64,000 nt of DNA. It comes from Woeseia sp. Lineage in GTDB: Bacteria; Pseudomonadota; Gammaproteobacteria; Steroidobacterales; Woeseiaceae. Location: positions 1-64,000 of the forward strand of contig JAJFKW010000001.1 of NCBI GenBank assembly GCA_021773015.1. Reading direction: 5' to 3'. How positions within the stretch are numbered: the first letter of the stretch is position 1; each line of letters starts with the position of its first letter. The notes below the pieces were generated by a model, which was not told the origin of the DNA, did no database searches, and saw only the letters and a list, made by a program, of their open reading frames with translations. Positions 1 through 64,000 of this stretch are shown in pieces. Position numbers and translations under genes: made by a program.

Positions 1-301
1 TTGGTGGTTCGATCTACTGATAAGAACATTGTTCGACAAAACGCGAAGGCGTTTTGGGCGGCGTCGCTTTGCGACGCGGGTCGCAGACCCGAAGATCGCC
101 AGCAGGCGATCTGAGCCAATCATGGTCGGGGCGTCAATCGATTGACGGGCCAGAGGCCCGTTTATTGGTTGGTGGTTCGATCTACTGATAAGAACATTGT
201 TCGACAAAACGCGAAGGCGTTTTGGGCGGCGTCGCTTTGCGACGCGGGTCGCAGACCCGAAGATCGCCAGCAGGCGATCTGAGCCAATCATGGTCGGGGC
301 G
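1..301. repeat. Two direct copies of a multi-hairpin repeat unit
   Basis: Bases 1-133 recur almost identically at 169-301, a period of 168 bp. Each copy is a chain of adjacent perfect hairpins. In copy 1 these are 38-55 (7-bp stem, loop GAAG), 61-77 (7-bp stem, loop TTT), 78-90 (5-bp stem, loop GCA) and 93-112 (8-bp stem, loop AGCA). The spacer between copies adds a palindrome at 133-146 and a hairpin at 146-160 (6-bp stem, loop AGA). The first copy touches the window edge, so more units may lie to the left. No coding frame is convincing. The function is unknown; the stems would form in either strand as RNA or single-stranded DNA. Confidence 0.9.
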
Positions 302-444
302 CCAATTAAAGAAGCTAAATGTCGATCAACGCAAATGGGATAGCGACAGTTTTGAACTTTCCGCTAAAGATCAATCCGCTCCGACCAACAGCGCATGATT
401 TGTGCGCGTAGGCGGATTGAGGCCCCAGATTTGGATTTCCGGCC

Positions 445-1137
445 CTACCTGCCAACAGTGCTTAGTGCCGCAGCTTTAAGGTCATCTGCAGGTAGCCGGA
501 CTTTATAATCCGCATTAACGTATGAAAATACGACCTCACCCGATTTGTTGACAACGAAGACGGCCGGTACTGCCAGTGCGCCGAACTGCTCTAGAGATGA
601 GCCGGCAATGTCCTGGCCCTTTTCAATTCGACGCGCCTTAACGCGATCAGACGCCCTAAATGCGGTACCCAATGCTGCTGCTGCTGCCAGGTCGGCATCA
701 GACAGAATCGTGTAGCCTAGCTCTCCGATATCTTCTTGGGTTTTATCTTCTAGACTAGCGTAAAGCAGCTCAGGCCGGTCCCCACTAAGGAACAGCACGT
801 CTATGCCTGCAGCCGTTATTTCTGGAATAACGTGTCGCAGCTCCGACAGATGCATATTGCAGTAAGGACACCAGCCGCCACGAAACGAAATGAGTACCGC
901 GGCATTCTGTAGATTGTTCGGATCAAATTGATAGCGATTGTTGTCAACATCTCGGACTGTGAAATGCGGCGCGCGCTGGCCGGTTTTTACAGGTGTTATG
1001 TCCTCGGCGGCATCGGGTAGGACATACTTATCCGCAGCAACGCCACGTGTAGCAATCGAGAATATCAAAGACGTCACGAGAAGCAGAACGAATGCAACTC
1101 GGGTAAATAGGTGGCTGTTCAACGCGGTATACTCCAT
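445..1137 (-). CDS. Secreted or membrane-anchored peroxiredoxin-like (AhpC/TSA, redoxin) protein
   Basis: The 230-residue protein begins with a hydrophobic segment (about residues 13-35) that looks like a signal peptide or anchor, so the thioredoxin-fold domain would act in the periplasm. The active-site motif FRGGWCPYC places a peroxidatic-type Cys near residue 90 and a second Cys at 93, the pattern of the AhpC/TSA 'redoxin' group. The rest of the fold is recognisable (LFLSGD, YTILSD, AVPAVFVV with a cis-Pro loop). By family knowledge such proteins reduce peroxides or act as thiol-disulfide reductases; the substrate cannot be told. It is the last gene of the leftward block, about 85 bp downstream of the DegT gene, and may be independent of it. 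Confidence 0.82.
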   Translation of the reverse strand: MEYTALNSHLFTRVAFVLLLVTSLIFSIATRGVAADKYVLPDAAEDITPVKTGQRAPHFTVRDVDNNRYQFDPNNLQNAAVLISFRGGWCPYCNMHLSELRHVIPEITAAGIDVLFLSGDRPELLYASLEDKTQEDIGELGYTILSDADLAAAAALGTAFRASDRVKARRIEKGQDIAGSSLEQFGALAVPAVFVVNKSGEVVFSYVNADYKVRLPADDLKAAALSTVGR

Positions 1138-1221
1138 GGATTCATGCTATTGGACCCCTGCAACGAAGGTTTTATTACCAGCACGCGGTTTATTCGCAAT
1201 ACATACCAATGAGAGACTGAA

Positions 1222-2328
1222 TTACAAGATCAGCGACAGCGTTGTTGAAGCTACATAGTCTATTTCTGCATCAGTCATTTCGGGGAAAATCGGCAGTGAA
1301 AGACACCGTGCGGACACGTTTTCCGAGACCGGCATCGCGGAATATCGGCAGGAATCGGAAAAGTGGGCGTGCTGATGTAGTGGTCGCGCGTAATAGATTG
1401 CAGAGGCAATTCCAGCATTCTGCAGTTGTTTTCGAACGCCGTCTCTATTGTCGATCGCCAACGTGTAGTAGCCGTAGACTCGCTCAACGCCAGCCTCCGC
1501 TTGCTGAAGTTCAGCGTTGGCGGATGAAAAAACCGTATCATAGTGTTCGCCAATGACTCGCCGCCGACTATTCATGTCCTCAAGTTGCGGCAATTTGATC
1601 TCTAGAACAGCCGCGTGGCATTCGTCTAGGCGACTGTTGAAGCCGAGCATGACGTGCTCGCCACGGCCGTTGTTGCCATGATGTCTTAGTTGTCGCAACA
1701 CGGCATTCACGTTGGCGTCATTGGTTACCACCATGCCGCCGTCGCCGAAGCAACCGAGTGTCTTGCTCGGATAAAAACTAAAAGCGCCGGCAAGACCGAT
1801 GCTGCCGCTCGATTTGCCATCGATCGTCGATCCCATACTCTGTGCACAATCTTCAATGACAATAAGATCGTGATCGTGCGCAATTTCCATGATTTTTCGC
1901 ATGTTGGCCGGCTGACCGAATAAGTGTACCGGTAGCAGTGCCTTGGTATTCTCGGTTACGGCGGCTGCGGCGAGTGCTGGGTCAATATTGAGTGTATTTG
2001 CGTCGATGTCTACCAACACAGGTATTGCGCCGGCATATTCGATCGCTTGCACAGTGGCAGCGAACGTAAATGGCGTCGTAATTACCTCGTCTCCTGGCCC
2101 AATGCCGGCGGCAATGATCGCAAGCTTCAGCGCGTCAGTGCCGGACCCCACACCGACTGCATGAGAAACATCCAAGTAATCGGCTACGGCTTCTTCCAAA
2201 GCCGCGCCACGTGGCCCCAAAATATAATGGCCGCTGCGATGTACCTGTCTAATACTTTCATCGAATGCGTCCGCATTTGTCTCATATGCGCGGGCAAGGT
2301 GTGCGAAGGGAATATCAAAGTCAGTCAT
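1222..2328 (-). CDS. DegT/DnrJ/EryC1/StrS family PLP-dependent sugar aminotransferase
   Basis: Fold-type I aminotransferase of 368 residues, the usual family length. The motif SFYPSKTLGCFGDGG holds the PLP-binding lysine at about residue 189, and VIEDCAQSMG (about 157-166) supplies the aspartate that contacts the cofactor ring. Family members transfer an amino group from glutamate to a keto sugar nucleotide, as WbpE/WlbC do for UDP-3-keto sugars. Its start overlaps the stop of the upstream Gfo/Idh dehydrogenase by 4 bp (ATGA), so the two are translationally coupled. This pairing matches the WlbA/WlbC or WbpB/WbpE logic: oxidation at C3, then amination. The product would be an amino sugar for LPS or capsule; the exact sugar is inference. 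Confidence 0.92.
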   Translation of the reverse strand: MTDFDIPFAHLARAYETNADAFDESIRQVHRSGHYILGPRGAALEEAVADYLDVSHAVGVGSGTDALKLAIIAAGIGPGDEVITTPFTFAATVQAIEYAGAIPVLVDIDANTLNIDPALAAAAVTENTKALLPVHLFGQPANMRKIMEIAHDHDLIVIEDCAQSMGSTIDGKSSGSIGLAGAFSFYPSKTLGCFGDGGMVVTNDANVNAVLRQLRHHGNNGRGEHVMLGFNSRLDECHAAVLEIKLPQLEDMNSRRRVIGEHYDTVFSSANAELQQAEAGVERVYGYYTLAIDNRDGVRKQLQNAGIASAIYYARPLHQHAHFSDSCRYSAMPVSENVSARCLSLPIFPEMTDAEIDYVASTTLSLIL

Positions 2329-3263
2329 TTGTTGTTTATCAGCTCGACAATGGTAGTGGCGGTTTGTAGTGCATCCATAGCGATTCTGCCGTCTACTATC
2401 GGTGGTGCCCCGCCTGCGACAGCTTCAAGAAACGCTTTGTTCTGCACGAGCAATGGATCTCCCGAATCTCCGCTCCAACTATCGATTTCAATATCGTCTA
2501 GTTTTTGCACCGGACCCGATCGTTTCTTGCGATAAACTGTAGAAGTATTTTTCCCAAGATCCATCGAAAAATAGGCATCACTTTGAAAAATCCTAAGTGT
2601 CTGTTGTGTTTTGAAACTGATGCGGCTGCTGGTTATGTTTGCAACGCAGCCACTGGCAAAAGTTATTCGGGCGTTAGCTATGTCGATGCTGTTGCTGATG
2701 ATTGACTCTCCGGTCGCGTCAATCTTCGCTACCGGAGAGCGTACTAAGCCGTGAATTAGATCGATATCGTGGATCATCAAGTCTAAAACGACGCTAATAT
2801 CGACACTGCGGCCTGTGTACGGTGCAATTCGGTGAGACTCGATAAATCTCGGATTATTCACATACGGCGTGACTGCCATTAGAGCAGGATTGAAGCGCTG
2901 CAAGTGTCCGACTTGCAGTACCAAATCTTCCGCATCGGCCAGCACAATCAGCGATTCTGCTTCAGCGACGGTCGCTGTTATGGGCTTTTCAACCAACACG
3001 TGTATGCCGTTGCGCAGCAAATATCCGACGATTTCGTGATGCGACTTAGTCGGCGTCGCAACCGTCACAGCATCGACTTTACCCGGCAATTCCCGATAGT
3101 CTTCGATGGCATCAACGTCTAACTCCTGGCCTATTGAGCGGCAGCGTTCGATATCTGCGTCGACGATGGCGACTAAATTCGAAGTCTTCAGCGCGGCGAA
3201 TTTATTTGCGTGCCAGCGCCCCATATGGCCGACGCCGATTACAGCTGTTCGTACGCTTTTCAT
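2325..3263 (-). CDS. Gfo/Idh/MocA family NAD(P)-dependent sugar dehydrogenase
   Basis: A 312-residue oxidoreductase with an N-terminal Rossmann fold (VIGVGHMGRWHANKF, residues 9-23), the family signature EKPITATVAEAE (about 93-104) and a C-terminal domain with the catalytic-type DLMIHDIDLIH segment. Members oxidise a sugar or sugar-nucleotide hydroxyl with NAD(P)+. Coupled by a 4-bp overlap to the downstream DegT aminotransferase, it most likely supplies the 3-keto substrate for that enzyme in making a surface amino sugar. The LpxH-like gene lies 13 bp upstream in the same direction, so the three probably share a transcript reading leftward from about 4080. Confidence 0.92.
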   Translation of the reverse strand: MKSVRTAVIGVGHMGRWHANKFAALKTSNLVAIVDADIERCRSIGQELDVDAIEDYRELPGKVDAVTVATPTKSHHEIVGYLLRNGIHVLVEKPITATVAEAESLIVLADAEDLVLQVGHLQRFNPALMAVTPYVNNPRFIESHRIAPYTGRSVDISVVLDLMIHDIDLIHGLVRSPVAKIDATGESIISNSIDIANARITFASGCVANITSSRISFKTQQTLRIFQSDAYFSMDLGKNTSTVYRKKRSGPVQKLDDIEIDSWSGDSGDPLLVQNKAFLEAVAGGAPPIVDGRIAMDALQTATTIVELINNK

Positions 3264-3276
3264 TTAAGTTTCATCG

Positions 3277-4065
3277 CTAATTTTCTTGGGAGTATTCGTT
3301 ATTAAAGTGAGTATCGTCTAGCTCAAAGATGCAGACCCCCGATTCGTCGATCTTAAGGTAACAGGGCGTGTCCATCCAGGTCCCAAGATTAATGGCGCGG
3401 TACGGACTACCGTGATCGCTAGAGACAAAGTCATCGCGAACGTGTACGTGACCCGCAACAAGTACGTCAAATGCACGCTGCGCGTGGGTTTTTTGTGCAT
3501 GCAGGCGAATTTTTTCCAACGCTTTTTGTGCCGAAATTGTCTTCGTTTGACTGGTATAGCTGCGGCTGCTCTTGCTGGCGCGTTCACCGAGGCGAACCAC
3601 CAGAGACGGTGGCATGTGGCAAATAAAGTAGCGCATCGGGGGTGTTCTCAAAAGCCAGCGTAAAAACCGATAGCCGCGATCTTCGGGGTCCATCTGATCG
3701 CCGTGCTCTAACCGCAGGATTGAGCCATTGAAATCAAAATACATAGGCTCTTCATGGACTTTGAGTCGTAGCCTATCCGACCAGAAACGCCGAAGATGGA
3801 GGTCGTGATTGCCTTCAAAATAATGAATTTCTACGCCTAGATCGCGCAATTTTTCGATTTCCTCGATAATCAGTCGATATTTGGCAACGAAATGCTCATG
3901 GTCGGCGAGCCAAAGATCGAAAATATCGCCCATCAAAAACAAGTGGCTCAGCCCGCTGACACCGCGGAGACGGCGCAAGAATCGACAAAACAGGACACTT
4001 CGTGCGTCGTCTGGGGAAGTAATATGTAAATCGGATACGAAATAGGCTGCGGGCATGGCGGGCAT
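3277..4065 (-). CDS. LpxH-like metallophosphoesterase (UDP-2,3-diacylglucosamine diphosphatase family)
   Basis: Calcineurin-like phosphoesterase of 262 residues carrying the metal-site motifs in order: SDLH (about 11-14), GDIFDLW (about 46-52), GNHD (about 85-88), LEHGDQ and GHVHVRDD near the C terminus. LpxH hydrolyses UDP-2,3-diacylglucosamine to lipid X in lipid A synthesis and is close to 240 residues; the match is at family level. Being next to polysaccharide genes rather than lipid A genes, it may act on another nucleotide-linked or phosphorylated sugar. ATG codons at residues 1 and 4 are both possible starts. It is divergent from the TagD-like gene, with a shared promoter region of about 85 bp. 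Confidence 0.85.
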   Translation of the reverse strand: MPAMPAAYFVSDLHITSPDDARSVLFCRFLRRLRGVSGLSHLFLMGDIFDLWLADHEHFVAKYRLIIEEIEKLRDLGVEIHYFEGNHDLHLRRFWSDRLRLKVHEEPMYFDFNGSILRLEHGDQMDPEDRGYRFLRWLLRTPPMRYFICHMPPSLVVRLGERASKSSRSYTSQTKTISAQKALEKIRLHAQKTHAQRAFDVLVAGHVHVRDDFVSSDHGSPYRAINLGTWMDTPCYLKIDESGVCIFELDDTHFNNEYSQEN

Positions 4066-4152
4066 ATTAGCAAATGCGCTTGTGAGTTGATCGAAGTATC
4101 ATGCGTCGCTCATTTATGGCCAGTTCGTTGGCGCCAATCGGGCGGAGCAGAT

Positions 4153-4545
4153 TTGATACGAGTCATTACATTTGGGACATTTGATGTATTTCATGCTGGA
4201 CACCTAAGCATTTTGGAGCGATCAAAGTCCCTCGGCGATTATCTCATCGTTGGCGTATCATCCGACGCTTTCAGCACCGGAAAGAAAAAGCGTACTCCGA
4301 TTTACAGCGAGAATGATCGAATGCGCATTATTAGCGCGCTTGCTTGCGTGGGAGAGGTGTTTTTGGAAGAGTCGCTTGAGCAAAAGGAAGACTATATCCG
4401 ATCGCATGCTGCACATCTGTTGGTTATGGGAGATGACTGGCGCGGAAAATTTGATGACTTGCGCAACATCTGCGACGTGATCTATTTGCCCAGAACGCCA
4501 TCTATTTCGACGACCGCGATCGTCGAAGTTATCAAAAAAACGTAA
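4153..4545 (+). CDS. Glycerol-3-phosphate cytidylyltransferase-like (TagD family) nucleotidyltransferase
   Basis: The reading frame is open from 4087, but homology begins with RVITFGTFDVFHAGH, so I place the start at TTG 4153 with GGAG six bases before it. The product is 131 residues, the normal TagD size. Signature motifs are GTFDVFHAGHLSILERSK (HxGH nucleotide-binding site), the KKKRTPIYS region with the lysines that touch the CTP phosphates, and a C-terminal ISTTAIV matching the ISTT(K) signature. The family makes CDP-glycerol from CTP and glycerol-3-phosphate or activates related polyol phosphates. The next gene, a CDP-glycerol glycerophosphotransferase homologue, would use the product. 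Expected cytosolic. Confidence 0.88.
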   Translation: MIRVITFGTFDVFHAGHLSILERSKSLGDYLIVGVSSDAFSTGKKKRTPIYSENDRMRIISALACVGEVFLEESLEQKEDYIRSHAAHLLVMGDDWRGKFDDLRNICDVIYLPRTPSISTTAIVEVIKKT

Positions 4546-4552
4546 CAATAGA

Positions 4553-5581
4553 GTGCGACAGAAAAACTATCTGTTTTACGTTAGTCATAACTATGCGTAC
4601 GAAATTCTTCGGCCATTGCAGGAAGTCATCCGCCGTCGCGGCGACCGAGTGGCCTGGTTTCTCGCGGGCCAGGAAATCGACGATCGGTGCGTGAAAGATG
4701 AATACTGCATTCCGACGGTCGATGACGTCATCGATTTCAATCCTATTGCATGTTTCGTACCTGGAAATCATGTTCCCCCATTTATTCCCGGCCTCAAAGT
4801 ACAGGTGTTTCACGGTCTCGAATGGAAAAAGAAAGGTCACTTCGGGATTCGTGGCTGCTTTGACTTGTATTGTACCCATGGCCCAATTACAACCAATAGA
4901 TTTCAATCACTAAAGCAAGAGCACGGACATTTTGACGTTGCGGAAACTGGATGGCCAAAGATTGACGCGTTGTATCATGCCAAGGCTGAAAGTTTCTCAG
5001 TCGAAGACAAACCAATCGTATTGTATGCACCGACATTTTCGCCAAAACTAACTTCTGCTGCCTGCTTAATTGATGAGATCGCACGAATATCGGCGATAAG
5101 TGACTTCTATTGGGTGGTCAAGTTTCACCCGAAAATGGAGCAACGCTGGATCGACAAGTACAAATCCCTGCAGAGCGAATATCTGACAGTAGTCGATATG
5201 GAAAATGTCGGCGGATTGTTAAGGGCGGCGCAGGTACTTCTATCGGATACGTCATCCATCATTGGCGAGTTCGCGATTCTCGGCAAGCCGGCCATAACTT
5301 TTCGAAATAGTCTTCCAGACGAGTATGTCATTGATATTGATAATCCGGATTTGTTGCAACTGACATTGGAAAATTGTCTGGTGAAACAGCCGACCGCCGC
5401 GGACCCGCTAATCACCCGGTATGTCGGTCAATTACATCCCACGTTTGATGGCAAGTCGTCAGAACGTGTGCTCAGCGCGACCGATGATCTAATCGCCCGC
5501 GGAACTTCACATCTGCGAGCAAAACCGCGAAACCACATTAGAAATTTGAAAATGCGACGGATGCTTCGATATTGGCGCTAG
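4553..5581 (+). CDS. CDP-glycerol glycerophosphotransferase (TagB/TagF-like) family protein
   Basis: A 342-residue protein with a GTG start 7 bp after the cytidylyltransferase stop. It matches the catalytic region of the polyglycerol-phosphate transferase family: FHGLEWKKKGHFG with the catalytic-type histidine, TGWPKID, a PTFSP segment, KFHPKM, and the closing SDTSSIIGEFAILGKPAITF that binds the nucleotide. It would transfer a polyol phosphate from the CDP-linked donor to a membrane glycan at the inner leaflet. In Gram-positive bacteria this builds wall teichoic acid; in Gram-negatives homologues build phosphopolyol capsules or LPS decorations. The pair with the TagD-like gene is consistent with that second use. 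No membrane helices are obvious. Confidence 0.88.
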   Translation: MRQKNYLFYVSHNYAYEILRPLQEVIRRRGDRVAWFLAGQEIDDRCVKDEYCIPTVDDVIDFNPIACFVPGNHVPPFIPGLKVQVFHGLEWKKKGHFGIRGCFDLYCTHGPITTNRFQSLKQEHGHFDVAETGWPKIDALYHAKAESFSVEDKPIVLYAPTFSPKLTSAACLIDEIARISAISDFYWVVKFHPKMEQRWIDKYKSLQSEYLTVVDMENVGGLLRAAQVLLSDTSSIIGEFAILGKPAITFRNSLPDEYVIDIDNPDLLQLTLENCLVKQPTAADPLITRYVGQLHPTFDGKSSERVLSATDDLIARGTSHLRAKPRNHIRNLKMRRMLRYWR

Positions 5582-5804
5582 CCAAATTGCCGAGGGCTGC
5601 CGTCCCATGAAGTATATAGGCCGCTGTGCGTAACCAGGTTCTACTGGTTTCACGAGTTAACATATTCGGCACCCTAAGCGATTGATGTTGCCGAAGATGG
5701 CGCTAAGATAGATGCGTCGGCCTTCGAGAGTTGGCCCCGAGAGCGATTTGGCAGTCGGCGACCGATTATTGGCTTTGGCTACGTCATACGGGGAAGTACT
5801 CAGG

Positions 5805-6443
5805 ATGACTCAGAACGTGGCAATCAATCTCAACGACAAACGACTTGTTAGGCAGTTGCTCGCGGGAGATGAGCAGGCTTTCACACGATTTTTCGATGAA
5901 TTTTTCCCGCGAGTCTATCGCTTTGCCGTGGTGCGGTTAGGCAATGATACCGAGGCGACCCGCGAGGTAGTGCAACAGGTGCTCGCAAAAGCACTTCGCA
6001 AGCTTTCGTCATACAAGGGCGAAGCGGCCCTGTTCACTTGGCTTTGTGCAATTTGTCGAAATGAAATCTGTGACTGGCTCAGACGTCAGGGCAGGTATCG
6101 CCAGCACATCGTCTTGTTGGAAGATCACCCGGACTTTAAGGCCGCGGCCGAATCATATCCCATGTCTGAGTCGGAAAATCCCGATACGCAATTTCAACGC
6201 GTAGAACTCGCGCGACTCATTCAGGTCGCTTTGGACCAACTTCCAGACAAATACGGAAAGATTCTGGAGTGGAAATACATTGAAGGTTACTCGATTAAAG
6301 AAATTGCTGGTCGAATGGAAATCGGTCATGAGGCAACCCAATCATTATTGGCACGGGCGAAGCGCGCGTTCAGCGATGTCTACTGTTCGCTTGTGACTCC
6401 CTCTAACTTACCATCGAACGTACCAGGAACCGCGCAGACATGA
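5805..6443 (+). CDS. ECF-type RNA polymerase sigma factor
   Basis: Region 2 (AFTRFFDEFFPRVYRF onward, with the CRNEICDWLRRQGR segment) and region 4 (LDQLPDKYGKILEWKYIEG, then helix-turn-helix SIKEIAGRMEIGHEATQS) define a group 4 sigma-70 factor. The frame is open from 5712, but ATG 5805 (preceded by GGGAAG) gives a 212-residue protein starting just before region 2. Its stop overlaps the start of the fecR-like gene (ATGA), and the receptor gene follows in the same manner. By analogy with FecI it directs transcription of the receptor when released or activated by the anti-sigma protein. Its own targets are inferred from position only. Confidence 0.93.
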   Translation: MTQNVAINLNDKRLVRQLLAGDEQAFTRFFDEFFPRVYRFAVVRLGNDTEATREVVQQVLAKALRKLSSYKGEAALFTWLCAICRNEICDWLRRQGRYRQHIVLLEDHPDFKAAAESYPMSESENPDTQFQRVELARLIQVALDQLPDKYGKILEWKYIEGYSIKEIAGRMEIGHEATQSLLARAKRAFSDVYCSLVTPSNLPSNVPGTAQT

Positions 6444-7462
6444 ACAATCTTACCGACCAGCAGTCAAGGGAGCCGGAAGACGCGTTGCAGGAACTATTTC
6501 GCATGGCATCGCGCAGACCGGAGCCGCCGCCAGACGATGCCGCTAGCATTCGGGCCGCTGTGCATGCGGATTGGCAGCAAATCACTAGGCGATCCCGACG
6601 TAAGCGTAATTTGATCGGATTTGCGACTGCTGCATCCGTCTTATTCGCTGCCGTAATTATGCTTGATGCTTGGCGGCCAGTCCCGCCGCATTCGGCAGAA
6701 TTAGTTGCACGAATTGAGCGCCAGGTTGGCGAAGTTAGAATTTACCAGTTTATCGATGATTTGAAGACGTCAGCAGCGACTGGCAGCGGCGATCTCTTGT
6801 CGGGTTATGCGGTGAGTACCGGTAACGATTCCGCCTTAGCCCTGTCATGGAGAAACGGTGGATCGATTCGTTTGGACGAAAAGACGACGGTGAAATTTAG
6901 TACCGGCAATACGCTGATTTTGGATGCAGGCAGAGTGTATTTTGATTCACAAAATTCTGGCACCGGCATAGCATCGAAATCTAGGTTAGTTGTCGAAACA
7001 AAGTTTGGTGATGTTGAACATCTTGGTACGCAGTATATGGTGGAACAAGGTCCAAAGGAGCTACTCGTAAGCGTGCGTGAAGGCATGGTGCAAATATTGG
7101 CAGACACCTATAGTGAAAAAGCGCTGGCGGGCGAGAAAGTTCAATTTTCGGACGACGGCCTCTCCAGTCGTACGACCATCAACCCATCCGATAGCGAATG
7201 GGATTGGGCAGCGAAGATTGCACCGCATATTGATGCTGAAAAACGCTCAATATATGATTTCATTGAATGGGTTGGCCGTGAGACCGGCCGGAGCATTCAA
7301 TACGTCGGTCCGGGTGCGCGCAATCTTGCGAACGAAGCGATTCTCGGCAGTGTCGATAAGGAACCACTCGTTGCACTACAGCTTCACCTAATAACAACGG
7401 ACCTTGCGGCGGATGTCCGGCCTGACACAATTGTGATAAGTGTGAAACCAGTGGACGACTAA
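6440..7462 (+). CDS. FecR-like anti-sigma/regulator membrane protein
   Basis: A 340-residue protein with a cytoplasmic N-terminal part (about 1-55), one membrane helix (about 58-77) and a periplasmic FecR domain (about 110-215, including SIRLDEKTTVKF, GRVYFDS, FGDVEHLGTQYMVE and LLVSVREGMVQI). The C-terminal stretch (about 265-338) resembles the STN fold found in TonB-dependent transducers and secretins. The family senses the liganded receptor in the periplasm and controls the cognate ECF sigma factor. Start and stop overlap both neighbours (ATGA with the sigma gene, TAATG with the receptor), so all three are translationally coupled and should be made in fixed ratio. Confidence 0.92.
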   Translation: MNNLTDQQSREPEDALQELFRMASRRPEPPPDDAASIRAAVHADWQQITRRSRRKRNLIGFATAASVLFAAVIMLDAWRPVPPHSAELVARIERQVGEVRIYQFIDDLKTSAATGSGDLLSGYAVSTGNDSALALSWRNGGSIRLDEKTTVKFSTGNTLILDAGRVYFDSQNSGTGIASKSRLVVETKFGDVEHLGTQYMVEQGPKELLVSVREGMVQILADTYSEKALAGEKVQFSDDGLSSRTTINPSDSEWDWAAKIAPHIDAEKRSIYDFIEWVGRETGRSIQYVGPGARNLANEAILGSVDKEPLVALQLHLITTDLAADVRPDTIVISVKPVDD

Positions 7463-9825
7463 TGACGCTCGCTTCGACGATGCATTTGATACGGCACGTG
7501 TTGTTGTATGCGGTGCTATTGCTGGTTTCGACGAACGTAAGCTATGCGCAAAAATCGAGCACGACCAAGACTGTGGGAAGAGCGGTCACGGCAATCATCG
7601 ACGACTACAGAGATGCCGGTGAACCGTTTGTCTACAGCACGAATCTGCTCAGTGATTCGTTCCTGGTTGAGGCGGAGCCGGCGGATGGCAGCCCGTTGCA
7701 GGTTGTTGATCAAATCCTTAGACCGTTTCATCTCAAAGTCGTCGAAGACAGTGGCTTTTACCTCGTTACGAGAATGTCGAAGGCACAAATTCAAGCAATG
7801 TCGACCAGCATTTTCGAGCCTGCTGACGTTGCCGCGGTTGCCCCGTTGCTTGAATCTATCACCGTCTCCGCCAGCCGCTACCAGTTATCCAGAGAGCTAG
7901 CAAACTCGACATTCTTCATTGATCAACGCACGGTGCAAAACATGCCCGATGTTGGCGAGGACCCAATTCGAGCTGCTCAGCGGCTTCCCGGTACCGCCGC
8001 CGGTGGTGTTTCTGCCCGTAGCCATTTTCGCGGCGGAGAGCAAAATGAAACCGGAATATTGTTGAATGGTCACCGGTTGATCGATCCTTACCATGCGCGC
8101 GACTACCAGAGCATATTCAGCAATATCGACGCGCGGGCCATCAACGGCATCGAAGTGTATACCGGCGGGTTTCCGGTGCGTTATGGAGATCACTTAAGTG
8201 GCGTCGTATTAATTGATTCTCTGAATCCGGAACAACCTAGCCGCACGGAGGTGGGGTTAAGCGTATTCAATACGTCGTTTCTTACGAGTGGCACAGATCG
8301 TGATGGTGACAAGAGTTGGCTGCTGTCTGCGCGACGAGGGAATCTCGATCTCGTGCTCAAAAAGGAATTGGGTGAACCGTCGTACTACGATGTATTCGGT
8401 CAATTTTCGTTGCAGGTAACGCCGTCAACGCAAATTTCTGCCAATGCTATCTTTGCAGATGACTCACTTCTGGTGGTGCTTGAGGACGAACCGGATGAAT
8501 TGGAAAGAAGTATTAGTGACACGCAGAACGCTGAGTTTTGGGCGAGAATTGATACGAAGTGGAGCGACGTGCTGAGTAGCACTACGGTTTTCTCTCTCTC
8601 TGCTTTGCAACATCAACGCAATGCAGAGACCAATGATGAGGAAAAATTCATTTCGACTGCCAGCGATAGGCGCAGCATAAGAAATTTCGGGCTACGCCAA
8701 GATTGGGCTTGGAACATGGACGAAAGGCACCTGGTGCAGTGGGGTTTTGTGGCCGAACACAGCACAGCAGACTTCGATTATTCAAGTACAGCGTCATACT
8801 TCGGGCTACCTGAGATTATTGTTGGTACGGATGGGCCAGTTAGCCGTTCGATTGATATCGATCCGTCAGGGCAGCGTTATTCGTTCTATGTATCAGATCG
8901 CTGGCGGGTTCTAGACAAAGCTGTGCTTGATTTAGGCCTACGTTGGGATACTCAGACGTATTCGTCGCGAGAAGCATCGTCACAGGTCAGTCCCAGAGCC
9001 GGACTTTACTACGGCATTTCTCGAAATACCGATTTACGCCTCAGTTGGGGGCGGTACCATCAATCGCAAGCCATTAACGAGCTGCAGATAGAGGACGGCA
9101 TTACGAGTTATTTTCCGGCGCAACGCGCAGATCATCTTATCGTTGGCATCAATCATCGATTCGCCAACCAGGCTACGCTAAGAGTTGAAGCATTCCAGAA
9201 AGAAATGCGTGATTTACGGCCACGGTTCGAAAACTTGTTCGATTCATTCGCATTGATTCCGGAACTAGCACCTGATCGAATACGAATTTCGCCAACACGC
9301 GCCCGTGCACGTGGGGTGGAATTATCGATTGACCGCACAGGAGAGGGGCCGTGGGCCTGGTGGGCGACGTATACGTACTCCAAAGCGTTTGACGTTGTTG
9401 CAGGTCGGCAGCAGTTTCGCAGCTGGGATCAAAAACATGCATTTTTGGCTGGCCTTTCATTTAGCGGAGAGCGCTGGGAGGCTGCAGTCGTTGCTAATGT
9501 CCACAGCGGATGGCCCAGAACCCAGTTTGATCTCAGGACGGTGGTGGACGACGATGGCGAAGCAGAATTTGTAGCTGTTTTCGGTGAACGCAATGCGCGT
9601 CGTTATCGCACGTTCGGCGCGATTGACGCGCGGCTAAGTCGCAAATTCGACGTAAAGCGTGGCTCGCTGACGGTTTTCGTAGAGATTTCAAACCTAACCA
9701 ACCGAACAAATATCTGCTGTTCCGATTTTGACCTTCTCGAAGACGACGAGACGCCAACCTTGGAGAGAAGCCAGGACTTTTGGTTACCACTGCTTCCCGC
9801 CATTGGCATTTTGTGGGAATTTTAG
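7462..9825 (+). CDS. TonB-dependent outer-membrane receptor/transducer with N-terminal STN domain
   Basis: A 787-residue receptor with signal peptide (about 1-29, ending SYAQ), an STN signalling domain (about 37-108) and a plug domain starting near ESITVSASR (about 132) with the typical NETGILLNGHRLIDPYHARDY and GGFPVRYGDHLSGVV stretches. A C-terminal beta barrel ends in Phe (LPAIGILWEF), as usual for BamA substrates. STN-containing receptors pass a ligand signal to a FecR partner, and that partner is the overlapping upstream gene. The ligand is unknown: siderophore, haem, vitamin or oligosaccharide are all possible. The barrel is rich in acidic and aromatic residues. The next gene is on the opposite strand. 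Confidence 0.93.
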   Translation: MTLASTMHLIRHVLLYAVLLLVSTNVSYAQKSSTTKTVGRAVTAIIDDYRDAGEPFVYSTNLLSDSFLVEAEPADGSPLQVVDQILRPFHLKVVEDSGFYLVTRMSKAQIQAMSTSIFEPADVAAVAPLLESITVSASRYQLSRELANSTFFIDQRTVQNMPDVGEDPIRAAQRLPGTAAGGVSARSHFRGGEQNETGILLNGHRLIDPYHARDYQSIFSNIDARAINGIEVYTGGFPVRYGDHLSGVVLIDSLNPEQPSRTEVGLSVFNTSFLTSGTDRDGDKSWLLSARRGNLDLVLKKELGEPSYYDVFGQFSLQVTPSTQISANAIFADDSLLVVLEDEPDELERSISDTQNAEFWARIDTKWSDVLSSTTVFSLSALQHQRNAETNDEEKFISTASDRRSIRNFGLRQDWAWNMDERHLVQWGFVAEHSTADFDYSSTASYFGLPEIIVGTDGPVSRSIDIDPSGQRYSFYVSDRWRVLDKAVLDLGLRWDTQTYSSREASSQVSPRAGLYYGISRNTDLRLSWGRYHQSQAINELQIEDGITSYFPAQRADHLIVGINHRFANQATLRVEAFQKEMRDLRPRFENLFDSFALIPELAPDRIRISPTRARARGVELSIDRTGEGPWAWWATYTYSKAFDVVAGRQQFRSWDQKHAFLAGLSFSGERWEAAVVANVHSGWPRTQFDLRTVVDDDGEAEFVAVFGERNARRYRTFGAIDARLSRKFDVKRGSLTVFVEISNLTNRTNICCSDFDLLEDDETPTLERSQDFWLPLLPAIGILWEF

Positions 9826-9868
9826 AGGCCCTGAAAGGCGCAGTTGTTGCACCACACGAGGTATTGTC

Positions 9869-10429
9869 TTAATCGCATTCGAGGGCGCGGCAGTAGACGT
9901 CAAGATATTGTGCCGCTAGTCGATTGGCCTCGAGTTCCTGATAACCGTTTTCGCCTTTGCCGGTCGTGTTGGCAATAACGCTAATGGTCGATTCTGGGAA
10001 GTCTTGCAAAAGCCTTTGCTGATCAATAATAGAAGCGCAAACTATTGCCCGAGACCGACGATTTATTGCCTTAGTTATAGGAGCGTCGCTCACCGTCGTC
10101 TGACTTCGATAACTCAAAATAAATGGTATTGAGCGGGTCAACGTGAGCAAAAGTCCTGTTTGTGCGCTGCGTGCGTCGTGTGCATGACAAATGTCAGCGC
10201 ACGGCAGCAGGCAGTTGGCGACGATCGGGGAGGAAACCAGTGGCCCGATGGTCACATAGGGAACGCGCGAAAGTTGCTCAGCCACCTGCTGACATCTCAC
10301 GACCGCATGTTGGTCGACATTCAATCCGCTGAGCCCACGCGCCAGTATCGCTAGCTGTTGAGACGAAAGGTCGTGCTGAGATGCCAAATGGACGTGTGCG
10401 ACTTTCAATTTTCTTGGCCGAATTGCCAT
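9869..10429 (-). CDS. Short glycosyltransferase family 4-like protein, N-terminal domain only
   Basis: The 186-residue product resembles the N-terminal half of GT4/GT-B enzymes: VAHVHLASQHDLSSQQLA near the start, ADICHAHDARSAQTGLLL (about 75-92), a segment like IPFILSYRSQ and AIVCASIIDQQRLLQDFP followed by STISVIANT. The second Rossmann domain, which carries the nucleotide-sugar E(x7)E motif, is absent; the frame ends shortly after residue 165. It is either a remnant of a longer transferase or a genuine acceptor-domain protein. No C-terminal half is visible in other frames downstream. It stands alone between the receptor gene (convergent) and the GST gene. Function is uncertain. Confidence 0.6.
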   Translation of the reverse strand: MAIRPRKLKVAHVHLASQHDLSSQQLAILARGLSGLNVDQHAVVRCQQVAEQLSRVPYVTIGPLVSSPIVANCLLPCADICHAHDARSAQTGLLLTLTRSIPFILSYRSQTTVSDAPITKAINRRSRAIVCASIIDQQRLLQDFPESTISVIANTTGKGENGYQELEANRLAAQYLDVYCRALECD

Positions 10430-10522
10430 TAGCCGTTAGACGGCTACAGTTCAACAAATCAGTCGATCCTATTCAGGTAGTCGCCGCCGACCAAAGCAGT
10501 CGCTTTGCAGTAGATGGGTCGA

Positions 10523-11164
10523 TTAGGCGGCAGTCCTTTTCGTTAGTTCCGCGAGATACGGTTCTGCCTCTTCATGAACGCGTTGTACCGACGGTTTGGC
10601 GAGGAGCCGTTCCCAGTATCTGCATACATTCGGGTAGTCGTCGAACGGTGCCTCCCTTCGCGCGTAAAATAGCCCAGCTGCGGCGGCACAATCCGACATC
10701 GAAAACTCGCTGCCGTTGCTGAATCGCTGCTGTGCCAACTCCTGATCCATAAACATGTACATTGTGTTGATGCGTCGCCTTGCTGTGTCAATTCGCTCTG
10801 CGTCACGGTTATCTTCCGGTTTCATATTTTGGAAAAGTAGCGTGGTAACTGGTTCGGCAAGATACAGATCATATATTCGATCTTTGAAGCGAATTTGCCG
10901 CTGTTGGGTAGCGTCGCCAAATATCATTTTGGGCGCCTTTAACTGATCCAGGTACTCGATGATGATGCTTGATTCGGGGACCATGTATTCATTATCGTCC
11001 ATCAATAAGGGAATTTTTCCCATCGGATAAACATTGCGGTATTTTTCTCGTGCATGGGCGTCAATTAGATTCGTTATTTCGCTTTCGAATTCGATCGCTT
11101 TTTCATACAGTGCGATCAATACCTTTTGTGAGTATGTGGAAAGTGGAAAGTAGTAGAGTTTCAC
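10523..11164 (-). CDS. Glutathione S-transferase family protein
   Basis: The start is placed at GTG 11164, preceded by GGGAG, which gives 213 residues beginning KLYYFPLSTYSQKVLIALYEK, the canonical GST N-terminal strand-helix. The thioredoxin-like part includes GKIPLLMDD (cis-Pro) and VPESSIIIEYLD, the E-S glutathione contact. The helical C-terminal half has FSMSDCAAAAGLFYA with the N-capping Asp. It would conjugate or isomerise an electrophile with glutathione in the cytosol. It follows the AHSA1-family gene by 19 bp, and behind that lies an ArsR regulator, so it is probably the third gene of that cassette and regulated with it. Confidence 0.87.
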   Translation of the reverse strand: MKLYYFPLSTYSQKVLIALYEKAIEFESEITNLIDAHAREKYRNVYPMGKIPLLMDDNEYMVPESSIIIEYLDQLKAPKMIFGDATQQRQIRFKDRIYDLYLAEPVTTLLFQNMKPEDNRDAERIDTARRRINTMYMFMDQELAQQRFSNGSEFSMSDCAAAAGLFYARREAPFDDYPNVCRYWERLLAKPSVQRVHEEAEPYLAELTKRTAA

Positions 11165-11183
11165 CAGAGTCTCCCGGAAGAAA

Positions 11184-11615
11184 TTAATTGTAGTATTTGT
11201 CGAGGCGCCCGAGGCATCCATTCCAGCCTTCATTGTGAAGATCGCGAACCGATGATTCAGGAAACCCTTCGTGAGTGAGGGTAAGCTCTGTCTGATTAGG
11301 GCCTAGTGCCTCGAGATCCAGAGTGATTTTAGTGACTAGGTCAGAATCGGCCCACTTCCAGCTAAACACCAGCTTTTCATTGGGGATGACCACTTCGTAG
11401 GTGCCGCCGGGCGAGAACGTCTCGCCATCTTTGTTTTGCATCACTATTCGAAATTGGCCGCCCTCGCGTGCGTCGACTTCGGCAACAGGAACGCTCATGT
11501 CATCGCTGGGGCAAAACCATTGTTTTAGTTGATTGGCTTCGGTCCAGGCAGCAAAAACTTTCGCGGCAGAAGCGGGGTAGATACGCGTAATCACAAGAGA
11601 ACTTTCAGTGGACAA
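11184..11615 (-). CDS. SRPBCC/AHSA1 (activator of Hsp90 ATPase-like) domain protein
   Basis: A 143-residue START-like fold protein: VITRIYPASAAKVFAAWTEANQLKQWFCP at the N terminus, GGQFRIVM, PNEKLVFSWKW and a C-terminal LTLTHEGFPESSVRDLHNEGWNGCL helix, written here in parts. These are hallmarks of the AHSA1 branch of SRPBCC proteins, which bind small hydrophobic ligands. It follows the ArsR gene by 44 bp, a pairing that recurs widely in bacteria; the two presumably form an operon, with GST downstream. Ligand and role are unknown; detoxification is a reasonable guess from the neighbours. Confidence 0.9.
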   Translation of the reverse strand: MSTESSLVITRIYPASAAKVFAAWTEANQLKQWFCPSDDMSVPVAEVDAREGGQFRIVMQNKDGETFSPGGTYEVVIPNEKLVFSWKWADSDLVTKITLDLEALGPNQTELTLTHEGFPESSVRDLHNEGWNGCLGRLDKYYN

Positions 11616-11659
11616 TATTTCGCTCCTTATTGTTTGATTTTAGATAGTGGCGTGGTGGC

Positions 11660-11998
11660 CTATCTGCCTTTTGGATCGGATTTGCCCAGCAAAGCATCCA
11701 ACGCATCCAAGCGTGTTTTCCAAAATTCACGATGAAACTGTAACCAATCTTCTGCCGTTTTCAGGCCGGCAGTCGTTAACTCACAGTGATGCTGGCGACC
11801 AATTTTGCTTCTCTTAATGAGATTTGCACGTTCCAGAATTCGCAGATGTTTGGAGATCGCTGGTGCGCTCATGGAGTACGGTTGCGAAATTTTGCCGATG
11901 GTCGACTTTCCGTTGATGAGTTGGCTGAGAATTCCGCGGCGAGTCGTGTCTGCAAGCGCGAAGAAAACTTGGTCCAGGTCTTTGTCGTGATGATTCAT
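11660..11998 (-). CDS. ArsR-family winged-helix transcriptional regulator
   Basis: A 112-residue protein with the ArsR fold: FFALADTTRRGILSQLI at the N terminus, the recognition helix region SAPAISKHLRILERANLI, and a wing KIGRQHHCELTT. The cysteine pair of metal-sensing ArsR members (ELCVCDL type) is missing, so metal sensing is unlikely; this is the subgroup that travels with AHSA1-domain genes. An 8+8 bp perfect dyad lies 8 bp upstream of the start codon and is the likely autoregulatory site. It probably represses itself, the AHSA1 gene and the GST gene. Confidence 0.92.
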   Translation of the reverse strand: MNHHDKDLDQVFFALADTTRRGILSQLINGKSTIGKISQPYSMSAPAISKHLRILERANLIKRSKIGRQHHCELTTAGLKTAEDWLQFHREFWKTRLDALDALLGKSDPKGR

Positions 11999-12005
11999 TG
12001 ATAAA

Positions 12006-12025
12006 GCTTAACCAATCGGTTAAGC
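12006..12025. promoter_or_regulatory. Perfect dyad operator of the ArsR/AHSA1/GST cassette
   Basis: GCTTAACCAATCGGTTAAGC is a perfect 8-bp inverted repeat with a 4-bp centre, ending 8 bp from the ArsR start codon at 11998. Its form TTAACC-N4-GGTTAA is of the type expected for dimeric ArsR repressors. Location and symmetry are seen directly; binding is inferred. Confidence 0.75.
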
Positions 12026-12121
12026 GTTGTAAAGCGCACTTGCGGTTAGACATACATGCCTTTGGAAATACTGTGGCTTTTACCGTTACACTGCCGCGTC
12101 CAATGACTGTCGGAGTGATTT

Positions 12122-12841
12122 GTGACAATTAAGAATAAGACTGTCGACTATTCAGACGGAGATGCAGAGTTGCAAGCGTATGTTGCCTGGGATGATACTC
12201 ACGTTGGTGTCCGCCCGGGTGTACTAGTGTCACACGCTTGGCGTGGCCGGAGCGACTTCGAAAACGGCCGTGCGCAGGAATTGGCGAAACTCGGCTATGT
12301 TGGTTTTGCGCTCGACTTGTACGGGCGTGGCGTGCTGGGAAGCGATTCGGATGAAAACCGACAACTAATGCAACCATTTCTTGACGACCGGAAGATGTTG
12401 CAAAACCGACTACTAGTCGCTCTCAATGTACTGACCAATCAACCAATGGTCGATGCCAACAAGAAAGCCGCAATTGGCTATTGTTTTGGAGGGCTTTGCG
12501 TATTGGATTTGGCGAGAATCGACGCGGATGTTCTGGGCGTCACGAGCTTTCATGGCGTGTTTTCTCCGCCGGATAATACGGTGGGAGCTAAAACCAATGC
12601 GAATATTCTGGTATTGCATGGCTGGGACGACCCAATGGCGACGCCGGAGCAAGCGCTGGGGTTGGCTGACGAACTCACAAGAATGGATGCGGACTGGCAA
12701 ATACACGCCTACGGAAAGACAACGCATGCGTTTACCAACCCGCAAGCGAATGACGCAGGTCATGGTTTGATGTACAACGCGAATGCCGATAGACGCTCGT
12801 GGGATGCGATGACAAGCTTTTTGGCAGAGATCTTCGCTTAG
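12122..12841 (+). CDS. Dienelactone hydrolase family alpha/beta hydrolase
   Basis: A 239-residue cytosolic hydrolase with GTG start and GGAG about seven bases before it. The nucleophile elbow GYCFGG puts a Cys (about 121) where dienelactone hydrolases have theirs; the acid is in HGWDDPMA (Asp 169/170) and the base in TTHAFTNP (His about 202), so the Cys-Asp-His triad is complete. The family cleaves cyclic and linear esters such as dienelactone in chloroaromatic breakdown, but many members have other substrates. It stands alone, divergent from the ArsR cassette. The catalytic class is sure, the substrate is not. Confidence 0.92.
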   Translation: MTIKNKTVDYSDGDAELQAYVAWDDTHVGVRPGVLVSHAWRGRSDFENGRAQELAKLGYVGFALDLYGRGVLGSDSDENRQLMQPFLDDRKMLQNRLLVALNVLTNQPMVDANKKAAIGYCFGGLCVLDLARIDADVLGVTSFHGVFSPPDNTVGAKTNANILVLHGWDDPMATPEQALGLADELTRMDADWQIHAYGKTTHAFTNPQANDAGHGLMYNANADRRSWDAMTSFLAEIFA

Positions 12842-12972
12842 TCGTTAGCGCAAATCCGCGGGGCCGCAGTGCGTCGTTGCGAGTTGTCGGTCAGTCAATG
12901 TGCGCACGCCGGAGAGGTTATGCTATGGTGGCCAATTTTCCCTGTATCGCTTTCAAGGTTTGAGTAAATATT

Positions 12973-14670
12973 ATGAATAATAACAAGATATTAGCATTCA
13001 TTCTTCCAGTGTTACTTTATGCTTGCGGCGACTCAAATGAGACCTCCGAAAGCGCTCTGCAATCGGCCGAGTCAACCGACGGCAATCCAGTGGCAGAAAG
13101 GGCAGCGTTGGCTATTACCGCAGACCTTATGCGCGACTATGTCGTTGAGATATCCGACGATAAATATGAAGGGCGTGGACCGGGGAGTGCAGGTGACGAG
13201 GCCGCGCGAAAATATCTGGCAGCAGAGATGGAAAAAATGGGCATTTTGCCCGGTGCCACGGATGGTAGTTGGGAACAACCCTTTGACCTTATTGGCGTAA
13301 CAGCAGAGCAGCCAGACACGTGGACATTTGTCCGTGATGATACGAATTTAACGTTGAAGCAATGGGATGAATTTATCGTTTCCAGCGGCGTGCAGGATGA
13401 GCACGCGATCGTCGAAGATGCGGAAGTGGTTTTTGTCGGTTACGGCATTCAAGCGCCAGAATACGATTGGGACGATTACAAGGGCCATGACCTGAAGGGC
13501 AAAGTTCTACTCATGATGAACAACGACCCAGATTGGGATCCTGAACTGTTTGCTGGCGAAACGCGACTTTGGTATGGCCGTTGGGATTACAAATATCTAA
13601 GTGCCGCCCGACAAGGCGCTGCCGGTGCAATCATCATTCACACGTCACCGTCGGCAGGATACCCCTACCAGGTTGTACAAACGTCGTGGACAGGCGAAGC
13701 ATTCGAATTGCCAGCAGGCGATGAACCAAGAAGTCAGGCATTAGCATGGGTTACCGAAGATTCTGCAAGAAAGCTAGTGGGAATGGCTGGGCTGGATCTC
13801 GATACACTGCGTGAGGCTGCCGACAATCGTGATTTTGAACCCGTTTCATTGGGTGTGACGACGTCGATCAGCATGGATGTCTCGATCAATCGAGTGCAAT
13901 CGGCTAACGTTTTGGGACTCATACCGGGCAGCGACCCGGTACTCAAAGACGAAGCGGTTATCTATACCGCACATCACGATCATTTGGGTATCGGTACGCC
14001 GAACGACGAAGGTGATGTTATCTACAACGGCGCTATGGACAATGCATCGGGTGTCGCACAAATTCTCGCTATCGCGAAAGCCATTAAGTCACTACCAGAG
14101 ACGCCTCGACGATCAATTGTGATTGCATTGGTCGGGGCAGAAGAACAAGGACTGTTGGGCTCTAAATACTATGCTGAAAACCCAACATTCATGCCAGGCA
14201 AGATCGCTGCAAATTTGAACTATGACGGTGGCAATATTTGGGGAGAAACTCATGACGTCACTTATATCGGACTCGGGAAATCTTCGATAGACAAAATCTT
14301 AAGTAGCGTAGCGGCTGAGCAAGGTCGGGTGGTCAGGGCCGATCAATTTTCGGATCGTGGATATTTCTATCGCTCCGACCAATTCAGCTTTGCGAAAATC
14401 GGTGTGCCAGCGATGTATCTGGATACTGGAACAGATTTTGTCGATAGAGAGAAAGACTGGGGCAAAGCGCAAGTCAATCACTATACCGACGTTAACTATC
14501 ATCAACCGAGTGATGAGTATGATGACAGTTGGAATTTCGATGGGATGATTTCGGATGCTTTACTCGGATATTGGACCGGTCTTGCAATCGCCAATGCTGA
14601 TGAAATGCCGACATGGAATCCGGGCGATGAATTTGAAGCGGCCCGATTGGAATCGCTTGCGACGGAATAA
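12973..14670 (+). CDS. M28 family zinc aminopeptidase lipoprotein with PA domain
   Basis: A 565-residue exported enzyme. Signal peptide and lipobox end LLYAC (Cys 18), so it is probably a membrane-anchored lipoprotein. A PA-type insert (about 140-290, with VFVGYGIQAPEYDWDDYK) precedes the co-catalytic zinc site: AHHDHLG (His about 334, Asp 336), GAMDNASG (Asp about 356), GAEEQG (Glu-Glu about 389-390) and later NYDGG. By family it removes N-terminal residues from peptides taken up in the periplasm. It is monocistronic, with its own promoter region (about 130 bp upstream). Two further peptidase lipoproteins at 31268-34244 suggest a peptide-scavenging lifestyle. Confidence 0.93.
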   Translation: MNNNKILAFILPVLLYACGDSNETSESALQSAESTDGNPVAERAALAITADLMRDYVVEISDDKYEGRGPGSAGDEAARKYLAAEMEKMGILPGATDGSWEQPFDLIGVTAEQPDTWTFVRDDTNLTLKQWDEFIVSSGVQDEHAIVEDAEVVFVGYGIQAPEYDWDDYKGHDLKGKVLLMMNNDPDWDPELFAGETRLWYGRWDYKYLSAARQGAAGAIIIHTSPSAGYPYQVVQTSWTGEAFELPAGDEPRSQALAWVTEDSARKLVGMAGLDLDTLREAADNRDFEPVSLGVTTSISMDVSINRVQSANVLGLIPGSDPVLKDEAVIYTAHHDHLGIGTPNDEGDVIYNGAMDNASGVAQILAIAKAIKSLPETPRRSIVIALVGAEEQGLLGSKYYAENPTFMPGKIAANLNYDGGNIWGETHDVTYIGLGKSSIDKILSSVAAEQGRVVRADQFSDRGYFYRSDQFSFAKIGVPAMYLDTGTDFVDREKDWGKAQVNHYTDVNYHQPSDEYDDSWNFDGMISDALLGYWTGLAIANADEMPTWNPGDEFEAARLESLATE

Positions 14671-14736
14671 GAGTAACGTCTGCGATCATGGTTTGTGCTG
14701 CGTATATGATGCAGTGGTGTCAGGCAGCTGCTCAAA

Positions 14737-15566
14737 TTGAAAGCGGTTACGCAATCTGCACTTGGTGTCGAGATGCGGGAAATCGCGCTCAACGAGCCAT
14801 TGGGTGATGATGTAGTAGAGCAATTGAAATTGCTTTATGCCGCATTCGGTGTGCTTTTTTTGAAGGCCAGGAGTTAACGCCCGAGCGCCATATTGAACTT
14901 GCTTTTTTTGGCACGATCAATGTCAACCGATTTTTTATGCCCGTTGTAGGGTATCCGGAAGTCGCCGAAGTTCGTAAAAATCCGGAGGACAAGTTCAACA
15001 TAGGGGAGGGTTGGCACTCTGATCTTTCGTTTGATCAAGCACCCGCAATGGATTCGATTTTATACGCAAAAATTGCTCCTGCGAGCAGCGGCGATACGCT
15101 GTTTGCGAACATGTACGCAGCATATGACGCGTTGCCCAGTAAACTGAAACGGCAATTGCTAAACATGCAGGCGCATCATTCAAGCAGGCATACATTTGGC
15201 GACAGGCAAGCTATTCCAAGCGAATTGCGCAGGAAGTTTCGAAATCTTGACGAGGCAAACCAAGACGCTTTACATCCTGTTGTCATTCGACATCCACTTT
15301 CGGGCAGGCCGGCGTTATACGTAAATCCAGATTTTACGTTACGCTTCGCGGGCATGACGGTTGACGAGTCCAGGCCCTTGCTAGATTTTCTATACGAACA
15401 CGCCGTTAAAGATGAGTTTGTGCAGCCCTTTAGCTGGCAACAAGGAAGCATCGCATTTTAGGATAACCGAGCAACAATGCATTTCGCGGTCAACGACTAT
15501 CATGGGCAATTTCGATTGATGCACCGGATCACCCTTGAAGGAACAACGTTGGACACAGCGGCGTGA
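14737..15566 (+). pseudogene. Broken TauD/TfdA-family 2-oxoglutarate/Fe(II) dioxygenase gene
   Basis: Three pieces of one TauD-like protein lie in order. Piece 1, from TTG 14737, reads LKAVTQSALGVEMREIAL and on to FGVLF, then hits a 7-T run near 14855-14861. One base is missing there and the frame changes. Piece 2 continues EGQELTPERHIELAFFGTIN through MPVVGYPEVAEV and the HSD iron-binding motif (GEGWHSDLSFD) to TAG at 15459-15461. Piece 3 (15462-15566) gives DNRATMHFAVNDYHG and the end of the protein. The TAG sits exactly where the family has the Trp of WDNR, one base change from TGG. With both lesions no full enzyme is made from the standard code; one indel in a homopolymer could also be a sequencing error. 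Confidence 0.85.
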
Positions 15567-15638
15567 ATTGCTACGCTAGCACGGACTGAAGGACGCTATA
15601 GTCAATGCGTCAATACCTGGCAAGGAATATGGATACCG

Positions 15639-16277
15639 GTGCATAAATCGATCGCAATTGCAGGCAACATTGGCGCGGGAAAATCAACGCTGGTGGAATT
15701 TCTGAGCCGAACGTACGGCATATCTCCATTTTATGAGCCTAACGAAGACAATCCGTATCTACCGGATTTTTACAAGGACATGAAGCGATGGTCGTTTCAT
15801 TCGCAGCTATATTTTCTGAGCAATAAGTTTCGCCTACATCAGGAATTGGATCGTTCGCAAGGTGTTGTGGTGTTAGACAGGACGATATTCGAGGATGCGG
15901 AAATATTTGCGACCGCGCTACATGATATGCGACGCATGGATCACCGAGACTGGGAGACCTATTGGGGTTTCTATCAGTCTATTTTAAATGCCATCAAACC
16001 ACCGGATCTGATGATCTATTTGCGATGCTCAATGCGCGCGTTGCGTAAGCGGATCAAATTACGCGGCAGGAAAATGGAACAAGACGTTCCGTTGGCCTAC
16101 CTGAAACGCTTGGACAAACTGTACGAAGCTTGGATTAACTCCTATAAGATGAGCGACGTGCTCATTCTGGAAACCGATAAGCTAGATTACATACACGATC
16201 TTGTTCATCGGCTCGACGTAATGGAGCGCATCGAATCGATGTTGCCGCCGGAGTTAGGGAAGCCAACGTGTGGCTAG
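15639..16277 (+). CDS. Deoxyribonucleoside kinase family protein
   Basis: A 212-residue kinase beginning at GTG 15639. P-loop GNIGAGKS (9-16), the DR(S/T) catalytic segment VVVLDRTIFEDAEIF (Asp-Arg about 80-81) and the C-terminal lid with RKRIKLRGRKMEQ arginines identify the dNK/dGK/dCK family. It phosphorylates deoxynucleosides with ATP in salvage. The Trp/Tyr/Gln pattern WSFHSQLYFL is typical of the substrate pocket. It lies 72 bp after the broken dioxygenase and is convergent with the next gene. The exact nucleoside preference (dG/dA or pyrimidines) cannot be read by eye. Confidence 0.9.
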   Translation: MHKSIAIAGNIGAGKSTLVEFLSRTYGISPFYEPNEDNPYLPDFYKDMKRWSFHSQLYFLSNKFRLHQELDRSQGVVVLDRTIFEDAEIFATALHDMRRMDHRDWETYWGFYQSILNAIKPPDLMIYLRCSMRALRKRIKLRGRKMEQDVPLAYLKRLDKLYEAWINSYKMSDVLILETDKLDYIHDLVHRLDVMERIESMLPPELGKPTCG

Positions 16278-16328
16278 ATCACGCTAGCTCAGATGCATAC
16301 GCAGAAAATAATAGCAGTCGACGTTCGA

Positions 16329-17018
16329 CTAAATACCGAAATATTCCATCATAGCGCTGGGCACCGCTTCACCGTCGACGTAAGTTGGCGAAAATCGACT
16401 GGTCTCGACGGTCTTAACAATGGCTTGCAGACACGGTGACGTTGGTACGATGCCTGCGGAGTGGGTCATGTTGACACTGCTTGCGACGCCATTCTCATCT
16501 ACGAACCCTCGTGCCAATACCGTCCAGCGCGCATGTTTCGGACAAACGTCGGGCCAGTATTCCTTGCCCAAGATTCGCTGCGGTGCGACATGTTCTGGAC
16601 CGTACTCTTGCACATTTTCTTCCAGACCAGGATTCATGTAGATATTGATTTTCTTATCGTCGCCCTTCTTTAAGAATTCAACTTGGAAATAAAAGCCGAC
16701 TTTGCGACCTTTGTTATCCTGCGTTGCAGGAACAAAACGGGCTTTCTTGCCTGCTTTTGAAACAGCTTCCGCGAAATCGGGTTCCCAGTTGTTCCGTGCA
16801 TAACAGCTAACGGATTCAGTTTTGCCGCTGGACTTGACGATGGCCTGACACAATAGGCGAACATTCGCATCGCCATGCGTCTCCGGCCATTTAATGAGAT
16901 TGAGTAAACTCTTTTTCTCGGCCAAGTCTGTTGGTAGAGCAGGCTTGGCCGGTTCGCCCAATGCGATAGCAGAGTTTGCAATTGTTAGTATTGCGGTCAG
17001 CAAACAAACCTTAATCAT
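16329..17018 (-). CDS. Secreted protein with TonB C-terminal-like domain(s)
   Basis: A 229-residue protein with a clear signal peptide (about 1-20, cut near IALG). The C-terminal third, WTVLARGFVDENGVASSVNM...CLQAIVKTVETSRFSPTYVDGEAV in parts, has the beta-alpha-beta pattern and the R-F-x-P closing motif of TonB C-terminal domains. The central part (LLCQAIVKSSGKTESVSCY...FAEAVSKAGKKARFVPATQ) repeats the same pattern, so two such domains may be present. There is no membrane helix besides the signal and no Pro-rich linker, so it is not a classical TonB. It may be a free periplasmic relative; function unknown. Confidence 0.65.
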   Translation of the reverse strand: MIKVCLLTAILTIANSAIALGEPAKPALPTDLAEKKSLLNLIKWPETHGDANVRLLCQAIVKSSGKTESVSCYARNNWEPDFAEAVSKAGKKARFVPATQDNKGRKVGFYFQVEFLKKGDDKKINIYMNPGLEENVQEYGPEHVAPQRILGKEYWPDVCPKHARWTVLARGFVDENGVASSVNMTHSAGIVPTSPCLQAIVKTVETSRFSPTYVDGEAVPSAMMEYFGI

Positions 17019-17161
17019 GTGTTGAAACTCCTTGCCAGCGCAATCCGTTTGCGCTTCGCCGACTTTGCAGCACTTTCACGTCACTATATATCTGAACGCG
17101 AAAACATCACTAAGTTCGCCGCATTCGTATGTTGGCTCGCTCACGCTAGTCTCGGAACCGC

Positions 17162-18025
17162 TTATTCAGCGACTGCCTGTAGTTGGTAGACGGCTTCGAC
17201 GACAGGAGAGAGTGGCTCACCATGGCGGCCGAACCAGTTGTGAAAAATTCGTCGAATTCTCGCGGTTCGATAAAGGCTCGCCAAGGCACGGTCAACAACC
17301 AATCGAAAGTCGGTATCACCGCGCTTCATCATCAGGCCATAGGGCTCGAAAGAGAAAACGTCGGATGTTATCGCGTAGCTTGCAGCATCGACAGATCGCA
17401 AGACCTGGCCGACGATCATCGCCCGGTCAGTGGCGTAACCATCCACCTTCGACTGCTCAAGTAACTCCATTCCTCGGTCGTGCGAACCGATAACGTGCAG
17501 TGTGATGTCAGCGTCATTTACCTCTGCAAATTCTTCCAGAGTGGTATGGGTCGTTGTTCCTTGAATGACCGCTATTTTCTTGCCGTCCAGATCTGAGATG
17601 GACGCTACGGGAGACTTCGTTTTTGAAACGACTGCGCCACCTGTTATATAAGTCATCAGTGAAAAATCGACTCGCTCTCGTCTGGACAAAGTTACCGTCG
17701 ACGCACCACATTCGAGATCGATTCTTCCGTCTTCGATCGCTGCAAGTCGTTCTTCCGGCAGTAGATACGGCGTGTAGCTAATCCGCATTTGTTCCAGGCC
17801 GGTTGCAGCTTTAATCGCCGAGGCCACTGTCTTACATAGCGATATCGAATAGCCGGTTGGATTGCCCTCGCCATCAACGAACGACATCGGTGGCGCATCT
17901 GGGACAAAGCCAATGCGGAGTTCACCGTTGTCAGCGACTCTCTTGAGCGTTCCCGTCAGTTCGGCCGCACCGATGTTCGCAGAGCAGAGGAGAATTACAG
18001 CTAACATTGTAAATTTTTTTGGCAC
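17162..18025 (-). CDS. Family 3 extracellular solute-binding protein (amino-acid type)
   Basis: A 287-residue periplasmic binding protein with signal peptide (about 1-20, IGAAE). The domain order is typical of SBP_bac_3: LRIGFVPDAPPMSFVDGEG, GYSISLCKTVASAI, RIDLECGASTVTLSRRERVDFS (the Arg that holds the ligand carboxylate is in this region), DLDGKKIAVIQGTTT and YATDRAMI. The expected ligand is a polar amino acid or a similar small molecule. No permease or ATPase of an amino-acid importer lies beside it; the nearby ABC gene is an exporter type. It may serve a distant importer or act as a sensor or enzyme-like orphan. Confidence 0.88.
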   Translation of the reverse strand: MPKKFTMLAVILLCSANIGAAELTGTLKRVADNGELRIGFVPDAPPMSFVDGEGNPTGYSISLCKTVASAIKAATGLEQMRISYTPYLLPEERLAAIEDGRIDLECGASTVTLSRRERVDFSLMTYITGGAVVSKTKSPVASISDLDGKKIAVIQGTTTHTTLEEFAEVNDADITLHVIGSHDRGMELLEQSKVDGYATDRAMIVGQVLRSVDAASYAITSDVFSFEPYGLMMKRGDTDFRLVVDRALASLYRTARIRRIFHNWFGRHGEPLSPVVEAVYQLQAVAE

Positions 18026-18178
18026 TTTCTTGTCCTCGTGACCTCGTGGTTGGAGTAACTCATTTCCTGCGACAGATTATCATCGAATCGCCGCCGAATT
18101 GTTGCTCAGTCCGATTATATGCTCCGCATTAGAGGGCCACGGTGCCGCGAATGGCTTAGTAAGACGAATCTGGGCGAC

Positions 18179-19993
18179 TCACTGATAACCCTGGGCCTGC
18201 AGCGTGAATAGTGTGGCGTAGTGACCATTCAACGCCATAAGATCGTCGTGAGTACCGTGCTCACTAACGCTCCCATCACGAATCACGACGATACTGTCGG
18301 CTCTCCGGACTGTCGAAAAGCGGTGCGAAATCAGGATCGCGATCTTTTGCCGTGTACGCTTTCGAAAGTGCTCGAATAACTCAGCTTCGGCTGCCGCATC
18401 CATCGCTGCCGTGGGCTCATCCATAACCAGTATGTCTGCCTGCTGATCCATGAATGCCCTTGAAAGAGCTATTTTCTGCCACTGACCCGATGACAATTCC
18501 TGGCCATCCTTAAACCAACTACCCAATTGCGTTTCGTATTTTGCGGGAAGATCACCTATGAATTTGTCTGCCATGCCTTGTTCCGCGGCGTGCCGCCATA
18601 ATTCCGAATCGGAAAAGTGCTCAACGTCGCCGACACCGATGTTCTCGCCGACGGTGATTTGATAGCGGGCAAAGTCCTGGAAAATAACGCCGAATCGACC
18701 GCGCAATGCTTCGACATCCCATTCCGGCAAAGGTGTTCCATCTAACAGGACGCGGCCTCGTGTTGGCTGATAAAGTCCGGTGAGAAGTTTGATGAGGGTT
18801 GTTTTACCCGCGCCGTTTTCGCCTACCAGCGCAAGACTTTGCCCCGCGATCAAATGCAGGTTGATATTGCTAAGCGCCGCTCGGCGGCTACCGGGGTACG
18901 CAAAATCAACGTTTTCGAAACGCACGCCGTCTCCTGGTTTTTCGCCAATTTTTCTGCTGCCGGAATATTCGGTAACGTCTTGAGCCAGGTACTCAAAAAG
19001 GTTCGACAAATACAAATTGTCTTCGTACATGCCACCGATAGCGGAGAGGCTGGCGGCAACAGATGATTGCCCTTGTTTGAATACCATCAAATACATCGTC
19101 ATTTCACCAAGTGAAATAAGTCCCTGCATGGTGCTAATCGCAATCCATACATAGACGCCGTAAAACGCTAACGTACCGACCAGGCCCAGAATGAGACCCC
19201 AAGATTCGCGGCGAAGCGTCAGCGCTCTGTCCTCGCGATAGAGGCCCTTGAAAATATCTCTGTATCGCTGCAAAAACAGCGGGCCAAGCTGAAACAATTT
19301 GACTTCTTTCGCGTGATCTTCCCTGGCTAAGACGGTCTCCAAGTACATCTGCTTGCGAGACTCTGGGGAGCGCCAGCGAAAAAGTCGAAATGCCTCGCTC
19401 GCGAATCGCGTTTCTGCGAAGAAAGAGGGGAAGCCGGCCAACAGGAGAACGAGTACCGCATAGGGTGAGAACTGCAGCAAAAGCACCGCGTATCCCAACA
19501 AAGTGATCGCATTTTGCGCTAGCGAGAATGTGCGATTCACCAGGCTTAGTGGCCTGCTGGATGCCTCGCGTCGCGCGCGGGTTAGTTTGTCGTAGAAGTC
19601 CGCGTCTTCGAATTGCGCCATAGCCAATTGCTGCGCTTTTTCCAAGATCATCACGTTTACGCGATGTCCTAGTTGCGCTCGAAGCAGTGCCTGGCAAAGA
19701 CTGATACCGCGCTGGGCCGCCGCCATGAGGGCGACAAGCAGACCCTCGATAGCGATGTATATAAGGGCTGTCCGAACGGGTAGGCCGTCATTTAAGGCCC
19801 CCACCACGCTATCGACGATCAATTGGGCGACGTAAGCCATTCCGGCCGGAAGTAGGCCGGTTACGAGCGTTAGCAGGCCGAAGGCCACCGTTAGCTTTGC
19901 ATTGGTGGTCCAGACAAGCTGCATAGCCCGAACCGAATAAACTCGGAGGCTACCGTCCTTTTCTGTTTGAAATGTTGCTGTTTTATCGGTCAT
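18179..19993 (-). CDS. ABC exporter half-transporter (fused permease-ATPase)
   Basis: A 604-residue type IV exporter subunit with a transmembrane domain (about 30-330, six predicted helices) and an ATPase domain. Walker A GENGAGKTT is near residue 390, the signature LSSGQWQKIALSRA and Walker B ILVMDEPTAAMD follow, with a switch His in ISHRFSTVRRAD. It should work as a homodimer exporting lipids, drugs or peptides from the inner membrane. There is no N-terminal C39 peptidase domain, so it is not a leader-cleaving bacteriocin exporter. It is transcribed alone, about 150 bp upstream of the SBP gene in the same direction. Confidence 0.92.
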   Translation of the reverse strand: MTDKTATFQTEKDGSLRVYSVRAMQLVWTTNAKLTVAFGLLTLVTGLLPAGMAYVAQLIVDSVVGALNDGLPVRTALIYIAIEGLLVALMAAAQRGISLCQALLRAQLGHRVNVMILEKAQQLAMAQFEDADFYDKLTRARREASSRPLSLVNRTFSLAQNAITLLGYAVLLLQFSPYAVLVLLLAGFPSFFAETRFASEAFRLFRWRSPESRKQMYLETVLAREDHAKEVKLFQLGPLFLQRYRDIFKGLYREDRALTLRRESWGLILGLVGTLAFYGVYVWIAISTMQGLISLGEMTMYLMVFKQGQSSVAASLSAIGGMYEDNLYLSNLFEYLAQDVTEYSGSRKIGEKPGDGVRFENVDFAYPGSRRAALSNINLHLIAGQSLALVGENGAGKTTLIKLLTGLYQPTRGRVLLDGTPLPEWDVEALRGRFGVIFQDFARYQITVGENIGVGDVEHFSDSELWRHAAEQGMADKFIGDLPAKYETQLGSWFKDGQELSSGQWQKIALSRAFMDQQADILVMDEPTAAMDAAAEAELFEHFRKRTRQKIAILISHRFSTVRRADSIVVIRDGSVSEHGTHDDLMALNGHYATLFTLQAQGYQ

Positions 19994-20139
19994 TTGACGT
20001 AATTAATACAATTTATGATCATTTAGCAGAAAATCTAGAAAGATACGCGAACAGTAGTTATATGAGTGGAAAATTCTCTAAAAAGAACGATAATCTCTAA
20101 AAATGAGATGGGTATCATATGAGTGCAATGATCATCAAG

Positions 20140-20799
20140 CTACCAAGGCAACTCGTAGCCCTCTGCATGCATGAATTTTCCGCTGGACTGCAACGTCAAA
20201 GCGTCAATCTGCCGAATCAAGCCTTTTGCGGCGTCATCAGCTGAAATGCCAGCGCCACCCGTCATCTCTGTAGCGACCAGCCCGGGATGCAGCAATATTA
20301 CGGCAATACCGTCTGATTTGAGGTCAATGGCTAGATTAGCGCCAAGCATATTCGCCGCGACCTTGGAAAGTCGGTAGCCGTAATTGTTTCCGGAGGCATT
20401 GTCTGCAATTGAGCCAACCCGGCTGGAGACAATGGCGACTTTTGATCCTGTGCCAAGACAGCTCATTAACGCCCTGGTGAGCTTCAGCGGGCCCAGTGTG
20501 TTTACGCGGAATTGCTCAATGACCTGTTGCTCATCGATGTCCGGAAAACTGTCTAGACGAAGAATCCCGGCATTATTAATCAGTGTGTCAATTCGGCGGA
20601 TCCCAACCATCGTGGCCAAGCGATCGACGTCTTGCTGCTGTGCTACATCCAGCCCGTCGATAATTTCAATATTCATCTCCCTCAGCGATTTGCTGGGCTT
20701 CCGACAAGCGGCAATAACTTCGTCGCCACGTGCATGAAGTTGCCGGCAGAGTTGCAGGCCAATTCCACGGTTGCTTCCGGTGATCAGTACCGTGGCCAT
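20140..20799 (-). CDS. Short-chain dehydrogenase/reductase (SDR)
   Basis: A 219-residue classical SDR: cofactor motif TGSNRGIG (7-14), NNAG (75-78), catalytic Ser region VSSRVGS (about 124-130) and YxxxK as Y142-RLS-K146. The relatively short C terminus and overall pattern match the carbonyl-reductase (CsgA/sniffer-like) group. It oxidises or reduces a carbonyl/alcohol with NAD(P)(H). The upstream META-domain gene lies 36 bp away in the same direction, so the two may be co-transcribed; no functional link is apparent. Confidence 0.92.
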   Translation of the reverse strand: MATVLITGSNRGIGLQLCRQLHARGDEVIAACRKPSKSLREMNIEIIDGLDVAQQQDVDRLATMVGIRRIDTLINNAGILRLDSFPDIDEQQVIEQFRVNTLGPLKLTRALMSCLGTGSKVAIVSSRVGSIADNASGNNYGYRLSKVAANMLGANLAIDLKSDGIAVILLHPGLVATEMTGGAGISADDAAKGLIRQIDALTLQSSGKFMHAEGYELPW

Positions 20800-20835
20800 A
20801 CTGCCGCCTGCATCGAAAGTTGGGATTTCTTTATT

Positions 20836-21294
20836 CTAAGTATCGTCATCGTTGTCTGTATCTTCATTTGCCAAACGAAATTCAAGCTTGTCGCCACCGG
20901 GTTGCAGCAAAGTGAGCGTAGAACCCACAATCTGGTAGGCGACCGCCGACTCGAGAGTGCCGACAAATGCACTTTCTGCACGCATGACCAACGGCGGGCA
21001 TGCTTTCCGGGTTACCGCAATTCGAGCGACGTCAATCGTACGATCTGTTGCGATGTAGGTACCATTTACGCTATTGCAACCGCCGAAGCCGGTCAATGTA
21101 CCGTCATTCTTAAATTCCACGTAGGCGACTTCACTATTCCTGGCAGTTGAAAATGGAAGTTGCCACGCACCACTCGTTATCGAATTAGCCGTTGCAGCAG
21201 CTTGCTGTGCACGACTACCAACATCTCTCAGCAGCACAAAGGAAAGTCCGGCGAGAAACAGCATAAAAAACAGGAATGCCAAAACTCTATTCAT
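20836..21294 (-). CDS. META/HslJ-domain exported protein
   Basis: A 152-residue protein with an N-terminal hydrophobic anchor or signal (about 4-22), then a META domain: GAWQLPF, VEFKNDGTLTGFGGCNSVNGTY with the conserved GCN, and VTRKACPP plus a C-terminal LLQPGGDKLEF strand. HslJ-like META domains occur in heat-inducible and novobiocin-resistance-linked outer-membrane proteins; the molecular role is not established. It is followed by the SDR gene. A hairpin at 21359-21385 separates it from the EF-G gene upstream. Confidence 0.85.
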   Translation of the reverse strand: MNRVLAFLFFMLFLAGLSFVLLRDVGSRAQQAAATANSITSGAWQLPFSTARNSEVAYVEFKNDGTLTGFGGCNSVNGTYIATDRTIDVARIAVTRKACPPLVMRAESAFVGTLESAVAYQIVGSTLTLLQPGGDKLEFRLANEDTDNDDDT

Positions 21295-21358
21295 TGCAGC
21301 AGGTGCTCTACTTAGATATTCGAGCAGTAATCATAGTGTGTTATGGGCGTGGGCAACA

Positions 21359-21385
21359 CTCCGGTCAATTGTGGTTTGACCGGAG
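21359..21385. terminator. Stem-loop between EF-G and META genes, candidate terminator
   Basis: A perfect 10-bp stem (CTCCGGTCAA / TTGACCGGAG) with a 7-nt loop lies 20 bp past the EF-G stop codon. No clear U-tract follows on the minus strand, so intrinsic termination is only possible; the hairpin could also stabilise the mRNA 3' end. Confidence 0.45.
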
Positions 21386-21405
21386 GCTGCGCGCATCAGG
21401 ATCAG

Positions 21406-23493
21406 CTATTTCGCTGCTTTGCGCTCTCTTGCTTCTTTAATGACTTCCTCGGCAACGTTTTGCGGACATGGCGCATAGTGGGAAAACTCCATCGAGAACT
21501 GGCCGCGACCCGAAGTCATTGTGCGCAGATGCCCAATGTAGCCAAACATTTCGCCAAGCGGCGCCTCGGCCTTAACTCGCGTTCCCGTTACGCCGGTGTC
21601 CTGCGATTTGATCATACCGCGACGCCGGTTTAGATCGCCAATCACGTCTCCAACATGGTCGTCCGGCGTGAAAACGTCAATTTTCATGACGGGCTCAAGC
21701 AACTGAGGCGATGCCTTAGGAACCGTTTGCCGGTATGCGTTTTTGGTGGCTATTTCAAACGCCATTGCAGACGAGTCGACTGCGTGGAACGCGCCGTCCA
21801 TCAGGGTAAAGTTGACGTCTAAGAGCGGGTAACCGGCCAAGGTTCCTTCGTCCATACTGACACGAAACGCTTTTTCGATAGCTGACCAATATTCTCGGGG
21901 TACATTGCCACCCGTTACTTTTGACAGGAACGTATAGCCACTATTCGGTTCGCCGGGCGCGATGACATAGTCCATCTTTGCGAACTGTCCAGAGCCACCC
22001 GTCTGCTTCTTATGCGTGTAGGAATCTTCCACGGTCTGCGTAATCGTTTCCCGATAAGCCACCTGTGGTTTGCCAACATCAACTTCTACATTGTGTGTAC
22101 GCTTTAAAATATCGACCTTAATGTCGAGGTGTAATTCGCCCATGCCCTTAATCAGCGTTTCGCCGGAGTCTTCATCCGTCGCTACGCGAAAGGAGGGATC
22201 TTCCTGAATCATTTTGTTCAACGCAACGCCAAGTTTTTCGGAAGCTGCCTTGTCCTTCGGCGACACAGCGATAGAAATAACAGGATCTGGGAACACCATC
22301 GGTTCTAGAGTTGCCGGGTTATTCTCGTCCGCCAACGTATGGCCGGTACGAGTATTTTTCATTCCCAATAACGCAACGATATCGCCGGCCTGCGCCGAAT
22401 CCAACTCCTCGCGAGAATCGGCATGCATTTCTACAATTCGGCCAATTCTCTCCGTTTTACCGGTGAACGTATTCAACACGTTGTCGCCTTTTTTCAATGT
22501 GCCGGCGTAGACTCGCGTAAACGTCAACGCACCGTAACGGTCATCCATGATCTTAAATGCGAGCGCACGCAGCGGCCCGCTCGGATCAACGATGGCACGG
22601 CCACCTGTCGCATTGCCTTCAAGATCGATTTCAGGTTGCGGTTCGACTTCGGTTGGGTTCGGCAGATAGTCAACAATTGCATTAAGTACATTCTGTACAC
22701 CTTTGTTTTTAAAGGCAGAACCAGTAAACGTTGGAAAGAAATCAAGTGCAATCGTACCCTTGCGAACGCAGCGTTTAAGGTCGTCGATGGAAGGCTCGTT
22801 GCCTTCCAAATAGGCCTCTAGTAAGTCATCGTCCTGTTCTAGCGCCGTTTCAACCAACTTCTCTCGCCATTCGTCGATGAGTTCGAGCATATCTTGCGGC
22901 GGGTCGACGATCTCGTATTGTGTCGGGTCGCCGGAGTCGTCCCAAACCCACGCTTTTCGCGTCAAGAGGTCGACGACGCCGATAAAGTTTTCCTCAACGC
23001 CGATCGGCAAAACCATAACCAACGGTTTAGCACCCAGTACATCTTCAATCTGTTTTACGACGCGATAGAAATCGGCACCGATACGGTCGAGTTTGTTGAC
23101 GAAAATGATACGTGCAACTTCCGAATCGTTCGCGTAACGCCAGTTCGTTTCTGATTGCGGTTCAACGCCGCCAGATCCACAAAAAACGCCCACGCCACCA
23201 TCAAGCACCTTCAAGGATCGATAGACTTCAATAGTGAAGTCAACGTGTCCAGGGGTGTCAATAATATTTAAGCGGTGTCCATCCCATTCACAGCTGGTCG
23301 CAGCTGACTGGATCGTAATGCCACGCTCCTGTTCTTGTTCCATGAAGTCGGTCGTCGCCGCGCCATCATGAACCTCGCCGATTTTGTGAATTTTTCCGGT
23401 GAGCTTCAGAATACGCTCGGTTGTTGTCGTTTTGCCGGCGTCAACATGGGCAAATATCCCTATATTTCTGTATACGCTTAAATCTTTCATCAT
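21406..23493 (-). CDS. fusA: Translation elongation factor G, probably a second (EF-G2-type) paralogue
   Basis: A 695-residue translational GTPase with all G motifs: [10 protein letters not shown] (G1), RGIT (G2), DTPGHVDF (G3), NKLD (G4), then EF-G domains II-V ending in a domain V with the [16 protein letters not shown] pattern. It catalyses ribosome translocation and, with RRF, recycling. No rpsL, rpsG or tuf genes are nearby, unlike the str-operon fusA, and details such as [15 protein letters not shown] and [13 protein letters not shown] resemble the stand-alone EF-G2 type of gammaproteobacteria. It probably coexists with a canonical copy elsewhere. It is monocistronic with a long upstream region. 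Confidence 0.92.
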
Positions 23494-23871
23494 CTCGTCT
23501 CAAATTAGTCCACAACCACCGCCGACAAACTTGCCGATCCGAAAACAAATGGAGGTCCACGGAATGACAAATGTGCCACGGGGTTGAACGGTAATGCGTT
23601 GCTGACGTGCCAGGTATTGAGGCTCGCCTCCTTCAGACGCAGATATCTTGGCTGCGCCATGAATGCGAATTCGTCACAAGCTGCTGGAACCATTGACGAA
23701 TCCGCCTATCGGGCGCGCATGATACCGGCGCAAACCAACAGAAACCAGCAGAATCCGGCAGAATTTTTATCGTGGGCGCCAATGTGGCATCAAAACGCGG
23801 AATTTAAAGCCTAAATACGAGATTTCGAGCGATTTCTTGCCAATTGGATGCGGCTTTGGCGGCTGTATCGA
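23494..23871. other. Intergenic region of 378 bp with no convincing gene
   Basis: This stretch lies upstream of the EF-G gene and downstream of the DsbA-like gene. A 76-codon plus-strand frame (23584-23814) has no start signal or recognisable sequence and looks spurious. I see no RNA gene, no strong hairpin with a T-run and no repeat. It must contain the EF-G promoter, but I cannot place boxes with confidence. Confidence 0.6.
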
Positions 23872-24489
23872 TCAACCCCGCAGTAGCAGGTCCAGGTGAC
23901 TGAGCGTTGTCTCCGCGCTTTCGTAGTCCAGTCGGACGGCATGCAATTGGCCAGCAATCTCAATGGCTAGCGATGGAAAACCGGAGATTGGCGCGGTTCG
24001 AGAAAACGCGATTTGCCGCCGCAATTCGGCGGCGATTTCTTGTGACCGAATGTCGAGCGCAAATTGTCTTGTATCAATGCCGACGTCCTTGGCGAGTTCA
24101 ACGAGCGTGGCTTCGTTGGAAGGATTTTTCGCGCGCAAATAATAAGCTTGTTGAATCGCGTCAATCATAGGATGTTCCGCAGCCTGACGGGCGGCAGCCA
24201 AGACGGCTCGACAGGCAGGGTAGGTTGAGCGTCGCGGTATGTTGGATGTCCAGAAGTCGAAGTTGAATTGTGTACCTAGTTTTTCGTGAATTTCTTGCCA
24301 GTAGCCGGCGATGGTTTGCTGCTGGGACAGCGGCATTGGCTCGTCACTGTCGGCCGCAAGACCGCCCAGAACATTAGTGCGCTTGATATGCCCGGGAAGG
24401 TCGCGAAACAGTTGCTCCGATACGGGTCGATAGGCCCAACACCAACTGCACATCGGGTCGTGAAAATAAAAGAGTCTATGACGCTGCAT
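23872..24489 (-). CDS. DsbA-family (FrnE-like) thioredoxin-fold protein
   Basis: The start is set at ATG 24489, giving 205 residues beginning QRHRLFYFHDPMCSWCWAY and avoiding overlap with the upstream gene. The CxxC site is C14-SW-C17 (CSWC), the pattern of DsbA-fold proteins of the FrnE/2-hydroxychromene-2-carboxylate isomerase-like branch. A helical insert and the cis-Pro loop SGFPSLAIE follow. There is no signal peptide, so it is cytosolic; such members act as thiol-disulfide oxidoreductases or isomerases. It follows the zinc peptidase gene by 10 bp, implying co-transcription. Confidence 0.87.
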   Translation of the reverse strand: MQRHRLFYFHDPMCSWCWAYRPVSEQLFRDLPGHIKRTNVLGGLAADSDEPMPLSQQQTIAGYWQEIHEKLGTQFNFDFWTSNIPRRSTYPACRAVLAAARQAAEHPMIDAIQQAYYLRAKNPSNEATLVELAKDVGIDTRQFALDIRSQEIAAELRRQIAFSRTAPISGFPSLAIEIAGQLHAVRLDYESAETTLSHLDLLLRG

Positions 24490-24499
24490 CGACGCTCTT

Positions 24500-25183
24500 C
24501 TAGCGGCGAAGTATCGCCCACCACCGGGCAATGTTGAGTAAACTCATCAGCGATGCGGACACATAGGTGTATGCAGCCGCTTTGAGTATTTTCCGGGCGT
24601 ATCGTTTATCCGCCGGCTGTAAAATATTGTGCTTCTGCAACATTGGCAGTGCTCTGCCAAAACTCGCATCGATTTCCACGGGTAGCGTTACTAGATGAAC
24701 GATAGTTGCTGATGCAAGCGTCAACAAGCCACCCAAGAAAAAGATAATGCCGAGCGCTGGCGCTCGAGTGAACATGCCGACGAATGGGGCGGCGAGCAAA
24801 ATTCCGGCGCCGAATTTTTCGAATTTTTGCACAGTTCGAACGAGTGAACCACGCCAACGAAGCGGCCCGTATGCTTCGTTGTCCTGTATCGCATGTCCGA
24901 CCTCATGCGCCGCAACGGCAATTGCCGTCAACGAGCGGTCTTTGAAATTATCTTCGCTTAACCGTACTGCCTTGTCAGTTGGGTCGTAGTGATCACCGGA
25001 TTCTGTCGCTTCCACAAGAACATTCTGCAGTCCGTTTTTGTCGAGCAGATGACGCGCAAGATCTGCGCCGCTGCCGGAATATCGGTTCTTCGGCGATGCA
25101 TAGCGCGCCATTACTCGTTTCACCCAAATGCCGGGGCCGAAGACAATGATGAGAATTACAAGAATGGGCAGTAGGATGTGCAT
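24500..25183 (-). CDS. Membrane zinc metallopeptidase (YugP/neutral zinc peptidase family)
   Basis: A 227-residue protein with an N-terminal membrane helix (about 1-20), the zincin motif AAHEVGHAIQD (His 93, Glu 94, His 97) and two or three further hydrophobic segments (about 125-165 and 200-222). This layout is that of the YugP/Zn_peptidase_2 family of integral membrane peptidases, whose targets are unknown. Its start codon lies within 80 bp of the divergent SLC13-type gene, so the two share a promoter region. The DsbA-like gene follows at 10 bp. Confidence 0.88.
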   Translation of the reverse strand: MHILLPILVILIIVFGPGIWVKRVMARYASPKNRYSGSGADLARHLLDKNGLQNVLVEATESGDHYDPTDKAVRLSEDNFKDRSLTAIAVAAHEVGHAIQDNEAYGPLRWRGSLVRTVQKFEKFGAGILLAAPFVGMFTRAPALGIIFFLGGLLTLASATIVHLVTLPVEIDASFGRALPMLQKHNILQPADKRYARKILKAAAYTYVSASLMSLLNIARWWAILRR

Positions 25184-25255
25184 TCACTGAGTTTAGCGGT
25201 CTCCGCGAACCTATACTATGATCAACAGCAACTTGATGATGCCCGGGATCGAACA

Positions 25256-27028
25256 TTGCTAGCAGATCAAATTATTCTATTCACATTGCTGATCGTATTA
25301 TTTGTGTTGCTAATTTGGGGGCGCTGGCGTTACGACGTCGTTGCATTCGCCGCACTAATGGTAGCCGTCCTCAGCGGGGTTCTACCGAGCGATCAGGTAT
25401 TTTCCGGGTTTGGTCATCCAGCAACTATCATCATTGCGCTCGTTCTGGTTGTCAGCCGCGGTCTATCAAATTCTGGCGCGATCGAAATTCTTGCTCGACT
25501 GGTCGTTTCCGGTAGTCGGACGTTGGCTGCGCATATCAGCATCATGTCTTCGTTGGCCGCCGTATTGTCTGCGATAATGAATAACGTTGCGGCGCTGGCG
25601 TTGCTGATGCCAATTGATTTACAGGCCGCTGCGAAATCGAAACGCAGTCCGTCATTGTCACTTATGCCGTTGTCCTTCGCATCCATCCTTGGCGGCATGA
25701 TTACGTTGATCGGTACGCCGCCCAATATCGTTATTGCAGAATTTCGAGGGCAGGCGCTGGGAGAGTCTTATCGCATGTTCGATTTCGCACCGGTGGGTAT
25801 CGCTTGTGCGGCGGTGGGTGTGGCATACGTTGCTTTGATCGGTTGGCGATTATTACCCAAACAAACTCGAAATGTTGACAGCGCGCAAGAACTATTTGAT
25901 TTGGCTGACTATGTTGCGGAATTGAAAGTGTCTGTGGAATCGCCACTTATCGATAGACGGGTTGCAGACCTTGACGGAGCAGCCGAGACCGCCGACGTTG
26001 AGATATTGGGCCTAATCAGACGCGGCAGACGGATGCCGGGTCTGGCGCGAAGTGTCGAAATTCGTGCGGGCGATATTCTTGTTGTCGAAGCGACACCGGC
26101 CGAAATTGAAGAAATCCTTGGCAGCATGAAGCTGCAGTACGTTGGTGCAGGTGTCAAACAGCTCAGGGAGGAACAACTCAATCTCAGCGAAGTTGTGGTT
26201 CCCGAATCGTCCAGTTTGTCGGGTCGTTCAACCGATTCGGTGCGTTTGCTATACCGCTACGGCGTGGCTTTGGTGGGTGTCTCCAGGCGCGGCAAGCGGT
26301 TTCGTGAAAACGTCCGCAAATTGGAGCTGAAACCTGGAGACGTTCTATTGCTACTTGGTTCTACAGAACGACTTTCGGATGTCACCGGCAGGCTTGGTCT
26401 TCTTCCTTTGCAAGATAGGGGGCAGCGCGTTTTGCAGCGGGAAAAAGCTTGGATTGCGGTGGGGACGTTTGCGGTTGCAATTGCTGCCGCTAGTGTTGGT
26501 ATTGTCTATTTGCCAATTGCACTGGGCTGCGTTGCGGCAATATATGTCGTTTTAAACATTGTACCGGTAAGAGACATATACAGTTCAGTTGAATGGCCCG
26601 TAATCGTGTTATTGGGCTGCATGATTCCGATTGGCGTTGCCTTGCAGGCATCAGGTGGCACTGCATTAATCGCTACCGCTATTGTAGATTTAGCTGCTGG
26701 TTTTTCCCCAGCGGTGGTATTGACGATTTTGATGGTAGTAACAATGAGTCTCTCCGACGTCATGAATAATACGGCGACTGCGGTGATTGCTGCGCCGGTC
26801 GCGCTGGATATAGCAAATCGATTACAAGTCAGTCCAGATCCATTTTTGATGTGCGTAGCGGTCGCTGCTTCTTGCGCATTTTTGACGCCCATCGGACACA
26901 AGAACAATACCCTGATTATGGGGCCTGGCGGTTATGCTTTCGGTGACTATTGGCGCATGGGTTTACCGCTCGAAGTGTTGGTAATCGTCGTTGCAGTACC
27001 CACTATTTTGTATTTTTGGCCAATGTAA
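25256..27028 (+). CDS. SLC13-type (anion/sulfate permease-like) transporter with RCK_C domains
   Basis: The frame is open from GTG 25178, but that overlaps the divergent gene's start; TTG 25256, preceded by GGGA, opens directly before the first helix and gives 590 residues. There are about 10-12 membrane helices in two halves with repeated motifs: IMNNVAALALLMP and GGMITLIGTPPNIVIA in the first, SDVMNNTATAVIAAP and TPIGHKNNTLIMGPGGYAF in the second. Between them are two TrkA-C (RCK_C) domains (about residues 185-375). This is the DASS/SLC13-like layout of bacterial sulfate or dicarboxylate sodium-coupled carriers. The substrate is not determinable. Confidence 0.9.
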   Translation: MLADQIILFTLLIVLFVLLIWGRWRYDVVAFAALMVAVLSGVLPSDQVFSGFGHPATIIIALVLVVSRGLSNSGAIEILARLVVSGSRTLAAHISIMSSLAAVLSAIMNNVAALALLMPIDLQAAAKSKRSPSLSLMPLSFASILGGMITLIGTPPNIVIAEFRGQALGESYRMFDFAPVGIACAAVGVAYVALIGWRLLPKQTRNVDSAQELFDLADYVAELKVSVESPLIDRRVADLDGAAETADVEILGLIRRGRRMPGLARSVEIRAGDILVVEATPAEIEEILGSMKLQYVGAGVKQLREEQLNLSEVVVPESSSLSGRSTDSVRLLYRYGVALVGVSRRGKRFRENVRKLELKPGDVLLLLGSTERLSDVTGRLGLLPLQDRGQRVLQREKAWIAVGTFAVAIAAASVGIVYLPIALGCVAAIYVVLNIVPVRDIYSSVEWPVIVLLGCMIPIGVALQASGGTALIATAIVDLAAGFSPAVVLTILMVVTMSLSDVMNNTATAVIAAPVALDIANRLQVSPDPFLMCVAVAASCAFLTPIGHKNNTLIMGPGGYAFGDYWRMGLPLEVLVIVVAVPTILYFWPM

Positions 27029-27219
27029 AACCGTGCACTGGCTTGATGGCCGTCGGCGAAGCATTGGTCTGACTATGTCAAATGGTTGTCGCCGATTGCA
27101 TTACATTTGGTCACAAACTGACAATCGAAGGTCAGCGTAATTTCCGGTAGATTTTTCATTTTCAGCAGAAATTCCTTAAAAAACAACGATATAGCGTTTA
27201 ACTTAATGAACACGCCTGT

Positions 27220-27235
27220 TGGCATGAGCATTGCA
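27220..27235 (+). promoter_or_regulatory. Predicted sigma-54 (RpoN) -24/-12 promoter
   Basis: TGGCATGAGCATTGCA fits the consensus TGGCAYR-N4-TTGCW at every specified base with correct spacing. It lies 70 bp upstream of the 77-codon gene at 27306 on the same strand, placing the transcription start near 27246. No activator-site dyad was recognised upstream. The match is seen; use by RpoN is inferred. Confidence 0.6.
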
Positions 27236-27305
27236 ATCTCTCTAGGCAGACGAAATGGGTACCGAGTTCCGAGAATTCGGTGTTCGTGCGGAGAAAGGAT
27301 TTATC

Positions 27306-27539
27306 ATGACCAAACAGGTAATTCAGGACTGGACCGCAAGCGAGGTTGGCCTCAGCTACGGCGCGTCACGCGATGTGAAGTATCAGGTGTACAAACAGGG
27401 CGAGAACGTATTTCAAGAAATAACCGACGTCGACGACAATCCAATTCATTTATTGGAATTGCCCGATGGCCTGGCTCTCGATAAGAGCAGCTACGAAGTA
27501 ATGTTGCGCTACGTCCTCGCTGACGTGGTGAATTCCTAG
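27306..27539 (+). CDS. Hypothetical 77-residue protein
   Basis: ATG 27306 has a strong ribosome-binding site (GGAGAAAGG) about eight bases before it, so I prefer it to the open frame that begins upstream. The product is acidic and soluble, starting TKQVIQDWTASEVGL and ending VMLRYVLADVVNS, with no signal peptide or known motif. I do not recognise the family. It sits behind the sigma-54 promoter match and 29 bp before another unknown gene, so both may belong to an RpoN-controlled transcript. The good ribosome-binding site and protein-like composition argue that it is real. Confidence 0.65.
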   Translation: MTKQVIQDWTASEVGLSYGASRDVKYQVYKQGENVFQEITDVDDNPIHLLELPDGLALDKSSYEVMLRYVLADVVNS

Positions 27540-27568
27540 GAATGATCCCTGCTATTTGAGGCTGTCCA

Positions 27569-27964
27569 ATGCATATTGACCTTATAGACATCGCAGCGAA
27601 TAAAACAACAGATCCTGATCAGTTGGCTGACCTACATAGTCTGCGATTGTGCGTGCTACGTGTTGCAGCGGTGGAACGTCCCGATGTTGCCGATCAGGCG
27701 AACATTCGAGGTACAGAATGCACTGCTAAATCGGAGAAAGTTGATCAACAGGTATACGTGCTGCAGTCACGATTTTGCCAACGAGCCAGCAGTGCAACTG
27801 AGGCTATCGAATCAATTGTTGGTTTCGAGCGAGACGAGCTTGATTTTCTAAGTTTACTTGCCGAGTTGGCTGATCAAAATGAAAAAACAGCGATGCAGGA
27901 TCTGATCGTCAGCAAGCAGAGGCTTGTCGAGGGACTCGAATCTTTTGTAGAAAATTGGGGTTAA
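27569..27964 (+). CDS. Hypothetical 131-residue protein
   Basis: The protein is soluble and acidic with a long helical look: the second half (ATEAIESIVGFERDELDFL onward, AMQDLIVSKQRLVEGLESF) has heptad-like spacing and could form a coiled coil. Three cysteines are scattered. No family is recognised. It follows the 77-residue gene by 29 bp on the same strand and probably shares its transcript. The start ATG 27569 is preceded by a weak GAGG-type signal. The next gene (decarboxylase) begins 130 bp later. Confidence 0.55.
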   Translation: MHIDLIDIAANKTTDPDQLADLHSLRLCVLRVAAVERPDVADQANIRGTECTAKSEKVDQQVYVLQSRFCQRASSATEAIESIVGFERDELDFLSLLAELADQNEKTAMQDLIVSKQRLVEGLESFVENWG

Positions 27965-28093
27965 CCACTAATTATTCGTTAGTCAACGGATAATGACCGT
28001 ATTTCATCATCTGCCGGCCCAGTTTGTTGTCACCGCTGACAACGGCTAACATCTTTCGCCACGCTATTGAATTGATTATTTGGCAATGCAAAG

Positions 28094-29269
28094 GTGCCGA
28101 CTGCGATGGATGAATATCCAAGTGTTGCCGAAATGTTGGCTGAACTAAATCCCGCTTCTCCGGTGTATTGCGTTCATCCACATGTTTATGCGGATACGGC
28201 GCGGCGTTTTATCGACGGATTTCCCGGTCGCGTGCTCTATGCCGTTAAGGCATGTGCGGAACCCGAAATTCTAAAGATTTTTATTGATGCAGGAATCCGC
28301 GATTTCGATTGCGCGTCACTGAAGGAAGTATCAGTGGTCAGCCGATTGAGTGACGACGTACGTTGCTATTTTATGGTTCCTGTACGCCAGCGAGGCGAAG
28401 CGACCGTTGCGCAGAGTGAATTCGGCGTGCGCCATTTTCTGGTAGACCACGCGAGCGGTGTTGAAAGACTGAAAACTGAAATCGATATGCACCGGTCTGT
28501 AGTGTTCGCGAGGATGTCAGTACATCACGCAGCCGCGACTTACGATTTGTCGGTTAAATTCGGGGCACCACCGATGGAGATTCCGGACCTGATTGCATCG
28601 ATTGCAGAAAGCGGCGCGGAACCGGCGCTGGCTTTTAACGTTGGGTCTTCGGTCACCGATCCAGGCGCCTACACAGATGCGATAAAGGAAGCGGCAGAGT
28701 TGCTGGAATTTCTACCGACAAAGATACGCTTGGTGGATATTGGCGGCGGTTACCCCAGGTCATATCCGGGATTTAAAATGCCCAATCTTGTCCGCTATTT
28801 TTCGGGTATCAAAGAGGCGGCCGCTTTGCTGCCGCTACCCGCGAACGGCGAAATCCTGGGCGAACCGGGTAGGGCGTTGGCGGGGCCAGGCCTATCAGCG
28901 GTATCAGAGGTGCTGCAACGCAAAGATGAGCGTCTTTACATTAACGATGGAATGCATGGAATATTCTGGGAGCTGCGGTACGGGGGCCATAAGTCTTTTC
29001 CCAGTCGTTGCTATCGGAACGGCATTTTGCTTGAGGGCGAAACACGCCCATTTACATTATATGGACCGACCTGCGATTCGCTGGATGAATTGCCTGAGAA
29101 AATAAGTCTTCCTGCTGGTATTCAAACTGGAGATCATTTGGAGTTTGGTCGACTCGGAGCGTACAGTTTGAGCGGCCGTACCGACTTTAATGGCCGTCAT
29201 AGCGATCATATAGTTGCGATAACCGCGACCGAAGAGACGCCGCCGGGACACGTCCGCTATAGCAATTAG
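28094..29269 (+). CDS. Orn/DAP/Arg decarboxylase family 2 (fold-type III PLP) enzyme, ornithine-decarboxylase-like
   Basis: A 391-residue alanine-racemase-fold decarboxylase. LYAVKAC holds the PLP lysine (about K52); FDCASLKEV, the His-containing FARMSVHH region and DIGGGYP bind the phosphate; GEPGRALAGPG and the catalytic-cysteine motif GPTCDSLD complete the site across the dimer interface. The pattern and size match eukaryote-like ornithine/lysine decarboxylases, which make putrescine or cadaverine. The start is GTG 28094, or ATG 28106. It stands alone; the FAD amine oxidase at 57099 and PLP decarboxylase at 55199 could touch related polyamine metabolism, but they are far away. Confidence 0.9.
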   Translation: MPTAMDEYPSVAEMLAELNPASPVYCVHPHVYADTARRFIDGFPGRVLYAVKACAEPEILKIFIDAGIRDFDCASLKEVSVVSRLSDDVRCYFMVPVRQRGEATVAQSEFGVRHFLVDHASGVERLKTEIDMHRSVVFARMSVHHAAATYDLSVKFGAPPMEIPDLIASIAESGAEPALAFNVGSSVTDPGAYTDAIKEAAELLEFLPTKIRLVDIGGGYPRSYPGFKMPNLVRYFSGIKEAAALLPLPANGEILGEPGRALAGPGLSAVSEVLQRKDERLYINDGMHGIFWELRYGGHKSFPSRCYRNGILLEGETRPFTLYGPTCDSLDELPEKISLPAGIQTGDHLEFGRLGAYSLSGRTDFNGRHSDHIVAITATEETPPGHVRYSN

Positions 29270-29282
29270 AGGGTACGGTCAT

Positions 29283-30212
29283 TTAGGCGGGTTTAGCTGC
29301 CTGACCATCCAATTCTAAGAGTCGATCACGTTCCCATTCGGCCAGGTTAAGCTCGATCGCCCAAAAGCCGAATATCCACAGGAAGCTGTCCCAGGTATAT
29401 AAGTAGTAACCGGTGATCGCCCAAGTCGTCGCGTTGCCAATGAGAACTAAATAAAAAAACGTTTTGACTTGCCGCACAACTCGAAGTGTGCGACCGGAGA
29501 ATCGATCATTTGATTGCAACCACACTTCGAGTTCGATTAACGCAACAACGATCAGCCAAACGATCGCGTTGTCTACATCAATCCAGCCTAACCATTGAAT
29601 ATGCTTTAACGTTTGTTCATCGATAACAGAGACATCTGTGTCCACTTTGAAAAAGCGTTCACCCTCCGCAATCGTTGCGCAATTCTCTGCGGTTATCTCT
29701 ATGTAATCTATGACCGACGTTTGCAGGAAAATTTCTTTATCAGCGAGTTGGCAAATATTGTCGACATTGGGAATTTCGGCGACCTTATAATTGTCCAACG
29801 TCGAATTTGTGTAGGCAAAAGCCGCATAAAATATCGATGAGTAGCAAATTACTCTAGCCAGGCGCAATGCTTTCGGAAGCCAACCCTTGAACGCTTCGTC
29901 CGGCAGAGCGTGCGTTTCTAATTCAAGAAGGAAGACCAAGCCAAGCCAAGCCGCCATATCGATGGAAGTTGAAAAACGCTCCAGCACATCCGCCATCGGG
30001 GCATTTGCGGCCAGTGCCGAATGATATGCCATGTAGTCGTCGAGAAAATATAAACCAAAATTGATCACTAACGCTGTGTAGACAGAGTATTTGACTGTTT
30101 TTGCAACCCGCGGTCTGGAGAGCAGAGGTACTAGAAATCTTTTGATGGTGAATCGATTATTCGATTTGCGGGAAAATCTTACATCGGCAACCATCGGCGA
30201 CACTTCCTTCAC
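29283..30212 (-). CDS. Uncharacterised multi-helix membrane protein, paralogue of 48631-49458
   Basis: A 309-residue inner-membrane protein with about six hydrophobic segments, including one near 40-60, one near 85-105 (AAWLGLVFLLELETHAL), VICYSSIFYAAFAY, AIVWLIVVALIELEVWLQ and a final SFLWIFGFWAIELNLAEW. A roughly 75-residue soluble loop (about 145-220) contains two Cys (NICQLAD, ENCATI). Three helices each carry an E-L-E or E-L-N triad. The protein at 48631 shares the same order of motifs and both cysteines, so they are paralogues. No known family comes to mind. It is convergent with the decarboxylase gene, 13 bp away. Start GTG 30212 or ATG 30194. Confidence 0.8.
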   Translation of the reverse strand: MKEVSPMVADVRFSRKSNNRFTIKRFLVPLLSRPRVAKTVKYSVYTALVINFGLYFLDDYMAYHSALAANAPMADVLERFSTSIDMAAWLGLVFLLELETHALPDEAFKGWLPKALRLARVICYSSIFYAAFAYTNSTLDNYKVAEIPNVDNICQLADKEIFLQTSVIDYIEITAENCATIAEGERFFKVDTDVSVIDEQTLKHIQWLGWIDVDNAIVWLIVVALIELEVWLQSNDRFSGRTLRVVRQVKTFFYLVLIGNATTWAITGYYLYTWDSFLWIFGFWAIELNLAEWERDRLLELDGQAAKPA

Positions 30213-30499
30213 TCTGATAAAACGCTAGGTCGATAGTACTGCCTTGAGGTACCAGTTGTTAATGCAAATGCCGGTTATTAACGAAAATTAGTCTCCACAT
30301 GAAGGCAGCAAGTTAGCCGCTGACCCTCCGTTGCTTCTAAGCAACAGGGCTAGAGTGTCGATGCGAGGCAAATATGCCGCAACGGCGAAGCGCGGTCGAA
30401 TCGGTCATCGCGCCAAAATTGAGACCTAAAGCAAAGTCGCTCCACTCGGTACGATGCTACATTTAATCTCGTCGCAACTGCTTTTTTAGGCGAAATTGC

Positions 30500-30778
30500 A
30501 TGAATACTAAGACAGTCGTCACCGCCAATGAACTGCCGCAAGATGTGCTCGATGCCATAGATTCTGGACATACCATAGAAGCTATCAAACGACTTCGGTC
30601 CACTACGGGTCTGGGCCTGGCAAATGCTAAGGTACTGGTCGATACAGCAGCAAGGCGGCGTCGCGTACACAGACCGCACCCCGCATTGGCCTCTGAAGGC
30701 GCTATGTCTTCTGGGCTCACTAAATTGCTGTCATTGCTAGCGCTGGTCGCGCTAGGCTATTACTTGTGGATGCAATAA
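30500..30778 (+). CDS. Ribosomal L7/L12 C-terminal-like domain protein with a membrane tail
   Basis: A 92-residue protein. Residues about 12-48 (VLDAIDSGHTIEAIKRLRST with TGLGLANAKVLVDTA) follow the conserved core of the L7/L12 C-terminal domain, where E. coli has [20 protein letters not shown]. A short basic stretch (ARRRRVHRPHP) and one C-terminal helix (about 72-90, LLSLLALVALGYYLWM) follow, so the domain would face the cytosol from a tail anchor. This is not the ribosomal stalk protein; similar small membrane proteins occur in bacteria with unknown role. No operon partner is obvious; a DUF4389 protein follows 110 bp later. Confidence 0.75.
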   Translation: MNTKTVVTANELPQDVLDAIDSGHTIEAIKRLRSTTGLGLANAKVLVDTAARRRRVHRPHPALASEGAMSSGLTKLLSLLALVALGYYLWMQ

Positions 30779-30888
30779 CCTAGCGGCCGCGCACCGAAGC
30801 GCCTACAAACAAATTTTTTGACACGACGCTCGATTCATAGAAATTCGGCGTATGATCTACGGAGCTTTTAGTTCATAAGGATTTAGTA

Positions 30889-31239
30889 ATGAGCGATGTG
30901 GACCAGCCGATCGATCACGAATCGGCCGACGATGGCGTAGCACGCGGCCAAACAAATAATTTCGAGAAACACATAAAATCGAAGCGAACCTGGTTACGAT
31001 TGCTGTTTATGATCGTCATGAGCGTCGCATGGTCAATTTCGGTGATGGTTACCAGCGTTATCGTAATTGTTAACTTTTTCTATGTGTTGTTGACTGGCGA
31101 TACCAATCCGAAACTCACGGGTGTTGGCCATTCATTTGCAATGTATCTTTATCAAATTGCAGAGTATTTGACGTTTAATTCAGACGAGCGCCCATTTCCG
31201 TTTGATGGCGACTGGCCGCATGCGGACAACGACGCGTAG
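30889..31239 (+). CDS. DUF4389-family membrane protein
   Basis: A 116-residue protein with two close hydrophobic segments (about 42-72). The DUF4389 signature is clear: RLLFMIVMSVAW, then FFYVLLTGDTNPKLTGVG, the LYQIAEYLTFNSDERPFPF stretch and a closing DGDWP. The acidic N-terminal 35 residues are cytosolic. The family is common in proteobacteria but has no assigned function. A purine-rich site (AAGGA) precedes ATG 30889. It is convergent with the D-aminoacylase gene 28 bp downstream. Confidence 0.87.
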   Translation: MSDVDQPIDHESADDGVARGQTNNFEKHIKSKRTWLRLLFMIVMSVAWSISVMVTSVIVIVNFFYVLLTGDTNPKLTGVGHSFAMYLYQIAEYLTFNSDERPFPFDGDWPHADNDA

Positions 31240-31267
31240 TCAAATACAACCTCGGATAAAATCGACG

Positions 31268-33004
31268 TTACTGATTCGGCGCTAATATCTCATCGTCGTC
31301 GTACGCTTTATCCCACCCGAGCCACCCCGGACCGCGTACGACCTGACCCGGTGTTGCTCCAGTATGTTCGCCAAATTTCAGCACGTGCTCGCCATTGACA
31401 AAGACATGCTCTACACCCGTTGAATATTGGTGCGGGTTATCAAATGTCGCATGATCTCTAACCGTCGCGGGATCGAACACCACGATATCCGCAAAATAAC
31501 CTTCCGTTAGTTGACCGCGGTCGCGAATACCGGTGTTGCTTGCAGGAAGCGAGGTCATACGCCGAATCGCGTCCGGCAATTCAATTAGCCCTTCATCGCG
31601 CGTGTACTTTCCTAGAACGCGAGCGAACGTGCCATACGCACGCGGGTGCGAATTCGACTTTAGGAATACGCCACTGGCAGACGGCGCCGCGGCGTCGGAT
31701 CCGAAACTGATCCACTCTTTTCGCATCTTGCTTCGCACATTGTGTTCTGACATCACTACATAGCCCGCGGACACTCTACTATTGTCTTCAACAACCAGAT
31801 CAATAGCAGTTTCTTGCACTGAATTGCCGCGATCGGCCGCGACCTCTGCAAGGGTTTTGCCAGTCAATGGTTTTAGCGCATCATTCTTAAACCCAAGCAA
31901 AATGACGTTCTCCGCCCCAGTCTGGATAAGCAAATTCTCCCACTCGTCCGAGTCCGTTTGCATGTCGGCTATGACGCGCTTACGAATCCCAGGGTCTTGA
32001 AGAGCCGCCACCCACGCGTCATGGCCACCTTCCTGGACCCACAACGGCATGGCTGCATCGAGTCCGGTTGCGGCGACCGGATAGGTATAGATATTGGCAG
32101 TAATTTCGATGCCAATAGATTGAGCGGTTTCGATCATCTCGAAAACTGTGTGTAACTTCGGCCAGTTAGATTTGCCAGCAGCCTTCAGATGATAAATCTC
32201 GGCAGGGGCGCCGGTAATGCTTGCGATCTTGACGATTTCTTGAATACCCTCTTCAAGCCGATTTCCTTCGGAGCGAATGTGTGAAATATACGCGCCGCCA
32301 TATTCGTTAGCCGCTTTGACGAGTGAAATCAACTCATTGGTGTCGGCGAAATTTCCTGGTGCATAAATGAGTGACGAACCTATACCGAGCGCGCCATTCT
32401 CCATTTCCTCGCGCACCAACGCTTGCATTCGCAAAAGTTCCTCATCACTTGCTGGTCGGTTTGCGTAGCCTATTTCATGCACTCGAAGCGTTTCGGCACC
32501 AATATAGGACGCGATGTTTGGTGAGACCCCGCGATCAGCTAGATAGTCGAGATACTCGCCCAGCGACGTCCATTCGATAGGAAACTTAATATCTCCCTGC
32601 CGAGCCTGCATGTCGTGCTTCATCTTGTCTGTCAACGGGCCCATAGAAGAGCCTTCGCCCATAATCTCTAACGTAACGCCTTGCTTTATGTCGCTCATCG
32701 CCCGGCCGTCTTCGATCAAAGACTCGGTCGCCCACGACAACATGTTGATAAAGCCTGGCGCTACTGCCTTGCCGCGCGCATCGAAATGGTATCCGCCAGT
32801 CTTGTTGCGGAGGTCGCCGATAACGGCAATTCTGTCGCCATCAATCGCGATGTCAGCGACAAACGGGTCGCCACCAAGTCCGTCGTAAATGACTCCGCCA
32901 CGAATGATTACGTCGTGATCCGCATTCTTCGCAGGTCCGCATGACGCAATAGCGAGACAGCATGCGAATAAGAAAAAGCGGTGAAAAATGACTGGCAACC
33001 TCAT
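31268..33004 (-). CDS. N-acyl-D-amino-acid deacylase (D-aminoacylase)-like amidohydrolase lipoprotein
   Basis: ATG 33004 is chosen because it gives a compact lipoprotein signal ending IASC (Cys 22) and leaves one base between it and the upstream stop; a TTG at 33019 would overlap. The 578-residue enzyme has the amidohydrolase order: DVIIRGGVIYDGLGG, APGFINMLSW (where many members have HxH, here changed), GSSLIYAPGNFA, YISHIRSEGNRLEEG, EIYHLKAAGK and the C-terminal GYFADIVVFDP. D-aminoacylases hydrolyse N-acyl-D-amino acids. The loss of the first HxH pair is common in this D-aminoacylase subgroup, but an altered metal site should be considered. It is co-transcribed with the M19 dipeptidase. 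Confidence 0.85.
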   Translation of the reverse strand: MRLPVIFHRFFLFACCLAIASCGPAKNADHDVIIRGGVIYDGLGGDPFVADIAIDGDRIAVIGDLRNKTGGYHFDARGKAVAPGFINMLSWATESLIEDGRAMSDIKQGVTLEIMGEGSSMGPLTDKMKHDMQARQGDIKFPIEWTSLGEYLDYLADRGVSPNIASYIGAETLRVHEIGYANRPASDEELLRMQALVREEMENGALGIGSSLIYAPGNFADTNELISLVKAANEYGGAYISHIRSEGNRLEEGIQEIVKIASITGAPAEIYHLKAAGKSNWPKLHTVFEMIETAQSIGIEITANIYTYPVAATGLDAAMPLWVQEGGHDAWVAALQDPGIRKRVIADMQTDSDEWENLLIQTGAENVILLGFKNDALKPLTGKTLAEVAADRGNSVQETAIDLVVEDNSRVSAGYVVMSEHNVRSKMRKEWISFGSDAAAPSASGVFLKSNSHPRAYGTFARVLGKYTRDEGLIELPDAIRRMTSLPASNTGIRDRGQLTEGYFADIVVFDPATVRDHATFDNPHQYSTGVEHVFVNGEHVLKFGEHTGATPGQVVRGPGWLGWDKAYDDDEILAPNQ

Positions 33005-33005
33005 A

Positions 33006-34244
33006 TCAACTACCGGCAAGTTCAGCTGCGGTTGCCTCTACAGCTCTCCAGGTCCGCAGTAAGTTGAGACCAAGGATCTGCTTGATGTCATCTTCGGCGT
33101 ATCCGCGCGACAAAAACCCCGCAATTAGGTTCGGATACGTGGCCACATCCTTCAAGCCACTCGGAAGGCTGTCACCAACGCCGTCATAGTCTGATCCGAT
33201 GCCAACATGATCTATGCCGACGAGTTGCACGACGTGGTCGAATTGATCAAGTACGTCTTTGATATCGGCGAACGGGAACGGACCGTGTTCGTCAGCGTAG
33301 GATGCATTGAATGTATTGCGTAACTCGTCTGATTTTTCAAGCGAATTGCTGTCCGCGTATTCATCGTAAGAATCCGAACGCGCCTCAGAGTACTTCTGGC
33401 ATTCTTCGGTAATAAATGAGGACCCAAAGTTGATCATAATAACGCCACCTCGTTTCGCAAGTTCAACGATCATGTCATCGGACATATTGCGTTCGAATCC
33501 CGGTGTGAAATGTCTTGCCGAGGAATGCGAGGCGACAGCCGGCGCGGACGACAATTCCATAACGTCATAAAAAGCAGCGTCGGATACGTGACTAATATCG
33601 ACCATAATCCCCAAACGATTCATCTCCATGACAACTTTTTCGCCAAAATCGCTGAGGCCGTCCCACTGATGATTTTCATCGTAGGAAGAGTCTGAAATGT
33701 GGTTCGACAAACTATGCGCGAGCGTAATGTAGCGAACGCCACGATCGAAAAAGTGCTGTAAATTCGCAATATCCCCCTCGATAGGTGAACCATTTTCCAT
33801 ACCCAACGGCAGAGAAATTAAACCACTCTTGAATTGTGACTCGACTTGATCGGGAGATGTCGCGATTGCAAATTTATCCGGAGCAGATTCGACGATGCCG
33901 TAAACCATATCGATTAACTTCTCAGCCGTGTCTTTGGATCCACCATCTGCCTCTAAAGAGGCTGGTGTATATATCGACATAAACGGCGCATTCAGGCCGC
34001 CGGTGACGGCTCGCGGATAGTCGAAATCGCCGTCTTCAGTTGCGACGCTGACGTCATCCCACTTTTCTTCCAAGCGATATGGCACGTCGATATGGGTATC
34101 GACAATGATCGATTGTTTCGCAATTTCCGCGGCGCGGCTAGCGAGATCGTTCTCGACTGGCGCATCACCTGCCGTGTCGTTCGTTGAATTGCATGCACAA
34201 ACTGTTAGGGTGCAGATAAATGCGGTGAATATTCGGGCAATCAT
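33006..34244 (-). CDS. Membrane dipeptidase (peptidase M19) lipoprotein
   Basis: A 412-residue enzyme with a signal peptide and probable lipobox (VCAC, Cys 18). M19 motifs are present: IIVDTHIDVPY near residue 48 (zinc-binding HxD), GMENGSPIEGD (the bridging Glu), ITLAHSLSNHISDS, MVDISHVSD, ASHSSARHF and HVGIGSDYDG. Renal-dipeptidase-type enzymes split dipeptides, including those with D-residues at the C-terminal position. Beside a D-aminoacylase-like lipoprotein, it may serve in recycling D-amino-acid peptides such as peptidoglycan fragments; that role is inference. The stop lies 1 bp before the next start, so coupling is likely. Confidence 0.92.
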   Translation of the reverse strand: MIARIFTAFICTLTVCACNSTNDTAGDAPVENDLASRAAEIAKQSIIVDTHIDVPYRLEEKWDDVSVATEDGDFDYPRAVTGGLNAPFMSIYTPASLEADGGSKDTAEKLIDMVYGIVESAPDKFAIATSPDQVESQFKSGLISLPLGMENGSPIEGDIANLQHFFDRGVRYITLAHSLSNHISDSSYDENHQWDGLSDFGEKVVMEMNRLGIMVDISHVSDAAFYDVMELSSAPAVASHSSARHFTPGFERNMSDDMIVELAKRGGVIMINFGSSFITEECQKYSEARSDSYDEYADSNSLEKSDELRNTFNASYADEHGPFPFADIKDVLDQFDHVVQLVGIDHVGIGSDYDGVGDSLPSGLKDVATYPNLIAGFLSRGYAEDDIKQILGLNLLRTWRAVEATAAELAGS

Positions 34245-34495
34245 GGGATCTCCAATAACTGGCTGCGTTGTCGGTGAGCGAGTATAAGGAATATCAAGCT
34301 GAATGGCATTCGATCAGAATCTAAAGTCGCTGGTCGGAGGCCGGGCATTCAACAAATTTATCTCGGCGGCGCTGTGCTGGAAATATAACCAGCAGGCTGG
34401 GCCAGGTAGCCAAATCTCGCATTTCACTGAAGAATGGGCTGAGGCAGGCAAAGGATATCGCCGGTAATGTTGCGTCGCACATTTGGCCGCGAACT

Positions 34496-36937
34496 ATGTT
34501 ACAAATGCCGGGCCCTCAGCATATTGTTCAGCTTCGTATGAAAAACACCATCTATAAATTGCGATTTAGCGCTGTCGAAGATCGCCAGATTCGTCGTTTG
34601 CTAACTGCGACTAGTCTGCTATTCGTATGCGGCGCACTGCTATTTCCATGGGACAATGTTTGGGCGCAGCAATCGATAAATGTAGCCGTGATTTCAGATG
34701 GTCCCGGGGATCGCTTGGAGGCGCGAAAAACAGTTTATTTACGCGAACTCATGACGCTTGCCGGCGACGAGTTCGATATCGTGCTGCAGGAATTTAGTGG
34801 CAGCTGGTCGAAATCCAGCGTTGAATCGATGCTTGCAGCCGCCTATGCAGATCCCAAAATCGATATGCTGTTAGTTACGGGATTTAGTGCGAATCAGATT
34901 GCCGCTGCACGTGCGCACTTTCCCAAGCCAACATTTCTGCCGGTGTTGTTGGATTCGCGCGTGCTGGCATCACTTTCCGTTGATAATAGATCAGCGATAC
35001 CAAATCTCAATTATTTGACTATTTACGCGGATTTCGCAGACGACATTGTCGCGCTTCGCGAGCTGGTAAATTTCGATAATCTGGTACTAATGCTAGGTGT
35101 GGAATTATCCGATTCCATACCGCAATTGAAGCGCAGTGCGGCAGCTACCAGCGAGGTGATGGGTGTCGATCTAACAGTAGTCACTTACGATGGCGTTGAT
35201 CATGATTTGATGACCAGGGTACCGGCGGGAACTGAAGCGATTTTCGTGGCGGGATTGTCGAGAATGCCGACAAGGGCATTCGACGACCTCGTCGAATCGA
35301 TAAACGTTGCCAAAATTGCAAGTTATAGTTTCGTGGGCGTAGCCGACGTTGATCGTGGCCTCCTCATGACGAGCTCGGAGACGCGCGATGTTTCACGGCA
35401 GGCAAGGCTCAATGCACTAAACATGCAAGCGGTCATGTTGGGGGAGCGGGCCGAAGACCAACCGGTCACAGCACGTGCTTCGCAACATTATTCAATCAAC
35501 ATGGAGACTGCGAGAATACTCGGCGTGTCGCCGAGTTTCGATGTGAGAAACGTTGCGACATTGATAAACGAGAGAGCCGTGGTGACTGGGCAGCAATTCG
35601 GGCTAATCGAAATAGCGCACGAGTCGTTGGCGCAAAACCAAGACCTACTTGCGCAAAGTTTTGGCACAAGAGCGGGAAACTTTGACGTCGATATTTCTCG
35701 GTCAAATTTGTTGCCACAGGTCGGCCTTAGCGCGTCTCACGATCTTCGTAAAGTTTCACCGTCGGTTTCATCCGGCGTAGTTCCGGAACGTACGACCGAC
35801 GGCGCACTGAGTTTGCAACAAATAGTCTACTCAGATTCAGTTTCGGCAGGGCTGACAATTGAAAAACAACTGCAAATAGCGCGCGCGGCGAGTCTTCAAG
35901 AGTTACGCCTTAACGTGATTCAGGCGGCGACATCGGCCTATTACAATGTGCTTAACGCGCAAGCGCAGCTGCAAGTTCAAAATGACAATCTCGTCGTAAC
36001 CCGTAGGAACCTTGATCTTGCCAGAGACAGAGTGGAACTTGGATCGTCCTCAATAGCAGACGTTTATCGCTGGGAGGCGGAGGAGGCCAGGTCGCAAATT
36101 CAGGTGCTCAACGCTCGGGCATTGGTAAAGCAGACATGGAATTCTTTGAATCGATTGTTGCACCGGCCGCAGGACGACCGAATTGTATTGCGTCAGGCAA
36201 CGTTCGATGAACCCTTTGTTATTGAACAAGAGGAATTCGATACGCTGGTTGAAAGTCCTGCGGACTACGAAATATTCTCAAAGTTTTTCATTCGCCGTGG
36301 ATTACAACAGGCGCCCGAATTGGCGCAGGTCGACGCGCAGCTGGCCGCAAAAAAACGCGAGCTTGTTAATCAGCAACGTTCGTACTGGTTGCCCGATTTT
36401 AGCCTTGGCGGACGCTACTCAAGCAATCTGAATCAATCCGGTGTGGGTGCGGGACCTGGCGCTGGCCAGGACTTTGAAGACTGGACATTCGGCTTGCAGG
36501 CGACGCTCCCGCTATTTAGTGGCGGAGCAAAGAGAGCAAGTGTATCCCGAGCCGATTTTGAGCTACGGCAATTGCAGGCACTTAGGATATCGACCGAGGA
36601 AAAAATAGAAGAGGAAATTCGCCGCCAACTTCATCTGGCTCAGGCGGGTTACGGCCAGATAGCGCTTACCGGCATCGCGGACGAGGCTTCGCGGAAGAAT
36701 TTTGATTTGGTCGCCGACGCCTACGCCCGAGGTACCAAATCAATTATCGACTTACTGGATGCACAGGATGCCAGTCTTAGCGCCAAAGCGTCGTCGATTG
36801 ATTCGCTTTACAGCTTTTTGATAACCGTCATGGCACTGCAGCGTGCGGTAGGCGGCTTCGACTATTTGTTGGCAGAAGATGAAAGAACGGCGTTGGCGGA
36901 TGCTATGCGTCAATCCCTACAGAGATTGAATAGATGA
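34496..36937 (+). CDS. TolC-family outer-membrane efflux protein fused to an N-terminal periplasmic-binding-like domain
   Basis: At 813 residues this is nearly twice a normal TolC homologue. After a signal peptide (about 35-58, VWAQ; start ATG 34496 or 34538) comes a domain of about 285 residues resembling ABC_sub_bind-type binding proteins: INVAVISDGPGD, DMLLVTGFSANQIAAARAHF, NLNYLTIYADFADDI, EAIFVAGLSRMP and ARILGVSPSFDV. From about 375 on, two OEP repeats follow (QNQDLLAQSFGTRAGNFDVD; PELAQVDAQLAAKKRELVNQ) with the barrel strands and a C-terminal coiled-coil hairpin. It forms the outer-membrane duct of the RND pump encoded by the next two genes, with a 4-bp overlap to the adaptor gene. What the extra domain binds is unknown. 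Confidence 0.88.
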   Translation: MLQMPGPQHIVQLRMKNTIYKLRFSAVEDRQIRRLLTATSLLFVCGALLFPWDNVWAQQSINVAVISDGPGDRLEARKTVYLRELMTLAGDEFDIVLQEFSGSWSKSSVESMLAAAYADPKIDMLLVTGFSANQIAAARAHFPKPTFLPVLLDSRVLASLSVDNRSAIPNLNYLTIYADFADDIVALRELVNFDNLVLMLGVELSDSIPQLKRSAAATSEVMGVDLTVVTYDGVDHDLMTRVPAGTEAIFVAGLSRMPTRAFDDLVESINVAKIASYSFVGVADVDRGLLMTSSETRDVSRQARLNALNMQAVMLGERAEDQPVTARASQHYSINMETARILGVSPSFDVRNVATLINERAVVTGQQFGLIEIAHESLAQNQDLLAQSFGTRAGNFDVDISRSNLLPQVGLSASHDLRKVSPSVSSGVVPERTTDGALSLQQIVYSDSVSAGLTIEKQLQIARAASLQELRLNVIQAATSAYYNVLNAQAQLQVQNDNLVVTRRNLDLARDRVELGSSSIADVYRWEAEEARSQIQVLNARALVKQTWNSLNRLLHRPQDDRIVLRQATFDEPFVIEQEEFDTLVESPADYEIFSKFFIRRGLQQAPELAQVDAQLAAKKRELVNQQRSYWLPDFSLGGRYSSNLNQSGVGAGPGAGQDFEDWTFGLQATLPLFSGGAKRASVSRADFELRQLQALRISTEEKIEEEIRRQLHLAQAGYGQIALTGIADEASRKNFDLVADAYARGTKSIIDLLDAQDASLSAKASSIDSLYSFLITVMALQRAVGGFDYLLAEDERTALADAMRQSLQRLNR

Positions 36938-38040
36938 ATAATTACGGGTTAAAACGAGAATATTCAGCGAAGCGGCTGACGGTTATGTTTTGCGCAGCTG
37001 CATTATTGGTGGGCTGTGAAAAGGACAGTGCACCGCAGGAGGACGTGTTACGTCCAGTGCGATATCACCTTGTCGAAGATAATTCGGCTGGCCGGGACAG
37101 AAGCTTTTCCGGTACGTCAAAATCCACCAAAGAGTCGCGCCTTAGTTTTAAGATAGGTGGTACAGCAACCAGTGTTCCCGCTCAGATCGGACAAAACTTG
37201 AAAAAGGGAGACCTGATCGCGCAGCTGGATGCGGCAAACTATTTGCTGCAAGTGGAGCAGGCGCAAGCCGCGTTAGTCGAGGCACAGGCCGGCGAGCGCA
37301 ACGCAGTGTCCAACTACGAACGAGCGAAGGGTCTGTATGCGAATGACAATGCATCGCTGAATGAGCTCGATGCCGCCAGAGCGAACTCAGATTCTGCACG
37401 AGCGCAGGTAAGAGCGGCCTCGAAAGCGCTCGAAATCGCGCGATTGAACGCATCCTATACACGGCTCTACGCTGGGGATGATTGTTCGATCGCCTCGATT
37501 GAAGTTGAGGTAAACGAAAACGTATCGGCCGGTCAGCAAATTGCCGTGGTAAGTTGTGGTAGCGAATTCGAGGTCACTTTGGATGTGCCTGAAAGTGTCA
37601 TCTCGAGCATCGATCAATACACGCCCGTCTCCATATCGTTTGGGTCGATATCGGGTGTGCAATTTAGCGGTGAGGTATCGGAAATATCGACATCGGGAAC
37701 TTCGGCAGCTTTTCCGGTTGTAGTAAAAGTACACGAAAGTCACCCAGCGCTGCGTTCAGGTTTAGCCGCAAACGTGACCTTTCAGTTTGACGCACCGTCA
37801 ATTGACAATACATACGTTCTACCGGTTTCGTCGGTAGTCAAGGACCCGGGCGGTACGTTTGTATTTATTGCCCGACCGGATGGTGATCCAGGGCAAGCAG
37901 TCGTGGAGCGTCGACCAATCGCATTGGGCGAGCTGACGCAATTCGGTGTCGAAGTGCTTGAGGGTCTGTCTCCCGGGGACCGGGTTGTCACGGCCGGCAT
38001 CACTGTTATTCGCGATGGCCAACGCGTACTCATTCCGTGA
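36934..38040 (+). CDS. RND efflux periplasmic adaptor (membrane fusion protein) lipoprotein
   Basis: A 368-residue adaptor with signal and lipobox ending LLVGC, so it is lipid-anchored in the inner membrane. The order is that of HlyD/AcrA-type adaptors: SFKIGGTATSVPAQIGQNLKKG (first lipoyl half), a helical hairpin of about 70 residues rich in Ala/Gln/Glu, the second lipoyl half (IEVEVNENVSAGQQIAVV), a beta barrel and a membrane-proximal domain ending DRVVTAGITVIRDGQRV. It links the RND pump to the TolC-like duct. The start codon overlaps the stop of the fusion gene (ATGA) and the RND gene follows in 29 bp, so the three form one operon. Confidence 0.93.
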   Translation: MNNYGLKREYSAKRLTVMFCAAALLVGCEKDSAPQEDVLRPVRYHLVEDNSAGRDRSFSGTSKSTKESRLSFKIGGTATSVPAQIGQNLKKGDLIAQLDAANYLLQVEQAQAALVEAQAGERNAVSNYERAKGLYANDNASLNELDAARANSDSARAQVRAASKALEIARLNASYTRLYAGDDCSIASIEVEVNENVSAGQQIAVVSCGSEFEVTLDVPESVISSIDQYTPVSISFGSISGVQFSGEVSEISTSGTSAAFPVVVKVHESHPALRSGLAANVTFQFDAPSIDNTYVLPVSSVVKDPGGTFVFIARPDGDPGQAVVERRPIALGELTQFGVEVLEGLSPGDRVVTAGITVIRDGQRVLIP

Positions 38041-38069
38041 TTTTCTGTTAGTGCTGCGCCGGTAATATC

Positions 38070-41000
38070 GTGTCAATAACGAAAACAGCGATCGAATTAA
38101 ACCGCGTGACAAGCGTGGCAATTGCGCTTGTTCTCTTGGCCGGCGTCCTCGCTTTTCAAGCACTACCGAAGGCACAGGATCCCGGATTCGTCATACGTAC
38201 CGCGGTAGTGACCACAAGATTTCCTGGCGCAAGTCCGGAACGGGTCGAGCAACTCATCACCGACAAGATCGAAAAGAAAGTTCAGGAAATGCCAGAAATC
38301 GATAGCATTACAAGCGAATCACGAACTGGCTTCTCATCGATTAACGTCAATATCAAAGAAAGCTATAAAGACATGCGGCCCATATTCGACGACCTACGTC
38401 GAAAGGTCGATACGATCGTAGATGATTTGCCGTTAGGCGCCGGTGTCCCTGAGGTGAACGATGAATTCGGTGACGTATTCGGAAGTGTCTACACGCTAAA
38501 CGGGGACGGGTTTAGCAATTCTGAACTTAAGACGATTGCCGATGAATTGCGCGACGAGTTGCTCAAAGAGCCGGATATCGCAAAGGTCAATATTCACGGG
38601 GCGCAACAAGAAGTTATATTCGTAGAGTATGACAATGCCAGGCTTTCTGAACTCGGATTGTCACCGCAACAGCTGTCTGCCTCGCTCGCCAGTGTCAACA
38701 TACTGTCTTCCGGTGGCGATGTTGTGAGCGGCCGCGAACGCATAACACTTGAACCTACGGGCAACTTCGAAACGATTGAAGACTTGAAACGAACGGTCAT
38801 GCAATTGCCAGGTGGCGCGCTGGTGTACCTAGAAGATATTGTTGAAATATATCGTGCCTATAAGGATCCGCCGCGAAGCATTGCAAGGGTCAACGGTCTA
38901 CCGACCTTAGCGCTAGCTGTGTCAATGCGGGAAGGTGGCGATATCTTGAAACTGGGTGAGCGACTAAATGAATTGTTGCCACAGTTGACTGCACGTTATC
39001 CATGGGGTATCGACCTCGAGAAGGTTTGGTTTCAGGCAGATTTGGTGGAAACCAACGTTGATAACTTCTCGACGAATTTGTTGCAGGCGGTACTGATTGT
39101 CATCGTTGTAATTGTCGTGTTCTTAGGTTTGCGTACCGGGTTAGTTGTTGCTTCGCTAATTCCAACGACCATCATTGCAACGTTTTTCGCTTTACAAATA
39201 TTCGAAATATCGGTTAATCAGATTTCGCTGGCCGCACTGATTATTTCTCTGGGGTTGCTTGTCGATAACGCGATAGTCATCGTTGAATCGATTTTGGTGA
39301 AGCGTGAGCAGGGTGTAGGGGCAGTAGAAGCCGCAATTGAAGCCGGCGCAGAGCTGCGTGGCCCGCTGCTAATATCATCGTTGACGACTGCAATTGCGTT
39401 CATGCCGATTGCGCTAGCGAAGTCCGCTGTCGGCGAATACACGTCTGATATTTTTTACGTCGTGGGCCTCACATTGCTGATTTCGTGGCTGCTGGCGATG
39501 ACATTCATCCCGATGCTGACAACGAAGGCATTGCGTATCTCAAAGACGCCGCAGGATCAAGAGTCGCTATTCGCTGGCCGCTGGTATGGGATGTATCGGC
39601 GACTACTCGGCAGTTCGTTGCGTTACCCGTATCGGTTCTTAGCGCTGGTTGTTGGAATTTTCGCGCTCGCGATTGTTGGTCTGGGTTACGTTCGACAAGA
39701 ATTTATCGCACCGTCCGAAGATCCTGTATTTACGGCAAAGCTCGAAATGCCGCTTGGGACATCTATTGAGGCAACTCAGGAGGTTATGGCGGACATCGAC
39801 AAGTTTGTAGGGGAGACGTACTTAAACTCGGATGCGCCGAAAATAGTTAATTGGCTAACGTTCATAGGCGAGGGCGGGCCGCGTTTTCAGCTCAGTTTAA
39901 ACCCGCCACCCGCGAATCCCGCCAACAGCTTTTTGATCGCAAATACGGTAGACGGCAACGTTGTCGATGAAGTCATTGCTGGTATTGAAGAATACGTACG
40001 GCTGCAACATCCAGATTTGGCGGCGCAGGTCAAACGATTGGAAAATGGGCCTCCTGTGGGCTATCCCATCATCGTGCGTCTGTCGGGTCCCGACATCGAG
40101 ATGTTGCATAAGATGGCAGATCAAGTCAGCAAATTTTTGTATTCCATTCCCGGCGTCGTGGACGTCAAAAATACTTGGGGGCTGCAAACGAAGAAACTGC
40201 TGGTAGATGTGAATCAGGAATTAGCGCGACGCTCCGGTGTGACCAGCGAGGATGTCGCATACTCTCTCAATGCCGGCCTGACGGGGATCGATCTGACGCA
40301 GTATCGTGAGGACAACGAACTTATTCCCGTTACATTGCGAACAGTTGCGGCAGATCGGCAGGATCTGAGCAAGCTTGACGGACTTACCGTGTACTCGCAG
40401 AGTACAGGCAAACATGTGCCACTCAAGCAAGTGGCTGACGTAGTGCTCAGCTTCGAATCGGGCGTCATTGAACGCCGTGATCGCGAGAGGACTTTATCAC
40501 TTAAAGTGCAACTGGCAGCACAAGCAACTGCGGCCGATGCTGCGGGCGAACTCAAGCCTTGGTTGCGTGACGTACAAAAGTCTTGGCCAGTAGGTCACAA
40601 ATACGCAATCGGTGGCGAGACCGAAGAATCAGGTGATGCGAATGCATCTATCGCGGCTGAATTGCCAACTGCCGGGATGCTAATAATTTTGTTGCTCGTC
40701 GGTCAGTTCAACTCTGTCCGGCGCCCAATCATTATTTTGACGACAATTCCGTTAGGTCTCATCGGTGTCACATTTGGCTTGCTGGTTGCGAATTCGTCAT
40801 TCGGTTTTTTCACCATACTCGGCTTGATATCATTGTCCGGAATCATAATTAACAACGCCATCGTACTTTTGGATCGCATCGCGATGGAAATTGCCGAGTT
40901 TGGGCGGACTGAAGCAGATGCCATCGTAATGGCCGCACAACAACGCTTGCGGCCCATTCTGCTCACAACGGCGACTACGGTACTCGGAATGACGCCGCTG

Positions 41001-41141
41001 CTGTGGGGCGGTACAGCCATGTTCAAACCCATGGCGGTCACGATTATTTTCGGCTTGGCATTTGCGACAGCGCTTACGTTGCTAGTGGTTCCTGTGTTGT
41101 ACGCTTTACTGTTTAGAGTATCGTTTAAGCCGACTCGATAG
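38070..41141 (+). CDS. RND efflux transporter permease (AcrB-like)
   Basis: A 1023-residue inner-membrane pump with 12 helices in two homologous halves and two large periplasmic loops. The segment VARV-type AINRVTSVAIALVLLAG start, PKAQDPGF, FPGASPERVE and PLGLIGVTFGLL are characteristic of HAE1-like pumps. In helix 4 the proton-relay site reads LLVDNAIVIVES, with Asp about 399 kept and the second acidic residue of AcrB replaced by Asn, as occurs in some RND subfamilies. It expels drugs, dyes or metabolites with proton entry. Start GTG 38070. The stop codon at 41139 is also the first three bases of a downstream tandem repeat. Confidence 0.93.
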   Translation: MSITKTAIELNRVTSVAIALVLLAGVLAFQALPKAQDPGFVIRTAVVTTRFPGASPERVEQLITDKIEKKVQEMPEIDSITSESRTGFSSINVNIKESYKDMRPIFDDLRRKVDTIVDDLPLGAGVPEVNDEFGDVFGSVYTLNGDGFSNSELKTIADELRDELLKEPDIAKVNIHGAQQEVIFVEYDNARLSELGLSPQQLSASLASVNILSSGGDVVSGRERITLEPTGNFETIEDLKRTVMQLPGGALVYLEDIVEIYRAYKDPPRSIARVNGLPTLALAVSMREGGDILKLGERLNELLPQLTARYPWGIDLEKVWFQADLVETNVDNFSTNLLQAVLIVIVVIVVFLGLRTGLVVASLIPTTIIATFFALQIFEISVNQISLAALIISLGLLVDNAIVIVESILVKREQGVGAVEAAIEAGAELRGPLLISSLTTAIAFMPIALAKSAVGEYTSDIFYVVGLTLLISWLLAMTFIPMLTTKALRISKTPQDQESLFAGRWYGMYRRLLGSSLRYPYRFLALVVGIFALAIVGLGYVRQEFIAPSEDPVFTAKLEMPLGTSIEATQEVMADIDKFVGETYLNSDAPKIVNWLTFIGEGGPRFQLSLNPPPANPANSFLIANTVDGNVVDEVIAGIEEYVRLQHPDLAAQVKRLENGPPVGYPIIVRLSGPDIEMLHKMADQVSKFLYSIPGVVDVKNTWGLQTKKLLVDVNQELARRSGVTSEDVAYSLNAGLTGIDLTQYREDNELIPVTLRTVAADRQDLSKLDGLTVYSQSTGKHVPLKQVADVVLSFESGVIERRDRERTLSLKVQLAAQATAADAAGELKPWLRDVQKSWPVGHKYAIGGETEESGDANASIAAELPTAGMLIILLLVGQFNSVRRPIIILTTIPLGLIGVTFGLLVANSSFGFFTILGLISLSGIIINNAIVLLDRIAMEIAEFGRTEADAIVMAAQQRLRPILLTTATTVLGMTPLLWGGTAMFKPMAVTIIFGLAFATALTLLVVPVLYALLFRVSFKPTR

Positions 41142-41335
41142 CACCGTGGAAGCCAATGTACGGAAAAAATTCAATTAGCAAGTGCAATAGCACCGCACAA
41201 CCTGCCATTCGGAAAAAATCCGATTAGGCAAGTCCACTAGCACCGCGGATCCCGTCGTTTGGAAAAAATGCGATTTGCAAGTCCACTAGCACCGTGGATC
41301 CCGCCGTTCGGCAAAATTCCGATTAGCAAGTACGC
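41139..41335. repeat. Four tandem copies of a 49-50 bp degenerate repeat
   Basis: TAGCACCG begins each unit at 41139, 41188, 41238 and 41287. Each unit ends with a segment like CGGAAAAAATCCGATTAGCA followed by CAAGTCCAC, with about 75-85% identity by eye between copies. The first TAG is the stop codon of the RND gene. The region 41142-41588 has no gene. The A-rich core is not followed by hairpins, so terminator function is doubtful. The repeats may come from replication slippage of the gene end. Confidence 0.85.
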
Positions 41336-41547
41336 TGGAACTGCTGAAAACGCATGTCTGTGTGACTGTGACAGCAATACGATGTAGAACCGCCCAATCT
41401 ACCGTACAGCATAAATCTACTTTCCACCTGACAGAGAACCGCGAAAGCCTCATTTCGCATCAATGTTATTTAACATAATGAAAATCATCAAGTAGGCGTG
41501 AGATTCATCGCCATACCACGCATTGCGTATTGTGTATTTCATTTAGT

Positions 41548-41564
41548 GATATCATAATGATATC
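41548..41564. promoter_or_regulatory. Perfect palindrome upstream of the SPFH gene, candidate operator
   Basis: GATATCATAATGATATC is a perfect 8-bp inverted repeat around a single A, 25 bp before the SPFH start codon and overlapping where a -10 box would lie. The ribbon-helix-helix protein encoded two genes on is the natural candidate to bind it. Symmetry is seen; regulation is inferred. Confidence 0.65.
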
Positions 41565-41588
41565 TAATTGATGCGAAAGGAGTAGGCA

Positions 41589-42458
41589 ATGATCAGAGAA
41601 GAAATCAAAAATGTCCCGTCTGGCTATCTTATGATTGGCGTATTGTTGATTGTGCAAGCCCTAGGCATCTATTGGCTGGTGATTGCCGCGCAAATGCAGT
41701 CTCCACCGCTCGCCATCACAGCGCTGCTGTTCTCCCTTGCAGTCGCCGTCTTGTGGGCTGGATTCTTTATGGTTCATCCGAATGAGTCCAAAGTGCTGCA
41801 GCTGTTCGGTAGTTACGCAGGCACTGCCAAGGATCCGGGACTACGCTGGGCAAATCCGTTCTTTGCGAAGACCAAGGTTTCGGCGCGAATTAGAAATTTT
41901 GAAAGCAGTAAGTTAAAAGTCAATGACTCGCAGGGCAGTCCGATAGAGATCGCAGCAGTCGTTGTGTGGAGAGTTTTCGATACGGCCGAGGCCATATTTG
42001 AAGTGGACGACTACGAAGAGTTTGTGCACATTCAGAGTGAATCTGCGCTCAGAAATTTATCGACGACTTATCCTTACGAAGCGAATCAAAACGAAGAGGT
42101 TGCGTTACGCAGCCATCCGCTGGAAATCGCCAATGCATTGCGTAAGGAAATACAGGAGCGGCTGGAGGAGGCGGGCGTGAGTGTTATTGAGGCGCGAATT
42201 AGCCATCTAGCGTATGCGCCTGAAATCGCACACGCAATGTTACGTAGGCAGCAGGCTTCGGCAGTCATTGCAGCGCGTACGCAAATAGTTGCTGGTGCCG
42301 TGGGCATGGTTCGAATGGCGTTGGAGCAATTGCGTGATGAAAATGTTGTGGAATTGGATGAAGAACGCAAAGCGGCGATGGTTGGTAACTTGCTTACCGT
42401 ATTGTGCAGCGAAGAGGGCGCACAGCCCGTGCTAAATACTGGATCGCTCTATACCTAG
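41589..42458 (+). CDS. SPFH/Band 7 (stomatin/flotillin-like) domain protein
   Basis: A 289-residue protein with two N-terminal membrane helices (about 12-35 and 38-60), then an SPFH domain: [23 protein letters not shown] (in part), [40 protein letters not shown] and a helical C-terminal part [20 protein letters not shown]. Such proteins oligomerise at the membrane and organise microdomains or quality control. ATG 41589 follows AAAGGAG at good spacing. A palindrome sits just upstream and a 55-residue RHH protein follows 33 bp downstream, an arrangement also found for this SPFH subgroup in other bacteria. Confidence 0.92.
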
Positions 42459-42491
42459 GACGCTGTTTATGCCATCGCACATGGAGGCGTT

Positions 42492-42659
42492 GTGACTACC
42501 CGAAAAGCATTTGCGCTACGCGTGGATGAGAAAACGTACGCCGCGATGCAGCGCTGGGCGAATGACGATCTGCGAAGTCTCAATTCGCAGATCGAATTTG
42601 TTTTGCGAGATGCCTTGCGCAAATCGGGCCGACTGCCCAAACGACCCGATAAACAGTGA
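42492..42659 (+). CDS. Small Arc-like ribbon-helix-helix DNA-binding protein
   Basis: Translation from GTG 42492 (GGAGG just before it) gives 55 residues: TTRKAFALRVDEKTYAAMQR, then WANDDLRSLNSQIEFVLRDA and LRKSGRLPKRPDKQ. The first strand (KAFALRV) and two helices with the NSQIEF turn are the Arc/MetJ pattern of dimeric ribbon-helix-helix repressors. It is 33 bp downstream of the SPFH gene on the same strand, so they should be co-transcribed. It likely binds the palindrome at 41548 and regulates its own operon, as an inference from family and position. Confidence 0.85.
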   Translation: MTTRKAFALRVDEKTYAAMQRWANDDLRSLNSQIEFVLRDALRKSGRLPKRPDKQ

Positions 42660-42696
42660 TCCTAACGCTCTTGGTCTTGCTACAATCAAGCACAAT

Positions 42697-42867
42697 ATGA
42701 ATCTATTGTCGCTCATCATTATTTTCCTGGCGTTGCTAATTGTCGGCTCTATTGCGTTCATCGCCTGGGAACTGACGTCGGAACGAGTGATGCCTCGAGC
42801 GGAAAAAAGAGAACCGGGCAATTCGAAAGAGTCCGAAGAACCACCCGGTCCTGGGGAGCAGCCTTGA
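42697..42867 (+). CDS. Small single-helix membrane protein (56 residues)
   Basis: From ATG 42697 the product has one N-terminal helix (about 3-25, LLSLIIIFLALLIVGSIAFI) and a short, charged, Pro/Glu-rich tail (ESEEPPGPGEQP). There is no known motif and only a weak ribosome-binding site. It lies 37 bp after the RHH gene in the same direction and is convergent with the DUF3300 gene, with a strong hairpin between them. It could be the third gene of the SPFH operon. The composition looks like a genuine small membrane protein, but this is not certain. Confidence 0.5.
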   Translation: MNLLSLIIIFLALLIVGSIAFIAWELTSERVMPRAEKREPGNSKESEEPPGPGEQP

Positions 42868-42884
42868 GGATGTAGACGCTCCTA

Positions 42885-42911
42885 CGAAACTTCTCCTGAC
42901 CAGAAGTTTCG
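42885..42911. terminator. Strong stem-loop between convergent genes, candidate bidirectional terminator
   Basis: CGAAACTTCT and AGAAGTTTCG form a perfect 10-bp stem with a 7-nt loop, between the stop at 42867 (plus) and the stop at 42936 (minus). U-tracts are weak on both sides, though the stem itself carries A/T runs. The position between converging genes is typical of a shared terminator. Confidence 0.55.
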
Positions 42912-42935
42912 GTACTACCTAGTTAAACTGAATCT

Positions 42936-44810
42936 CTACTGTCTCTTACTTCGCGAGTCGTTTGAGCGACCTCGCTGTGAGCGTCCGCCTTCCGATCTGC
43001 GGCCACTACTTGATTTTGACCTAGAACTCGAACCAGAGCTCGACCGTGATTCCTTCCGTTTGCCAGAATTGCTGTTCGATTTGCGCTGCGATTGCCGACC
43101 AGAATGATTGCTCCGTTGAGTCGCTGGTCGATTTTGTGCTTGACTTGAACGGCGCTGCGGCGCGCGCACTGTAGCATCACGACGCGGTGACTTCTGCGTA
43201 TTGGCTGGGCGTCGCGACGTTGATTGTCGAGGTCGCCTGCTATCGGACGTAGTGTCCTTACGAGCGGCGCCAGACTGCCGAATAGTTCGTCGACGATTGT
43301 CATTCGCGTTGTCGACGCGCTGATTGCGTCGATTTCCATTGCTTTGTACTGAGGTATCGGCAACTCGACCTGTTACACGGCCTCGATTGGAATTGCGGCG
43401 ATTCGAATTGGTGCCGTTTTCACGTCGAGTGCGAGTCGATCGCTCTTGAACGCCTGTATTTCCACTAGCTCGATTCTCGAAACGTTGCCCATTGGCATCG
43501 CCAGAATTTCTATTGCTACGGTCGCGAAATCGAATTTCCCGGTTTGATCGCCGTTCATCCTGCCCAGCAGCATTTGGTTGACCATCACTACGGTTGCGAC
43601 GCAATTGATCAGCATTGCCTGTTGGCCGTCGAGTACGCCTATCGCTATGGCGGATGTTCCCAGTAGCGTCGTTTGCACGCTGATCTTGACGAGCATGCCT
43701 TTCGCTATCAGTGCGCTGCCGTCGGTCGCGATTGCGGTCACGATCGTGAGTATTCCCGTTATAGCTGACCGATCGCCGTCGATTGTTGTAATGACGCGTT
43801 CGTGAGTTGTAGTGGCTCTGCCGTGCACCGGATCGTCGTCGCGGATACCAGTGGTCGCCGTGCCGGTAATAGGAGGTTGAAAAGTGCCGGCCGCCATAAC
43901 CGTATAGGTTGTTGTAAATCGAAATACTAGGTCGGCGATAGTAGTGATTATAGTAGCTATGCCCGTAGTACGGGTGACCCCAATAACTCAAGTGATGTAT
44001 GTTGAGGTGGTTAGACCGCCAGCGAATTCCGAATGCTGTCGTAACACCCCAGAAATAGCCGGAAGCGAAATGATGACCGGACGGATATGGGTAGTAGTAA
44101 ACCGGTCGCGCGTACGGGTGGTAATAATAGACCGGTCGACTTTGGTAAACGGTTACTTCTTCTGGTTCATAGTAGGGTACGTAAATGATGTCGTCGTCGT
44201 TGGAGGCGATTTCGATAACGCCGTCGTCTTCGGTAACTGTCTGGTGGTCGTCACTCCGTAGGTTTCCCGCAGCGTAGGCGCTGTCGCGAAAAGCCTCGAC
44301 TGCAGCAATAACGTCTTCCTGCTGGCTGATCACTGCGTCGCCGAGCTGCCAAGCCCACTCAAGGTCATCGTTTAGCAGCTGAATTACTTCAGGGTAGTTA
44401 AGAAGTGCAACAACCGACTCGTCCCAGTCTTCGTCCGGTTGCAACGAGCTATCAGATTTTAGGGCCTCGATGAATCGTGCCGCCTGAACAATTTCCAATG
44501 GATAAGTCGACGCAGGAAGTACGATTGCCAATAGGTCGTCAGGATATAACGCTATTGGGCCGACGAGAGCCTGCAATTCTGCGACGCCGAGCAACTCCTG
44601 ACCGGCCACTTCATCAATGCTCGCACCGTCGCTAGCCTGGCCTAGCACTTGGTCGTCGGTGTCGCCATACGGCTGCTCATTTTTACTTCCAAGCGCCTTT
44701 ATTGGATTACCGTTGTCGTCTACAGGAACCTGCGCTTGCAAGCTAAAGCCAGTCAGCGATACCAATAGTGCAAGAAGCGTGGCGGGTATATTGGCGGATT
44801 TGTTTAACAT
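42936..44810 (-). CDS. DUF3300-domain exported protein with long Arg/Asn/Ser-rich tail
   Basis: A 624-residue protein with signal peptide (about 1-25, LQAQ). The DUF3300 domain (about 65-270) is clear: LVGPIALYPDDLLAIVLPAS, TYPLEIVQAARF, LLNYPEVIQLLNDDLEWAWQ, YVPYYEPEEV and a Tyr/His/Pro-rich stretch (ARPVYYYPYPSGHHF). The last 300 residues are low-complexity, dominated by Arg, Asn, Ser, Gln and Gly, with almost no hydrophobic residues and a very basic net charge. The tail is expected to be disordered. The role of DUF3300 proteins is unknown; this tail could bind anionic polymers (LPS, nucleic acid, teichoic-like glycans). Confidence 0.87.
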   Translation of the reverse strand: MLNKSANIPATLLALLVSLTGFSLQAQVPVDDNGNPIKALGSKNEQPYGDTDDQVLGQASDGASIDEVAGQELLGVAELQALVGPIALYPDDLLAIVLPASTYPLEIVQAARFIEALKSDSSLQPDEDWDESVVALLNYPEVIQLLNDDLEWAWQLGDAVISQQEDVIAAVEAFRDSAYAAGNLRSDDHQTVTEDDGVIEIASNDDDIIYVPYYEPEEVTVYQSRPVYYYHPYARPVYYYPYPSGHHFASGYFWGVTTAFGIRWRSNHLNIHHLSYWGHPYYGHSYYNHYYRRPSISIYNNLYGYGGRHFSTSYYRHGDHWYPRRRSGARQSHYNSRTRHYNNRRRSVSYNGNTHDRDRNRDRRQRTDSERHARQDQRANDATGNIRHSDRRTRRPTGNADQLRRNRSDGQPNAAGQDERRSNREIRFRDRSNRNSGDANGQRFENRASGNTGVQERSTRTRRENGTNSNRRNSNRGRVTGRVADTSVQSNGNRRNQRVDNANDNRRRTIRQSGAARKDTTSDSRRPRQSTSRRPANTQKSPRRDATVRAPQRRSSQAQNRPATQRSNHSGRQSQRKSNSNSGKRKESRSSSGSSSRSKSSSGRRSEGGRSQRGRSNDSRSKRQ

Positions 44811-45073
44811 GTCGCGCCTCCTCGGCTGCGCAGAGTCTGAACGTGCGGGTAGCGATTCTGAGGTGCATAGTAAACCTTTCTACCTGAACGAATGCTTAAC
44901 CCAGATGGCTAGATCATTGGGGTTCTGATCAGCGTTTCCGATTGCCAAGTCTTTCCAGAAAAAGTAGTTTAATAACAGTGAGTTACCTTAATTGGGAACC
45001 TTTCATAGCCGCAATTCGTGTTGTTCTCGTAGCGCCCAAGGGTATTTCCCCAATGTCTATAAGGTGGCAAGCA

Positions 45074-45241
45074 ATGGAAATTGACGGCGATATGCCAGAG
45101 CGGGATGTTAATGAGGAATCTCGGCAATCTGCCGCTGAAAAGCCGGAAGATGCGTCTTCCAACAAACTAAAACGTTTGACCTCGGCATTCGACGATGCCG
45201 GCTATGACCCTTACAACCGACCTCCTAAGGGTCCCAGCTGA
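45074..45241 (+). CDS. Small hypothetical protein (55 residues)
   Basis: ATG 45074 follows AAGGTGG at good spacing. The product is short, very polar and acidic in the first half (EIDGDMPERDVNEESRQSAA), then closes with LKRLTSAFDDAGYDPYNRPP. The final DPYN pattern resembles the tails of small proteobacterial hypotheticals. There is no signal or helix. The open frame extends upstream to 44942, but that part lacks a start signal. It lies between the divergent DUF3300 promoter region and a convergent gene. Confidence 0.55.
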   Translation: MEIDGDMPERDVNEESRQSAAEKPEDASSNKLKRLTSAFDDAGYDPYNRPPKGPS

Positions 45242-45309
45242 CGCTCAACAATTAAGCATTTGTGAATCGAATGATTATGAAATTGCCCTGATATTCGGCA
45301 GGCTATGAC

Positions 45310-45771
45310 CTACTCGTCGTCCGCACCGCCGTGCCAGGCGATAAATCGCCATTCACCATCTTCTTTGACGAGTACGTCAGTGAAACGGCCGTGCAACGTA
45401 ATTGTTTTGCCGTCGGAATTTTCACCGGCATTGGAATATAAGTAGTGCGCAATTGCCGTATCGCCGTGCACGACGATGGACAACGGGTAGAGTTCATGAA
45501 CCTTGCCGTCCCATTGCTTCGCTTCGAACTTCTGCCACATGCGCACAGACCCCTTGCTGCGTGGAGCAGGCGACGACTTGTTCCAGCCAATAAAATTACT
45601 GGAGAGCAGATCAGTGACCCAACTGTCGTCACCTTTTTCAGTTAATTCCCATTGACGTTCGATGACAGACCAGACTTCTACATCGTCAGCGCCTTCTTGC
45701 GCTCTTAGCGCTGGCGTTTGGAATAGGAGAATAGATCCGAGCAAAATGATCACTGCCGTACTTGTCTTCAT
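45310..45771 (-). CDS. Secreted SnoaL/DUF4440-like (NTF2 fold) protein
   Basis: ATG 45771 has AAGGTGA just upstream and begins a signal peptide (KTSTAVIILLGSILLF, cut near LRAQ), giving 153 residues. The mature part has the NTF2-like pattern of DUF4440: VWSVIERQWELTEKGD, WVTDLLSSNFIGW, YPLSIVVHGDTAIAHYLYS, ITLHGRFTDVLVKEDGEWRF and a closing WHG. The cone-shaped fold binds small ligands or acts as an isomerase/hydrolase in other members. Because it is exported, the substrate or partner would be periplasmic. It stands alone. Confidence 0.8.
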   Translation of the reverse strand: MKTSTAVIILLGSILLFQTPALRAQEGADDVEVWSVIERQWELTEKGDDSWVTDLLSSNFIGWNKSSPAPRSKGSVRMWQKFEAKQWDGKVHELYPLSIVVHGDTAIAHYLYSNAGENSDGKTITLHGRFTDVLVKEDGEWRFIAWHGGADDE

Positions 45772-45924
45772 TGCGTCACCTTTTGTCCATTCGACTAACA
45801 CTTGATTGGATCCAAGTGTAATCCGATTCTCTCGATAGGCCAACAAACACCAGCCAGTAAGGTCCCGTATTGATTGGCAATTCCTATGAATATTGGTTTG
45901 GCAGAAGATCTTGACGCCAATTGA

Positions 45925-46509
45925 CTACTCAGTCTGGTTTACAAAGAGCGCGCATTTTCTATTTTCGTTCTTAATATCTTTAGTCTCGCCCGGTTGTTCG
46001 AACGCGTCCGGAGAAGTGCCCTTTAGATCGCCAATTCGAAGGTAGTCTGGGTGGTAAATTTCGGCGATTACCGCGTAGTCGATTCGAATTGAGTCTTTGA
46101 CGACGATAAAATTGTATCTATGCATAGCGAGCTTCGCCGGTAGATCAATCCGCATAGTTGCGAGCTCGGGAATTTGTTGAACAGTAGTGTCGATTTCGCA
46201 GATGTCCAGCGTCGATTTGAGGATCTTCCAACCTGCCTTTTTGAACGTCGCGCCTATAGAAGCGCCGGCGACAATTTTTCGATGTAGATTGGCGATATCG
46301 GACCGACCTGGCCGCTGAAATTCGACATATGCCAACGTTCGCATCGTCCGCAGATCTTGGTGTTCACTGTAAAGACTGGATAGCCGACGGTGATCGTTTG
46401 CGCGCAATATCGCGACCCCGTAACTGCCATATCGCGCTACGATCCGTTCGCTATTCAGCGGTTCCGGAGTTTGACACGCGCCGAGCAGGAGTAGCAGAAT
46501 GAACTTCAT
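45925..46509 (-). CDS. Hypothetical lipoprotein
   Basis: From ATG 46509 the protein starts KFILLLLLGAC, a short lipoprotein signal with Cys at residue 12; an upstream ATG (46554) would lengthen the signal. The mature part, about 180 residues, is mixed alpha/beta with VRYGSYGV-like strands, a basic centre (FKKAGWKILKSTLDIC) and conserved-looking IRIDYAVIAEIYHPDYL. Two cysteines in the mature region could pair. No family recognised. It is divergent from the Cys-rich protein gene at 46729. Confidence 0.6.
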   Translation of the reverse strand: MKFILLLLLGACQTPEPLNSERIVARYGSYGVAILRANDHRRLSSLYSEHQDLRTMRTLAYVEFQRPGRSDIANLHRKIVAGASIGATFKKAGWKILKSTLDICEIDTTVQQIPELATMRIDLPAKLAMHRYNFIVVKDSIRIDYAVIAEIYHPDYLRIGDLKGTSPDAFEQPGETKDIKNENRKCALFVNQTE

Positions 46510-46728
46510 ACTTACCAAAAGGTTATATAAGGTTTTTGATGTAAAATATCGCATGAAGTTTATTGTGTGAACAAACGATCGTGAAGCTGATGTTGGGCCT
46601 CGATGCGGGTATGCAGGACGTATTCGAGCAAACACTGGCCATCACAAAATATTTGAATCAGCAACGCGGAAATTGCCGGCAGCATATAATGTCTACGCCT
46701 AGATTGTTACGAAATTTCGGAGCCATTG

Positions 46729-47100
46729 ATGAATGAAAGTTTGCGTTGCTATCGGTGCGGCGAATCGCTAGCGTCGCTTACGCCGCCGTTGTCGCGTCAA
46801 GACGAATGCCCTAAATGTGCAAACTATCTTCACGTCTGCCGAATGTGTGTTTTCTTCGATCCTCGAGTTCCGACACAATGTCGCGAAGACGGCGCCGAGG
46901 AAGTCATAGAAAAGGAGCGGGTCAATTTTTGTGATTGGTTCAAACCATCGGCGACCGCCTTCATCGCCGAACGAAAATCCTCAGAGGACTTAGCCAGAGC
47001 AGAGCTCGGCGCTTTGTTTGGAGAGACGCCCGCTGATGCGGAGAACAGCGACGTTGCAGGTCGTGATGCCACAAGCTCGGTCGAGGATTTGTTCAAGTGA
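46729..47100 (+). CDS. Cys-rich probable zinc-binding protein
   Basis: A 123-residue cytosolic protein. Its N-terminal half carries CYRCGESL, CPKCANYLHVCRMCVFFD, then a Cys after PTQ and VNFCDWF: at least eight cysteines in CxxC-type spacing, typical of two zinc ribbons or knuckles. The acidic C-terminal half (RAELGALFGETPADAENSD) looks disordered. This pattern recurs in proteobacterial hypotheticals of unknown role. The stop codon overlaps the start of the Tat-signal SDR gene (GTGA), so the two are co-translated. ATG 46729 is preferred over the TTG just before it. Confidence 0.75.
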   Translation: MNESLRCYRCGESLASLTPPLSRQDECPKCANYLHVCRMCVFFDPRVPTQCREDGAEEVIEKERVNFCDWFKPSATAFIAERKSSEDLARAELGALFGETPADAENSDVAGRDATSSVEDLFK

Positions 47101-48161
47101 ACGGAAACCGCAGACAATTTATTCGTCTGAGCGGTGGTGTCGCGATAGCGACTTTAGGCACGGGCTGTGGTGATCCGCTAACAACGCATGATTCATCGGT
47201 GCCAGAGAGCCCGTATCACGCGCAAAGCACTGCCGAGGAAGTTACTCAAGATATCGACCTCAGTAACAAGCTTGCTGTGGTTACCGGTTGCACGTCGGGG
47301 ATCGGCTTCGAAACGATGCGCGTACTTGCAAAACGCGGGGCTTACGTCGTGGGCACTGGACGCACCTTGGAAAAGGCGAAAAAAGCCTGCAACAGTGTTG
47401 CTGGCGTTACAACGCCGCTGGCAATGGAGTTGACGGATTTTGAGTCAATTGTCGCATGTGCGGATGCCATTCGGAGGATCAAGGCGCCCATCGATATCAT
47501 TATCTGCAACGCCGGAATGCGCGGTGGAGATCACGAGGTAGTGAACGGGGTCGAGAAGCATTTCCAGGTTAATCATTTGGGCCACTTTTTGTTCGTCAAT
47601 AGGCTGATTGACCGAATGTTTTTTGCTTGGCAGGGACGAGTGGTGATCATTGGAAGCAGAGCTGCCTATCAGTCCGCACCGTCCGCCGGTATTGAATTTG
47701 GCAACATAGATGGCGGTCGCGACTACAGCGTCAGCAAGGCATATGCGCACTCGAAACTGGCAAATGCACTGTTTTCGCTTGAACTTTCTCGGCAACTTCG
47801 AGGGACTAGAATCACCGCAAACGCGTTGCATCCGGGTGTGATCAATACTGGCATAGTCCGCCGCGAATCATTTCTTGTGCGTGCAGCATTTGGGGCGTTG
47901 ACGGCGGTGAGCGGCAAAACGCTGGAAGAGGGCGCCGCAACCCCTTGTTTCGTCGCAACTCACCCATCACTGGGCAGCGTTAGTGGCAAGTATTTCGAAG
48001 ATTGTAATGCTGTCACTGTGACTGGCAATCACCACCTCAATAACTCGGAAATGGCGGCGAAGTTGTGGACCCTCTCAGAGTCGTTGTTGGGGGACTATTT
48101 GATTCGACATGAGCGTCCAGACTATGAAGAGTTTCAAGAGAGCCTCAAAAAATGGTTGTAG
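47097..48161 (+). CDS. SDR oxidoreductase with twin-arginine-type signal peptide
   Basis: A 354-residue protein. The first 24 residues contain NRRQFIRLSGG, a Tat-like motif, a hydrophobic run and GTGC, possibly a lipobox. The SDR domain starts near residue 55: LAVVTGCTSGIGFETM (cofactor), CNAGMRGG, VIIGSRAAY and YAHSKLAN (YxxxK), with a long C-terminal extension as in retinol dehydrogenase/WWOX-like SDRs. A Tat signal would let it fold with NAD(P) in the cytosol before export, unusual for an SDR. Alternatively the N terminus is only a membrane anchor. It overlaps the Cys-rich gene upstream. Confidence 0.85.
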   Translation: MNGNRRQFIRLSGGVAIATLGTGCGDPLTTHDSSVPESPYHAQSTAEEVTQDIDLSNKLAVVTGCTSGIGFETMRVLAKRGAYVVGTGRTLEKAKKACNSVAGVTTPLAMELTDFESIVACADAIRRIKAPIDIIICNAGMRGGDHEVVNGVEKHFQVNHLGHFLFVNRLIDRMFFAWQGRVVIIGSRAAYQSAPSAGIEFGNIDGGRDYSVSKAYAHSKLANALFSLELSRQLRGTRITANALHPGVINTGIVRRESFLVRAAFGALTAVSGKTLEEGAATPCFVATHPSLGSVSGKYFEDCNAVTVTGNHHLNNSEMAAKLWTLSESLLGDYLIRHERPDYEEFQESLKKWL

Positions 48162-48204
48162 TGACATATATGCAAGGACTAAAGACAATGACGAGGCATG
48201 AGAG

Positions 48205-48615
48205 ATGAGGCATGAATATTCGAAATGGATATTTGCCCTTGCCGTGGGCGTGGGACTGTCTATTTGGGCGTATCGGGTAGCAACGAATCCTGAACCGGCA
48301 AGGCGCAAGGCACTCGAAATCTCGGTCGCGCAACAGGCGCGCGATATCGTGAGCACCTATGTCGACGCGGCAACGGACCTGCAATATGTCGATCCGTTGC
48401 AACCGAATCATAAGATTGGAGATTCTTATATTTTACCGGCAGATCAGGGTTGGCAGGTTTCTGGGTATTATCGACGTCAGGACGACGATCAATGGCATCC
48501 GTTTCTTGTCGATCTAACGAGCGAAAGTGAATTGACATTATTGTCGGTGAAAGATGCGAATGACGATCTAATTCGACGGGCAATGCTTGATCCATTGTTT
48601 TCTGCGATCCCTTGA
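48205..48615 (+). CDS. Hypothetical membrane-anchored protein (136 residues)
   Basis: One N-terminal hydrophobic helix (about 8-24, WIFALAVGVGLSIWAY) is followed by a periplasmic part of about 110 residues with a helix (ALEISVAQQARDIVSTYVDA) and several short strands (GWQVSGYYRRQDDDQWHPF, ELTLLSVKDAND). I do not recognise a family. ATG 48205 follows a GAGA signal and lies 43 bp after the Tat-SDR gene on the same strand, so it may be part of that operon. It converges with the membrane paralogue gene at 48631. Confidence 0.65.
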   Translation: MRHEYSKWIFALAVGVGLSIWAYRVATNPEPARRKALEISVAQQARDIVSTYVDAATDLQYVDPLQPNHKIGDSYILPADQGWQVSGYYRRQDDDQWHPFLVDLTSESELTLLSVKDANDDLIRRAMLDPLFSAIP

Positions 48616-48630
48616 CGGTTGCTGGTCCAA

Positions 48631-49458
48631 CTAAGCAGTCACTGGACCTTCGGACTCCTGGCGCCACTCGAAAATATTAAGTTCGATAAATACAAACGCC
48701 ACAAGCCACAAAAACGCGTCCCAGAAATCGACGAAGTCACCTTTTACGCCCCAGTAAATGGCGGCCAACAACAGCATGGCATAGAGCGAGAATTTGCTGA
48801 CCCGACTTGCGGCCAGTGCCTTGCCCAGCAGCAAGCTACGTTCCTGCAGCCAAACGTCAATTTCGAGAACGGCGACGACAAGCAACCAGACACCGGAGTT
48901 AATGACGTCGACCCACGCCAGACGCCGAATTTCGGTAAGGCCTAGCGAATCAACGATGGCTGAGGCATTCGGAAACTTGAAATAGTGGTCGGCGACAGGA
49001 AAACCACGGCAGCGATCCGCGGTAATCGCAGCGTATTCGTCAAGGTCTATTGCGAAAGTCCAGCTTTGACCGGCAAGAGAGCATAGATCATCGATGCGCA
49101 TGGTGGCTGAAATGCCGGATATATAAATCAGTTTGCTGACGTATCCGTAAAACGCGTAGACGATGAAGCCATAGCAGACTGCGCGAAGTCCATATAGAGA
49201 TATGGTTACCTTTTTAGTGAAGTGATGGTCGGCAAGGACGGCTGTTTCCAACTCGAACATGAGCAGCAGCAGCAACCAGGCGCTGGTATCAATCGTAGCG
49301 GCGAACCCTTCTATAACGTCTGCAATCGCAATCCCCTGTACAAATCGGTGCGGTGCCGCAGCCCATTCTTCGACAAAAAATACGTAAACGTTGATTGCGA
49401 GCAGCGAATAGACCAGATACTTAAATATCTGAAAAGTTTTCGCGTGGGTAAAACTCAA
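48631..49458 (-). CDS. Uncharacterised multi-helix membrane protein, paralogue of 29283-30212
   Basis: A 275-residue inner-membrane protein with TTG start 49458 (AAGGA seven bases before). It keeps the landmarks of the 29283 protein in order: FAATIDTSAWLLLLLMFELE, a tyrosine-rich helix (GLRAVCYGFIVYAFYGY), a soluble loop with DLCSLAG and DRCRGF cysteines, WVDVINSGVWLLVVAVLEID followed by VWLQE, and the last helix WDAFLWLVAFVFIELNIFEW. The two proteins are clearly related although the loci are 18 kb apart. The function is unknown; repeated acidic residues at helix ends and the loop disulfide candidate are the distinctive features. It converges with the 48205 gene. Confidence 0.8.
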   Translation of the reverse strand: MSFTHAKTFQIFKYLVYSLLAINVYVFFVEEWAAAPHRFVQGIAIADVIEGFAATIDTSAWLLLLLMFELETAVLADHHFTKKVTISLYGLRAVCYGFIVYAFYGYVSKLIYISGISATMRIDDLCSLAGQSWTFAIDLDEYAAITADRCRGFPVADHYFKFPNASAIVDSLGLTEIRRLAWVDVINSGVWLLVVAVLEIDVWLQERSLLLGKALAASRVSKFSLYAMLLLAAIYWGVKGDFVDFWDAFLWLVAFVFIELNIFEWRQESEGPVTA

Positions 49459-49490
49459 TCGGATTTCCTTGGCTGGCCGAACAAATTCAA

Positions 49491-50717
49491 TTACTGATAC
49501 TCAGTTTCCGATGATGTGGAAACCAGCTCACGGACGATCCAGTCGATATATCGGCTTTCCATATCTTCCATGCCAGAGAATGGCCCAGGGCTATAGTAAC
49601 GTGACTTGACGCCAGCCCAATTGTTCACAATAATTTTTTCATCCGCCTGCGTTGTGACGTCCCAAAGCCAAATGAGATCATCAATAATATAGTCGCGACC
49701 TTCTTCAGCGTCTGATCGGACCATCCAGTAAACTTCGCACTGACAGTTCATTGCGTCGACTGGTGTGAAAACGTAGGCGACCTGATGATCGCTATAGCTC
49801 AAGATATAAGTAAACGGACCGAATGACCAATCGGATGCACCGCCATCCCAGCCGGTCAGCTGACCTAGTAGCGGTGCCAATGGTTCTCCATTTCGACTAC
49901 CCGTTTTATAGCCTTCGAATAGCGCAGTGCGGCTGTAGCCGTAGCCCTGCTCACCTGCTGGTGCATGGGTATCGATAAAATCCAACTCAATGTCCTTTAG
50001 ACCGCATGCACCGAATCGACTCAACATTTTTTTTTGCAAACGGTCGCGTTTATTCGTGTCCAACATTAGTGTGTGCATTTTCGCGTAATCAGGGTGGGCC
50101 GAGGCGCAGTGATAACACTCCTGATAGTTTTCCACCGCAAGCTTCCAGTTGGCAGCCATCGGATAGGTTTTTTTCGCCGCAATTTTCATGTTGTCGAAGC
50201 CGAATATTGTCATAGGTTCGGATAGATCACGCTTGGCGGCGGAAAAGGAGGGTGGATCGTCGCAAAAGCAAATAAATATGAGCCCACCCATGATTTCAAT
50301 CGAGACGCTCTTTAATGAGTATTCGGATTTATCCCACTCGGCCGGCATAGATCGGGACGCGATAAGATCGCCATCCAAATCGTAAGTCCAACCATGGTAC
50401 GGGCATCTAAGGCTTCTCACCGAGCCCTGATTTTCAAGACAGATTAGCGAGCCGCGATGGCGGCAAACATTGGCGAAGGCTTTTATTGAGCCGTCGGATG
50501 TGCGGACGATGATTGCTGACTCCTGATCCATTCTGCTGACTATGAAATCGCCGGATCTTGGAATTTGCGATACATGTCCCGCCATAAACCAGTTACGCAA
50601 TAGGATACGCTCAAGTTCGCAAGCGTAGACATTAGGGTCCGTATAAAACCGTTGGTCTAGTGACCAGCCACTTTGGTGACTTGCTAGGAGATTTTGAATT
50701 GAAGAATTATCGTACAT
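49491..50717 (-). CDS. Rieske non-haem iron oxygenase, alpha subunit
   Basis: A 408-residue ring-hydroxylating-type oxygenase. The Rieske cluster ligands are C85-H87 (NVCRHRG) and C105-H108 (RCPYHGW); the catalytic iron site includes NYQECYHCASAHPDY with His 203 and His 208. The length and motif spacing match the group that includes GbcA-like glycine-betaine demethylases and carnitine oxygenases as well as classical dioxygenases. It needs a reductase partner, not seen nearby. The oxidised substrate is unknown; quaternary amine or aromatic compounds are options. It starts 118 bp from the Fic gene end. Confidence 0.9.
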   Translation of the reverse strand: MYDNSSIQNLLASHQSGWSLDQRFYTDPNVYACELERILLRNWFMAGHVSQIPRSGDFIVSRMDQESAIIVRTSDGSIKAFANVCRHRGSLICLENQGSVRSLRCPYHGWTYDLDGDLIASRSMPAEWDKSEYSLKSVSIEIMGGLIFICFCDDPPSFSAAKRDLSEPMTIFGFDNMKIAAKKTYPMAANWKLAVENYQECYHCASAHPDYAKMHTLMLDTNKRDRLQKKMLSRFGACGLKDIELDFIDTHAPAGEQGYGYSRTALFEGYKTGSRNGEPLAPLLGQLTGWDGGASDWSFGPFTYILSYSDHQVAYVFTPVDAMNCQCEVYWMVRSDAEEGRDYIIDDLIWLWDVTTQADEKIIVNNWAGVKSRYYSPGPFSGMEDMESRYIDWIVRELVSTSSETEYQ

Positions 50718-50835
50718 TGTTTAGTCAATAGTGGATTCTGCGATGCGGAAATCTAGCACAGTCTATTTTTTCGCTGCTAAGCGGGGCCACGATGCGAAAT
50801 CAAAACAAGAGCCGCGTACAATTTATAGCGTTATA

Positions 50836-51978
50836 TTACAGGGACACAACAGATTCTGTTTCGGCGCCTGCATAGTAGACCCATACGTTCTCTTCGCCGG
50901 ACAGTAGTTCAATGTACTTTGGGTGTACGAAAAGTGTTTCTCGTCCCGACTTGATCTCCTTGAGTACACCAATATCGCAGAGCTGCTTCAAATAGACAGA
51001 TGCGGTTTGCCGTTTGGCAACGCCAACATCTACAAGATTGCCGATGCGGCAATACGGCTGCTTGAATAGCGCCTCCACAAGTTCCCACGAATAGATCTTC
51101 GGCAGGCTTTTTTGAACAAATTCGCTGGTATGTTGCATGAGCTCACGAATTGCTTTTATTTTGTCGGTTGTCCATACGCTGGTTTGTTCGACGGCGTCCA
51201 ACATAAATAAAATCCATTCTTCCCAGGCTTGTTTTCGAGTCACTTCAAGTAGCAATCGATAGTAGTCACCTTTGTGCATAATTATATGCCGGCTAAGGTA
51301 AAGAATCGGCGAGTCGAGCAAATTTTGCTCGACGAGAAATAGTATATTCAGAATTCTCCCCGTTCGACCATTGCCGTCAGAGAAGGGATGAATAGCTTCG
51401 AATTGGTAGTGCTGTATTGCCATGCGGACCAGCGGATCGGTATCTGTCGCGTTGTGCATGAACTCTTGCCAATTATCTAGCTTTTGCTGCAGCAGTCTTT
51501 GACCTTCTGGAGGTGTGTATATGAGTTCCCCGGTTCCGCGGTTTTTAAGTCGCGTGCCCGAGTCCGCTCTAATGTCTAACTCCAGGTTTTTTATGGTGCT
51601 ACAGATTTGAATGGCCTTATCGGTTGTCAGCATACCTCGTTGAACCATTTTGGTACCTTCGTACAAAGCGGTCCGATAACGCAGTGCTTCCTTGGTCGCG
51701 GCATCCGCCTTATCTTCCGCGATGTCGGCAAATTCGAACAAGCGATCGGTTGTTGTAACAATATTTTCAATCTCTGAACTTGCCTGCGCTTCCAGCAAAG
51801 GGAGTGCATTGACAAGAACAGCGGCGTTCGGAATCAGTTCAGCGGCTTGCTTGAGCTCTGCCAGTGCGACACGGGCGTTTATGCATTTCTTGAGAATGTT
51901 TGTTGTTTCGGTTAACTCGACCGGCGGTGGCAAAGCAGGCAGGTCATTAAACGGTACGTTAGGATCAAAAACAGTCAC
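50836..51978 (-). CDS. Fic-domain protein (AMPylator type) with inhibitory helix
   Basis: A 380-residue protein resembling SoFic-type Fic enzymes. The active-site loop HPFSDGNGRTGR is complete (His 197 to Arg 208), so AMP transfer to a target hydroxyl is expected. An N-terminal SSEIEN (about 67-72) fits the [S/T]xxxE[G/N] inhibitory motif of class II Fic proteins, which blocks ATP binding until relieved. The C terminus is a winged-helix-like region (VDVGVAKRQTASVYLKQL), probably DNA binding. The start ATG 51978 lies about 120 bp from an array of dyads upstream. Targets are unknown. Confidence 0.92.
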   Translation of the reverse strand: MTVFDPNVPFNDLPALPPPVELTETTNILKKCINARVALAELKQAAELIPNAAVLVNALPLLEAQASSEIENIVTTTDRLFEFADIAEDKADAATKEALRYRTALYEGTKMVQRGMLTTDKAIQICSTIKNLELDIRADSGTRLKNRGTGELIYTPPEGQRLLQQKLDNWQEFMHNATDTDPLVRMAIQHYQFEAIHPFSDGNGRTGRILNILFLVEQNLLDSPILYLSRHIIMHKGDYYRLLLEVTRKQAWEEWILFMLDAVEQTSVWTTDKIKAIRELMQHTSEFVQKSLPKIYSWELVEALFKQPYCRIGNLVDVGVAKRQTASVYLKQLCDIGVLKEIKSGRETLFVHPKYIELLSGEENVWVYYAGAETESVVSL

Positions 51979-52096
51979 TTACACGTCTCCCAGTTTGTGA
52001 ATGGCCGCCTGGCGCCGCAATCTTGCCGTGTTCGACGACGGTGGGTCGCCTACTCTCGGCCTGTTCGAGCGCCACGTTATTGATGTGTACGCACGA

Positions 52097-52420
52097 TCGA
52101 CATATTCGTGCATTATGTCGATCTAGTTGCCACTTTTCGACATGTCAGTTATTCATGTCGATTTCATCAACCAATGAACACTATATGTTCATTGGTGAGC
52201 TAGTTATCGACATGTCAGCCATTCATGTCGACTTCATCAACCTATTAACACTATATGTCGATTGGTGAGCCAGTTTTCGACATGTCAGTCATTCATGTCG
52301 ATTTCATCAACCCATTAACACAATATGTCGATTGGTAAGCTGGTTATCGACATTATCGACACTTGATCCATATATGTCGACAGATTGGCTTTTGATCGAC
52401 GTATTGCGAGTATATGTCGA
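52097..52420. repeat. Array of six 25-bp dyads (TCGACAT-N11-ATGTCGA)
   Basis: Dyads start at 52097, 52137, 52207, 52277, 52356 (TCGACAC variant) and 52396 (TCGACGT variant); in all six the half-sites begin exactly 18 bp apart. Three copies (52138, 52208, 52278) lie in a clean 70-bp tandem repeat, and extra half-sites occur at 52185 (variant), 52255 and 52325. The stretch 51979-52529 has no believable gene. Reading frames across it are fortuitous and shift because 70 is not a multiple of three. It looks like a multi-site protein-binding region upstream of the Fic gene. Confidence 0.88.
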
Positions 52421-52529
52421 TTCGGTCGCCATAACTGTGATGAGATCGAGGACTTCAGCTCTACAAACGCCGCATGTCATGCTGGCAGTCTCACATGACC
52501 CCTTGCAGGCGCCCGTGACAGCGAGTGTT

Positions 52530-52937
52530 TTACCGGTCAGGCATCAAGAATTGTTGCTGAGCAAGCACGTTGGAGAGCTTTTCCGGGCTATAGAATTTCG
52601 CTAATAGCTGTTTGCTATTCGCCATCAGGTCCGCATTTTCCGTGGCGAATTGCTCCCATGTGCTGGTTGCCTTCCGCAGTCTGCGCTCTGCAATGAGAAA
52701 TACGAAAAACCAGGTAATGGTCTCATTGTACTTTGCCTCGACACCCAGCCGCTTTGTCAGCCTGCGTAACGCAATGCTTGATCGCTGCAATGTCTCCAAC
52801 ACACTGGCCGACTCGAGCATTTTCCAGGTTACGAAAACGTGCCCAACGTGATCGAAGTTTTCATCAGTGAGTTGGCCGTGCTCAAATTCTTGAACAGTAG
52901 GCAATTTGTGTTTTACATAATCGATCGCGGTATTCAC
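52530..52937 (-). CDS. Hypothetical helical protein, second gene of a two-gene module
   Basis: A 135-residue soluble, mostly helical protein: NTAIDYVKHKLPTVQEFEHG, NFDHVGHVFVTWKMLESAS, LQRSSIALRRLTKRLGVEAK, YNETITWFFVFLIAER and ENADLMANSKQLLAKFYSPE. The spaced histidines (DHVGHVFVTW) and a Tyr-Asn-Glu-Thr motif look like a metal-binding helical bundle but match no family I can name with certainty. Its start overlaps the stop of the upstream RHH-like gene by 4 bp. The pairing of a small likely DNA-binding protein with a helical partner resembles a toxin-antitoxin layout, but this is only suggestive. Confidence 0.7.
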   Translation of the reverse strand: MNTAIDYVKHKLPTVQEFEHGQLTDENFDHVGHVFVTWKMLESASVLETLQRSSIALRRLTKRLGVEAKYNETITWFFVFLIAERRLRKATSTWEQFATENADLMANSKQLLAKFYSPEKLSNVLAQQQFLMPDR

Positions 52938-53188
52938 TGTTTTTGCTCCATCAACCGATGACTGTCCTCTGCGGTGAGATCGCAGCCGTATATCTGTTTT
53001 AGGTCTTTAATCGCGGCCTGAGTTGTCTCCGAAAAGGGCGGCAAGCCCTCGAAACTATGCAATACGATGCCTTCAATTAAATCCCCAAGGGTTAGATCGC
53101 AGTACTCGGCCAATGCCTTCAATACTTTTAGTAGGGATTTTTCAATGCGCAGACCGGTCTGCGTTCGTTCGATGAGTTTGGCTGCCAT
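52934..53188 (-). CDS. Small protein, possible ribbon-helix-helix type regulator
   Basis: An 84-residue protein. The beginning, KLIERTQTGLRIEKSLLKVL, then KALAEYCDLTLGDLIEGIVL, reads like a strand followed by two helices as in RHH proteins that recognise DNA as dimers. The rest (FSETTQAAIKDLKQIYG and a polar end) is helical. It is coupled by a 4-bp ATGA overlap to the 135-residue gene. ATG 53188 lies about 100 bp upstream of the ArfB gene end. The DNA-binding call is inference. Confidence 0.65.
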   Translation of the reverse strand: MAAKLIERTQTGLRIEKSLLKVLKALAEYCDLTLGDLIEGIVLHSFEGLPPFSETTQAAIKDLKQIYGCDLTAEDSHRLMEQKQ

Positions 53189-53440
53189 GGTTCGACTCTA
53201 AAAAGATAACGAGGTAACAATATACTAATATAGAGGCTTTTATCAAGTTCGCGTAACTGAACAACCCTTGGCCGTTACGGTGGAAAGGAGGCGTGTGGAA
53301 GATTACAGTTGCTAGACCTGTGGGCTTTTGAATTCCCTTTCGCCCTACTGCAGGTTTGGCCGACGCCTGGTCGGGTACCGGATAAATCTGCGCTAACGCT
53401 TTGTTACAGGTGGACGGGGTGGTCAGCCGAGCAGATGCGG

Positions 53441-53869
53441 CTAATCTGTGGGTTTAGTCCTCATTTGTTTCAATTTTCCGCGCCGGGTCTTGTCGTCTAG
53501 CCGTGTCCGCTTGGATTTTCTGGATGGCAACGTCGCGACACGTTTTTTCGGGCGCGCAGACGCCGCCAATATGATCGCACGCAGACGTCCGAGTGCGTCG
53601 TCGCGGTTTTTTTCTTGGCTGCGATACTTTTGTGCCTTGATGACAACGACGCCCCCTGCCGTTATGCGGGCGTCTTTTTTCGCCTTCAAACGAAGTTTCA
53701 AATCAGTCGATAGCGATCGCGACGAGTCTGAGTCAAAGCGCAGGTGAATTGCCGTTGCGACTTTATTGACATTTTGGCCGCCGGGCCCGCTTGCCCGCAC
53801 TGCGGTTATTTCAATTTCCGCAAAAGGTATCGATAGCTCATCGCTGACATGAAAGGAATATTCGACCAT
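53441..53869 (-). CDS. arfB: Alternative ribosome-rescue factor ArfB (YaeJ)
   Basis: A 142-residue peptidyl-tRNA hydrolase domain protein. The N-terminal EIEITAVRASGPGGQNVNKV contains the GGQ motif (30-32) that cleaves the ester bond, and the rest of the domain continues ATAIHLRFD and DARITAGGVVVIKAQKYRSQ. The basic C-terminal tail (KKRVATLPSRKSKRTRL and on) is the part that enters the empty mRNA channel of stalled ribosomes. Size and layout match YaeJ/ArfB rather than RF1/RF2, which are far longer. It rescues ribosomes without a stop codon. It is divergent from the MFS gene. Confidence 0.94.
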   Translation of the reverse strand: MVEYSFHVSDELSIPFAEIEITAVRASGPGGQNVNKVATAIHLRFDSDSSRSLSTDLKLRLKAKKDARITAGGVVVIKAQKYRSQEKNRDDALGRLRAIILAASARPKKRVATLPSRKSKRTRLDDKTRRGKLKQMRTKPTD

Positions 53870-53943
53870 GGAAGGAATTATAGCGATGCATCAATTAATT
53901 TGTTGATGAGCGAATCGCTTTCGATAGAGCGGTTTGTGTAAGA

Positions 53944-55164
53944 ATGCCAGCTTGCCCATTTGTCGACGACGCAATATTGCAATCTAAGAACCTCATCATT
54001 CTGGCTATCTGCCAGCTAATTTCAGCATCGGGCTCAATAACAATTGTCACACTAGGAGGAATCCTTGGGGCGACCTTGGCGCCTGACCCAGCACTGGCGA
54101 CAATTCCGGTTTCGGCGATGGTCATTGGCGTTGCATTAATGACCATACCTGCAACATTGGTCATGCGGCGACTTGGCCGCCGACGCGGATTTGCAGTTGG
54201 GTCTTTGTGTGCGGTATGCGCAACGTTGTGTGCCGCCTGGTCGATACAAATTGGTAGCTTTGCAGTATTTATTTTGGCCATAGCACTGCTGGGTGTGAAT
54301 ATGGCATTTACCCAGCAATATCGTTATGCGGCGATTGAAAGTGTATCGTCGGAATTCGCGGGAAGAGCTGTGTCGACGGTGTTGGTCGGTGCTATCGGTG
54401 GCGCGTTGCTTGGCTCAGTGATTCTCGGAATTGATTTGAGTTGGATCGACGGAGCGCAATTTACTAGTCCATTTTTCATATTGTCAGCACTATTTTTGCT
54501 ACAGATGGGCTTGTTGCTTAGCCTGGATGGCTTTCACGCCGAACCCGCTGAGCAGCGTGTTGAGTCGAACGCATCGATTCGGAATATCGTACGGCGGCCA
54601 TTATTTGTAGTGGCTGTGTTTTCCGGTATCGCCGCATACGGTGCCATGTCATTTGTGATGACCGGAACGCCAATTAGTATGCACATCAATGACGGCTTTT
54701 CCCTCGATAAGACGGCGAGTGTGATTCGCAGTCATGTGATTGCGATGTATGCTCCGTCCCTTTTTTCAGGCTACTTGTTGGACAAGCTCGGCAAGATCCG
54801 CATTATGCTTGCTGGTGCGGCATTGCTGCTTCTTGCTTGTGTGGCTGGATTGCTTGATCGTACTTATATGCACTATTGGTTTGCCCTGGTTTTGCTTGGT
54901 GTTGGATGGAATTTCTTATATGTCGGCGCGACAACAACGTTGGCGCTAACATACAAGAGTAGCGAACGATATACAGCGCAGGCGATCAACGAGTTTTGCG
55001 TCTTTGGCGTGGCAGCTGCGGCCTCGTTGCTGGCCGGTGTTGTGATTCATTTCTACGGCTGGAAGACATTCCTCGTAATTCCGTTGCCCGTCATTATGTT
55101 GGCTATCGTTGGTTTGGTGTTGGTGCGCAAAGATGCGCTGCTGATTTCGGCCAAGCTGCAGTAA
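53944..55164 (+). CDS. Major facilitator superfamily transporter
   Basis: A 406-residue protein with 12 predicted helices. The MFS loop motif after helix 2 reads VMRRLGRRRGFAVG, and a second related loop in the C half reads LLDKLGKIRIMLAG. The segment LLGVNMAFTQQYRYAAIESV is typical of the group annotated as YbhI/quinolone-efflux-like carriers. It would move a small solute with protons across the inner membrane; direction and cargo are unknown. It is followed by the PLP decarboxylase gene (35 bp gap) and probably co-transcribed, so a link with an amine product is conceivable. Confidence 0.92.
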   Translation: MPACPFVDDAILQSKNLIILAICQLISASGSITIVTLGGILGATLAPDPALATIPVSAMVIGVALMTIPATLVMRRLGRRRGFAVGSLCAVCATLCAAWSIQIGSFAVFILAIALLGVNMAFTQQYRYAAIESVSSEFAGRAVSTVLVGAIGGALLGSVILGIDLSWIDGAQFTSPFFILSALFLLQMGLLLSLDGFHAEPAEQRVESNASIRNIVRRPLFVVAVFSGIAAYGAMSFVMTGTPISMHINDGFSLDKTASVIRSHVIAMYAPSLFSGYLLDKLGKIRIMLAGAALLLLACVAGLLDRTYMHYWFALVLLGVGWNFLYVGATTTLALTYKSSERYTAQAINEFCVFGVAAAASLLAGVVIHFYGWKTFLVIPLPVIMLAIVGLVLVRKDALLISAKLQ

Positions 55165-55198
55165 TTTGTAGCATGGGAAATTTATTCGGAAGTATTCT

Positions 55199-56557
55199 AT
55201 GAAAGTATTGTTGGAAGAGGCAGCGCGGCGGTCGATCGCATACCGATCTTCGATTCAAAGCAGGTCGGTGGCGCCATCTGCAGAGGCGATTGCTGGCCTT
55301 AGTCAATTCGTGGAGGTATTACCGACGCAAGGTAGCGATCCGAACACAACTTTGGAATTGTTGGATTCTGCAGGTTCGCCCGCAGCAGTAGCAATGACCG
55401 GACCGCGTTATTTCGGTTTTGTAATTGGTGGGTCTTTACCGATAACACTTGCGGCGAACTGGCTCGCTGGGGCATGGGATCAAAACGCGGCAATGCATGG
55501 AGTAACACCAGCAGTCGCCGATATTGAGCAAATTGCAATTCGTTGGATGCTCGATTTGTTGCAGCTACCGGACACTGCCGGTGCAGCGCTCGTCACCGGT
55601 GCGACGATTGCAAACTTCACGGCGCTTGCCGCCGCTCGCGACCAGGTATTAAACCGTGCAGGCTGGGATGCGCGCGCGCAGGGCCTGTTTGGCGCGCCGG
55701 AAATATCGGTTGTTATTGGCGCAGAAGCCCACCCAACGTTGACCAAATCGTTAGGATTATTGGGTCTGGGGCAGCAACGTGTAGCGACCATACCGGTGGA
55801 TAGCCAAGGTCGCATGCAGGTGAACAAACTGCCAGACGTATCTGGCCCAACGATTGTTTGCACACAGGTTGGCAATATCAACAGCGGTGCTTTCGATCCA
55901 GTTGGCGACATCTGCGATAGAGTATGTGGCGCAAACGTTTGGGTTCACGTTGATGGCGCATTCGGATTGTGGGCGGCAGCAAGCCGCGAACTCAGCCAGT
56001 ATGTTGCCGGTGTCGAGAAAGCGGACTCCTGGGCGACCGACGCGCACAAATGGCTCAACGTACCTTACGACTGCGGTATCGCTTTTGTGCGAGACGAGAA
56101 CGCGCTGAGATCGGCTATGGCAATCACCGCCGAGTACTTGCTGACAGAATCAAGTGGGCGAAATCCATCCGATTACACCCCCGAACTTTCACGCAGAGCG
56201 CGCGGTGTCGAAGTCTGGGCTGCATTGCGTACGCTTGGCCGCGAAGGCGTGGACGATATGGTGAGCCGGTGTTGTCGGTACGCACGAAATTTTGCAGAAA
56301 AACTGTCAGCGGCTGGTTACGAGATACTGAACGACGTTGTTTTGAATCAGGTTCTGGTTTCTTTTGGCGACAAGGCAACGACCCTCGCGATTGTCAACGA
56401 AATTCAATTGGATGGTACTTGCTGGTGCGGTAGCACGGTTTGGCAAGGCCGAACGGCAATGCGCATTAGCGTCAGCAACTGGTCTACGACTGACGAGGAT
56501 GTGGCGGAAAGTCTTGCGGCAATTATTCGCATCGCCGAGTCAATATGTCGCGATTGA
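55199..56557 (+). CDS. PLP-dependent group II decarboxylase (aromatic-amino-acid/glutamate type)
   Basis: A 452-residue fold-type I enzyme. The PLP lysine is K284 in ATDAHKWLNVPYDCG, with the upstream HVDGAFGLWAAAS aspartate (cofactor N1) and VTGATIANFTALAAARD around residue 130 holding the phosphate. This arrangement is that of the group II decarboxylases (DDC, GAD-like) and their aspartate-aminotransferase-fold relatives. It would make an amine from an amino acid in the cytosol. It follows the MFS gene closely; export of the product is a hypothesis only. A short minus-strand gene follows. Confidence 0.9.
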   Translation: MKVLLEEAARRSIAYRSSIQSRSVAPSAEAIAGLSQFVEVLPTQGSDPNTTLELLDSAGSPAAVAMTGPRYFGFVIGGSLPITLAANWLAGAWDQNAAMHGVTPAVADIEQIAIRWMLDLLQLPDTAGAALVTGATIANFTALAAARDQVLNRAGWDARAQGLFGAPEISVVIGAEAHPTLTKSLGLLGLGQQRVATIPVDSQGRMQVNKLPDVSGPTIVCTQVGNINSGAFDPVGDICDRVCGANVWVHVDGAFGLWAAASRELSQYVAGVEKADSWATDAHKWLNVPYDCGIAFVRDENALRSAMAITAEYLLTESSGRNPSDYTPELSRRARGVEVWAALRTLGREGVDDMVSRCCRYARNFAEKLSAAGYEILNDVVLNQVLVSFGDKATTLAIVNEIQLDGTCWCGSTVWQGRTAMRISVSNWSTTDEDVAESLAAIIRIAESICRD

Positions 56558-56578
56558 ATTTTACCGGCAGCGCCTGTG

Positions 56579-57028
56579 CTAATCCAATTCCGCCAGCACG
56601 ATGAGCACGCTGTCGCGGACGTTATCGATGCTCATAGAAATTGCTGTAAATGATTCATCGTCATCGCTGCCCAGCCGTTTCTCATTGTCGCTCCAAGTCT
56701 CGAACAAAATTGCCGTGGACGCCTCGACTGATTCGGTTGCTAGTGTCCCTAAATCTCTGGCCGTAAGCACATAAGCCCATCCAGATCGCGTATGCATCAC
56801 GAGTTCCGCCGAAGACTGGTCTGCACCACTTGGACCATACTGTGCGAGTAGAATTATCCGATCTAGCTCGCCCAGCTTGATGAGCAGCTCGATGCCTGCT
56901 GTACGGATATTTCGATTGGCTTCGGATTGCTCGTTCCGCCAAGTGTTGTAGCCGAGACTGGATACCGCAACGGCAAGGCTTATCAGGGCCACCGAATGCC
57001 GTCGAATTTGTTCGGAAAACTTGCTCAT
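56579..57028 (-). CDS. Hypothetical membrane-anchored protein
   Basis: From ATG 57028 (an in-frame GTG lies 12 bp upstream) the 149-residue product has a basic N terminus (SKFSEQIRRHS), one membrane helix (about 12-27, VALISLAVAVSSLGYN) and a periplasmic or cytosolic domain predicted helical (GIELLIKLGELDRIILLAQ; ATESVEASTAILFETWSD). No family recognised. It is convergent with the decarboxylase gene and divergent from the FAD-oxidase gene, so it has its own promoter shared with the latter. Confidence 0.6.
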   Translation of the reverse strand: MSKFSEQIRRHSVALISLAVAVSSLGYNTWRNEQSEANRNIRTAGIELLIKLGELDRIILLAQYGPSGADQSSAELVMHTRSGWAYVLTARDLGTLATESVEASTAILFETWSDNEKRLGSDDDESFTAISMSIDNVRDSVLIVLAELD

Positions 57029-57098
57029 CGTTACCAGCACGTCATTCTAAAAGGTCAGTAACCTTAACGCTCATCGGCGATTGTGTACACTCTGAAAT

Positions 57099-58490
57099 AT
57101 GAAGTTCTCGACAAATCACTCGGGCGACGTGCGGCAGTTGTACGACAAAAACATGTATCAATTCGAGATACCGCAGTCTTCCTATTGGGAAGCCACTGTA
57201 GATCGATTGCCTAGCCAAGGCGATGAATTACGCAGTACCGAATGTTGTGACGTTGCGATTATTGGCGGCGGCTACACCGGGCTGTCTACCGCGTATCATT
57301 TGACGAGAGATTATGGTCTAGACGTACGCGTTTTGGACGCTGGCCATTTGGGCTGGGGCGCATCCGGCCGGAACGGCGGTTTCTGCGGAATTGGCGGAAG
57401 CAAACTCAGCCTCGAACAACAACTTGCGCGCTTCGGAGTCGACGAGACGCGTCGTTATTACCAATCACAGGTCGATGCGGTCAATCTCGTTGGCGAGATC
57501 ATACGTGGTGAAAGCATCGATACCGTCGTGCAAGGTTCGCAGGAGTTGGAGGTCGCCCATTCGAGCAGCGCGTTTGAGTCATTACGTAAGCACGCTGAAA
57601 TGCAGTCTAGCTTGCTGGGCCTAGATTCATCAGTAGTATCGGCGGAAGAGTTTCGGCAAAAATACTTCGATTCGACCGAACAACATGGCGCGGCCTTACT
57701 GCGACCGACATTCGGACTTCATCCGTTGCAATTTGTGTGTGGCCTGGCCAGCGCCGCCCGCCGCAACGGTGCAGCGCTACATTTCAAATCTGCGGTAAAG
57801 AGTTGGCACACGGAATCGAACGCGCACTATTTAACGGGTGAATGGGGAACGCTCAAAGCCGATCGTGTCGTGATGGCTACCAATGGGTTCATGCCGGAGC
57901 ATTTGCACCGGCAATTTATAGGTGTCACATTGCCAGTTATCAGCGCAATCATCGTTACCCGACCGCTGACAGCTGGCGAACTCGAAGCGTATCGATGGTC
58001 AACTGAGGATCCGGCAATAAATTCCCGTAAATTGTTCAACTATTTTCGATTGCTGCCGGATAAGCGATTGCTGTTTGGCGGGCGTGGCCACTCAACAGGC
58101 ACACAGTCGGGTGCTAGAAGAATTTTTACCGCGTTACGGGGACAGTTGATTCGACAGTGGCCGCAATGGCACGACGTAGATATCGATTTTCAGTGGCATG
58201 GGCTGGTTTGTATGACGCGACGACGCACGCCCTGCATCGGGCAATTCAATGATGATCCGAGCGTATTTTTTGCCTTCGGCTATCACGGCAACGGCGTTAA
58301 CACGGCGATTTGGTCCGGTAAGCAAATCGCGAATTGGCTCGTGCAGTCCAAGCGGTCGGACTCTGCCGTGCCGAAATCTCTACCGATAATGGTGCAGGGG
58401 TTGTCCGATCCGTTTCCGTTGCCCGGGCTGCGACTGAAGTACCTTAGGACGGCCATTGCTTGGAGACGAGTTGTCGACTGCTTCAACTAG
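57099..58490 (+). CDS. FAD-dependent oxidoreductase of the D-amino-acid-oxidase/PuuB-like family
   Basis: A 463-residue flavoenzyme. The FAD-binding motif is in VAIIGGGYTGLSTAYHL (about 50-66), followed by VLDAGHLGWGASGRNGGF, the strongly conserved stretch of the gamma-glutamylputrescine oxidase (PuuB)/glycine-oxidase group. The C-terminal GRGHSTGT and FAFGYHGNGVNTAIWSGKQIA complete the cofactor site. It oxidises a C-N bond of an amine with O2 or an acceptor. The ODC-like decarboxylase at 28094 could in principle feed polyamine to such an enzyme, but no Puu partner is visible here. Confidence 0.9.
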   Translation: MKFSTNHSGDVRQLYDKNMYQFEIPQSSYWEATVDRLPSQGDELRSTECCDVAIIGGGYTGLSTAYHLTRDYGLDVRVLDAGHLGWGASGRNGGFCGIGGSKLSLEQQLARFGVDETRRYYQSQVDAVNLVGEIIRGESIDTVVQGSQELEVAHSSSAFESLRKHAEMQSSLLGLDSSVVSAEEFRQKYFDSTEQHGAALLRPTFGLHPLQFVCGLASAARRNGAALHFKSAVKSWHTESNAHYLTGEWGTLKADRVVMATNGFMPEHLHRQFIGVTLPVISAIIVTRPLTAGELEAYRWSTEDPAINSRKLFNYFRLLPDKRLLFGGRGHSTGTQSGARRIFTALRGQLIRQWPQWHDVDIDFQWHGLVCMTRRRTPCIGQFNDDPSVFFAFGYHGNGVNTAIWSGKQIANWLVQSKRSDSAVPKSLPIMVQGLSDPFPLPGLRLKYLRTAIAWRRVVDCFN

Positions 58491-58510
58491 CCTGCGGCAA
58501 TCGGCTACTA

Positions 58511-58537
58511 CAAGAAAACCGCACCCAAAGGGCGCGG
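58511..58537 (-). terminator. Rho-independent terminator of the beta-barrel protein gene
   Basis: On the minus strand CCGCGCCC-TTT-GGGTGCGG (one G-U pair) is followed by a TTTTCTT run, 24 bp past the stop codon at 58561. Stem, short loop and U-tract are all present, so this is the best terminator in the window. It also separates the convergent FAD-oxidase gene. Confidence 0.8.
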
Positions 58538-58560
58538 CCTGGGTGGCGTAAATCGCAAAT

Positions 58561-59217
58561 TTAGAAGTTGAAGTTTATGCCGAGCGATATCACCGGATAG
58601 GCCTTCAGCGCGTCGACCTCATCGATCAACTCTGAACGTTCTGACTCAAGCGAGGAAAGAAATACCGCGTCATTGGCGAGCAATCCGTCAGCAGTTAACG
58701 TAACGTCCGGATCGCCCTGCCATAGGACGCCGAAGTCCAATGACAGACCAACTCTGTTAGCGACTTCAAAATCAAAGCCTGCGCCAACATACGGCGAAGT
58801 GCTTGCCCAGGTCGTTTCGCTACGCAGCGTTCCGACTTCGTTCGCGGTGTAGACGATTCCACCAATTTCTACAGACGTGGCGTCATTGCTGACCAGATCA
58901 ATTCGATTACTGTTGGAAAAAGCGCCGACTGAGATGCGAAAAGGACTCAGTGGAAAACGGAAATTTGCGGTCCCATAAAAGGTTTCCAGGCCTAGCGTAC
59001 CGTCGTAGTTAACGCCAGCTTGTGATCCGGTGTCGTCATAGTCGTACTGATTGGCACCAAAGCGTACATCGATCCACTCAATTGGGCGCCAAGCAGCTTC
59101 AACACCAATGCCTAGCGTGCCCGCTTTCGCACCTATCCAGAAATTGTCGCCAGCAGTGACCGAACCAGAAATTGCGACCAACAAGCCTGCCAGCATTAAT
59201 TTACGAAAAGTACCCAT
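58561..59217 (-). CDS. Outer-membrane beta-barrel protein (opacity/OmpW-like fold)
   Basis: ATG 59217 (GGAG just upstream) begins a signal peptide cut near VTAGD, giving 218 residues. The mature protein alternates in beta strands: NFWIGAKAGTLGIGVEAAWR, WIDVRFGANQYDYDD, LGLETFYGTANFRFPLSPFR, ISVGAFSNSNRIDL, SPYVGAGFDFEV, VGLSLDFGVLWQGDPDVTL, and ends VISLGINFNF with the terminal Phe of outer-membrane barrels. It likely forms an 8-stranded barrel. A surface or periplasmic role is unknown. A terminator follows. Confidence 0.82.
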   Translation of the reverse strand: MGTFRKLMLAGLLVAISGSVTAGDNFWIGAKAGTLGIGVEAAWRPIEWIDVRFGANQYDYDDTGSQAGVNYDGTLGLETFYGTANFRFPLSPFRISVGAFSNSNRIDLVSNDATSVEIGGIVYTANEVGTLRSETTWASTSPYVGAGFDFEVANRVGLSLDFGVLWQGDPDVTLTADGLLANDAVFLSSLESERSELIDEVDALKAYPVISLGINFNF

Positions 59218-59466
59218 TGCTATCTCCGTATGCCCAAGCGTGGGCAAAAACTATCTGAGCGTAGATTAGAGCTCCTTCACAGTACGCGCTGTGAGCTGTA
59301 TCACAGGGCTGCAAGCTTGTATCGCGCAGAATCATCTGATTTGCGCCTATATCTGCACTAAAAACCACAATTTGTCGGCGGCGATGGGGGTAGATTTGAG
59401 TATGCTGATTGGGGCGCGAATGGCGCATTTTGATAGCAATGTTTACTCAACAAGGAGGTTGAGATC

Positions 59467-59655
59467 ATGAGACAGTTGACTGCAAAAGAAATTACACAGA
59501 TCGCGGGTGGAAATGAACATCAGTGCACCCCAGGCAATAGTATTGGCGGGGTATCCAACTTCCCCTCTATCGGGGGAGATCTGATTAACTTTTATGAAGG
59601 AATTGTGGCCGCAACATCGCATGTTATCGAACGGGTCGCGGGTGCTTTTGATTAG
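59467..59655 (+). CDS. Bacteriocin-like precursor with double-glycine leader
   Basis: The strongest ribosome-binding site in the window (AAGGAGGT) lies eight bases before ATG 59467. The 62-residue peptide opens RQLTAKEITQIAGG, the LT-x-x-EI-x-x-I-x-GG pattern of leaders cut by C39-peptidase exporters, predicting a 47-residue mature peptide starting NEHQC. The mature part has one Cys, is rich in Gly, Ile and Val, and could form an amphipathic helix (INFYEGIVAATSHVIERVAG). No Cys pair, so no disulfide. The end overlaps a CPBP protease gene on the other strand. Class II microcin-like or signalling peptide; no C39 exporter is in the window. Confidence 0.72.
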   Translation: MRQLTAKEITQIAGGNEHQCTPGNSIGGVSNFPSIGGDLINFYEGIVAATSHVIERVAGAFD

Positions 59656-60526
59656 CCGTTAACGGGGCCGGGGTGTGTTGCACCCCGGCGCTTTGATGAC
59701 GCAAGTAACACTGCGATTGTACTAAGAATGCGGCCAAGCCAAACGATGTTGCCGCCAATGCGAGGCCCAAGGTGCTCAAAATTGTGGATGTCGGAGGCAC
59801 TGGGTACCAGATTATCTGCAAACACTTCCAATCGACTATCGTCGCCAGATTAAACGTACAGTGGCTAATTACCGATGCCCATAAGATGCGTGAGTTCAAG
59901 TACTGGAAAGCAAAGAAAACACCGATGACCGTTGCGAATGGAATGCTGTAGGGATCATGAAATATGCCGAACAGGATCGCGGATATTACGATGGCCAGCC
60001 AACGGCCGTACTTCAATAGAATTTCCAGCAGGAATCCTCGGTTCACCAGTTCTTCGTATAGCGGAATTAGCATTGCGGAAACCAGCACGGTCATAGACAA
60101 AGTCATTGGCGGCGGACAGGAAAAGCCAAGCAGCGGGCCGATCGCGTCTCCAACATTTGCCGCGTAGCTACTGCTGAATGCAGTTTGAAAAGCAATCAAT
60201 CCCCAACCCGCAAGCCGCAGCGTTATGCCAAGCGAAATCGATACAAAAACGAGGCGCAACGTGACCTGACGCAGCGCAAAACGAGCACGAATAGCTGCCC
60301 AATTAGCGCGCAATATCGGGAAGGCTAGGGCGCCGAATAGCAACGGAACCAATAGCCAACTTAGCTGATTCGCGAACAATTCGCCGTAGCCTAAGTCTAA
60401 AAGTCGTAGATGGGTGAAGCTGCGGGCGAATAGCGCACAAGTCTGGAACAGCAATATCGCGAATATGGATGCGCTGAGCGCGGCACGTGTTGACGGCGGT
60501 AATCGCCGTTTCGAATCGCTTCTCAT
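59624..60526 (-). CDS. CPBP-family intramembrane glutamic protease (Abi/Rce1-like)
   Basis: A 300-residue membrane protein with about eight helices. The CPBP signature is complete: LYEELVNRGFLLE (Glu 158-159, Arg 163), GIFHDPYS (His 190) and ISHCTFN (His 222, Asn 226), the catalytic motifs 1-3. Bacterial CPBP proteins include bacteriocin self-immunity proteins and some peptide-processing enzymes. The coding region runs 32 bp into the 3' end of the double-glycine peptide gene on the opposite strand and across its stem-loop. That physical link suggests an immunity or processing partner. The C-terminal tail (VQHTPAPLTANQKHP) is hydrophilic and cytosolic. Confidence 0.87.
   Translation of the reverse strand: MRSDSKRRLPPSTRAALSASIFAILLFQTCALFARSFTHLRLLDLGYGELFANQLSWLLVPLLFGALAFPILRANWAAIRARFALRQVTLRLVFVSISLGITLRLAGWGLIAFQTAFSSSYAANVGDAIGPLLGFSCPPPMTLSMTVLVSAMLIPLYEELVNRGFLLEILLKYGRWLAIVISAILFGIFHDPYSIPFATVIGVFFAFQYLNSRILWASVISHCTFNLATIVDWKCLQIIWYPVPPTSTILSTLGLALAATSFGLAAFLVQSQCYLRHQSAGVQHTPAPLTANQKHPRPVR
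59667..59689. terminator. Stem-loop after the double-glycine peptide gene
   Basis: GCCGGGGTG-TGTTG-CACCCCGGC is a perfect 9-bp GC-rich stem with a 5-nt loop, 11 bp past the peptide stop codon. It is followed by a short GCTTTG, so the U-tract is weak. It lies inside the 3' part of the opposite-strand CPBP gene. Confidence 0.65.
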
Positions 60527-61029
60527 TTTTGCATCGCTTTCATCCTAGGTCCGACCTACCTGCGCCGCTATTGAGTCAAACAAACAATGTTGGCACGTAA
60601 ATAAATGTCGTGTCGATCTGCATAAATGTAAAGAATCAGGAGAAATATGCGCGAAAAGAAGGGTGGTGAGCGTGCCGCATTCTGCCAGTCACAGCGCGCG
60701 GTTACACCGCGGCAGTTGCATAATCGGCGGGCTGATAAATAGTACGACTGGTCGAAGTACTAATGAGGGACAGTCAATTTAGTCGCCGTCTTCCTCACCG
60801 ATAGAGCAATGTGAGCGATACAGGACTATTGCTTGACGGTTCGGCAGCGCGTCAATTTGACTAAATTCATATCATTGACCGCTGGCGTCTATTTTCGCGC
60901 GAATTATTTTCCTGTCTTTGGACGCCTTTGGAAGCGGCACTGGCAGAGGGCCAGTGTTATTGGTAAGTTAACTCCTCGGATGCGGGAATATCCGTGGGTG
61001 AGGCGCACTTCAAGGAACGAAAAACCGGC
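60527..61029. other. Intergenic region of about 500 bp without a convincing gene
   Basis: It holds the divergent promoters of the CPBP and DUF5658 genes. A plus-strand frame from 60833 that runs into the next gene in another frame has no family resemblance. A 5-bp inverted repeat (AGTAC...GTACT) near 60741-60761 and two related TCAATTT-GACT-type segments (60774, 60848) are visible but have no clear meaning. No RNA gene or transposase remnant could be supported. Confidence 0.5.
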
Positions 61030-61491
61030 ATGGAATCAGCAAAAACAACGTCAGCCAGTCGAGCCGAAGAGGACCGGCGAAATTTCAGTTGGAAGACGGT
61101 TTTTTACGGCTTTCTGCGTTCTCGACGCCGCACCTCACGCCGCAATGCTGAGGCGGAATCCTTATTCACTGATTGGCATCATCCCTGGCTGTTTTTTCTA
61201 TCCGTGGGAATCATGCTGCTTAGCTGCATGGATGCCTTTTTTACTTTGCAGTTGCTCGAACGTGGCGCGGTGGAGATAAATCCGGTGATGAATGCTGTCA
61301 TTGGTCAAAGCACGTTCTCGTTTGCCGTGACGAAGGTGTCATTAACGGGCTTCGGTGTCCTGGTGTTGGTATTTCTGTCGCGTGCCCGATTCATGGATCG
61401 ATTTAGGGCCGGATTGTTGCTAACGGTGTTCTTTAGTTTTTATGCGTGTCTGGTTTGCTACGAGTTCGTCTTTTTGCTCCGGCAAATGTGA
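61030..61491 (+). CDS. DUF5658-family membrane protein
   Basis: ATG 61030 (AAGGA upstream) gives 153 residues; an in-frame GTG at 60994 could add 12. A basic, polar N-terminal part (about 1-55, LRSRRRTSRRNAEAES) is followed by three helices. The first contains the DUF5658 hallmark SCMDAFFTLQLLERGAVEIN followed by PVMNAVI, the second starts at VTKVSLTGFGVLVLV, the third ends FVFLL. The family is found in many Gram-negatives without a known function. It stands 131 bp upstream of sucA on the same strand. Confidence 0.85.
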   Translation: MESAKTTSASRAEEDRRNFSWKTVFYGFLRSRRRTSRRNAEAESLFTDWHHPWLFFLSVGIMLLSCMDAFFTLQLLERGAVEINPVMNAVIGQSTFSFAVTKVSLTGFGVLVLVFLSRARFMDRFRAGLLLTVFFSFYACLVCYEFVFLLRQM

Positions 61492-61621
61492 GCCACGATA
61501 CGCCACAAATCGAAAGGCCAATTCCCTCTGGTCATTGCTTAGGCTAAACTGACGACCGCACCATCGCGATCACTTGCCTAACCCTAAAGCACCGCTCCTT
61601 TTGGCCTAATACCTGCTCCCT

Positions 61622-64000
61622 ATGAGCCATTCAATCAAAGATCAAATCGCATCTTCACCGCTGTTCGGTAGTAACGCTACTGCGGTTGAAGCATTCTATG
61701 AGCGCTATTTAGAAGACCCAAATTCAGTATCCAGGGGCTGGCGGCGATATTTCGCTACGCTTCAGGAAACCACAGACTCCAGCGTTGTGGATACTGCACA
61801 TTCGCCAATTCGGCAGCGCTTGCTTGAGCAATCGTCACCTGCGGGCAACGGACGCCGGCAGGTGGTCCGGCGCTCTTCGGGCGGTCAATCGGCCGGAGAA
61901 AAGCAAGCGGCCGTCTCTCGGTTAATTCAGGTCTATAGCCTACGCGGCCATCAAATTGCAGACATTGATCCACTGGGACTAATGAAACGACCCATCCCAG
62001 GGGTCTTGAAGCTCGACTATCTAGGGTTGAGTGATGCGGACATGGATACCGAGTTCTTTACCGGCGGTTTCGCCGGCACTGGCAACAAGCGCATGCAGTT
62101 GCGCGATATTCTCGAGTTGTTGCAGACAATTTACAGCGGAAAAATTGGTGCCGAGGTTGCTCACGTGTCGCGGGCACGCGAACGCCTTTGGCTTCGAAAA
62201 CGGTTTGAGCGAGGTATGGTGGCCGATCGTCTCACGGACAAAGAGCGATTATGGATACTGCAGCAACTGACATCAGCGGAGGGAATCGAGCGCTATTTAC
62301 ATACCCGATTCGTCGGTCAGAAACGATTTTCGTTAGAGGGTGGCGACAGCCTCATTCCTATGCTCGAGGATCTAATTCAGCAGGGTGGTACCGCTGGCAT
62401 TAAGGAATTCGTGATCGGCATGGCGCATCGCGGGCGCATTAACGTACTTGTGAACGTTCTGGGTAAATCTCCAGAGGACCTTTTCGAAGAATTTGAGGGC
62501 AAAGTCGAACCGGCAGATATGAAAGGCTCCGGCGACGTTAAATACCATAAGGGTTTTTCGGCAGACATGAAGACGCCTGGCGGCAACGTACATATTGCAT
62601 TGGCATTCAATCCGTCGCATTTGGAAATCGTGAATCCAGTGGTCGAGGGGTCAGTACGAGCGCGTCAACAAAGACGAGGTGACGCGGAACGGCAAGAAGT
62701 GTTGCCAGTATTGATTCACGGTGACGCCGCATTTTCAGGGCAAGGTGTCGTTACCGAAACGTTTCAAATGTCGCAGACGAACGGCTTTCGGACTGGCGGT
62801 ACAGTCCACGTTGTCGTTAACAATCAAATCGGTTTTACGACAAGCCGACCAAGTGATGCTCGCTCCACAACGTATTGCAGCGACGTCGCGAAAATGATTG
62901 AGGCGCCCATCTTTCATGTAAATGCGGACGATCCAGAGTCCGCAATTTTTGTTATGCGTCTGGCATTGCAATACCGCCAAAAATTCAAGAAAGATATCGT
63001 TATTGACCTTGTTTGCTACCGTCGCCACGGCCATAACGAGGCAGACGAGCCGAGCGCGACGCAACCTGTCATGTATGCACGAATTCGTGACCACAAGACA
63101 ACTCGCGCATTGTATGCCGACCAACTAAAGCAAGCTGGACTAATTGACGATGCCGGAGTCGCAACGATGCAAGGCGATTATCGCGACAGCCTCGATCGCG
63201 GCGAGCCAGTACCAAAGTCGTCATTGGGGATGATTGGCAACGAGTATACGGTGGATTGGTCTCCTTACTTGTCTGGCGGCAGTGACGCGGACACGACTTT
63301 GAGTCCCGCAAAGGTTCACGAGTTGGGTAAGAAGATTACCGAAATGCCTGCCGATCTTACACTCCATGGTCGCGTCAAAAGAATCGTTGACGAGCGTTCG
63401 CGAATGCTGAAGGGCGAGGTCGACATGGACTGGGGTTTCGCCGAAACGATGGCCTATGCCGGACTTCTGGATGAAGGGCATGATTGCCGAATCACCGGCC
63501 AAGACTGCGGGCGTGGTACGTTCTTCCATCGCCATGCGGTGCTGCATAATCAAACGAATCGCCAAGAATATATCCCGCTACAAACGATCACGGACAGACC
63601 CGGTGCGTTTCGGGTAATCGACTCGCTTTTGTCGGAAGAGGCGGTCATGGCTTTCGAATACGGTTTTGCGACTACGGATCCGAATACGTTGGTAATTTGG
63701 GAAGGTCAGTTCGGCGATTTTGCGAACGGTGCACAAGTGGTAATCGACCAATTTATCAGCTCGGGTGAGGCGAAGTGGGGACGTTTATGCGGTCTGACGT
63801 TATTCTTGCCACATGGTTACGAGGGACAAGGTCCCGAACATTCCTCCGCGCGGCTAGAACGGTTTTTGCAGCTATGTGCAGAGCACAACCTTCAGGTATG
63901 CGTGCCGTCTACACCGGCGCAGATGTTCCATATGATTCGCCGTCAGATGCGTCGCAGCTTGCGTAAGCCGTTGATCGTCATGACGCCAAAGAGTTTACTT
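61622..64000 (+). CDS. sucA: 2-oxoglutarate dehydrogenase E1 component, N-terminal part (runs off the window)
   Basis: From ATG 61622 one open frame of 793 codons reaches the window end without a stop. The start SHSIKDQIASSPLFGSNATA followed by VEAFYERYLEDPNSVSRGWR matches the E1 N-terminal segment that binds E2. FTGGFAG, IGMAHRGRINVL and the thiamine-diphosphate site HGDAAFSGQGVV follow, with VCYRRHGHNEADEPSATQP, then the transketolase-like part through GQFGDFANGAQVVIDQF and LPHGYEGQGPEHSSARLERF. It decarboxylates 2-oxoglutarate in the TCA cycle with SucB and Lpd, which should lie to the right. The full protein is usually about 930-950 residues, so about 150 are missing. Confidence 0.96.
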   Translation, partial: MSHSIKDQIASSPLFGSNATAVEAFYERYLEDPNSVSRGWRRYFATLQETTDSSVVDTAHSPIRQRLLEQSSPAGNGRRQVVRRSSGGQSAGEKQAAVSRLIQVYSLRGHQIADIDPLGLMKRPIPGVLKLDYLGLSDADMDTEFFTGGFAGTGNKRMQLRDILELLQTIYSGKIGAEVAHVSRARERLWLRKRFERGMVADRLTDKERLWILQQLTSAEGIERYLHTRFVGQKRFSLEGGDSLIPMLEDLIQQGGTAGIKEFVIGMAHRGRINVLVNVLGKSPEDLFEEFEGKVEPADMKGSGDVKYHKGFSADMKTPGGNVHIALAFNPSHLEIVNPVVEGSVRARQQRRGDAERQEVLPVLIHGDAAFSGQGVVTETFQMSQTNGFRTGGTVHVVVNNQIGFTTSRPSDARSTTYCSDVAKMIEAPIFHVNADDPESAIFVMRLALQYRQKFKKDIVIDLVCYRRHGHNEADEPSATQPVMYARIRDHKTTRALYADQLKQAGLIDDAGVATMQGDYRDSLDRGEPVPKSSLGMIGNEYTVDWSPYLSGGSDADTTLSPAKVHELGKKITEMPADLTLHGRVKRIVDERSRMLKGEVDMDWGFAETMAYAGLLDEGHDCRITGQDCGRGTFFHRHAVLHNQTNRQEYIPLQTITDRPGAFRVIDSLLSEEAVMAFEYGFATTDPNTLVIWEGQFGDFANGAQVVIDQFISSGEAKWGRLCGLTLFLPHGYEGQGPEHSSARLERFLQLCAEHNLQVCVPSTPAQMFHMIRRQMRRSLRKPLIVMTPKSLL

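Follow-up and report, generated by a model that had tools for sequence, protein, structure and literature searches.

A conserved double-glycine-leader peptide and its CPBP-family neighbor in Woeseiaceae: components of a candidate secreted-peptide system

Known peptide/CPBP systems and the Woeseia locus

Abi/CPBP proteins serve as immunity proteins for Gram-positive class II bacteriocins (e.g., PlnI and SkkI), where the CPBP gene lies beside that of a double-glycine (GG)-leader peptide and is usually co-transcribed with the bacteriocin. In Escherichia coli G3/10, the microcin S genes are ordered mcsS-mcsI-mcsA-mcsB, the MccS precursor has a mass of 11.67 kDa, and the CAAX-family protein McsI is reported to confer immunity (PMC3316575). 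The Cdz system of Caulobacter comprises two peptides exported by type I secretion, and a gene predicted to encode a CaaX protease lies close by; the CaaX region is described as dispensable for killing and immunity is assigned to CdzI (PMC5380434). A further type of association is reported for MrtJ, which adjoins a single target in proteobacteria, while the MYXO-CTERM target contains a conserved cysteine (PMC11980579). In a literature search that reached few subscription journals, we recognized no published GG peptide/CPBP pair in the lineages considered here.

We analyzed a 64-kb stretch of Woeseia sp. DNA (the window), in which a short gene and a gene on the opposite strand meet at their 3' ends. 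The features of this locus are as follows:

59452..59459, + strand: Shine-Dalgarno sequence AAGGAGGT preceding the peptide gene; its pairing with the anti-Shine-Dalgarno tail has a duplex energy of -13.5
59467..59655, + strand: gene for a double-glycine-leader peptide of 62 aa, from a family with the C-terminal core YEGxVxxxSHxIERVA
59467..59511, + strand: leader MRQLTAKEITQIAGG, which ends in GG or GA among relatives
59524..59526, + strand: Cys20, the mature part's sole Cys; 38/38 Woeseiaceae-type peptides have exactly one post-leader Cys
59578..59652, + strand: conserved C-terminal amphipathic helix (AF2), 76% mean pairwise identity among 38 peptides
59624..59655, no strand: tail-to-tail overlap of 32 bp; the genes overlap in 11/39 loci
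59667..59690 (about), no strand: hairpin just 3' of the peptide stop, here within the CPBP 3' end; likely a shared terminator
59624..60526, - strand: CPBP-family (Rce1-like) predicted intramembrane protease of 300 aa, Pfam PF02517, with EExxxR/FxxxH/HxxxN motifs plus Cys137 and Cys235

The proposed system resembles microcin S in combining a GG-leader peptide, a CAAX/CPBP-family partner, an HlyD-type protein, and an ABC exporter, and the order of the microcin S genes is matched in four loci of other proteobacteria (L115, L116, L212, and L213). It differs in that the window-type peptide is about half the size of the MccS precursor and scores below the cut-offs of microcin models. Further differences are the strong conservation of the peptide, a CPBP gene that faces the peptide gene tail to tail, and, in the window genome, the placement of the parts at two separate chromosomal sites. 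Compared with the PlnI and SkkI systems, the window locus has its CPBP gene in convergent orientation, and of the two partners it is the peptide that is better conserved. Type I secretion (predicted here) of a peptide with a CaaX/CPBP gene nearby is shared with Cdz, and the pairing of a CPBP protease with a target of its own, here a candidate, is shared with the MrtJ/JDVT-CTERM and MrtX/MYXO-CTERM pairs. Unlike the MYXO-CTERM target, which carries a C-terminal transmembrane tag, the window peptide combines a GG leader with an amphipathic helix. Sorting of a lipidated cysteine as in MrtX was set aside as an analogy only, given that no C-terminal membrane helix of the MYXO-CTERM kind was apparent when the peptide was judged by its sequence.

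The peptide family and its CPBP partner

A preliminary description of the window had reported an open reading frame (ORF) with a GG leader and the best Shine-Dalgarno sequence of the window, an amphipathic mature part, and a complete CPBP gene on the opposite strand that overlaps it by 32 bp and spans a stem-loop; each of these elements was recovered in our analysis. The leader, which is conserved in relatives, matches the published consensus M(R/K)ELxxxE(I/L)xx(I/V)xG(G/A) (PMC9200625) except at residue 3, where Gln replaces Glu, and this is the one single ORF in the window that fits the leader regular expression. The duplex energy of its Shine-Dalgarno sequence compares with a best value of -11.8 among 57 open frames of at least 150 codons, a set that takes the best start of each frame and includes spurious frames; the starts of most relatives are likewise preceded by a purine-rich Shine-Dalgarno sequence, as judged by eye and unscored. 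Leader removal would leave a mature part of 47 residues. In the AF2 model, residues 32-60 form a helix with block pLDDT values of up to 95 and the middle region is of low confidence. The hydrophobic moment of the C-terminal helix was reached by 0.7% of 5000 shuffles, and by sequence the helix bears the residues D, E, H, E, and R. Mature peptides of the family are mostly acidic, with charges from 0 to -10 and a median of -5 (41 peptides, leaving out L100, L113, and L114). The mature part encoded at locus L112 contains no Cys.

No Pfam or NCBIfam model matched the window peptide above its cut-off. When 15 family peptides were scanned, MccV was the best Pfam match (0.051), and the microcin models E492_microcin (13.4 bits against 50) and bacteriocin_sig (13.1 against 15.7) remained below their cut-offs. 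The model pheromone_VP1 (NF033772; cut-off 85 bits) matched four of the 15 peptides with a best E-value of 8e-5, and the one fully displayed match scored 12.8 bits; these matches probably reflect leader similarity and are unlikely to reach 85 bits, a score with which such E-values are hardly compatible. Searching solved structures with the peptide gave one weak match at 0.27, which we took as chance.

The peptide was detected at E < 1e-5 in 16 of 60 genomes searched (window genome included), and all 16 were among the 37 Woeseiaceae genomes. A scan for two short motifs in one genome per species, covering 84,980 species, yielded 43 loci, 40 of which encode a Woeseiaceae-type peptide; the exceptions are from Pseudoxanthomonas suwonensis J47 (L112), a betaproteobacterial MAG (L115; order presumably Burkholderiales, a guess), and a Lysobacter MAG (L116). 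Apart from this species-wide scan, the searches of broader groups covered samples of each group. Profile searches of 369 genomes of the class gave, as additional real matches, two from Woeseiaceae and none elsewhere, a third match at 0.003 lying inside a 1129-aa frame and being treated as chance; in 398 genomes of the phylum they returned the own genome alone. Within the family of Pseudoxanthomonas genome G424, 8/297 genomes matched at E <= 0.01; matches were approximately full-length in G424 and G598 (two loci), and we rejected the others as leader-only (five) or as lying inside a 673-aa frame (one). Within the order of G425, 4/300 genomes matched, with those of G425, G1122, and G1252 real by context and that of G1392 leader-only. 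Querying the window genome itself with the peptide gave no second copy at E <= 1, except for a match in a 657-aa frame. A mobile or plasmid-borne bacteriocin was also considered and rejected: the window peptide was unmatched in a plasmid collection and the profile was unmatched in viral contigs, the locus being syntenic instead.

An alignment of 15 peptides, the window's included, contains 16 invariant columns, among them M1, R2, L4, E8, G14, C20, Y43, E44, G45, S51, E55, R56, and A58. Pairwise differences in the 21-codon core of 38 sequences were 0.176, 0.064, and 0.621 at codon positions 1, 2, and 3, respectively, and this pattern indicates that the gene is translated and under protein-level selection; all six Arg codons are used at the invariant Arg of the core. 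By these sequence comparisons, the peptide represents a genuine, conserved family that lacks a curated model.

The CPBP protein scored 66 bits against PF02517 (cut-off 22.4). Across 39 aligned CPBPs (L110 was omitted, another frame having been picked there), residues E158, E159, R163, F186, H190, and H222 are invariant, Cys137 and Cys235 are kept throughout, and N226 is present in 35 and replaced by Asp in the other four. The AF2 model (pLDDT 87.8) aligned with SpdC (VIA Z 13.0, rmsd 4.5, 213 residues aligned) and MmRce1 (4cad; VIA Z 12.4, rmsd 4.8, 213 aligned), the next row of the VIA listing standing at Z 6.5 over 62 residues, and Foldseek retrieved SpdC at E 8.8e-3. According to this model, the CPBP protein has the Rce1 fold; by the alignment its catalytic residues are intact, and protease activity is predicted. 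Two short modeled strands beside Cys137 and Cys235 suggest a disulfide between them. The CPBP profile gave no match among the sequences of solved structures, and the window protein scored below the cut-off of the MrtJ model (24.8 bits against 75).

A convergent CPBP gene adjoins the peptide gene in 16/16 peptide-positive genomes among the 37 Woeseiaceae genomes searched, and in 39/39 Woeseiaceae-type scan loci with enough contig, where the distance between the two stops ranges from -40 to +28 bp; the two counts share genomes and are not additive, and L100, the contig of which ends inside the peptide, is excluded from the gap count. The CPBP protein thus appears to be a genuine partner of the peptide, as had been suggested. 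Conservation of the two is uneven. Mean pairwise identity among 38 peptides was 76.0% for the C-terminal 24 residues, 60.3% for the leader, and 43.7% for the middle, compared with 37.4% for the CPBP protein, 70.3% for the neighboring FA_desaturase (which we take to be AlkB-like), and 78.7% for the last gene of the syntenic block, presumably SucA (gene sets of 23 to 38, leaving out L112, L115, L116, L100, L113, and L114). The corresponding values over 32 common loci were 75.4 (C-terminus), 38.0 (CPBP), 69.8 (desaturase), and 78.7 (SucA). Peptide and CPBP identities had a partial rank correlation of 0.37 after SucA and desaturase were accounted for, against -0.10 for peptide and desaturase, the pairs not being independent. 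A conserved peptide segment together with a conserved catalytic center in an otherwise fast-changing protease would show the pattern expected of a substrate and its protease, and such a pattern would fit degradation (i.e., immunity) and maturation alike.

A candidate exporter and related operons

PF03412 matches the window genome twice, at C1:3.10 and 3.24 Mb, both outside the window, in agreement with the earlier statement that the window lacks a C39 exporter. The protein at C1:3.10 Mb (L071) contains C39 and ABC domains (Pfam C39, 120.6 bits) with the catalytic Cys in the motif RADCALACL, and an HlyD-type gene precedes it. The other match, a C39-like ABC protein (L072), has Thr in place of the catalytic Cys and is followed by an HlyD-like ORF, as found by reading. 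The genes form no single cluster: on a contig of 3.60 Mb, the exporter lies at 3.10 Mb and the pair at 59 kb. Export through a distant gene, as envisaged in the preliminary description, is plausible, as this exporter and its HlyD-type gene co-occur with the pair. The same description had proposed searching the genome for C39 exporters and for similar leaders: the first exist, in the form of L071 with its catalytic Cys, whereas no second leader gene was found by profile at E <= 0.01, a search that unusual leaders could escape.

Using the C39 domain of L071 as the query (E <= 1e-6), we found the exporter in 16/16 peptide-positive and 4/21 peptide-negative Woeseiaceae genomes (Fisher 6e-7, shared descent ignored). 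Restricting the comparison to 22 good-quality Woeseiaceae genomes gave a table of 12/1/0/9, for which the P-value likewise ignores shared descent. G002 is the single exception of good quality, and next to its exporter lies another GG-leader ORF. Within genus g10, the exporter is present in the peptide-positive genomes G009, G016, G029, and G032, and absent from the negative genomes G020, G023, G026, and G035. Outside Woeseiaceae, it occurs in 5/23 genomes, all without the peptide.

We read 18 exporter loci of 3.5 to 14 kb each (the 16 peptide-positive ones, G002, and G027). The sequence cluster of the HlyD-type gene is represented at 16 of them and the catalytic-site Cys at all 18 (12 by regular expression, six by eye). 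At the G002 locus (L180, contig C28), a glycine-rich, microcin-like GG-leader ORF of 72 aa, MRVLTMNEVSAVSGAG..., lies at ~8.96-9.18 kb near the C39/HlyD-type exporter. In the 16 peptide-positive loci, a regular expression, which may miss unusual leaders, detected no GG-leader ORF beside the exporter. With no local cargo visible in these genomes, the window-type peptide is the obvious cargo.

Related peptides occur in operon-like order in other proteobacteria. At L115 and L116, which are close relatives, and at L212 and L213, the genes run in one direction: two GG-leader ORFs, a SHVIERVA-type peptide (ending TSHVIERVA, VSHVIERVA, or TSYVIGRVA), CPBP, HlyD-type protein, and C39 exporter. Pfam identified CPBP and HlyD in all four and C39 in L212 and L213; at L115 the C39 match and the peptide match are 2.3 kb apart on the same contig, and at L116 the C39 match of its genome falls, by coordinates, at the fitting place and frame. 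One of the two preceding GG-leader ORFs starts MKEL..EVL.IAGG and the other is Pro/Asp-rich with the leader end (V/I)SGG; at L213, the CPBP gene is followed by an additional GG-leader ORF. At L112 and L155, both from the Pseudoxanthomonas family, a small CPBP-like gene comes after the peptide. The products of these two genes are 43% identical to each other, give a PF02517 match below the cut-off (0.0024) and none, respectively, and lack EExxxR by reading; C39 matches in the L112 genome lie on other contigs. The partner at L162, from the same family, is a CPBP protein above the PF02517 cut-off. The peptide and CPBP genes are co-directional at L112, L115, L116, L155, L162, L212, and L213, and in such relatives the CPBP gene starts 3' of the peptide stop. 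The partners differ by subfamily, with a probability over the core of 97.3% for L116, 1.5% for L112, and 0.3% for L155. That the peptide lies beside a CPBP gene again in every layout is our strongest evidence for joint action of the two.

Possible roles of the peptide and the CPBP protein

On these comparisons, we consider it probable (roughly 85%) that the peptide, the CPBP protein, and the unlinked C39 exporter with its HlyD-type partner belong to one secreted-peptide system. A very strong ribosome-binding site would drive synthesis of the peptide, the exporter encoded at C1:3.10 Mb would cut its leader at Gly-Gly, and type I secretion would carry it out of the cell. The CPBP protein would reside in the inner membrane as a dedicated protease or binder of the peptide, probably acting at the conserved C-terminal helix, and its most likely job would be self-protection, the role reported for McsI in the microcin S system. 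Few targets of bacterial CPBP proteases are known; the pair exposes a candidate substrate, a likely recognition segment, a likely exporter, and a pattern of gain or loss.

Among the roles considered, we rank immunity first, on the precedent of microcin S, with signal maturation a close second. By analogy, the CPBP protein may provide self-protection against a microcin-like effector peptide, a reading to which we give somewhat less than an even chance. The microcin S order at L115, L116, L212, and L213 points toward it, and were it correct, immunity of the microcin S type would extend far past enterobacteria. A constant C-terminus alongside a CPBP protein at 37% identity would, however, be unlike a toxin/immunity arms race, and together with the mostly acidic charge of the mature peptides it makes the peptide a poor fit to an arms-race toxin. 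The chromosomal site is moreover syntenic, the layout in Woeseiaceae is convergent rather than an operon, the L112 and L155 partners are without EExxxR, and the exporter is also found in four peptide-negative Woeseiaceae genomes and 5/23 genomes outside the family.

Several of the same observations would suit a maturation or sensing protease that trims or releases an exported pheromone or surface factor, much as CPBP enzymes treat other substrates dedicated to them, a tenable role to which we assign about one chance in three. The C-terminal helix is conserved in a housekeeping-like manner, the catalytic set is invariant in 39/39 CPBPs (Asn226 in 35/39), inheritance is syntenic, and the peptide and CPBP identities are correlated as given above. 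MrtJ and its single JDVT-CTERM target are reported to be encoded in beta- and gammaproteobacteria as a pair of genes, one for the CPBP protein and one for its substrate (PMC11980579). Maturation is disfavored by the small partners lacking EExxxR and by the MccS-like operon order, which favors immunity; in addition, no shared sensor or regulator cluster was seen beside the exporter in the 18 loci read, and no obvious two-component pair was seen beside the peptide among the neighbor clusters, which were partly profiled.

A broader version of signal maturation, which we regard as rather unlikely, would be family-wide Gram-negative signaling by a near-frozen helix peptide that is exported by the unlinked C39 protein and processed or sensed by its own CPBP protein; Cys137, Cys235, and the peptide Cys may then form a redox or mixed-disulfide contact. 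Such signaling would define a class of CPBP substrates without a C-terminal transmembrane or prenyl tag. Woeseiaceae-group bacteria are reported to be widespread in marine sediment (PMC7082342), and if the peptide were a signal, it would represent peptide communication in a dominant, mostly uncultured group.

We think it improbable that the secreted peptide has a structural or biofilm role and that the CPBP protein merely clears misplaced peptide from the membrane. The peptide is acidic and conserved, and GG-motif secreted proteins are reported to be required for biofilm formation by Synechococcus (PMC4997328), but this role leaves the constant CPBP neighbor and the operon layout unexplained.

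Gene arrangement, hairpin, and synteny

The 60 nt following the window peptide stop fold with a z of -3.6 against mononucleotide shuffles. Across 45 loci (excluding L100), the same folds gave a median z of -4.0, with 35 at z <= -3 and four above -2, whereas control stretches 300 nt further on gave 0/45 at z <= -3 with the same type of shuffle. The hairpin is located between the two genes or, in overlapping loci, inside the CPBP end. Most simply, it would be a shared terminator; in co-directional loci it may act as a brake on CPBP expression. Antisense control through the overlapping layout had been suggested, and the 32-bp overlap and the hairpin within the CPBP 3' end would fit control of the CPBP gene by the peptide transcript as antisense RNA, which is very improbable: an overlap present in only 11/39 loci makes this unlikely as a general rule, and the seven co-directional loci, with the CPBP gene starting after the peptide stop, also argue against it.

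Equally slight is the chance that the peptide and CPBP genes are unrelated neighbors held by synteny alone. The entire neighborhood is indeed syntenic, comprising genes for an RF-1-domain protein, MFS, PLP decarboxylase, DAO, an outer-membrane protein, the peptide, CPBP, FA_desaturase, DUF5658, and SucA, as named by clustering and Pfam on one member of each cluster. Both genes are nonetheless missing together from five otherwise intact sites, and related peptides elsewhere again adjoin genes for CPBP or CPBP-like proteins from other subfamilies. The desaturase gene is present in 14/21 peptide-negative Woeseiaceae genomes, and 11 of those sites were read. In G020, G026, G035, G001, and G005, a gap of 158-308 bp (from one blastx match end to the other) separates the outer-membrane gene from the desaturase gene, and both the peptide and the CPBP gene are missing. 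Other genes lie between the outer-membrane and desaturase genes in G002 and G023, the outer-membrane gene was likewise not found in G030, G014, and G004, and the G007 site ends at a contig edge. The five intact sites indicate that, where this can be judged, the two genes are either present together or absent together.

Several further features of the neighborhood were recorded. The FA_desaturase gene follows CPBP in 39/40 Woeseiaceae-type loci, the remaining one being cut by a contig end; at 60527-60993 of the window, the FA_desaturase gene is missing at the site and the DUF5658 gene is next. An outer-membrane beta-barrel ORF adjoins the peptide in 33/44 clustered loci, and in the window it occupies 58561-59247 on the - strand with a weak CarO-like match (37.9 bits, cut-off 300). 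A Fic/DOC-family protein with Fic_N and SoFic-like C-terminal domains is encoded at 50839-51978 of the window, also on the - strand.
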